Below are positions 1-25,882 of a stretch of DNA of 25,882 bases, piece after piece. Every line of letters starts with the position of its first letter. Position 1 is the stretch's first letter. The notes beneath the pieces are model-generated. The model had not been told where the DNA came from. It ran no database searches and saw only the letters and a program-made list of their open reading frames with translations. The translations under genes were made by a program, and so were the position numbers. The stretch spans positions 1 to 25,882 of the IMG/VR virus record IMGVR_UViG_3300001419_000042, one strand, 5' to 3'. The DNA is from a virus.

Positions 1-15
1 AGTGTCAACTACCAT
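1..15 (-). CDS. Start of a further leftward gene, cut by the window edge
   Basis: Only the first five codons are visible (M-V-V-D-T). The ATG at 15 follows the stop of the preceding 37-residue gene by 8 bases, and an AGAGG that could act as a ribosome binding site lies about 5 bases upstream. The spacing matches the tight packing of the rest of the module. In podoviruses the genes after the fibres are often lysis genes or further tail parts, but nothing in five codons supports either. Confidence 0.45.
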
Positions 16-23
16 TTTCGCCT

Positions 24-137
24 CTATGAGAATATAGGAACAGGAAAGCCCTTTTTGCAACTTACGTATATTTCACCATCAGTACCTTCTTCAAGCTCTC
101 CACTGGCCATCTTATCTGATATTTCTCTTACGGGCAT
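24..137 (-). CDS. Small hypothetical protein, 37 aa
   Basis: ATG at 137 to TAG at 24-26. The start lies 11 bases after the stop of the cysteine-rich gene and is preceded by a run of GAGAGAGAG that provides a purine-rich ribosome binding site. The product (begins MPVREISDKM, ends VPIFS) is acidic in the middle, with one cysteine and no membrane segment. I do not recognise it. Support comes only from position, strand, spacing and the purine run, so it could be chance. Its tight fit between two other starts argues for a real short cistron. Confidence 0.5.
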   Translation of the reverse strand: MPVREISDKMASGELEEGTDGEIYVSCKKGFPVPIFS

Positions 138-148
138 TAGCTCTCTCT

Positions 149-610
149 CTAGGTGTCGATTATAGTAGTGGAACCGTCAGTAACAATAGACGATCCATCA
201 ATAATTATAGTGTATCCTGTTCCTGTGTACTCTGCCCTGCATGTAGTCCAAGGCCCTGCATAATCACCCTCAATCCTTCTTATAGCTGACATATAGTTCC
301 CGACTACAGGTACCCCTCCTAAATCTAATGATCCAAACGTGCCTAGTTCTACATCTACAGTAGACCCTAAGTATATTATGTCATTAGTATCTGTGTTCTT
401 TACTAAAACCTCTAATTCATCTCCTATATTCACCCCAAGCCAAGCAAGCCATACATTGGTGCCAGTGAATGATAGTATACATTGGGGTACTTCTGTTATA
501 AGATTATCACATATGTACTCAGGAACACAGGCTGTAGCTATGTCAGCAGGTTCACAAGGAGATCCATCACCTCCGGTACAAGGGCTTACTACTCTACCTC
601 CACAACTCAT
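149..610 (-). CDS. Cysteine-rich hypothetical protein after the tail collar gene, 153 aa
   Basis: The ATG at 610 overlaps the stop of the collar-domain gene by four bases (ATGA), so translation is probably coupled to it. The first 44 residues contain six cysteines (3, 11, 19, 28, 34, 44) plus glycine and proline, and a seventh is at 124. The rest is rich in Thr, Ile, Val, Gly and Asp with alternating hydrophobic residues, as in a beta-sandwich, and ends in repeated I-I-D-G/I-I-D-T strands. No signal peptide or membrane helix is seen. Its place after the fibre genes suggests a tail-tip accessory or receptor-binding partner. A fibre chaperone is another possibility. I do not recognise the family. 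Confidence 0.75.
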   Translation of the reverse strand: MSCGGRVVSPCTGGDGSPCEPADIATACVPEYICDNLITEVPQCILSFTGTNVWLAWLGVNIGDELEVLVKNTDTNDIIYLGSTVDVELGTFGSLDLGGVPVVGNYMSAIRRIEGDYAGPWTTCRAEYTGTGYTIIIDGSSIVTDGSTTIIDT

Positions 611-1236
611 GTCTTTATACCGAAGTTAAGCAGTGTACAGGATGGTTGAGTGACTCCTACATGGTCTTGTATAACAGGAGTATGGCCGCCATTCTCCCCT
701 ATAGAAGCTGTATGACCATGAGCACCGGCGGCTCCAGAAGTAGAAGCTACGTCATTAGCTACAGTAGTTGTAGGGCTACTGTAGTTAGCGTTAGTGTATC
801 CTGCGGCAGACACACTGTGAGTATGATTACCTACAGAGTTAACTGAAACGGAATGACTGTGATTAGCTACAGCATCTGCTACATGCCCGTGAGTCCCTAC
901 GCTACCCTCCTCTAGAGTTCCTGTGTCAGTCCCGTTACTGTTCTTCATAAAGTTTACAGCAGGAACATCAAAGGTGTTACCTGGGGTACTTCCGAATAAA
1001 GCCCCTAGAGCTGGGTAAGTATCGTAATCATATGTAGCCCCCATAGGTATATACCCAGCAGGAAGAGTATCAAAAGGCCATATAAGGATAGAACCAGTTA
1101 TAGAGGAGCCGGCCTGAGTCTGTAGCTCATATGCAGTCTCTCCAGCATTAACTATAAGAACTTTACCGGTCTGACCTGATAGGTCTTCTGGAAAGCGCTT
1201 ATCATTATCGACATATTTTCTAGGGTCTACAGCCAT
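607..1236 (-). CDS. Phage tail collar domain protein (short tail fibre/tail tip), 209 aa
   Basis: A structural tail-tip protein. After an N-terminal linker (1-48), residues 50-100 carry the tail collar signature: a W-P-F and L-P-x-G-Y-I-P motif, a Y-P-x-L stretch, then L-F-G and T-F-x-V-P. Residues 110-195 are rich in Gly, Ser and Thr and hold four HxH motifs (116-118, 126-128, 138-140, 173-175). In T4 gp37 such motifs coordinate iron inside an intertwined trimer, so metal binding is inferred here. The start has a good GGAG site six bases upstream and lies 11 bases after the long fibre gene. It probably forms part of the adsorption apparatus with that fibre. The collar assignment is firm, the exact role is not. 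Confidence 0.87.
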   Translation of the reverse strand: MAVDPRKYVDNDKRFPEDLSGQTGKVLIVNAGETAYELQTQAGSSITGSILIWPFDTLPAGYIPMGATYDYDTYPALGALFGSTPGNTFDVPAVNFMKNSNGTDTGTLEEGSVGTHGHVADAVANHSHSVSVNSVGNHTHSVSAAGYTNANYSSPTTTVANDVASTSGAAGAHGHTASIGENGGHTPVIQDHVGVTQPSCTLLNFGIKT

Positions 1237-1247
1237 TGTTTTCTCCG

Positions 1248-4200
1248 TTAAACTACACTAGTTATAATTCCGTCAACTATGGTTACGGTATCACCATCCC
1301 CATTAGTGAACGATCCTGACCACCCTAAGGTTAGTGGGTGTATTTTAGCTATCTCTTCACGAAGATTAATCGCTGGAGAGTATGTTACAGCCTCATTAGC
1401 AGAACCGAGCAAGTAAGACTCACTATTATAACTAATAGAACTAATATCTTGGCTGGTAAGGTTAGCGTCTGAAATATCTCCAACATTTATTAATCCCTGT
1501 ATTTTACAGGCTCCACTGTCTGTTCCTACAAGAGTGGAGTCTGTATATTCATTATAGTCAAGCGCTAGTACGTTGGAAGAAGGAAGAGTACACTTTGCAC
1601 CTTCTTCAAATAACTTCTTCTCTTCGTTGTATATGTCGAGAATCTCTTGGTCTGTTGGGGCTGTTGCTGTTAATCGCCATAGGGCTATACTACCTGTCTC
1701 TAATGCAGTTGCCTTTGTTGCGAAAACACCAAGAAACAATAGTGCGCTTGCGTTATCTAAATTAACGGTATCGGCCGCTGAATATTCATTGACACCATTG
1801 AAAAATATAGATGTAACCCCAGATTCTCTTTTAACGGCTGCAAATATAGTGCTGTTAGTTGAGGCAAGTGATGTTGACACAAAATTGCTTGTTCCGTTAT
1901 AATAAGCCAATGCACCTGTATTCCTTACAGAGAACCGCATTTCAGCTCCAGATACTGTAACATCAGCTCTATGTAAGATCTCTCTCGTAGCTGGTGGTAA
2001 GGATGATAGTTGTAACCACCCCATAACACAAAAGTCACCAGTACCAAAGTCCAGATCAGCAGTATAAGGTTGCTCAATGTAGTTATCAGTAGAGAAGCCA
2101 GAGTAAGCCACAAGCTCTGCTCCGGTTGCTACAGGTGCCTTGGTAAGCTCACCGACTACTTGGAGATCATTATCCTTTACGCAGCGGTCGGCTACGTCTA
2201 TGGACTCTACTACTACATTGTCTATATCACCATTAAAGTCTTCATAACCTTGTATATAGAAGAGTATACCATTCCCGCCCCCTTCCAACACTTCAGTATA
2301 TGTGCCATCTGCTGTTCTTGGTGTACCTATACCAACATCATCTGCAGAAGCACCTACTAAGACCCTTACTGTACCAGCAACATAATTGCTTATTGTGAAT
2401 GTGACACGATACTTTGTACCTACTTCTATGTTACAGCTTTGACGAAGATAACAATTACCCCCTGTCTGGGTGCCATCTAAAGAAGCTACTCCAGACGCTA
2501 TAACCCAACCTGGGCTCCCACTTCCTGAGGTATTCCAAGCCCGATCAGAGGAGAACTCCCCGTTCTCCACTAGGTTCTGGACTGCTTTTACTGTTATATT
2601 GTCATAAAAGTTATGACCTCCATCAGTCAGTTGTCCGTTAGAACACCACACTGAACATGCGGTTGTAGTTGCTTTGAAGGTAGCTGTTAATGTGCCAGAG
2701 GGGTCTGTACCTGCGACAGAGGTCAAGAAGCTACCACCCGTGGCAGTGTCTCTAACTCGCAACCCTGCTTCTGTAAGAGTGCCTAATTCGTAATCTAAGG
2801 ATACTGTGTACACTTGCCCTATTACTGTAGCTATCGCCTGGTATCCAGCTCCGTAAAAAGCTCCGTAATTAGTCACCTTTAACCTTTGGGTATCAACGGT
2901 CAGTGTAGCTGATGCAGCAGTCCACCCTGTAGTATCAGTATCAAAGGTACCATTCTCCACAAGCTCCGTGGTAACATCAGTACCAATACCACCAGCAACA
3001 GTATCAGCAAGAGTCGCCAAGCGGATATCACCTTTCATCCAGCCAGTGTTGTACTCGTCGGTTATGTAGGCTACTGAGCCTTCTGCTGGAGTTGTTGGGT
3101 TTTCTTTCAGGAGTGTTAGGCCTTTTGTATGTCCCATTGACTTGTCATTTGATACAGAGGACAACAAAGTGTCAGCAGACCCTGTGTCTCCGCCAATAAA
3201 AAACAAGTCAGGGGTATTCGATAGTATCTCATAATTTGTGTAAAACGCCAGTGAATTACCCTTAGCATAGTAGTATGTCTCAGTAATATCAGATGTTGGT
3301 ATTGCATATACATGGCACATGTTTATACTAGTTCCAGCATCATTCCCATGTGCCACTCTGATATTATTAGCATTATCGAATGTAATATGGTGTGATTTAC
3401 TTTGATCCCACGTAATATCAACAACAGTCCCCACACCAGCAGGGCCATCAATAACACTCACGCCACCGTCAGTAGCTACAGCGATCGTAGGCACAGCAAT
3501 ACCAGTTTCGGAATCTATGGGAGCATTGTCGAGTATGGTCATTGATACGTCGTTAGCTATGTTATTTACGATTACGAAAGTTGTATTTATCTGAGTCCTA
3601 CCCCCGCCAACAGTATTCCTGCCTGATATTTGTAGGTCATACCGTGTGTATTCTGTGCTTCTAATCAAATGCCCATTATCGGTAATAAAGTTTATTATAT
3701 TTAAACCTATTGTTGTAGTCCCTACACTCAAAACGCCATTAAGTGCAGATATAGTAGTTACCCCATTAGCGGTGGCGACGATCATATATGTGTCAGTAAA
3801 TAATGATGCAAACCGGACATTGAACACCATCCACATAGGAGCAGCAGGATCAGTAAGATCAAAGATTGTAACCTTGTTAGTCTCAGCAACAATAGCAGCA
3901 ACGGCAGGGAACTTACGCGTCTTTCCCCTTGTAGCGGTGTTCAATGTCTCATTGTACCATGAGAGATCTTGGCATCGATCACGCCATGCGCCACCGTCTG
4001 AATCTTTGGTTGTGTCGTAGATGAAGGTATCTACAGTAGCCGCTGTAACTAGTGTTTCTGCTATCTCAGCTATATTAATATCTGCTGCACTGGCTTCCGC
4101 ATCTAAGGCGCTTTGCAGAGAGTCAGCAGCACTAGCAGCAGACTCAGCAGCACTTGTAGAGCTATCCCCAGCGCTACTTAAAGAGTCAGCAGCGCTACTC

Positions 4201-5438
4201 AGGGACTCGGAAGCACTGGCAGCAGACTCAGCAGCACTGGCAGCAGACTCAGCAGCACTGGCAGCGGATTCGGCAGCGCTACTCAGGGACTCGGAAGCAC
4301 TGGCAGCAGACTCAGCAGCACTGGCAGCAGACTCAGCAGCACTGGCAGCGGATTCGGCAGCACTACCTTCAGCGTCCACTAGTGCTGCTGCGATATCGTC
4401 ATGTATTCCTGATATATCGTATGTGTTAATGCTAGTTATGTCTATTTCATCTCCTACGTCTGCTGGGGAGATTAAGGTAAGTACAGAAGCAGCTACTTCA
4501 CTGTTCAACGTGTAGTCTTCATCAAGCCTAAGCTTTCTGGAGTTCATAAATACGAATATGTTATCTTCAGCCGTAGGTTTTGTTATAGAGAAATCAGTCT
4601 GTCCAGCAGAAGCAGTATAGAAATCTGTACTTATAGCATCGCTACGCTCCCCTACAATGATAAGAGAAGCGGCTTCAGCCGCCGATTCTGCAGCACTAGA
4701 GGCTGATGCTGTAGATTCTGCGGCACAGTTAGCGGCGTTGTTCTCGCTAAGAGAAGCATTACTTTCTGAGCTTGCAGCGTTGTCTTCTGAGGACTTAGCT
4801 GCTGCTTCACTGGATGCTGCATTTGTCGCACTATCAGACGCATTAGCCTCGGACTGTGCTGCCTGTGATGCTAGGTCTTCTACATACCCTACATCAAAGG
4901 CTAATAACCAGTAACCTAACGCCAAGTCGTCCTCAAAAGAGTCAGAAGATGTGTGATTACTAAGAGCTACATACCAGTTAGAGTCCTCTCCTTGTACTAA
5001 GTCACTTACAGCATATTCTGTATACCCCAACCACGTACCTCTCCATGCGGCTCTAACATAGTTACTAGATATAACTGACCGCAATTCTTGTATGATGAGA
5101 ATAGCCCGGTCTAAGTCGATTTCTAGCAACTCGGTGTTGAAAGAGCTATTATTAACCCAATCTGTCGGCTGCTCAACTACGGTATCTCTACGTATTTCGA
5201 GGGTTCCTCCAGAGGGCTCAGAAAGTACTGTAACAGTTCCTCCAGCATCCCCATCGCCTAGGAGTGTGACGGTATAATCTAAGGCTTCTCCCTGTGCTAG
5301 TACAGTTCTCTCTCCGTATACGTCAAGTATAGCCACCTCAAGGTCGCCAGAATCCAACACCCTAAATGGGAAGTCATAATCATTGGGGCCTAAGTAGGCG
5401 TAGGTTATTAAAGGCGCTTGCCCTGCTGGTACAGTCAT
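1248..5438 (-). CDS. Multi-domain tail fibre protein, 1396 aa
   Basis: The main host-recognition fibre candidate. Residues 1-130 resemble the T7 gp17-type N-terminal domain that anchors fibres to the tail. Residues 131-183 look like a small carbohydrate-binding module (W-x4-YxxxDLV, then WYVA and W). Residues 184-262 and 355-460 are Ala/Ser/Glu heptad repeats, probably trimeric coiled coil. Residues 470-800 contain a D-S-D-G-G-A-W-R and W-Y-N-E-T-L-N-T-A-T-R-G motif that I associate with phage tail proteins. Two similar jelly-roll-like modules start with LVENG at about 826 and 955, followed by a LamG-like domain (about 1110-1262). The last 26 residues (GWSGSF...GIITSVV) are a common fibre terminus. 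The AAGGAG site seven bases before the ATG fixes the start, whose A is shared with the upstream stop (TAATG). Confidence 0.9.
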   Translation of the reverse strand: MTVPAGQAPLITYAYLGPNDYDFPFRVLDSGDLEVAILDVYGERTVLAQGEALDYTVTLLGDGDAGGTVTVLSEPSGGTLEIRRDTVVEQPTDWVNNSSFNTELLEIDLDRAILIIQELRSVISSNYVRAAWRGTWLGYTEYAVSDLVQGEDSNWYVALSNHTSSDSFEDDLALGYWLLAFDVGYVEDLASQAAQSEANASDSATNAASSEAAAKSSEDNAASSESNASLSENNAANCAAESTASASSAAESAAEAASLIIVGERSDAISTDFYTASAGQTDFSITKPTAEDNIFVFMNSRKLRLDEDYTLNSEVAASVLTLISPADVGDEIDITSINTYDISGIHDDIAAALVDAEGSAAESAASAAESAASAAESAASASESLSSAAESAASAAESAASAAESAASASESLSSAADSLSSAGDSSTSAAESAASAADSLQSALDAEASAADINIAEIAETLVTAATVDTFIYDTTKDSDGGAWRDRCQDLSWYNETLNTATRGKTRKFPAVAAIVAETNKVTIFDLTDPAAPMWMVFNVRFASLFTDTYMIVATANGVTTISALNGVLSVGTTTIGLNIINFITDNGHLIRSTEYTRYDLQISGRNTVGGGRTQINTTFVIVNNIANDVSMTILDNAPIDSETGIAVPTIAVATDGGVSVIDGPAGVGTVVDITWDQSKSHHITFDNANNIRVAHGNDAGTSINMCHVYAIPTSDITETYYYAKGNSLAFYTNYEILSNTPDLFFIGGDTGSADTLLSSVSNDKSMGHTKGLTLLKENPTTPAEGSVAYITDEYNTGWMKGDIRLATLADTVAGGIGTDVTTELVENGTFDTDTTGWTAASATLTVDTQRLKVTNYGAFYGAGYQAIATVIGQVYTVSLDYELGTLTEAGLRVRDTATGGSFLTSVAGTDPSGTLTATFKATTTACSVWCSNGQLTDGGHNFYDNITVKAVQNLVENGEFSSDRAWNTSGSGSPGWVIASGVASLDGTQTGGNCYLRQSCNIEVGTKYRVTFTISNYVAGTVRVLVGASADDVGIGTPRTADGTYTEVLEGGGNGILFYIQGYEDFNGDIDNVVVESIDVADRCVKDNDLQVVGELTKAPVATGAELVAYSGFSTDNYIEQPYTADLDFGTGDFCVMGWLQLSSLPPATREILHRADVTVSGAEMRFSVRNTGALAYYNGTSNFVSTSLASTNSTIFAAVKRESGVTSIFFNGVNEYSAADTVNLDNASALLFLGVFATKATALETGSIALWRLTATAPTDQEILDIYNEEKKLFEEGAKCTLPSSNVLALDYNEYTDSTLVGTDSGACKIQGLINVGDISDANLTSQDISSISYNSESYLLGSANEAVTYSPAINLREEIAKIHPLTLGWSGSFTNGDGDTVTIVDGIITSVV
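4191..4358. repeat. Perfect 84-bp tandem duplication in the fibre coiled coil
   Basis: Positions 4191-4274 and 4275-4358 are identical by direct comparison. Each copy contains four 21-bp subunits coding heptads of the AESAASA/SESLSSA kind (about residues 361-416 of the fibre). Since 84 is a multiple of 3 and of 21, copy-number change would keep both reading frame and heptad phase. Confidence 0.95.
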
Positions 5439-7426
5439 TAGTTACTCCTTAAACGGTTATGATAATTTTGCTTAGTCCCTTTAACCCGTTGGCCTATAGA
5501 AAATTGGGGAGAATACAAGAGCTCTTGCTTAGCTCGTTCTGCATAGACATTCATAGCGTCTTTAAGGTACTGCTCTTTCCCTAAGACCGACATACGCTTA
5601 TACGCCTTTGATTTAATTCGCTTAGCTATAGTGTCCCTCAGTGGGCTAGCCCCGCGCACGCCTTTGCCAATCCATATCTGGTATTGCATAAACTCTTCGG
5701 GGGTCATTCTTATAGCTGTATCTCCCGCCATTATTGTCCGGCGGCGCTCAGGAAATTCTAGTCCTATTTTTCGCATCTCGACAGATACCGGGTCTTTGCC
5801 CGTAGAGGCCTCTTCGTATGAGGGGTCTAAAAAATGGTCGTACCTTATAGGGTCGCCCCATACACTTATTTTGTTAGCGACGCTAGTGGACAGCCCCGGT
5901 AACTTTGCAAGGACAGCGTCAAAAGAATTAGTGATATCTTTAATGTTAGGGTCTATAGCCTTAGTAACTTCTTTCTTGACGACATTAGGAATAAAGCCAG
6001 TGCCAAATTTTGAGGCATATACCTGTAAGGCCCGAGCATCCCCTTCCTTGGAGGAGTCAGAAAGAGCGGTGAAAAACTGGCTCATAGTGGATAGCCAGTG
6101 TTCGTCGAAGATAACATCAGCAGTATAGAATAAAGCCTCGGAGGCCAGCCTAGTTAAATGGTATTGGCCATCTGGGTCGTTCTCCTCGTCTATATTAGAC
6201 ATAGCTGTCTGGATTCGCGCATAAATTTTGAGCGAAGGGCCTATCGGTCCCAATAAGTCTATCTTAATGCGCTTATCGCCTATTCTTATCGAATCAGGGG
6301 TATGCCCATCCTTTTCCCACAAGTCACGAGCTTGTAAGTTGGAGGGGGGGTCTCCATCCATACTGTCCCCTAGGGTATAGAATAGTCCGGTTAAGAGCAT
6401 AGTTCCCGCAGCCATGCGCCCTAAGGCTTCGTCCGCGGCACTGCCGCCTTCTTTAAGTGCGGCCCATGTGAGGCTCTTAGGATTAAGCAAAGGCGCTGGG
6501 GTCATTCCGGCTCCGTAGCTTATTAAGTTCACCATGGTACGACGGAAAGGTACTAGCCAGCGCATCCCGGGTAAAGTATGCCCTTTCTCAGCCATAGCTT
6601 TTTCTATAGCCGTAGTTGGCCTATTTGTAAAAGTACGACGATCAGCATCTGCAACGCCCTTAGCGGCGATATCAGAGTCTACGTTATCTAGGGCCGCTTG
6701 CTTCAGAGCTTTAAATCTTTCTTGTATCTGTACTCGGCTAGCTGGATTACCGGAGTCGCTGAACTCGTTAACGGCTTCATGCATTGCTCGTTTAGCCACT
6801 TCGGCGCGGTAGTTAATAATCTTATACACTTCATCCATTCTGGCCAGTGCTCCACCAGGTATATTAACGAAATTACCCAGCCAATCAAGGCCTTTATTTA
6901 GAATATAGGAGTCTCCGTTTCCCTTTATAGCTCTATGTTTGCGTTCAATTTTCGCTTGCTTCGCTAGGGCCTCTGGAATATTCATTTTAGCTAAGGCTTC
7001 TTCAGATGACCCGTGCAGCCCAGCCTTACCGAACCGTATGCCTAAGAACTCGAAAGCCTCTTTGAATCCTTCACCAATTCCTTGAGCCTCCGCGAATGCT
7101 TCCATAAAAGTAGTACGCTCGGCCTCGGAGTTCCAGAATTTCGATCTGGCTTTGGAGAACCCAGCTGCGAACATAGTTTCAAATACCCTGGTAGAAACTG
7201 GCACCATATTGGACACGGCGTTAACCCCCTGGGTACTCGGGGCGGATAACAGTGCATTTACATAATACTCGTAAACACCGTCTAACGCCTTAGCTGCAGT
7301 AGATGCCGGCTGCTCTGGCCCGCCAGCTAAGCCTTCGCGGTCAAGGGTATTTAACAGCGATTGTAGGTCGTTAGCCTCTACGACAGCTTTACCGCAAGGG
7401 GTAGATGCTAATTGCTTAATAGTCAT
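5438..7426 (-). CDS. Internal virion/ejection protein, C-terminal part of a large polyvalent-type protein, 662 aa
   Basis: Probably a protein carried inside the capsid and ejected with the DNA. Family-like landmarks are visible in order: LLSAPSTQGVNAVSN (59-73), the helix segment with IPGGALARMDEVYKIINYRAE (from about 189), LVPFRRTMVNLISYG (291-305), one hydrophobic segment (about 334-353), and DGHTPDSIRIGDKRIKIDLLGP (about 373-394). These resemble the C-terminal region of large polyvalent phage proteins. The ATG overlaps the stop of the 1219-residue gene by four bases (ATGA), suggesting coupled synthesis of two halves of one assembly. No peptidoglycan hydrolase motif is obvious. The assignment to ejection rests on family memory plus position between the internal core genes and the fibre. 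Confidence 0.8.
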   Translation of the reverse strand: MTIKQLASTPCGKAVVEANDLQSLLNTLDREGLAGGPEQPASTAAKALDGVYEYYVNALLSAPSTQGVNAVSNMVPVSTRVFETMFAAGFSKARSKFWNSEAERTTFMEAFAEAQGIGEGFKEAFEFLGIRFGKAGLHGSSEEALAKMNIPEALAKQAKIERKHRAIKGNGDSYILNKGLDWLGNFVNIPGGALARMDEVYKIINYRAEVAKRAMHEAVNEFSDSGNPASRVQIQERFKALKQAALDNVDSDIAAKGVADADRRTFTNRPTTAIEKAMAEKGHTLPGMRWLVPFRRTMVNLISYGAGMTPAPLLNPKSLTWAALKEGGSAADEALGRMAAGTMLLTGLFYTLGDSMDGDPPSNLQARDLWEKDGHTPDSIRIGDKRIKIDLLGPIGPSLKIYARIQTAMSNIDEENDPDGQYHLTRLASEALFYTADVIFDEHWLSTMSQFFTALSDSSKEGDARALQVYASKFGTGFIPNVVKKEVTKAIDPNIKDITNSFDAVLAKLPGLSTSVANKISVWGDPIRYDHFLDPSYEEASTGKDPVSVEMRKIGLEFPERRRTIMAGDTAIRMTPEEFMQYQIWIGKGVRGASPLRDTIAKRIKSKAYKRMSVLGKEQYLKDAMNVYAERAKQELLYSPQFSIGQRVKGTKQNYHNRLRSN

Positions 7427-10400
7427 TTGTTACAGCCCTCGGTTAACAGAGTATGCAGGCGGCGCTGCTCTTTATACAGATTGGTCATACCTGGGCTCTC
7501 CAAGTCGTTGAAGCGTTTTAACAGCCCCGCCTTCAATTTATGCGTATGCAAGTCATTAAACATCTCGGCATTAGCGGCTAAGCCAATGGCGCTTGGCGCG
7601 CCGGTAGAATCTAGGGGCATTACCTTATTAGTTACTTCCATAACCCTGGCCAGAAGCTCAGTGTTGCTATTTCCATATAAGTTCATTTCTCCTAGGGCTT
7701 CTATGGAAGCCTTAGAGGCTTTACCACCTGTTAAGCTAGATGCCATCAGGTTGTAAATACCCCGTAATTTAGCCCAAGCTACGGCTGCGGGTAAGTCAGC
7801 AGGGTTCGAAGCTAGCCCTTTGGCTGTTTGGTCCATTTGCTGTACAACGTCCTTCATTACTAGGGCTATTCGCTGTACCATATCAGCTGAGTGCTTGGTA
7901 CTAGCTTCTAGCCCAAAGGTTCTCCCGATATCTATTAGAGGGGCCGCAGACTTAATCGTAGTAGTAATAGTCTTTCCTTTGACTTGCTGGGTAATAGGTT
8001 TATCTAACCTCATGAATAACCCATTAATGTCATCCAGGGTATTTATACGCCATATATTTAGCTTCCCGGACCCGCCAGCCGCAGAGGCATCCCACAAGTC
8101 GTCCGCGAACCGTACGCCGAAGTGGTCTTCGATATATATCACTTTCGCATTTAAAGCGTCATCGTCTAAGTCTAATACTACTCGCCCGATGCCTTCAAAT
8201 GACGCTGGGCCGGTTGATCTCTCTCGAGGTTTAGAAATAGGCCCCTCGATATTTGTATCGATTATTCGACCGCCCATGGGAACCCCAGCAATATCTGCAA
8301 CTTGTCCAGCCTGGGCGGCGTCGCTATAAATTTCGCTGTTCGCAAGAAATTCCGCCGCTTCGTCGTAAGACTCGCCTGCATCTTCCATACGTTGCGCAAT
8401 TGCAGTATCTATCTTCTCCGCGTCGGTTGGGCCTTTACGAGTAAATTGCTCGTATTCCCATAAGGCTTTGGTTCTTACCTGATTTTCACTAAGCCTCGTG
8501 GTCAGGCCTAGCCTGTTAGTGCCAGCCAGCATGTCGCCAAAGGCTAGATATGTCCGCTTGGCATAAGGGCCGTAGTTTGTGCCTTCTAACACCTTAATAT
8601 CTTTCAGGATATCGTTCCGCATTACTGCGATGCGCTCTACCATGCTGTTATAGTACTTGTTAGATTCGCCTTCGCCCATGCGCTGAGCAGTCACATCGAA
8701 CATCTGCTTTAAAAACGCAGTTCGCTGCGCTTTATAAGCCTGTAAGGCCCCGCTCATTAAATAAAACTTGGCGTCTTTTTCTCCCTCCGACTTCTTCTGC
8801 TTGTCAAACCAGCCAGGGTTTGTGACCTCCATCTCGTCGAACGCATTCTTACCGCGCAATACATCTTCAGGTAACAGATTTACTGTAGTATCCACGTGGT
8901 CGCTTGATATTCGGCTTGGAGCAGAATCCTGATATGTGTAGCCAGTTACTCTACTGTCATTCCAGCCGTATAGCTTAGCAATAGCTTCAATTTCCGAGTC
9001 TGGTAAGGCCTTAACCATAATATAGCTATTGCTAGCTTGATCCCATACCTCGGTATCGACTTTTAGCCTATCTGCCGCGGGAAAGTCTGGGCGGACCCCG
9101 CGCCCATGGAATACCTTCCGCTGGGGAGACCCCCAGTATTTAAACTTACTGGCCAGCATATTCATAACCGAGGCCCGGTCCACAGCTGCCGGGTAATTTA
9201 TAGCAGGTACGAATTTAGGCGGAATAACTTTTTCGGCCGCGGGCAAAGGTACCTGGTTAGGCATATCGCTTTGTAAGACTATGCCAGTCCCGTCTTTTGT
9301 AAATACGAGATGGTCTGTTATATCCCAGTCTTTGTACTGGTACGGCGATGTAGTATCGCCTACCCGCTGTTCCCGGCGTATAATACTACCTGGAGCTACT
9401 TCATAACGATCTTCAGCCCCTGAGAGGCCCCTAACATAACCAGCTCTCAACTGCGATACCCAGGGAGTCGCTTCGATTTGCTGGATGCGTTTCCAAGCTT
9501 CTGAATCTATAGCTTCGTCATATTGGCGTCTAACCCCAGCTTCTATGTCCGCGTATAATTGCTTAGCGGCTTTACCAGATATAGGGGTACCGGCTACACG
9601 TGCAGCTTTAAGCTGCGCGTTAAACAGGCCTACAACATCTTCTGTGAAGTCTTCATTTTTAGGACCGTACCAGCTAGCCTTAATTTTATCGCGAACAGCC
9701 CGGTATTTCGAGGCCCTTATTTTCTGCCCGAGTTCCGACACTGCCTCGGCGGGCCTAATAACTTCTGACTTCGGAGCGAGTGCATCTAGCCGATCTGCTG
9801 CGCTATCCTTTGGTATGCTAGGCATATCTGGGCTAACTAAGGCAGATGCGGCAGATGCGGCAGGGTTGTCTGGATTAACTGGGGAACCCGCGGCAATAGC
9901 TGATATCTTCGCTTCCAAAGAAGCCGCGGCTCCAGAGGCTTCTGGGCTCATGCCGGCCCCTTGGGCCTTAGCAATTGCTCGGCTATATACTTCGCGGGTA
10001 TCTGGATCTCGCAGGTCTCCTTTAGCCACATCTGCCTTTAAAGACGCTAGGGCGCTATCAACTTGCTTAGCCGTTAAATTCATCTCCGGGATTACGGCAC
10101 GGTCTGAGTACCTCATAGTCCGGTACGCATAGCTAGAGTAATAGGCGTCTTTCTCGGCGCGAGAAAATTTCTCCTTCACGACCTCTTCGACAGCTTCAGT
10201 GACGGTATCAGCTAGGCGCGGTGTGAAAGCCCCAGTAGCCAAGTCAGCCACTACTCCTGTGCCTACTCCGAACAAAACTTCGGCGGCTATGCCTACAAAA
10301 GGATGGTCTTCTGCAATTTCCTCAGCCCCTATTGTTGCGGCAAACTCTACGGGAGACCCTGCAGCAAAGGATTTCATGTACCGGGCATAGGTTTTAGTAG

Positions 10401-11082
10401 CATAGCCTCCAAGATATTTACCAGTAGCCCGCCGGGCTTGATTAACCGCCATAGCTCCGAGGGCCCCCATACCCGTAACTGCAAACTCCACGGGAGACGT
10501 AGTTTCTACTAAGCCCTTAGGATTCTGGCCAGATGCTATCGCTGCGGACATTTCGTCCCCGATACTCAAGAAATATTCTGCGGCGTCTTTGGAGGTTTCA
10601 AATAGGTTCGACCCAGGCAGACCACTATCTTTCCAGTCGCCTTTTTGGCGTACTATCGCTTCTGTAGGCGAGGCAACCTCCGGCGGTATTGCGTCATCTC
10701 CAGCGGCCTTTCGCAACTCCCGCTCAGGGCTCTCAGCCTCTACGGCTGATTCGAACTCGGCTTTAGCCGCCTCAGCTTCTTCGTTCAGCGACGGCCTAGG
10801 CATTACGGGTACAGATTCGGCCTTCGCAATCTCTGCCGGCGAGATAGCTTCAAAAGGCTGACCTGGCGTCGAGGCTCCGGACATAATAGCTTTGTCTGCC
10901 GCTACGGTTGCCTCGGCTTGCTGGCCCTCTTGACTAGCTCGTTGGGCCTCTATAGCAGCTTGAGTTTCAGCTTCCTTGCGTTGGACTTGAGCCTGGAGAG
11001 CCCCGGTTAAGTCTAAGCCTAAGGGCCCACTAGGGTCCAGCAAATCAATTATGTCTTGTTTGGCCTGAAAGCTATTCTGCAT
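7423..11082 (-). CDS. Very large internal virion/ejection protein, 1219 aa
   Basis: A large alanine-, glutamate- and serine-rich protein. Residues 1-150 are mainly charged helix and linker. Residues 196-290 are rich in small hydrophobic residues and contain SPVEFA twice, 47 residues apart, a possible membrane-active or packing region. The rest alternates helical segments with a mixed region (about 560-760). Neighbours are a T7 gp15-like core protein upstream, with an 11-base overlap, and the polyvalent-type protein downstream, with a 4-base overlap. This suggests a capsid inner core or ejection channel component, in the position held by gp16-like proteins in T7. No lysozyme or lytic transglycosylase motif was found. 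The role comes from size, composition and position, and the sequence itself is not one I can match domain by domain. Confidence 0.77.
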   Translation of the reverse strand: MQNSFQAKQDIIDLLDPSGPLGLDLTGALQAQVQRKEAETQAAIEAQRASQEGQQAEATVAADKAIMSGASTPGQPFEAISPAEIAKAESVPVMPRPSLNEEAEAAKAEFESAVEAESPERELRKAAGDDAIPPEVASPTEAIVRQKGDWKDSGLPGSNLFETSKDAAEYFLSIGDEMSAAIASGQNPKGLVETTSPVEFAVTGMGALGAMAVNQARRATGKYLGGYATKTYARYMKSFAAGSPVEFAATIGAEEIAEDHPFVGIAAEVLFGVGTGVVADLATGAFTPRLADTVTEAVEEVVKEKFSRAEKDAYYSSYAYRTMRYSDRAVIPEMNLTAKQVDSALASLKADVAKGDLRDPDTREVYSRAIAKAQGAGMSPEASGAAASLEAKISAIAAGSPVNPDNPAASAASALVSPDMPSIPKDSAADRLDALAPKSEVIRPAEAVSELGQKIRASKYRAVRDKIKASWYGPKNEDFTEDVVGLFNAQLKAARVAGTPISGKAAKQLYADIEAGVRRQYDEAIDSEAWKRIQQIEATPWVSQLRAGYVRGLSGAEDRYEVAPGSIIRREQRVGDTTSPYQYKDWDITDHLVFTKDGTGIVLQSDMPNQVPLPAAEKVIPPKFVPAINYPAAVDRASVMNMLASKFKYWGSPQRKVFHGRGVRPDFPAADRLKVDTEVWDQASNSYIMVKALPDSEIEAIAKLYGWNDSRVTGYTYQDSAPSRISSDHVDTTVNLLPEDVLRGKNAFDEMEVTNPGWFDKQKKSEGEKDAKFYLMSGALQAYKAQRTAFLKQMFDVTAQRMGEGESNKYYNSMVERIAVMRNDILKDIKVLEGTNYGPYAKRTYLAFGDMLAGTNRLGLTTRLSENQVRTKALWEYEQFTRKGPTDAEKIDTAIAQRMEDAGESYDEAAEFLANSEIYSDAAQAGQVADIAGVPMGGRIIDTNIEGPISKPRERSTGPASFEGIGRVVLDLDDDALNAKVIYIEDHFGVRFADDLWDASAAGGSGKLNIWRINTLDDINGLFMRLDKPITQQVKGKTITTTIKSAAPLIDIGRTFGLEASTKHSADMVQRIALVMKDVVQQMDQTAKGLASNPADLPAAVAWAKLRGIYNLMASSLTGGKASKASIEALGEMNLYGNSNTELLARVMEVTNKVMPLDSTGAPSAIGLAANAEMFNDLHTHKLKAGLLKRFNDLESPGMTNLYKEQRRLHTLLTEGCNK

Positions 11083-12859
11083 TAGTTGCGCCTTGTCGTT
11101 TAGTCTGTAGGATATACTGCTTTTGAAGATACAATTGGTACTTATCGCGTTTAATATCCCGTCGCATAGCTGAATCTTCCATCAACTTAGCGGCTACTTC
11201 TGCCGGATTCGCTGGGTCTAAGCCATACTTAGCTAAGAGGTCTAGCTCGGCGTACTTGTAGACTTTATCTAAATCAACTTCACCCAGTTCACGAGGAGCC
11301 AATTTAGTAATCGAAAGAAGCCCTCCGAAATTTAGCCCTGGAATAGCCCTTAAAGAAGCTTCAGGTATTCTGACCATAGATACGTTTTGTTTAGATAACC
11401 CTTGCGCTTCTAACTCCTGAAGCATCTCCGATTTTACTCGTAATACCGCAGTTGTTGCATTTTCTTTAGGGTTAGTACGCGAGTCGTCTAAGGCTTGATT
11501 GAACCGAGAAGACCAATAGGCTCTTTGGTCCGCTACAGCGCGCTCCATCGTCGCATACGCAATTGCCTCGTCGTCCTGATAAGCAAGATCCGTAGCTGAA
11601 GGTTTAGCTAAGCCGGGAGGAAGGCTAATCATGTTAGTTACGAATGCATTCGCTTCTTTTCGCTGCTGGGTTATATTCAATTTTCGATCGCTAAGCATTC
11701 GCGTATGAAGGGCTTGTCGATCTGCCGCGCTTACATAAACTGGTAATTCCTGGAACAATACGGCGTCAGGGTTATGTGTATATTCAGAAGCTAGTGCTTG
11801 CAGAGCTATATCAGCTCCTGGGTCTGACGGCCTTCCACTTACAAAATCATCAAACAACTTTTCATACTTAATCTGCTCAACTGGGTCGACTATACTGCCA
11901 ATAGCAGATCGATTCCCTGTTGACATGGCGGACCGTAAGACGTTATGGTTATATATTTCTTCTTGAGCTTTATGGTCAGCTGCATTCTGTCGCGCAGCTG
12001 TAGAGATTCGAGAATTATGTGCTAGCATCGCGCTTTCGACCCTGCTTAAAGCAGCTGCAGTTTTCTGAGGGTCTACGTTACTTGCTACGCCTTGCATAAC
12101 ATACTCAGCAGCTAGAGCGAAGTTATTCAAATCGGCCTGCTGAGCCGCTGCCGATAGATAGGCGTCTTCTTTAAGGGCCCGCTTAGTTTTCTCAGCCAAT
12201 TCGGGTTGCGCCGCGTAAAACACATCGACGCTTTCTAAGGTCTCGACTAGCTGAGCATTAAACTCAGCAGGGTCATTAGAGGCCTGTAACATCTTAGTAC
12301 GCTCTTGCTCGAGGCTGTTTTGCTGGATGTTTTTTTCCCAAACCGTCTGCTGCTGAGCTTTATGTTCTGCACTCTTCGATATATAATTGCTAGATACCTG
12401 GTGCAATTTCGGCAGCATCTTGGCTTTAACGGCGTCCCCCGCCCCGGAGATAGCGGAAGCGGCGAGCTCTTTTATTTTTGCTGCGACACTCTGATATGTA
12501 TTAACGGCTTCCTGGCCAGATGTGTACAGATATCCTTGGTCCCCTGACGCTATCGCCATTAATTGGTCTTCATAATCCAGGAGCCTCTGGCTTGCCTCAG
12601 CCGTGTCAACTCGGTCTTGATACTCTAAAGCTGCGCGGGTCATGCTCATGCCAGCTTCAGCTATCTGCTGAATTGTTCTATCAGGCCGCACCTCTGGCAC
12701 AGCCATATTACTCCATTGGGTATTGCCAGCGTTAACATTAACTCGTGGAGCTCTGGTATTCGCGCCTATTGAGCCATCAAGGAGTACGGGACTAAGCCCG
12801 CCGGGGGCCCCGCCCGTATTCATACGCTGCGACGCTAAGTTAAAAGATATGCTTGGCAT
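11072..12859 (-). CDS. Internal virion protein, gp15-like coiled-coil ejection protein, 595 aa
   Basis: Predicted soluble, almost wholly helical and Ala/Gln/Glu-rich. Residues 70-180 (YQDRVDTAEASQRLLDYEDQ, then DQGYLYTSGQEAVNTYQS) match the pattern of podovirus internal core proteins, where a helical repeat contains L-x-x-Y-G/SGxxA followed by long helices. The N-terminal 60 residues are low complexity with Gly, Pro and Asn. The ATG at 12859 shares its A with the stop of the upstream gp14-like gene (TAATG), and the gene overlaps the 1219-residue gene by 11 bases. It should act with these neighbours to form the internal core that is ejected to span the envelope. That role is inferred from family and order. 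Confidence 0.8.
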   Translation of the reverse strand: MPSISFNLASQRMNTGGAPGGLSPVLLDGSIGANTRAPRVNVNAGNTQWSNMAVPEVRPDRTIQQIAEAGMSMTRAALEYQDRVDTAEASQRLLDYEDQLMAIASGDQGYLYTSGQEAVNTYQSVAAKIKELAASAISGAGDAVKAKMLPKLHQVSSNYISKSAEHKAQQQTVWEKNIQQNSLEQERTKMLQASNDPAEFNAQLVETLESVDVFYAAQPELAEKTKRALKEDAYLSAAAQQADLNNFALAAEYVMQGVASNVDPQKTAAALSRVESAMLAHNSRISTAARQNAADHKAQEEIYNHNVLRSAMSTGNRSAIGSIVDPVEQIKYEKLFDDFVSGRPSDPGADIALQALASEYTHNPDAVLFQELPVYVSAADRQALHTRMLSDRKLNITQQRKEANAFVTNMISLPPGLAKPSATDLAYQDDEAIAYATMERAVADQRAYWSSRFNQALDDSRTNPKENATTAVLRVKSEMLQELEAQGLSKQNVSMVRIPEASLRAIPGLNFGGLLSITKLAPRELGEVDLDKVYKYAELDLLAKYGLDPANPAEVAAKLMEDSAMRRDIKRDKYQLYLQKQYILQTKRQGATNAE

Positions 12860-13755
12860 TAGTTAAGAGTGCCCCCGTAATCAAGATCATAGGTAGAAGT
12901 CCCAGTCAGTAGGCTGCCGGAAGAACTACTTCCTACCGGCACGGTTTTTCCGCCATAGTATGACCCTACCGCGCTAGAAGCAGCGCTAAATAACCCTTGG
13001 GTTAAGTTGCTAGAAATCTGCGCCTGATTAGACGAAAACTGCTGTGTAGCTCCAGATATGCCAGCACTCAGCTGATATCCTGCAGTCCGGGTATTAGCTT
13101 GACCAGTTATCGCAGTTTCCATTAAGCTCGCCTGGGCTCCTAGCCTTGCGTTATTGAGAGACATAGCGGCCCCCATTTGGCCCTCGTACATTATTTTTTG
13201 CACCTGCATTTGTCCTTGCCAGGAGCCTTGAGCCATGGCGTTATGTATTTTAGCGGCTCCTATATCTGCGTTATGGCGTATCACGAAGGCATCCATAGCC
13301 TCCTGACTTCTTTGCGCCACGACTACGTCTTGGTGCGATCCTTCGCCTATAGTTATCCCTGAGCTAGCTTGAGCCGCAACTATTTCACCGCGCTCCCTTG
13401 CTCGCATACGCTCTAGGCTAGCCTGCTCCAGCCCCTCGGCTTCCCAAAGAAGTCGGAGCTCTTCTTCTAGGAGCAGATTATTATACGCTACGGTATCTTC
13501 GACTTGCTGTGCGTTAAATGCTGCAACATCTAAGGCCGCTGAGGCATTCATATTAGCAGCTTTCATTTGCATAGCGGCGTTAAATATACCAAGCATTGTT
13601 TGCGACTGTATATTGGCCATATTATTATTATAACCCATTTGGGCGTTATAATTATTCCAGGCTTGTTGCTCGGCGTTTTGAGCTGAAGCTTGGTTAGCCG
13701 ATACTACAGAGCCGACAGCGGACACAGCGGCCATAGCTATTAAAGGCCAGACCAT
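12859..13755 (-). CDS. Internal virion protein, gp14-like, 298 aa
   Basis: The N-terminus has a short hydrophobic stretch (VWPLIAMAAVSAVGSVV, 2-18) followed by a long Ala/Gln/Asn/Met-rich helix. Around residues 118-142 is RARERGEIVAAQASSGI followed by GEGS, a signature I associate with gp14-type ejection proteins of podoviruses. In T7 gp14 enters the outer membrane on infection. The C-terminus is Gly/Ser-rich. A GGAGGT site lies nine bases upstream of the ATG, and the ATG shares its A with the nozzle gene stop (TAATG). A minor capsid or tail component is the main alternative. Confidence 0.83.
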   Translation of the reverse strand: MVWPLIAMAAVSAVGSVVSANQASAQNAEQQAWNNYNAQMGYNNNMANIQSQTMLGIFNAAMQMKAANMNASAALDVAAFNAQQVEDTVAYNNLLLEEELRLLWEAEGLEQASLERMRARERGEIVAAQASSGITIGEGSHQDVVVAQRSQEAMDAFVIRHNADIGAAKIHNAMAQGSWQGQMQVQKIMYEGQMGAAMSLNNARLGAQASLMETAITGQANTRTAGYQLSAGISGATQQFSSNQAQISSNLTQGLFSAASSAVGSYYGGKTVPVGSSSSGSLLTGTSTYDLDYGGTLN

Positions 13756-15857
13756 TATATGGCTACCTCCACGGTATCAACTACACCCCGTACGGTCATA
13801 GGCAGGGGCTGTTTTTGTCTTATGAAATATTCTGCGGTCCTATCAAAACCTTCTAAGAAAGGGTAATGATAAATGCCGCTAAATAACGGAACCTGCTCGC
13901 CGGTTGGGTCAGCAGGTACCCTGAACATTAGCTCTTCTTCGACGTCTCCATCCTCACTATCGTATCTCCCTATATAGCCTCCTAGCGTCTTATAGAAGTC
14001 AATATCTACGTCCGTAATTCTCTGCATCCTTCCAAAGCTGGTCCCGCTACTCGTAGGTATGTCTGACAAGTAGGGTCGTACTTCGCTAACATATGGAAGG
14101 CCTACCACAACTTCGGTATACCCGTCGCTGTCCAAGGATATCTGGCCGCTTTCCACTATCCTAGAAGGGTGAACAGTGCCGTCGGCCAATATATCTACTT
14201 CAAGGCCTTCTAAATGGCCGAGGCCTGAAACCAGGGTCCCTGTCGGAGAAAGTACTAGATGGCTATCGAGAAATCTGCCTTCTGCCGCTGTTACACCAGT
14301 AAATTCATCTTCCATTTTTTCCACGAAATAATGATCTTCGCCCGATACAACACGTTTGACTATAGCCCATACTTCATCGGTCCGACTCTTACCAGGGATA
14401 GAGCATACGGTTTTAAATTCTCCCAGCGTATCGTGTAAATGCCAACCTACTACCTTATGCTCTCGCTGGTAAGTACAGCCGAGCAACGCGCCGTCTTCTC
14501 TTACCATCCAAATAACTTGGTCAGGCATTTGTTGGAATGTCCAATCCACAATAGAATAATAGTCCGTGAAGTGTGTAGCGAGAACCGAACGGTCTGAAGT
14601 CTCATAGGAGTCCGTTGTGTATTCGTACTTAAACTCGTTTATAGTTCTGCCATGGCGTTCTACGAATAAGGTGGATAGTCCAACCATAAGGGGTTTAATT
14701 TTCTCGCTGCCCATATTGGTTTGTCGCTGCGCTAGCAATGACTGGGGAGCCATAGAAGCCTGCCCGGCACCTTGTACGGTCCATTCGTTACCGATAGTAC
14801 CGATTGCCAATACTTTGACCGATATCATCCACTTAATCTTATTCATCGTGCCTGAGTCTAGCCTGTAGGTTATGCTATCCGCTGCATTCACCCCAGAGCA
14901 GCCGACGCCGTCGAAGTCTCCGAAATTGAGATAATCGCCCGCCGCGCTAGCCCATGAGGTCTGGGGATGCATCGTACTGCCGCCGAACATAAGGCGCTGT
15001 TGATGAAAAGTTACAGTTTCTGGCCAATTAGATGCGGCGGTATAGTCAGGTTCTCGAGTTATAGGGTCTACAGGCCATTCGTCCGGGTAGCACTTAAAAT
15101 TAAGATCGGCCCAGGCCCAGTGTTCGGCTGAGTTTCTAATTATCACGATGGGCTGCATATTAGGCTGAGCTATATATACTTCGTCTAGCGATTGGGCATA
15201 ATCGAACTCTTCTATATTGAAGCCGACAGGGAGGTCTAAAGCTACTATAGTGCCGATCGGGATAGCCGGGGTAGTTAGAGATATATCGATTTCGATATAC
15301 TCAGCTTCTAGCACGTTAGACACGTTTACAGTAATAGAATTGTCTACAACCGATATCGTGTAATCGGTGGTTTCTTCTAACTCGGTACGTACAGAATCGG
15401 TATCTATGAGGGACACTATAGAGCTATTATAGGTCTCTCCGACTGGGAAAGTAAAGACATTATCTTCTCCAGTGCCCTCGTATAGCTGCTTTAAGGTTTT
15501 CGTATAGCTCGTAGTGGCCCCAGTACCGACGATAAGACCATCGTCGCTACCAATAACCATATATATCTCACCGGATTCGGCTTGAAAAAATATAAGGGTA
15601 TACGCTAGGGTTTCGCTAAATACGAAAGGAATCATCCTTACCCTGGCCACAGCCGTATCGAAATAAATTTCATTTAGGTCATATAAAAATCGCATACCCG
15701 GCCTTCGAGTTACGGGGCCCTGAACTTGACAGGTCATGTTCCTGAGTTTCTTGCACCCGTTCTTAAAACGATCGAAATCTAGGCGAGCGCCCAGCCTTTC
15801 ACTGAGCTCTCCAGCCGTAAAGGTATGCTTTATTCTATGTACGCCGCCCATAGCCAT
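13755..15857 (-). CDS. Tail nozzle / tail tubular protein B-like, 700 aa
   Basis: A structural protein of the short tail. The N-terminus (FTAGELSERLGARLDFDRF at about 13-31, then KKLRNM and TRRPGMRFL) is characteristic of podovirus nozzle or tail-stabilising proteins, in which this region contacts the adaptor ring. The remainder is beta-rich with many Trp, Tyr and Asp, and a late GRMQRITDVDIDFYKTLGG stretch (about 605-623) also recurs in the family. The size is close to other phage nozzles. The ATG directly follows the adaptor stop (TAAATG), with GGAGAA about nine bases upstream. It should form a hexameric ring below the adaptor that the fibres attach to. Confidence 0.88.
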   Translation of the reverse strand: MAMGGVHRIKHTFTAGELSERLGARLDFDRFKNGCKKLRNMTCQVQGPVTRRPGMRFLYDLNEIYFDTAVARVRMIPFVFSETLAYTLIFFQAESGEIYMVIGSDDGLIVGTGATTSYTKTLKQLYEGTGEDNVFTFPVGETYNSSIVSLIDTDSVRTELEETTDYTISVVDNSITVNVSNVLEAEYIEIDISLTTPAIPIGTIVALDLPVGFNIEEFDYAQSLDEVYIAQPNMQPIVIIRNSAEHWAWADLNFKCYPDEWPVDPITREPDYTAASNWPETVTFHQQRLMFGGSTMHPQTSWASAAGDYLNFGDFDGVGCSGVNAADSITYRLDSGTMNKIKWMISVKVLAIGTIGNEWTVQGAGQASMAPQSLLAQRQTNMGSEKIKPLMVGLSTLFVERHGRTINEFKYEYTTDSYETSDRSVLATHFTDYYSIVDWTFQQMPDQVIWMVREDGALLGCTYQREHKVVGWHLHDTLGEFKTVCSIPGKSRTDEVWAIVKRVVSGEDHYFVEKMEDEFTGVTAAEGRFLDSHLVLSPTGTLVSGLGHLEGLEVDILADGTVHPSRIVESGQISLDSDGYTEVVVGLPYVSEVRPYLSDIPTSSGTSFGRMQRITDVDIDFYKTLGGYIGRYDSEDGDVEEELMFRVPADPTGEQVPLFSGIYHYPFLEGFDRTAEYFIRQKQPLPMTVRGVVDTVEVAI

Positions 15858-16490
15858 TTAGCTATATTCTCCAGTTCTGAAAGCCGTTAAAGAAAAATCG
15901 GCATCGACGAAGCTATCTAGCGCGGGATTCTCATTGTTGGCCAGATGCCTATTTCCCATAGCTGCATCCGTTGCCCAGGCGTCGGTTTTCTCTACCGTGT
16001 ATTGCTGGAATAAAGTTTTAGTGAGCTCTTTATCCTGCGTAAGGGGTAGACAAATTCTAACTGCTAAAGCGACGCTTAGAAGGTTAACAAACTGCGCAGA
16101 AAACTTCGAGGGGTCTGTCACGTTCTGGATATACATTAGAACTACCGGGGTCTTCTCGCTATCGAGAGTACAATGTAATTCTCGTCCTCGTATTTCCCAT
16201 TCAGTTAGGCTTCCTTCAGGCCACAGGTCGATAGGCTGATGACAATCGGCCGGTACAGCATAGGTAAACACACCGTCTGGTACCCAATCTAGGGGCTCGG
16301 CGAGCTTATTTAAGGCCTTTTGCCTTCGCGCAAAAGGCCAATCAAACTGGGCCAATAAATAGGCCCTAGTGGCCTCATAGAACCTATCGCACATTCTAGC
16401 CCTCTTGTTGCCTTCATCAAAGTCGCGTATTGACGCCTCTCCAATAGCGGCAAGGGCCTGATTGCATATGTTTACCTTAGACATTACCAT
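15858..16490 (-). CDS. Tail adaptor / tail tubular protein A-like, 210 aa
   Basis: The N-terminus (NICNQALAAIGE at 6-17, then ARMCDRFYEATRAYLLAQFDWPFARRQKAL) is the hallmark of gp11/gp4-type adaptor proteins, which form a ring joining portal to nozzle. A mid-region PADCHQPIDLW and a long C-terminal helical part follow, ending in a flexible tail. It lies just before the nozzle gene, as expected. Two in-frame starts are possible (ATG at 16490, or two codons later at 16484, giving MSKVN). I keep the first because a GAG lies eight bases upstream, although MSKVN looks like the more usual family start. Confidence 0.88.
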   Translation of the reverse strand: MVMSKVNICNQALAAIGEASIRDFDEGNKRARMCDRFYEATRAYLLAQFDWPFARRQKALNKLAEPLDWVPDGVFTYAVPADCHQPIDLWPEGSLTEWEIRGRELHCTLDSEKTPVVLMYIQNVTDPSKFSAQFVNLLSVALAVRICLPLTQDKELTKTLFQQYTVEKTDAWATDAAMGNRHLANNENPALDSFVDADFSLTAFRTGEYS

Positions 16491-16495
16491 GGTAA

Positions 16496-16819
16496 TTACT
16501 CAGCCTTAGGAGGTAAAGCCTCTTCGCCAATATATCGATCTCGGGCGTCAAGAATTTGGGCTACAATAGCCTCTTTATTTTTAGCTGTGATTTTGAAGTT
16601 AAAAGCCTCTTGCATAGCCTCTTTGGCCTCCGCTAAAGACCATTTAGCGCTCAGCAACTCCTCTTCCGACGCAGTAGCAAAGTTAATGCTTGCGCTATCC
16701 AGGACTACAAAATGCGGAGGGCACTTCTCGAAGTCTACTACTTCTCCTACTGAGAATATTTTATTCCGCCCGGATACCGGGTCTTTAGAAAAACATTTAC
16801 GCTTACATGTACATTTCAT
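16496..16819 (-). CDS. Small neck/head-completion region protein with CxCx3C, 107 aa
   Basis: The N-terminus holds four cysteines (C3, C5, C9 and C33), which could form a metal site or stabilise a small beta domain around the FSVGEVVDF strand. The C-terminal half (about 58-95) is helical, with KWSLAEAKEAMQEAFN and AKNKEAIVAQIL, resembling a small helix-extended-helix domain. It lies between the decoration protein/66-residue gene and the tail adaptor, so a head-completion or neck role is possible but not shown. The ATG shares its A with the upstream stop (TAATG). I recognise a loose similarity to short proteins at this place in other podoviruses but not a named family. Confidence 0.72.
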   Translation of the reverse strand: MKCTCKRKCFSKDPVSGRNKIFSVGEVVDFEKCPPHFVVLDSASINFATASEEELLSAKWSLAEAKEAMQEAFNFKITAKNKEAIVAQILDARDRYIGEEALPPKAE

Positions 16820-17019
16820 TATGCTACCACCTGTTGATTAACCGCTTCTAAAAATAGTGAGCAGATATTGTCCTGCTGACCGTCCTTATCCGTCACTACG
16901 CTGCCCGCTATGGCTGCTGCTATAGCGACTAACGCGGTGTCAACCAGGGCTTTATTAGCTACAGAAAGCCCCAGATAGTCATCCCTGAGCTTTATATTCG
17001 CTATCGTTACTTTGTCCAT
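16819..17019 (-). CDS. Small hypothetical protein in the head module, 66 aa
   Basis: A clear AGGAG lies six bases before the ATG at 17019, directly below the hairpin at 17033-17056. The product begins MDKVTIANIK and has a hydrophobic, alanine-rich central stretch (about 22-42, ALVDTALVAIAAAIAGSVV) that could be a helix packed in a protein ring or, less likely, a membrane segment. It ends in a short acidic and polar tail. The function is unknown. Its position between the putative decoration gene and the neck genes suggests a minor head or neck part. Confidence 0.7.
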   Translation of the reverse strand: MDKVTIANIKLRDDYLGLSVANKALVDTALVAIAAAIAGSVVTDKDGQQDNICSLFLEAVNQQVVA

Positions 17020-17032
17020 GCTTTACTCCTGC

Positions 17033-17056
17033 GCTCTCCTCCCTCGAGAGGAGAGC
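17033..17056. promoter_or_regulatory. Perfect 9-bp stem hairpin between capsid and neck genes
   Basis: GCTCTCCTC (17033-17041) and GAGGAGAGC (17048-17056) are perfectly complementary around a six-base loop. It sits in the only intergenic gap of the virion module longer than 15 bases. On the transcribed minus strand no U-run follows. The next bases are the ribosome binding site of the 66-residue gene, so it is not a classic intrinsic terminator. It may instead stabilise or separate the upstream capsid mRNA, for example as a processing site or 3-prime end block, or modulate translation of the next cistron. Confidence 0.7.
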
Positions 17057-17064
17057 ATTATGGG

Positions 17065-17355
17065 TTACCCGTTAGTCTGAGAAGAATCCAGAATGATATC
17101 TACGGTGCCGTCAGCAAAGGCGACTTTAATAAATTGCTTAGTAGTACTGGGCAACCGGGCTTCCATTACTGGAGCGGTCAAACAACTGAATACACACAGC
17201 GCCACATAGGCACCCCCTTCAGTATCGCAGGTGGTTACGGTAGCCGTAGTAGTAATGCCCTTCATCTGAAGAACTATTTGGCGGCCCGCACCAGATACTC
17301 CAAGGTCTACAGCAACTGTAGTTGCTACAGCCAATTGATGGTCAAGAATAGCCAT
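17065..17355 (-). CDS. Putative capsid decoration (cement) protein, 96 aa
   Basis: A small protein rich in Val, Thr and Ala with alternating hydrophobic residues, consistent with a small all-beta fold: strands around TTVAVDLGVSG, RQIVLQMKGI, YVALCVFSCL and DIILDSS. It directly follows the major capsid gene with an 11-base gap and a strong AAGGAGAT site. Epsilon15 (gp10) and BPP-1 encode small decoration or cement proteins near the capsid gene, so this function is inferred from position, size and composition. I cannot see a decisive motif. A minor head protein is the alternative. Confidence 0.68.
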   Translation of the reverse strand: MAILDHQLAVATTVAVDLGVSGAGRQIVLQMKGITTTATVTTCDTEGGAYVALCVFSCLTAPVMEARLPSTTKQFIKVAFADGTVDIILDSSQTNG

Positions 17356-17366
17356 GATATATCTCC

Positions 17367-18392
17367 TTATGCAGTGACGATTGCTTCGGTAGCGAGCAAT
17401 GCGTCTGAGGTTTTGAGGGGGATTCCAGAAATATTAAGCTGGTTCTGGACTCCGTATACATCGCTCAAGTTAAGAGCCATGTTAGACTTACGATACATCG
17501 CCTTTTCCAAACGAGAGTGTACCTGCCTATTCATGTAAAACGAAGGCCGACAAGACCCAAGATGCGGAATAGCATTGGTGGCATCGATCATCGCATCGAT
17601 AATATTATTAATGGCTGCTTCGTCAATGATAGCGCCTACTTCCACGTTAGCGATACGAACGATATATCGCCAATCCTTTACAGCAAGGCCTTGCTGAATG
17701 CGATAGTGGGTAGCCAATCCTCGGAATACGCCACCGTCAGCATCGCGGCAGTCAATCTCCCCCAAGTCCTGGCGCTCCAGACCCGCTGGTGAGCCCTTGG
17801 GATAGATACCAAATACCGAATTCTCGCCCCAGCCTATAAGATAGATGGAGGACTGAACATCCGCAGTGGTACCCCCAAGAGACAGTACATGATCCATGCC
17901 CTGGGTATTCGCTGTAGGTTTATTGGCGGGTTGCCCAAGCACATCGTAGCGCGGGGCTAGCCCGAGAAAGCCCTCCGGAGTAGTTACAGAATCGCCGTAG
18001 AACAGCATTTCGGCCAGTTGCTGGTTAAGTCCTTCCAAAATACGACGATCTTCATTCATCCGGAACTTCGCAACATCCTGGGACATTCTGGCCAATACAA
18101 GATCGCATTCTGAGCGCTGCTCCAGAAGGCCGATGGTATCAGATACCTGGGCAGTAGTTCCGTGCTTAGGCTTGATACCATAATTAAGTTTACGCCAAGT
18201 TCCCTCAGGGATGGTAGCGTCAACTACGTGGGTATGGGAAGTAGTCTGGTTGGCCTCATAAAAGGGCATGTCATCCAGAATTGGATTGGTTTCATTGAGA
18301 AGTTCGCCGACTGGCGCGAGCATACCGGTTGAATCGAGCTGTTTTGCGAGAACTGATAGTGTAGGCCAGCTCCCTGTTGGATCATATGCCAT
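17367..18392 (-). CDS. Major capsid protein, epsilon15/BPP-1-like, 341 aa
   Basis: The shell-forming protein. Its length is close to that of epsilon15 gp7. Family-like features are the N-terminal arm with NETNPILDDMPF (33-44), ILEGLNQQLAEMLFYGD (118-134), TPEGFLGLAPRYD (138-150), SIYLIGWG (182-189) and GIYPKGSPAGLE (195-206). These belong to the HK97-fold group whose members carry no self-cleaving protease domain. It has an AAGGA site about eight bases upstream of the ATG and sits between scaffold and decoration genes, the usual order. Strong expression would be expected. The assignment is firm, but the assembled shell geometry is inferred only from relatives. Confidence 0.93.
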   Translation of the reverse strand: MAYDPTGSWPTLSVLAKQLDSTGMLAPVGELLNETNPILDDMPFYEANQTTSHTHVVDATIPEGTWRKLNYGIKPKHGTTAQVSDTIGLLEQRSECDLVLARMSQDVAKFRMNEDRRILEGLNQQLAEMLFYGDSVTTPEGFLGLAPRYDVLGQPANKPTANTQGMDHVLSLGGTTADVQSSIYLIGWGENSVFGIYPKGSPAGLERQDLGEIDCRDADGGVFRGLATHYRIQQGLAVKDWRYIVRIANVEVGAIIDEAAINNIIDAMIDATNAIPHLGSCRPSFYMNRQVHSRLEKAMYRKSNMALNLSDVYGVQNQLNISGIPLKTSDALLATEAIVTA

Positions 18393-18407
18393 GATGTTTA
18401 TCCTTTA

Positions 18408-19013
18408 TTATTGTTTGTCTTTAGGGGCATCCTTGGGATACCACATATGCGCTACGTCTTTCGGATTACTGGCGGGGGTGTTAACCGCGCTTTTTAGAAA
18501 TCCGCCTTCTTCCATTCGTCGTCCGAATTGAAAGAACATCTCCAGGAGTCTGGGATCGTTCCCATATCCTGTATCGTTAAGAACCTGTTTTAGCTGTCCT
18601 GTAGGGTCGAAGTGGTTCATGCCTCGCTTAGCCAAATTAATATTCGTTTCAGCAGATTCTCCCCAAGATTTAATGTGAGCTTCTCCAGCCGTCCTTAAGG
18701 CGCTGGCCATTGCTGCGCTACGTGCTTGGTCTAGCTTAAGCACACCTTGCGCCTGCTCTTGAGTCATATCTAGCTTATTGAATATCTCTCCTAGCTGTGC
18801 CGGTACTCCTTCTCCTAACTGATAACCGTCCGCAGCTGGTACGACGCGTTGGACAGGGGCTTCCTGCTCGCCTTCCGTAGAGCTCGGTGGAGTTCCAGTA
18901 GGTTCAGATATAGGCGCCACAGGCGCTTCTGCCTGGGCTGGGTTAGGTGGGGTTTGTTCGGGACCAGATGGAGTCTCATTTCCCTGTGACGGTGCTTGAG
19001 TTTCTACTGTCAT
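18408..19013 (-). CDS. Scaffolding protein, 201 aa
   Basis: An acidic protein with a disordered Pro/Glu/Thr-rich start (about 1-55), then helical segments with QAQGVLKLDQAR and AHIKSWGESAE, and a C-terminal NDPRLLEMFFQFGRRMEEGGF (about 154-174) followed by a lysine-rich tail ending KDAPKDKQ. The motif resembles the N-H-P-x-L-I-R-L-F-Y-R-I-G-K pattern of phage scaffolds, and a basic C-terminal end that binds capsid protein is typical. It sits directly upstream of the capsid gene. Its ATG overlaps the stop of the Bbp19-like gene by four bases. It would guide procapsid assembly and leave the mature head. Confidence 0.83.
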   Translation of the reverse strand: MTVETQAPSQGNETPSGPEQTPPNPAQAEAPVAPISEPTGTPPSSTEGEQEAPVQRVVPAADGYQLGEGVPAQLGEIFNKLDMTQEQAQGVLKLDQARSAAMASALRTAGEAHIKSWGESAETNINLAKRGMNHFDPTGQLKQVLNDTGYGNDPRLLEMFFQFGRRMEEGGFLKSAVNTPASNPKDVAHMWYPKDAPKDKQ

Positions 19014-19297
19014 AACTTCTCCTGCTTTTTAAGTAAAAGGTTAGGATAAAAAGAGCTATCCATTTCGTTAAGTAAATCTAGAAGTTCTAGGCCGATAGAC
19101 CTTCGCCCTTCTTTATAGGCCCCAGCTGAGTTCCCAGTGAACGTAGATTCGTATAGGCCGCACATAGCTAGTACTTCCCATATCAGGTCTTTACCAGCGG
19201 CGCTCTTTGTTACTTCTTTAGCCTTTGCAAGCAAAAGAGAGCGCTCTTTTTTGTACTCCTGGGTTAACCTACGCTGTTCTATTTCTAAAGGATTCAT
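19010..19297 (-). CDS. Bbp19-like phage protein, 95 aa
   Basis: A small helical protein. The central pattern DLIWEVLAMCGLYESTFTGN followed by GRRSIGLELLDLL (about 36-75) matches a family found next to portal and scaffold genes in many podoviruses, named after BPP-1 Bbp19. Its molecular role is not known to me. The gene starts one base after the portal stop, and its own stop overlaps the scaffold start, so it is locked into the portal-scaffold translation unit. Conserved position suggests a role in procapsid assembly or portal incorporation. Confidence 0.82.
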   Translation of the reverse strand: MNPLEIEQRRLTQEYKKERSLLLAKAKEVTKSAAGKDLIWEVLAMCGLYESTFTGNSAGAYKEGRRSIGLELLDLLNEMDSSFYPNLLLKKQEKL

Positions 19298-19298
19298 T

Positions 19299-21047
19299 TT
19301 ATAGCATCCCCAGTTCTTGGGCTAATTGCTGAGTTTCCATATTTATTTGGCCAGCTTCAGCCGCGGTTTTACGCGTAGTAGCATCCTGTACATCGACTCC
19401 CGATTGTAATTGAGCTACTTGAGCTTGTTGCTCGGCTTTCTGCTGCTGAGCTTGGGCTTGAGCTCTTTTACGCCTTAGGTCTTCAACTTCTGATTGAGGC
19501 CTTAATACTCCCAAAGCTACTCCTGAAATATCAGCCATTTCCCGGGCTGCTTCATCGACATTTATATTATCCAATATCGTCTGATCGAATTGAGCCGCTT
19601 GGCCGACAAAACCCATGAAGGAATTTATCCCGTTCATAGCTATTCCGCGTTGCGCCGTGGCCAAAGGACTAATCATAGATATACTATAGTCCCCGGCTAT
19701 CTCAGCTAATTCTGGCGATAACGGTTGGAACCGCTCCTTGCGTAACATTATGTTAAAACAGCGCTCGATTACGGGCTGTAAAAACTCATGCTGCAGCCTT
19801 TCGATCACTGGTCCAAGCCGCAGCATCTTTTCCTGCTCTTGCACATTCACTTGAGTGGCCTTAAGCGGAGAAGCATTAGGGTCACGAGATGCCGTTAAAA
19901 ATATATCGTTGAAAAAATTCCTTTGTATACGCTGCTCAACTCTTTCAATGGCCGCACTTACGCCCTGAAAGTCGAAACGAACTTGCATAACAGGAGTTAT
20001 AACTTCATTAGGGTTGGAGTAATAGTTCAACCCCCCGGGCATCGTATTGGACTTACCTCTCATACGCGCAGGTATATTCAAGGGCGGCGCGATGGTTTTA
20101 TGAGTGGCCATTAGAAACGACTTTTCCATCTCCTGAAGTCTTCGTATATGCGGAATAGCCCTTGAGCCGGGGCCTATACCATATATATCGGATCCTATGG
20201 TTCCCCATCGCGCTATCGGGTATGGAAACTCGTAGAACCCTCGGACTTCTAACGGCTCATTAGGAGTAGAATTCTGGACCGCCCTGCTGGCTGAGTTACC
20301 AGAGGCCACTTCGTATACCACTTTAGTAAATGGCATCACACCGTGAGGCCTACGAACAGTATATTCTACCAATATGACGTTAGCTACGTCTATACCTGCT
20401 TTATTATTCGAGACAATATCTTTACACGATTTACTAGCCTTATCGGGATACGATTCTACGACTTGTCTAGGAGTCTTAATGATAGTCCTAAAGAACACTT
20501 CCGCGCGGCCGTCCGCTCCTACAGCAAAGGCATATTCGCCGGCTGTTAGCAATTCGAATCGGAACGGATTAGAATCGGTATTAGAATCCTCTCCTACATA
20601 CATACTTCCGGTGCCGTACCCGGCGTACTCTATGTAGAACGAATTGATGATACTATAAAAATTACTTTGGTGTAGCGCGGCATTCAGCCTTTTTTCACAG
20701 TCTTGAAGCCAAGCTTTCAACGGCTCAAAGCCTTTAATATTGTCATCTGCCCAGTCGAGCTTGAACCAGGGCCTTGAGGGCGAAGTTAACCCCGAATGCA
20801 TCCCTGAAGTGAGAACATATAGGGCGTCTTCGCCTATAGTATTTATCACTTTTTTAGTCGTCAAGCTTCTCTTGCGTGGCTTAGAATACACCTGGTAGAT
20901 ACCGCGACCGGGGGTAAGGTACTCCGTAATCATACGCCAGTCAGATTCCCATTCGACTCTCTCACTACGAGCTTCTTGGTACGCCGCCATAACCTTAGTA
21001 TAGCTAAGAGGGTGCTCTGGACTAGTTATGTCTATGTCCTTTTTCAT
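19299..21047 (-). CDS. Portal (head-to-tail connecting) protein, 582 aa
   Basis: Forms the dodecameric ring at one capsid vertex for DNA entry and exit, and docks the terminase. Typical of the podovirus head-tail connector family: an N-terminal helical part (YQEARSERVEWESDWRMITE), HSGLTSPSRPWFKL (84-97), NSFYIEYAGYGTGSMYV (about 136-152), GIGPGSRAIPHIRRLQEMEK (about 290-309), and the late helix with RLGPVIERLQHEFLQPVIER. The C-terminal 60 residues are Gln/Ala-rich and probably form a coiled barrel or flexible end. The length is normal. The ATG overlaps the preceding gene by four bases (ATGA). Confidence 0.93.
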   Translation of the reverse strand: MKKDIDITSPEHPLSYTKVMAAYQEARSERVEWESDWRMITEYLTPGRGIYQVYSKPRKRSLTTKKVINTIGEDALYVLTSGMHSGLTSPSRPWFKLDWADDNIKGFEPLKAWLQDCEKRLNAALHQSNFYSIINSFYIEYAGYGTGSMYVGEDSNTDSNPFRFELLTAGEYAFAVGADGRAEVFFRTIIKTPRQVVESYPDKASKSCKDIVSNNKAGIDVANVILVEYTVRRPHGVMPFTKVVYEVASGNSASRAVQNSTPNEPLEVRGFYEFPYPIARWGTIGSDIYGIGPGSRAIPHIRRLQEMEKSFLMATHKTIAPPLNIPARMRGKSNTMPGGLNYYSNPNEVITPVMQVRFDFQGVSAAIERVEQRIQRNFFNDIFLTASRDPNASPLKATQVNVQEQEKMLRLGPVIERLQHEFLQPVIERCFNIMLRKERFQPLSPELAEIAGDYSISMISPLATAQRGIAMNGINSFMGFVGQAAQFDQTILDNINVDEAAREMADISGVALGVLRPQSEVEDLRRKRAQAQAQQQKAEQQAQVAQLQSGVDVQDATTRKTAAEAGQINMETQQLAQELGML

Positions 21048-21364
21048 TCGGTTCCCAAGAGACTGGTATTCATTTCAGTATCTTCGTCTTCATCGGTAAG
21101 TGAAGAGTGTATAGTATCCATACGCCCTTTGCGTTCTATAGCAGCTTCCTCAGCTTTAGCCTTATTGCCTAGCTCTTCCATTTGAGCTGACCAATCTACT
21201 GGTTCTGCTGTAGCTACCTCGGGTGGAGGCACGCTCATAGGCATCATGGGCTGTTGATTAGACTGCATCATCATTTGCATTAGCCCCATCATCGCTCCCA
21301 TGTCCATACCACTTGACTGTGGTACTGCCGCAGGAGGCGGAGCTGTTCCACCTTTTCCGCCCAT
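21044..21364 (-). CDS. Glycine-capped, Met/Gln/Pro-rich small protein 3, 106 aa
   Basis: Starts MGGKGG, contains a Met/Gln/Pro low-complexity stretch (about 20-48), then a short charged helix and an acidic segment, and ends in NTSLLGTE. Both ends resemble those of the two preceding proteins. A TAGGAG site lies seven bases upstream, and the gene starts one base after the previous stop. The tail end overlaps the portal start. Function is unknown. Position suggests a capsid-interior or portal-associated minor protein. The disordered middle means homology searches will be uninformative beyond the ends. Confidence 0.75.
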   Translation of the reverse strand: MGGKGGTAPPPAAVPQSSGMDMGAMMGLMQMMMQSNQQPMMPMSVPPPEVATAEPVDWSAQMEELGNKAKAEEAAIERKGRMDTIHSSLTDEDEDTEMNTSLLGTE

Positions 21365-21365
21365 T

Positions 21366-22061
21366 TTATGCTCCTAGTATCGATGTGTTAGCCCCTAGGG
21401 CTGCCTCATCGTCTATTAAGGTTTTCTTAGCCGACTTAGGGGTTATGCTGCCCCCAGCTTTCTGCTCGCCTACTGACCCTGGGGCTTCAGCCTCTACGCC
21501 TTTGCCTCGCCAGATAGTCTGTTCAAAATCTCCAGCCCCAATTTCTCCGAACGACGCTTCTAGCTCTGACTGATTCCCTTCTGACCAGAGTGAACTGAAG
21601 TAATTTGATATGCGCTCATTCTTCAATTCGTCCGTCATGCTATAATCCACCCCCATGAGCGCGGCATTGGCTTTCTCTTGGGCTATTTTCTCAGACACGT
21701 AAGTCGTCGCGGAATTGGCCGCATCGAAATACCCGCCTATCATAGCATCTCGCTTGCTTGTAAGACCCGCAATACGCGCCTCTTCCATAGCTTCAGCTTG
21801 CGCAGCTTGCATCTGAGCATACGCATTAGCTTGGCTTTCTTGGCCTTGAGAAAACATCATCTTCATGTTTTCCATGGCCACTTTTTCATTATGCGCATCG
21901 AGGTAGCCCTGAGCTACATAGTCATAGCCTTCCATGTCGGGAGTCCATCCGACAAATCCAGACATGCCTTTATTGCCTTCCTTCATGCTTCGGCCCAGAT
22001 TATAGGCATCCGCTGAAGTATACTGTGGAGCTGAACTCCCTCCTTTTCCACCGCCACCCAT
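21366..22061 (-). CDS. Glycine-capped small protein 2, helical, 231 aa
   Basis: Begins MGGGGKGGSSAP, followed by a Tyr/Asp-rich stretch, then a long helix rich in Ala, Glu, Met and Gln (about 55-140), probably a coiled coil. The last third is polar and ends ALGANTSILGA. The ATG shares its A with the stop of the preceding protein (TAATG). It lies before the portal gene in the packaging/head module. A minor virion role is plausible but I do not recognise a defined family. The shared ends with its neighbours are the most informative feature. Confidence 0.77.
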   Translation of the reverse strand: MGGGGKGGSSAPQYTSADAYNLGRSMKEGNKGMSGFVGWTPDMEGYDYVAQGYLDAHNEKVAMENMKMMFSQGQESQANAYAQMQAAQAEAMEEARIAGLTSKRDAMIGGYFDAANSATTYVSEKIAQEKANAALMGVDYSMTDELKNERISNYFSSLWSEGNQSELEASFGEIGAGDFEQTIWRGKGVEAEAPGSVGEQKAGGSITPKSAKKTLIDDEAALGANTSILGA

Positions 22062-22420
22062 TATTCGTCGTCCTCTGTTAGAAGTGAAGTAGTTTGTTTT
22101 GGCTTAGGAGCAACCCTACGTTCAGCCTGCGCTGTTTGGCCAGTTTTATGATACTGAGACAGATCTTTGGCTTTTTCTATATTGGCGCTTTGGGCGTAAT
22201 AATCTTTCCACTGCTGCTCATATTGCTTGTTGCCCGCTTCAGTACCGAGAACCTTATCTATTTTTGGGGCTACTAGAGATGTAACAGGGTCCCACTTTCG
22301 GGTCTCCGGTATTACATATCCCACTGGGTTCATAATGGCTTCTACGGTACCCATATTGCCTTTACCGCCGCTACCGCCTTTACCTGATGAACTATAGCCT
22401 GCTGAACCGCCGCCGCCCAT
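22061..22420 (-). CDS. Glycine-capped small protein 1, 119 aa
   Basis: I place the start at 22420, not at the in-frame ATG seven codons upstream. A GGGAGAG site lies six bases before 22420, the ATG there shares its A with the upstream stop, and the resulting start MGGGGSAG matches the next two proteins. The product has a Gly/Ser/Lys-rich first 28 residues, a middle containing NPVGYVIPETRKWDP, and a lysine/glutamine-rich end finishing TTSLLTEDDE. Function is unknown. It is probably a minor virion or assembly protein. Confidence 0.75.
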   Translation of the reverse strand: MGGGGSAGYSSSGKGGSGGKGNMGTVEAIMNPVGYVIPETRKWDPVTSLVAPKIDKVLGTEAGNKQYEQQWKDYYAQSANIEKAKDLSQYHKTGQTAQAERRVAPKPKQTTSLLTEDDE

Positions 22421-22986
22421 TAGAAACTCTCCCGTGTGCATACTGATATCATACAGTCAGTAGGCTTTCCGTTATATATAATACCACTTGGCAAAATGCC
22501 CTGCTTCTTGTACCCGATCTTTAGCGCAAATATACAAGCGGCGCGATTAACGAGCGGCGTCAAGCCGTACAAAGCATCTAAGAAATAGCCACTGCCATCC
22601 GGGCGTTCCCTAGTTAGTGTGTACTCCGCAGCAAATCGGCCTATCGCTATCCGCTTCTTGGTGTCAATATCCGGGGAGGTACTGAAGTGCGACTGTGCTG
22701 CCCTCCCTGTAAACCCCTCTAAGGTGAACTCCCCAAGCAGCTCTCCTTCTTCTTCGACGAAGTACATCTGCTTGCCTAGGCGCTGAATAACTTCTAATAC
22801 GTCTAGCCACTGAGGGTTTTCTATGTCGCTAAACCTATACTTAAGAGTGTCTTCTAAAGACATTCTCTGGAAATAGTACTGCACCTGGTCAGGAAGTAAC
22901 GTAAGGAGAGGAGTCACACAGAATGCAGAAGGAGAATTGTGTGCCGGTTTAGTAGAGGATGTAGCTGTCTGAGATGGCGCATTCAT
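22420..22986 (-). CDS. GNAT-like (acyl-CoA N-acyltransferase fold) phage protein, 188 aa
   Basis: After a Ser/Thr-rich start (1-22), the protein has a beta-strand/helix pattern: MYFVEEEGELLGEFTLEGF (about 74-92), then RIAIGRFAAEYTL, and a C-terminal LTPLVNRAACIFALKIGYKKQGILP (about 140-164). This last part resembles the acetyl-CoA-binding motif of GNAT enzymes (TP-x-N-x6-A-x3-K-x-G-Y/F). Similar proteins lie next to terminase or portal genes in other podoviruses and may be structural with no catalytic role. It overlaps the large terminase stop by four bases. Catalysis is not shown. A virion-assembly function is equally possible. Confidence 0.75.
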   Translation of the reverse strand: MNAPSQTATSSTKPAHNSPSAFCVTPLLTLLPDQVQYYFQRMSLEDTLKYRFSDIENPQWLDVLEVIQRLGKQMYFVEEEGELLGEFTLEGFTGRAAQSHFSTSPDIDTKKRIAIGRFAAEYTLTRERPDGSGYFLDALYGLTPLVNRAACIFALKIGYKKQGILPSGIIYNGKPTDCMISVCTRESF

Positions 22987-24410
22987 ATGAAACTCCCCTC
23001 CGTACTCTCGTAATTTTCCATAAACCCCAGCGGGTCATAAGCTTCACGGGCCGATCTGTCGGCGTCGTCGTGCACTCTACGAAGTAGTTCTGGCGTAATA
23101 CCTTCGTCTTGGAGACTTTTGGCCAGAATGGGTTCTTCGTCTAGGTCTTCTGAGTACATCAGAGCCGCGGCGTCTCCTAAGTCTGTCGACGCAAATCCGC
23201 GACTCTTAAGCGAACTTTTACTCTCGACTTGCAATTTGCCCCTGTCGTTTATGACAAAGGTCAAGGCGCTGAGGTCTCGAATTAAATCAGGCTGATCCTC
23301 TGGCAGCCAAGCCGGAGAAGTCGGATGACAAATATGGGACTTCATGCGATTCCATATTTCGTCCTTTTTCCTATGGCAGAGTCGGTCGTAGGTCTTTCCT
23401 GCGAAGTCTACCGGTATAACCCGATCTTGGTAGCCTAGCTGAAATAGTCTTGACCAGACGGCTTCACCGCGCCCTGCGTCCACGAAACAGTAGTGGGCTT
23501 TCCAAGCTCTCAAGTGCTCCGCTACCCTCGTGGCCAGGGCCATAGGATCAATACCGCGATATACTTCCGGGTCTTCCCATTTCCGACCTTGCCTGCGCAT
23601 GATAACCGCTCGATCACCATTTTCAGCATAGGCCGGGTCAACGCCTATTATCCTAGGAGCAAAACTATAGTCTCTAGGTAACAGGTTCTGATTTACGGCA
23701 GCTTCTAGTTTTCCGAGCGGTATCAGCGTTTCTTCACTGGAGGCTGTCCAGCTGGTGTAAAATTCCTGGTCGATCAGCGATTCTGGCATTCCATCTTTGC
23801 GTTCTTCTTCGATCTGCTCTACCGTCGGAAAGCCAGTATCGCGGGCGGTGAGCTTTTCATAGAACCACTTGTCGTTTCCTTTGGCCATCATAGCCATATT
23901 GTAGAAGTGGTTCATTCCACGAGGCGTACCGTTAAACAAGGCCCAGCCGCCATTTTCAGCCAGAATTGGCCGCATAAACTGCCATACTCCAGGTTTATGG
24001 AGCGAAAACTCAGTGAAAATCAAGCCTATGGGGTTAGTGCCAACTATCGCATCTGGGTTATCCGATCCTACTAACTGAATTAGCGATCCGTTGACCAGCC
24101 AGAGCTTCATCGACTGATCTAGAGTACGCTCCACCACCTCTGGTGGGATATAATCGCGGAACCTTTTACCAGTTCCGTCGCTGCCTTCCCAAATAATCGA
24201 TCGCACCTGGTTGGCAAATGGTGCTATATATAAGTACAGCCCTTTACGCTTGAGAGCTTTCGCGGCTAGTATATTGACTGCCGTTAAGTCTTTGCCGTTT
24301 CTTCGGGGCCATACGGTCACTGCGCGCAATCCAGGGGTATCCTTCATCATGTAATTCCAGAGGGGCTTCTGGTAATTACGTAGCGGGAGGATCGGTAATT
24401 CAATAGCCAT
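22983..24410 (-). CDS. terL: Large terminase subunit, 475 aa
   Basis: The DNA-packaging motor ATPase and nuclease. The Walker A-like motif is WPRRNGKD (34-41, K40). The Walker B motif is GLIFTE (129-134), with E134 as catalytic glutamate and Thr in place of the usual Asp. Motif III is FNGTPRG (159-165). The RNase H-fold nuclease carries GVDPAY (D258), VDAGRGE (D311) and LGDAAAL (D413). The length is typical. The ATG shares its A with the small terminase stop (TAATG), so both are coupled. It docks at the portal and cuts packaged DNA. Whether packaging is headful or end-specific cannot be told from this. Confidence 0.95.
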   Translation of the reverse strand: MAIELPILPLRNYQKPLWNYMMKDTPGLRAVTVWPRRNGKDLTAVNILAAKALKRKGLYLYIAPFANQVRSIIWEGSDGTGKRFRDYIPPEVVERTLDQSMKLWLVNGSLIQLVGSDNPDAIVGTNPIGLIFTEFSLHKPGVWQFMRPILAENGGWALFNGTPRGMNHFYNMAMMAKGNDKWFYEKLTARDTGFPTVEQIEEERKDGMPESLIDQEFYTSWTASSEETLIPLGKLEAAVNQNLLPRDYSFAPRIIGVDPAYAENGDRAVIMRRQGRKWEDPEVYRGIDPMALATRVAEHLRAWKAHYCFVDAGRGEAVWSRLFQLGYQDRVIPVDFAGKTYDRLCHRKKDEIWNRMKSHICHPTSPAWLPEDQPDLIRDLSALTFVINDRGKLQVESKSSLKSRGFASTDLGDAAALMYSEDLDEEPILAKSLQDEGITPELLRRVHDDADRSAREAYDPLGFMENYESTEGSFI

Positions 24411-24898
24411 TATTGGACCACATTGGCTATATTAACTACGACGCCGTTGCCTTGGGCAGCAAGAGCATCTTTGAAGGAATCAGCCAAGTTAATCGGCTCG
24501 CGTTCCTGTATACTTTGTACGGCTTTAGCGAGACTGACCAGCTTAGAAGCCGCTTTGCTATCCGTGACATCTACTTCAGCTGATACTTCCAGAATTTTTT
24601 TCAACAGAGAGCGTTCGATTTCTGCGTATAACGATTGATTATCGATCTGCCTAAATAGTGAAATTATGCTAAGTTTCGATCGCGTCAGCTTTTCTAACTG
24701 GTCCGCAAAAGCCTGGATATCCGAGGTATCCGGCATATCGGTGGGCTCAATTTTGCGGACCCACCCTTTCAGCTCTATTTCATCCTTGAGGTGGACGATT
24801 GGAAACTCATACTGCGCGGCTAATTCCTCGGGGGACTTCCCCAAGTATTCATAGTCGAAGCGGCAGGCGTTAACCTTATGATCGTGAATATTACTCAT
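24410..24898 (-). CDS. terS: Small terminase subunit, 162 aa
   Basis: The DNA-recognition subunit of the packaging motor. Residues about 15-45 (YLGKSPEELAAQYEFPIVHLKDEI, then GWVRK) form a helix-turn-helix of the type that binds packaging sites. Helical oligomerisation segments follow, and the end VNIANVVQ resembles other small terminase tails. I chose the ATG at 24898. The reading frame stays open upstream as far as a TTG at 25126, but that stretch is AT-rich, has no good ribosome binding site and does not read like the family. The chosen ATG itself has no Shine-Dalgarno, so the start is not secure. Confidence 0.8.
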   Translation of the reverse strand: MSNIHDHKVNACRFDYEYLGKSPEELAAQYEFPIVHLKDEIELKGWVRKIEPTDMPDTSDIQAFADQLEKLTRSKLSIISLFRQIDNQSLYAEIERSLLKKILEVSAEVDVTDSKAASKLVSLAKAVQSIQEREPINLADSFKDALAAQGNGVVVNIANVVQ

Positions 24899-24904
24899 AT
24901 ACAA

Positions 24905-24933
24905 ACCATAACGCAGAAACACAGAAAAGTAAA
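24905..24933 (-). promoter_or_regulatory. Possible promoter for the small terminase and late module
   Basis: On the minus strand TTTACT (24933-24928) and TATGGT (24910-24905) are separated by 17 bases, giving four of six matches to each sigma70 consensus box. The start of transcription would fall at about 24898, on or beside the chosen small terminase ATG, implying a leaderless message. The match is weak and a phage polymerase may be used instead. Confidence 0.3.
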
Positions 24934-24959
24934 TACTTTTTTCGTTTTTTTTAGCCTTT

Positions 24960-24983
24960 CTATTTAAGCGTTTCCTTAAATAG
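24960..24983. repeat. Perfect 9-bp inverted repeat, AT-rich
   Basis: CTATTTAAG (24960-24968) and CTTAAATAG (24975-24983) flank a six-base loop CGTTTC. On the plus strand only a short CCTTTTAG follows, and on the minus strand an A-rich run follows, so it is a poor intrinsic terminator in either direction. An operator, protein-binding site or weak terminator separating divergent transcription units are alternatives. Confidence 0.6.
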
Positions 24984-25171
24984 CCTTTTAGAACCACAGG
25001 AGTTATATTTTCTAGCGAGAAGGCTTGTATGGTCTCCAAAACGGCTTGCGTACTCGATTTTAAAAAGAAGGGAGTATGAAAGCTCACGAGAACGCGAAAA
25101 GTCCATATAGAGCGAATATGGAGCAAACATCTGTGTGTCCAGAAATCGATTGTCTCAACTAGGTCGCTAAG

Positions 25172-25285
25172 CTGAGAAAAGGGAGGGTCTGGTCGTCACG
25201 GTGATTAAGCTTCTAAAACTGAGAAAAGGGAGAGGGTCTGGCCGTCACGGTGATCAAGCTTCTAAAACTGAGAAAAGTAGGTGTG
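25172..25285. repeat. Tandem 47/49-bp direct repeats with a third partial copy
   Basis: Copy 1 is 25172-25218 and copy 2 is 25219-25267. They are identical except for an AG insertion and two T/C changes. A third partial copy (CTGAGAAAAG) starts at 25268. Each full copy holds CTGAGAAAAGGGAG, the small palindrome TCACGGTGA and AAGCTTCTAAAA. They could be operators, binding sites for a replication or packaging protein, or promoters of a phage-type RNA polymerase (AAAAGGGAGA looks like an initiation region). The sequence alone does not decide. Confidence 0.9.
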
Positions 25286-25386
25286 TAGACTATCACTACG
25301 AATCGGACGACCGTTTTTCCCCCGAGGGCCCTTTCTAGACTTTCCCACGAAATAGCATGAAGTGCCGGCGCTTCTGTTGTTCTTCG

Positions 25387-25450
25387 CTTTTGATTTTCTT
25401 TTTTTATCGTATGTATCACACCAGCCAACCAACTTCAAAGGAGACAAGAC
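25387..25450 (+). promoter_or_regulatory. T-tract leader A of the 43-residue gene
   Basis: The leader starts with CTTTTGATTTT, one C, then seven T and A, followed by TATCGTATGTAT, a CCAACCAAC block and AAAGGAGA (25437-25444), six bases before the ATG at 25451. It closely resembles leader B at 25650. TTGATT could be a weak -35 box, but no -10 sequence lies at a convincing distance, so promoter function is uncertain. An A/T-rich upstream element or an mRNA leader signal is equally likely. Confidence 0.5.
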
Positions 25451-25582
25451 ATGACTATCGAGCTAAGTGACAAAGAGGCTAAGGACGCTGTACAATTCAT
25501 AGAAGACTTCGTATCACGCTGCATCGCTGAGCACATCAAGAGCGCAGTCAGCGACAATCGTATTAAAGAGTACCGCAAATGA
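25451..25582 (+). CDS. Small rightward protein, 43 aa
   Basis: ATG at 25451 with an excellent AAAGGAGA site six bases upstream, ending with TGA at 25580-25582. The product begins MTIELSDKEA and ends IKEYRK. It is charged, probably two amphipathic helices (DAVQFIEDFVSRCIAEHI), with a single cysteine and no membrane segment. It is the first gene of the rightward set. Small early phage proteins of this kind often modify host functions, but no family is recognised and none should be assumed. Confidence 0.78.
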   Translation: MTIELSDKEAKDAVQFIEDFVSRCIAEHIKSAVSDNRIKEYRK

Positions 25583-25647
25583 TAAGAGCCATAATCACAT
25601 GCATAGCATGGATGACCATGATAATATCGTTCATGGTTTCTATCTAA
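25579..25647 (+). CDS. Predicted 22-residue hydrophobic microprotein
   Basis: Starts at an ATG overlapping the stop of the 43-residue gene (ATGA) and ends at TAA 25645-25647. The peptide is almost all Ile, Met, Val, Ala and Thr with one Cys and one Trp, and only Arg3 is charged. It would make one short transmembrane helix. A GAG eight bases upstream and termination-reinitiation could drive translation. Its length is short for a chance-free call, so real expression is uncertain. Confidence 0.45.
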   Translation: MIRAIITCIAWMTMIISFMVSI

Positions 25648-25649
25648 TT

Positions 25650-25711
25650 CTTTTGATTTTATTTTTTTTATTGGTACATATCGTACCTACTAACCGACCA
25701 AGGAGGTCACT
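25650..25711 (+). promoter_or_regulatory. T-tract leader B of the last gene
   Basis: CTTTTGATTTT, one A, then eight T and A, followed by GGTAC-ATATC-GTACC (25673-25687, a small inverted repeat), a CCGACCAAGG block and AAGGAGG (25700-25706), five bases before the ATG. TTGATT (25653-25658) and TACATA (25675-25680) are 16 bases apart and could be -35 and -10 boxes. The arrangement copies leader A, suggesting a duplicated leader or a common regulatory signal. Confidence 0.5.
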
Positions 25712-25882
25712 ATGAAAGACATCAAAATTAATACAAAAGAAACGAAAGTAGCAGGCAACGCCGGCGGAGCAGCCAAGCACGAACAACTGTTAAACGCCCT
25801 GTCTCAGGCCGATGGGTATAGCATGAGAGTTGTGGATGCAATTGAAATGCTTTACCCAAATGACCCACGACCCGAAGAGAAA
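25712..25882 (+). CDS. Rightward hypothetical protein, start only (57 codons)
   Basis: ATG at 25712 after a strong AAGGAGG site. The frame stays open to the end of the window. The visible part begins MKDIKINTKETK and continues with a Gly/Ala-rich stretch, a helical AAKHEQLLNALSQ segment and an RVVDAIEMLYPNDPRPEEK end. It is soluble and charged, with no recognised domain. Probably a member of the rightward, possibly early, gene set. The complete protein is needed to say more. Confidence 0.75.
   Translation, partial: MKDIKINTKETKVAGNAGGAAKHEQLLNALSQADGYSMRVVDAIEMLYPNDPRPEEK

Follow-up and report, generated by a model that had tools for sequence, protein, structure and literature searches.

Putative docking tags shared by three small portal-side proteins and a gp14-like core protein of an epsilon15/BPP-1-type podophage

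Three adjacent small proteins (P1, P2, and P3), encoded between the large terminase and portal genes of a podophage, carry a Gly/Lys-rich start tag and an SLL(G)-type end tag on unrelated middles, and the end tag recurs on a gp14-like protein of the internal core. By analogy with gp6.7 and gp7.3 of phage T7, P1–P3 may be small virion proteins, in part disordered, that belong to the portal and ejection core, with the tags as putative docking motifs (probability roughly 0.55). With the gp14-like protein included, the tags probably dock their proteins onto the internal injection machine. To our knowledge, it is not settled how podophages pick the head proteins that lie beside the portal and are injected before the DNA.

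Genome organization

The window, that is, the whole stretch of DNA analyzed, is a 25,882-base virus record whose main genes are all encoded on the minus strand. The genome is that of an epsilon15/BPP-1-type podophage. In reading direction, the gene order is large terminase, GNAT-like protein, P1, P2, P3, portal, a 95 aa protein, and a 201 aa protein, followed by the capsid, tail genes, the gp14-like protein, and large core-position proteins. The 201 aa protein at the scaffold position has a PHROG match to a protease, and the capsid protein belongs to the epsilon15 gp7 family (PF20911, 8.3e-105). The relevant features are:

24410-22983, minus strand: large terminase, first in reading direction
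22420-22986, minus strand: GNAT-like protein, 188 aa, upstream of P1 (family profile against GNAT structure 3g8w, E 1.6e-4)
22061-22420, minus strand: P1, 119 aa, start MGGGGSAG, end TTSLLTEDDE
22397-22420, minus strand: start tag of P1
22064-22093, minus strand: end tag TTSLLTEDDE of P1
21366-22061, minus strand: P2, 231 aa, start MGGGGKGG, end NTSILGA
22038-22061, minus strand: start tag of P2
21369-21389, minus strand: end tag NTSILGA of P2
21044-21364, minus strand: P3, 106 aa, start MGGKGG, Pro/Met-rich middle, PHROG 831-type tail
21347-21364, minus strand: start tag of P3
21047-21127, minus strand: bipartite tail of P3, GRMDTIHSSLTDEDE...NTSLLGTE
19299-21047, minus strand: portal (PF12236 head-to-tail connecting protein, 8.4e-113), 4-base overlap with P3
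12859-13755, minus strand: gp14-like internal core protein, 298 aa, bearing the SLL end tag
12901-12918, minus strand: GSLLTG close to the C-terminus of the gp14-like protein

Pfam GNAT models weakly matched 2 and 1 of the 28 members of the GNAT-like family. The three starts and ends given in the first-pass annotation agree letter for letter with the ORF translations. Its proposal that the start of P1 fits only when moved to 22420 is also supported: the longest ORF starts at 22441 and the 119 aa form at 22420, where the ATG is preceded by GGGAG and overlaps the GNAT-like stop as TAATG, whereas no such site precedes the ATG at 22441. The P1/P2 junction is a TAATG overlap as well, and the genes from the GNAT-like protein through the portal look translationally coupled, as one set. 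A host scan of genomes returned a single locus, on a 7 kb contig in a Desulfomonile MAG, which amounts to no host assignment.

Conservation and specificity of the tags

Scanning viral contigs with the portal yielded 11 loci in one scan and 79 in another. One contig (L002/L013/L017) bears the genes of the window at 100%. Iterated profiles recovered 71 P3, 68 P2, 48 GNAT-like, and 10 P1 proteins from the 79 loci, and in nearly all of them P3 ends at the portal start and P2 lies just before P3. Dereplication at 80% gave 10 P1, 51 P2, and 53 P3 proteins, of which 10, 48, and 48 were kept after removal of ORFs open at contig ends. The background consisted of 634 other ORFs, excluding nine unclassified ORFs between the GNAT and portal genes.

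With regular expressions picked after the sequences had been inspected, the Gly/Lys-rich start tag was found in 7/10 P1, 31/48 P2, and 34/48 P3 proteins versus 1/634 other ORFs. The loose end tag (T/S)x(L/I)L was present in 10/10, 42/48, and 32/48, respectively, versus 65/634. Both tags together occurred in 7/10, 27/48, and 24/48 and in none of the 634 other ORFs, which bears out the claim that the tags are shared beyond chance and shows that relatives keep them. About half of the P2 and P3 proteins lack one or the other tag by the expressions used, which counts against docking. Among first genes that the P1 profile did not recognize, the one in L008/L027 has both tags (MGGKGSMGQ...GSLLGGSEEDDR), and those in L024 and L087/L088 have the start tag only.

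P2 and P3 contain a second TxL(L)-plus-acidic stretch ahead of the final tag. Many P1–P3-type ends read LGA, LGV, or LGG, and others continue with acidic residues (SLLTEDDE, SLLVEE); the tag is not always terminal. The start tag is encoded with mixed glycine codons (88 GGT, 83 GGA, 83 GGC, and 21 GGG), and 86 of the 88 first 18-mers are distinct, so it is the amino acids that are under selection. A nucleotide-level reason for the glycine codons, linked to translation start, was ruled out because the codons vary. A search of the phage literature, largely by title and start of abstract and thus not proof of absence, found no description of such tags in print.

The end tag on the gp14-like core protein

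From the 79 loci, all plus-strand proteins of 90 aa or more were clustered into families and their last 14 residues scored for the end tag. It was found in 49/101 members of the cluster comprising P2 and P3, 6/10 P1, and 13/34 gp14-like proteins (p 3e-11, indicative only, as the loci are kin by descent) versus 9/452 in the background. Among families of eight or more members, these three alone exceeded the background clearly. The tag was not enriched in portal (3/58), scaffold (1/52), large terminase (0/39), capsid (0/36), nozzle-position (0/35), and GNAT (1/35) proteins, and it was nearly absent from the gp15-position (0/12) and gp16-position (1/12) core proteins of 11 longer records and the window, a finding that counts against docking. 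The gp14-like ends include GAGSSLLTSP, GTGSSLLSS, YGSLLTN, DSLLTS, and NSLLASK; the protein of the window has SGSLLTG near its C-terminus.

Against PF24072, the gp14-like protein of the window scored 23.8 bits, below the 27-bit cut-off, so that the curated Pfam score was not reached. PF24072 matched 4/33 gp14-like relatives at E 0.01, and phrog_418, an internal virion protein family that includes epsilon15 gp14, matched 10/33. The structural model superposes on 8e4g_a (Z 12.3, 1.6 Å over 127 residues) and 9jz0_0 (Z 11.9, 1.5 Å over 119; TM 0.89 on the target), both taken as ejected-state T7 gp14 on the basis of the entry titles, the residue ranges, and PMC11784390. Unrelated long-helix chains reached similar Z scores with an rmsd of at least 7 Å. 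As modeled, the protein at 12859-13755 has the two-helix fold of ejected gp14, the same as gp14 of T7 and epsilon15 (phrog_805, phrog_418). These two are untagged, whereas the gp14-like protein of this clade is tagged and longer (298 aa). Skadi-7 gp14 also lacks the end tag, which, together with the untagged epsilon15 gp14, counts against docking.

An end tag common to P1–P3 and the gp14-like protein points to the portal and ejection core rather than the capsid shell. The first-pass annotation had suggested a common assembly tag binding, for example, the portal or the capsid interior. Its first part gains from tags that are kept on different middles, nearly specific to P1–P3 within the head and tail module, and from the end tag on the gp14-like protein; as to the partner, the evidence favors the portal and ejection core over the shell. 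Capsid-interior binding was set aside as the main reading, the tag not being a trait of the scaffold and capsid families and pointing to the gp14 core.

It is possible, if rather unlikely, that the tags are loading signals recognized by the scaffolding protein or the procapsid inner face and that their bearers make no lasting contact with either portal or nozzle. Such signals would fit the family specificity of the end tag equally well, and an acid-rich end could suit transient scaffold contact: the last 25 positions hold on average 5.5 acidic residues in P1, 4.8 in P3, and 4.0 in P2 versus 3.4 in 653 other proteins. However, the gp15- and gp16-position core proteins need loading too, yet are untagged, and the tagged genes cluster at the portal, not at the scaffold.

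Unrelated middles

The middles of P1–P3 had been described as unrelated, and the profile comparison agrees: the P2 and P3 families align over approximately the first 12 residues only (78.8%, E 1.7e-5). As codon choice is free, the ends are kept as peptides, and the middles are not common. The P2 model consists of a long helix (46–136) and two short helices, confident in the helices only, with low-confidence ends (pLDDT about 50). Foldseek returned no match to the P2 fold at E ≤ 0.001 in the PDB or the viral set, and searching the PDB turned up nothing credible for P2, P3, or epsilon15 gp3.

An ancient duplication of one tagged gene with replaced middles, which would leave the ends as a relic or recombination hinge, was also considered, and we regard it as doubtful. 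The adjacency of the three genes, the alignment of P2 and P3 at the start alone, and the P2–P3 fusions present in L036 and L048 would suit it. Against it stand the conservation of the ends as amino acids under free codon choice and the presence of the end tag on the non-adjacent gp14-like protein, whose profile gave no alignment with P2. Duplication of a tagged ancestor with later replacement of the middles would be compatible with a function of the tags.

Relatives in named phages

The tail of P3 is that of PHROG 831, the family of epsilon15 gp3, to which no function is assigned. The phrog_831 profile matched epsilon15 gp3 (6.2e-34), both proteins that Skadi-7 encodes upstream of its portal (3.4e-10 and 3.2e-4), and 23/44 P3 relatives (best 4.2e-7), while P3 of the window itself matched none of the families. 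Aligned by hhalign with 12 PHROG 831-type proteins, the P3 family scored 90.3% (E 1.5e-6), in the tail only. Both have GRxxTILTx... followed by a terminal (K)(S/T)LLG, and both are encoded between terminase and portal; epsilon15 gp3 lies directly upstream of the portal, as does P3 with its 4-base overlap, at the place typical of PHROG 831. Compared with epsilon15 gp3, P3 has more residues, carries an acidic DEE stretch where the other has GxxG, and starts with MGGKGG instead of the MCxxxKP of the PHROG 831 proteins. P1 and P2 accompany P3, and neither was seen in epsilon15.

A bipartite-tail protein between terminase and portal was found in 13 of 19 named epsilon15/BPP-1-like phages, namely epsilon15, BIP-1 (Bbp22 of BPP-1), Skadi-7, DC33, Ab31, BUCT711, Usaquen, PfDIW6, Mel-JY33, 1.021.A, RapA, AF, and ct3Et533, where it is unannotated. 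The other six (LS06, MEP301, K227, Rostov 6, BUCT709, and ZP6) have no tagged protein at this place, which counts against docking. A scan of viral contigs for STxLTGPQG returned 10 stretches.

In Pseudomonas phage AF, the protein at this place has a PHROG 831 tail (3.3e-6), and its start weakly matches phrog_1320, the T7 gp7.3 family (0.0088). An annotated GNAT-type gene lies just upstream of this small tagged protein. Judged by eye, a GNAT-looking protein also precedes the small protein in BIP-1, DC33, and L118, and in the T7-like phage PCW2 an annotated GNAT adjoins gp6.7. PHROG 4177 joins the AF GNAT to epsilon15 gp13, which also matches phrog_308, an internal virion protein family; hhalign of the GNAT-like protein of the window against gp13 gave 2.4%.

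Comparison with T7 gp6.7 and gp7.3

According to PMC11784390, twelve gp6.7 chains ring the T7 portal barrel via residues 2–15 and contact gp15, gp14 spans portal and core, and six gp7.3 chains attach to the nozzle through residues 84–98, their basic N-terminus running along the DNA. The same paper describes an early exit of gp14 and gp6.7, which form an outer-membrane channel, and the breakdown of gp6.7 and gp7.3 by host proteases. In T7, the genes for gp6.7 and gp7.3 are both located upstream of that for the portal. For the T7-like phage Peru-2, PMC13320782 reports a protein similar to gp6.7/gp7.3 in position and size that was detected in the virion by mass spectrometry. Extended small proteins are therefore established at this place, gp6.7 and gp7.3 being anchored by short end segments.

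Like P1–P3, gp6.7 (phrog_1391, DUF5476) is small and encoded upstream of the portal; it is extended and acts with gp14 at the portal barrel (PMC11784390), but has no SLLG end. Comparing profiles by hhalign gave no sign of homology to gp6.7 for either the P3 family (0.7%) or the PHROG 831 set (2.6%), which counts against the proposed role, and membership of P1–P3 in the gp6.7 family is not claimed. Similarly, gp7.3 (phrog_1320) starts with MGKK, is small, lies upstream of the portal, and is anchored on the nozzle by a C-terminal peptide, but ends in a different motif without SLLG. P1, P2, and P3 of the window had no direct match to phrog_1320 at E 0.1.

Proposed role

P1–P3 fit a T7-like role by their place, size, low-confidence ends, basic glycine-rich starts, and the end tag common with gp14. 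In the proposed mechanism, P1–P3 would be largely extended or disordered, and their Gly/Lys-rich start and SLL(G) end would be short linear motifs binding a repeated site, be it on the barrel of the portal, on the core, or on the tail nozzle. The same end motif would bring the gp14-like ejection protein to the same place. P1–P3 might be loaded along with the core during head assembly, bridge portal and core or hold the DNA end, and exit ahead of the genome together with gp14. By inference, gp14 and P1–P3 use their end tag to bind one and the same site, most likely on the portal barrel, core, or nozzle; virion presence, binding partner, and ejection of P1–P3 are put forward on the same footing. 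Against this role, neither virion proteomics nor a structure was found for any tagged protein in the papers and PDB entries searched.

P1–P3 could instead be non-virion factors for assembly or packaging near the terminase, with no role in ejection. Their genes lie between terminase and portal and are known here from sequence, in keeping with such factors, but the end tag is also found on the gp14-like core protein and the T7 proteins from the corresponding place are virion proteins (PMC11784390); we consider this improbable. Least credible are degradation signals, by which hydrophobic C-termini would let host proteases remove the proteins after ejection: the LGA, LGV, or LGG ends and the proteolysis of the two T7 proteins (PMC11784390) would agree, but acidic or other residues follow many tags, which are not always terminal.

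A second tagged group and implications

A scan of viral contigs for MGGKGG returned 65 stretches with 66 ORFs, of which 12 carried a portal flag from a profile that was derived from this clade and overlooks the portals of others. PPxYW was found near the end of 11/46 start-tagged versus 2/401 untagged ORFs (447 unique ORFs from 60 newly fetched loci); as the loci were picked by the start tag, only this comparison of end parts is informative. Several adjacent proteins in these loci have MGGKGG and PPxYW...TTQT in common and differ in their middles. A 230-residue MCDPIS protein near them is gp14-like by place and start only and matched neither Pfam nor PHROG. These loci support the idea that several groups have the start tag in common and that each has an end tag of its own.

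Tentatively, podophages might use a two-ended peptide code that sorts small cargo onto the portal and ejection core, with a Gly/Lys start across unrelated groups, group-specific ends, and swappable middles for new injected proteins. The ends would be SLLG in this clade, LTGPxG...TLLG in epsilon15/BPP-1, and PPxYW...TTQT in the third group. If gp14 and the portal-side proteins do share a tag, it would provide a sequence handle for finding such proteins. The docking site would then be testable, and marker cargo might be loaded in laboratory phages for injection studies.

Relatives and gene structure variants

Only one relative came from a genome collection, a 7 kb contig (L164) binned with a Desulfomonile MAG, which carries a portal gene together with ORFs resembling P2 and P3, two of the small tagged proteins encoded beside the portal in the window. 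Among isolates, ct3Et533 (L207) contains an ORF without annotation (2244-2492) in its terminase-portal interval, and this ORF ends in KTLLGQ. The portal of Limnohabitans phage DC33 (PQ492659) resembles that of the window; the database places this phage in the Inoviridae, yet its genome measures 39 kb.

P2 and P3 form a single ORF in the contig loci L048 (6-1112) and L036 (3095-4366), and the MGGKGS start of the inner part is still recognisable in L048. These ORFs could represent a real fusion or a stop lost during assembly. At L092 (303-1275), P2 seems to be divided between two overlapping ORFs, probably owing to a frameshift.

Other proteins with the start tag, and a repeat stretch in the window

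A different end, PPxYW and often ...TTQT, was common to the MGGKGG proteins of L096, L101, L128, L130, L131, and L145, several of them in tandem. In L096 and L128 they lie near core-position genes of a different phage group, which bore no Pfam or PHROG names.

In the window, at 4021-4515 (opposite the ORF 1248-5438), the protein in the fibre position has a stretch of Ala/Ser repeats (SAAESAASAAES).

L127, L105, L098, L120, L132, and L150 encode MGGKGG proteins that are 114-120 aa long and whose ends resemble NLDSPQIEQPDYAP. The next gene encodes the portal in L127 and L120 (profile match) and, judged by look, in L105 and L098. The same start occurs on long proteins in L109 (1360-4311; 983 aa) and L129 (892 aa), and in L109 a profile-matched portal follows directly.
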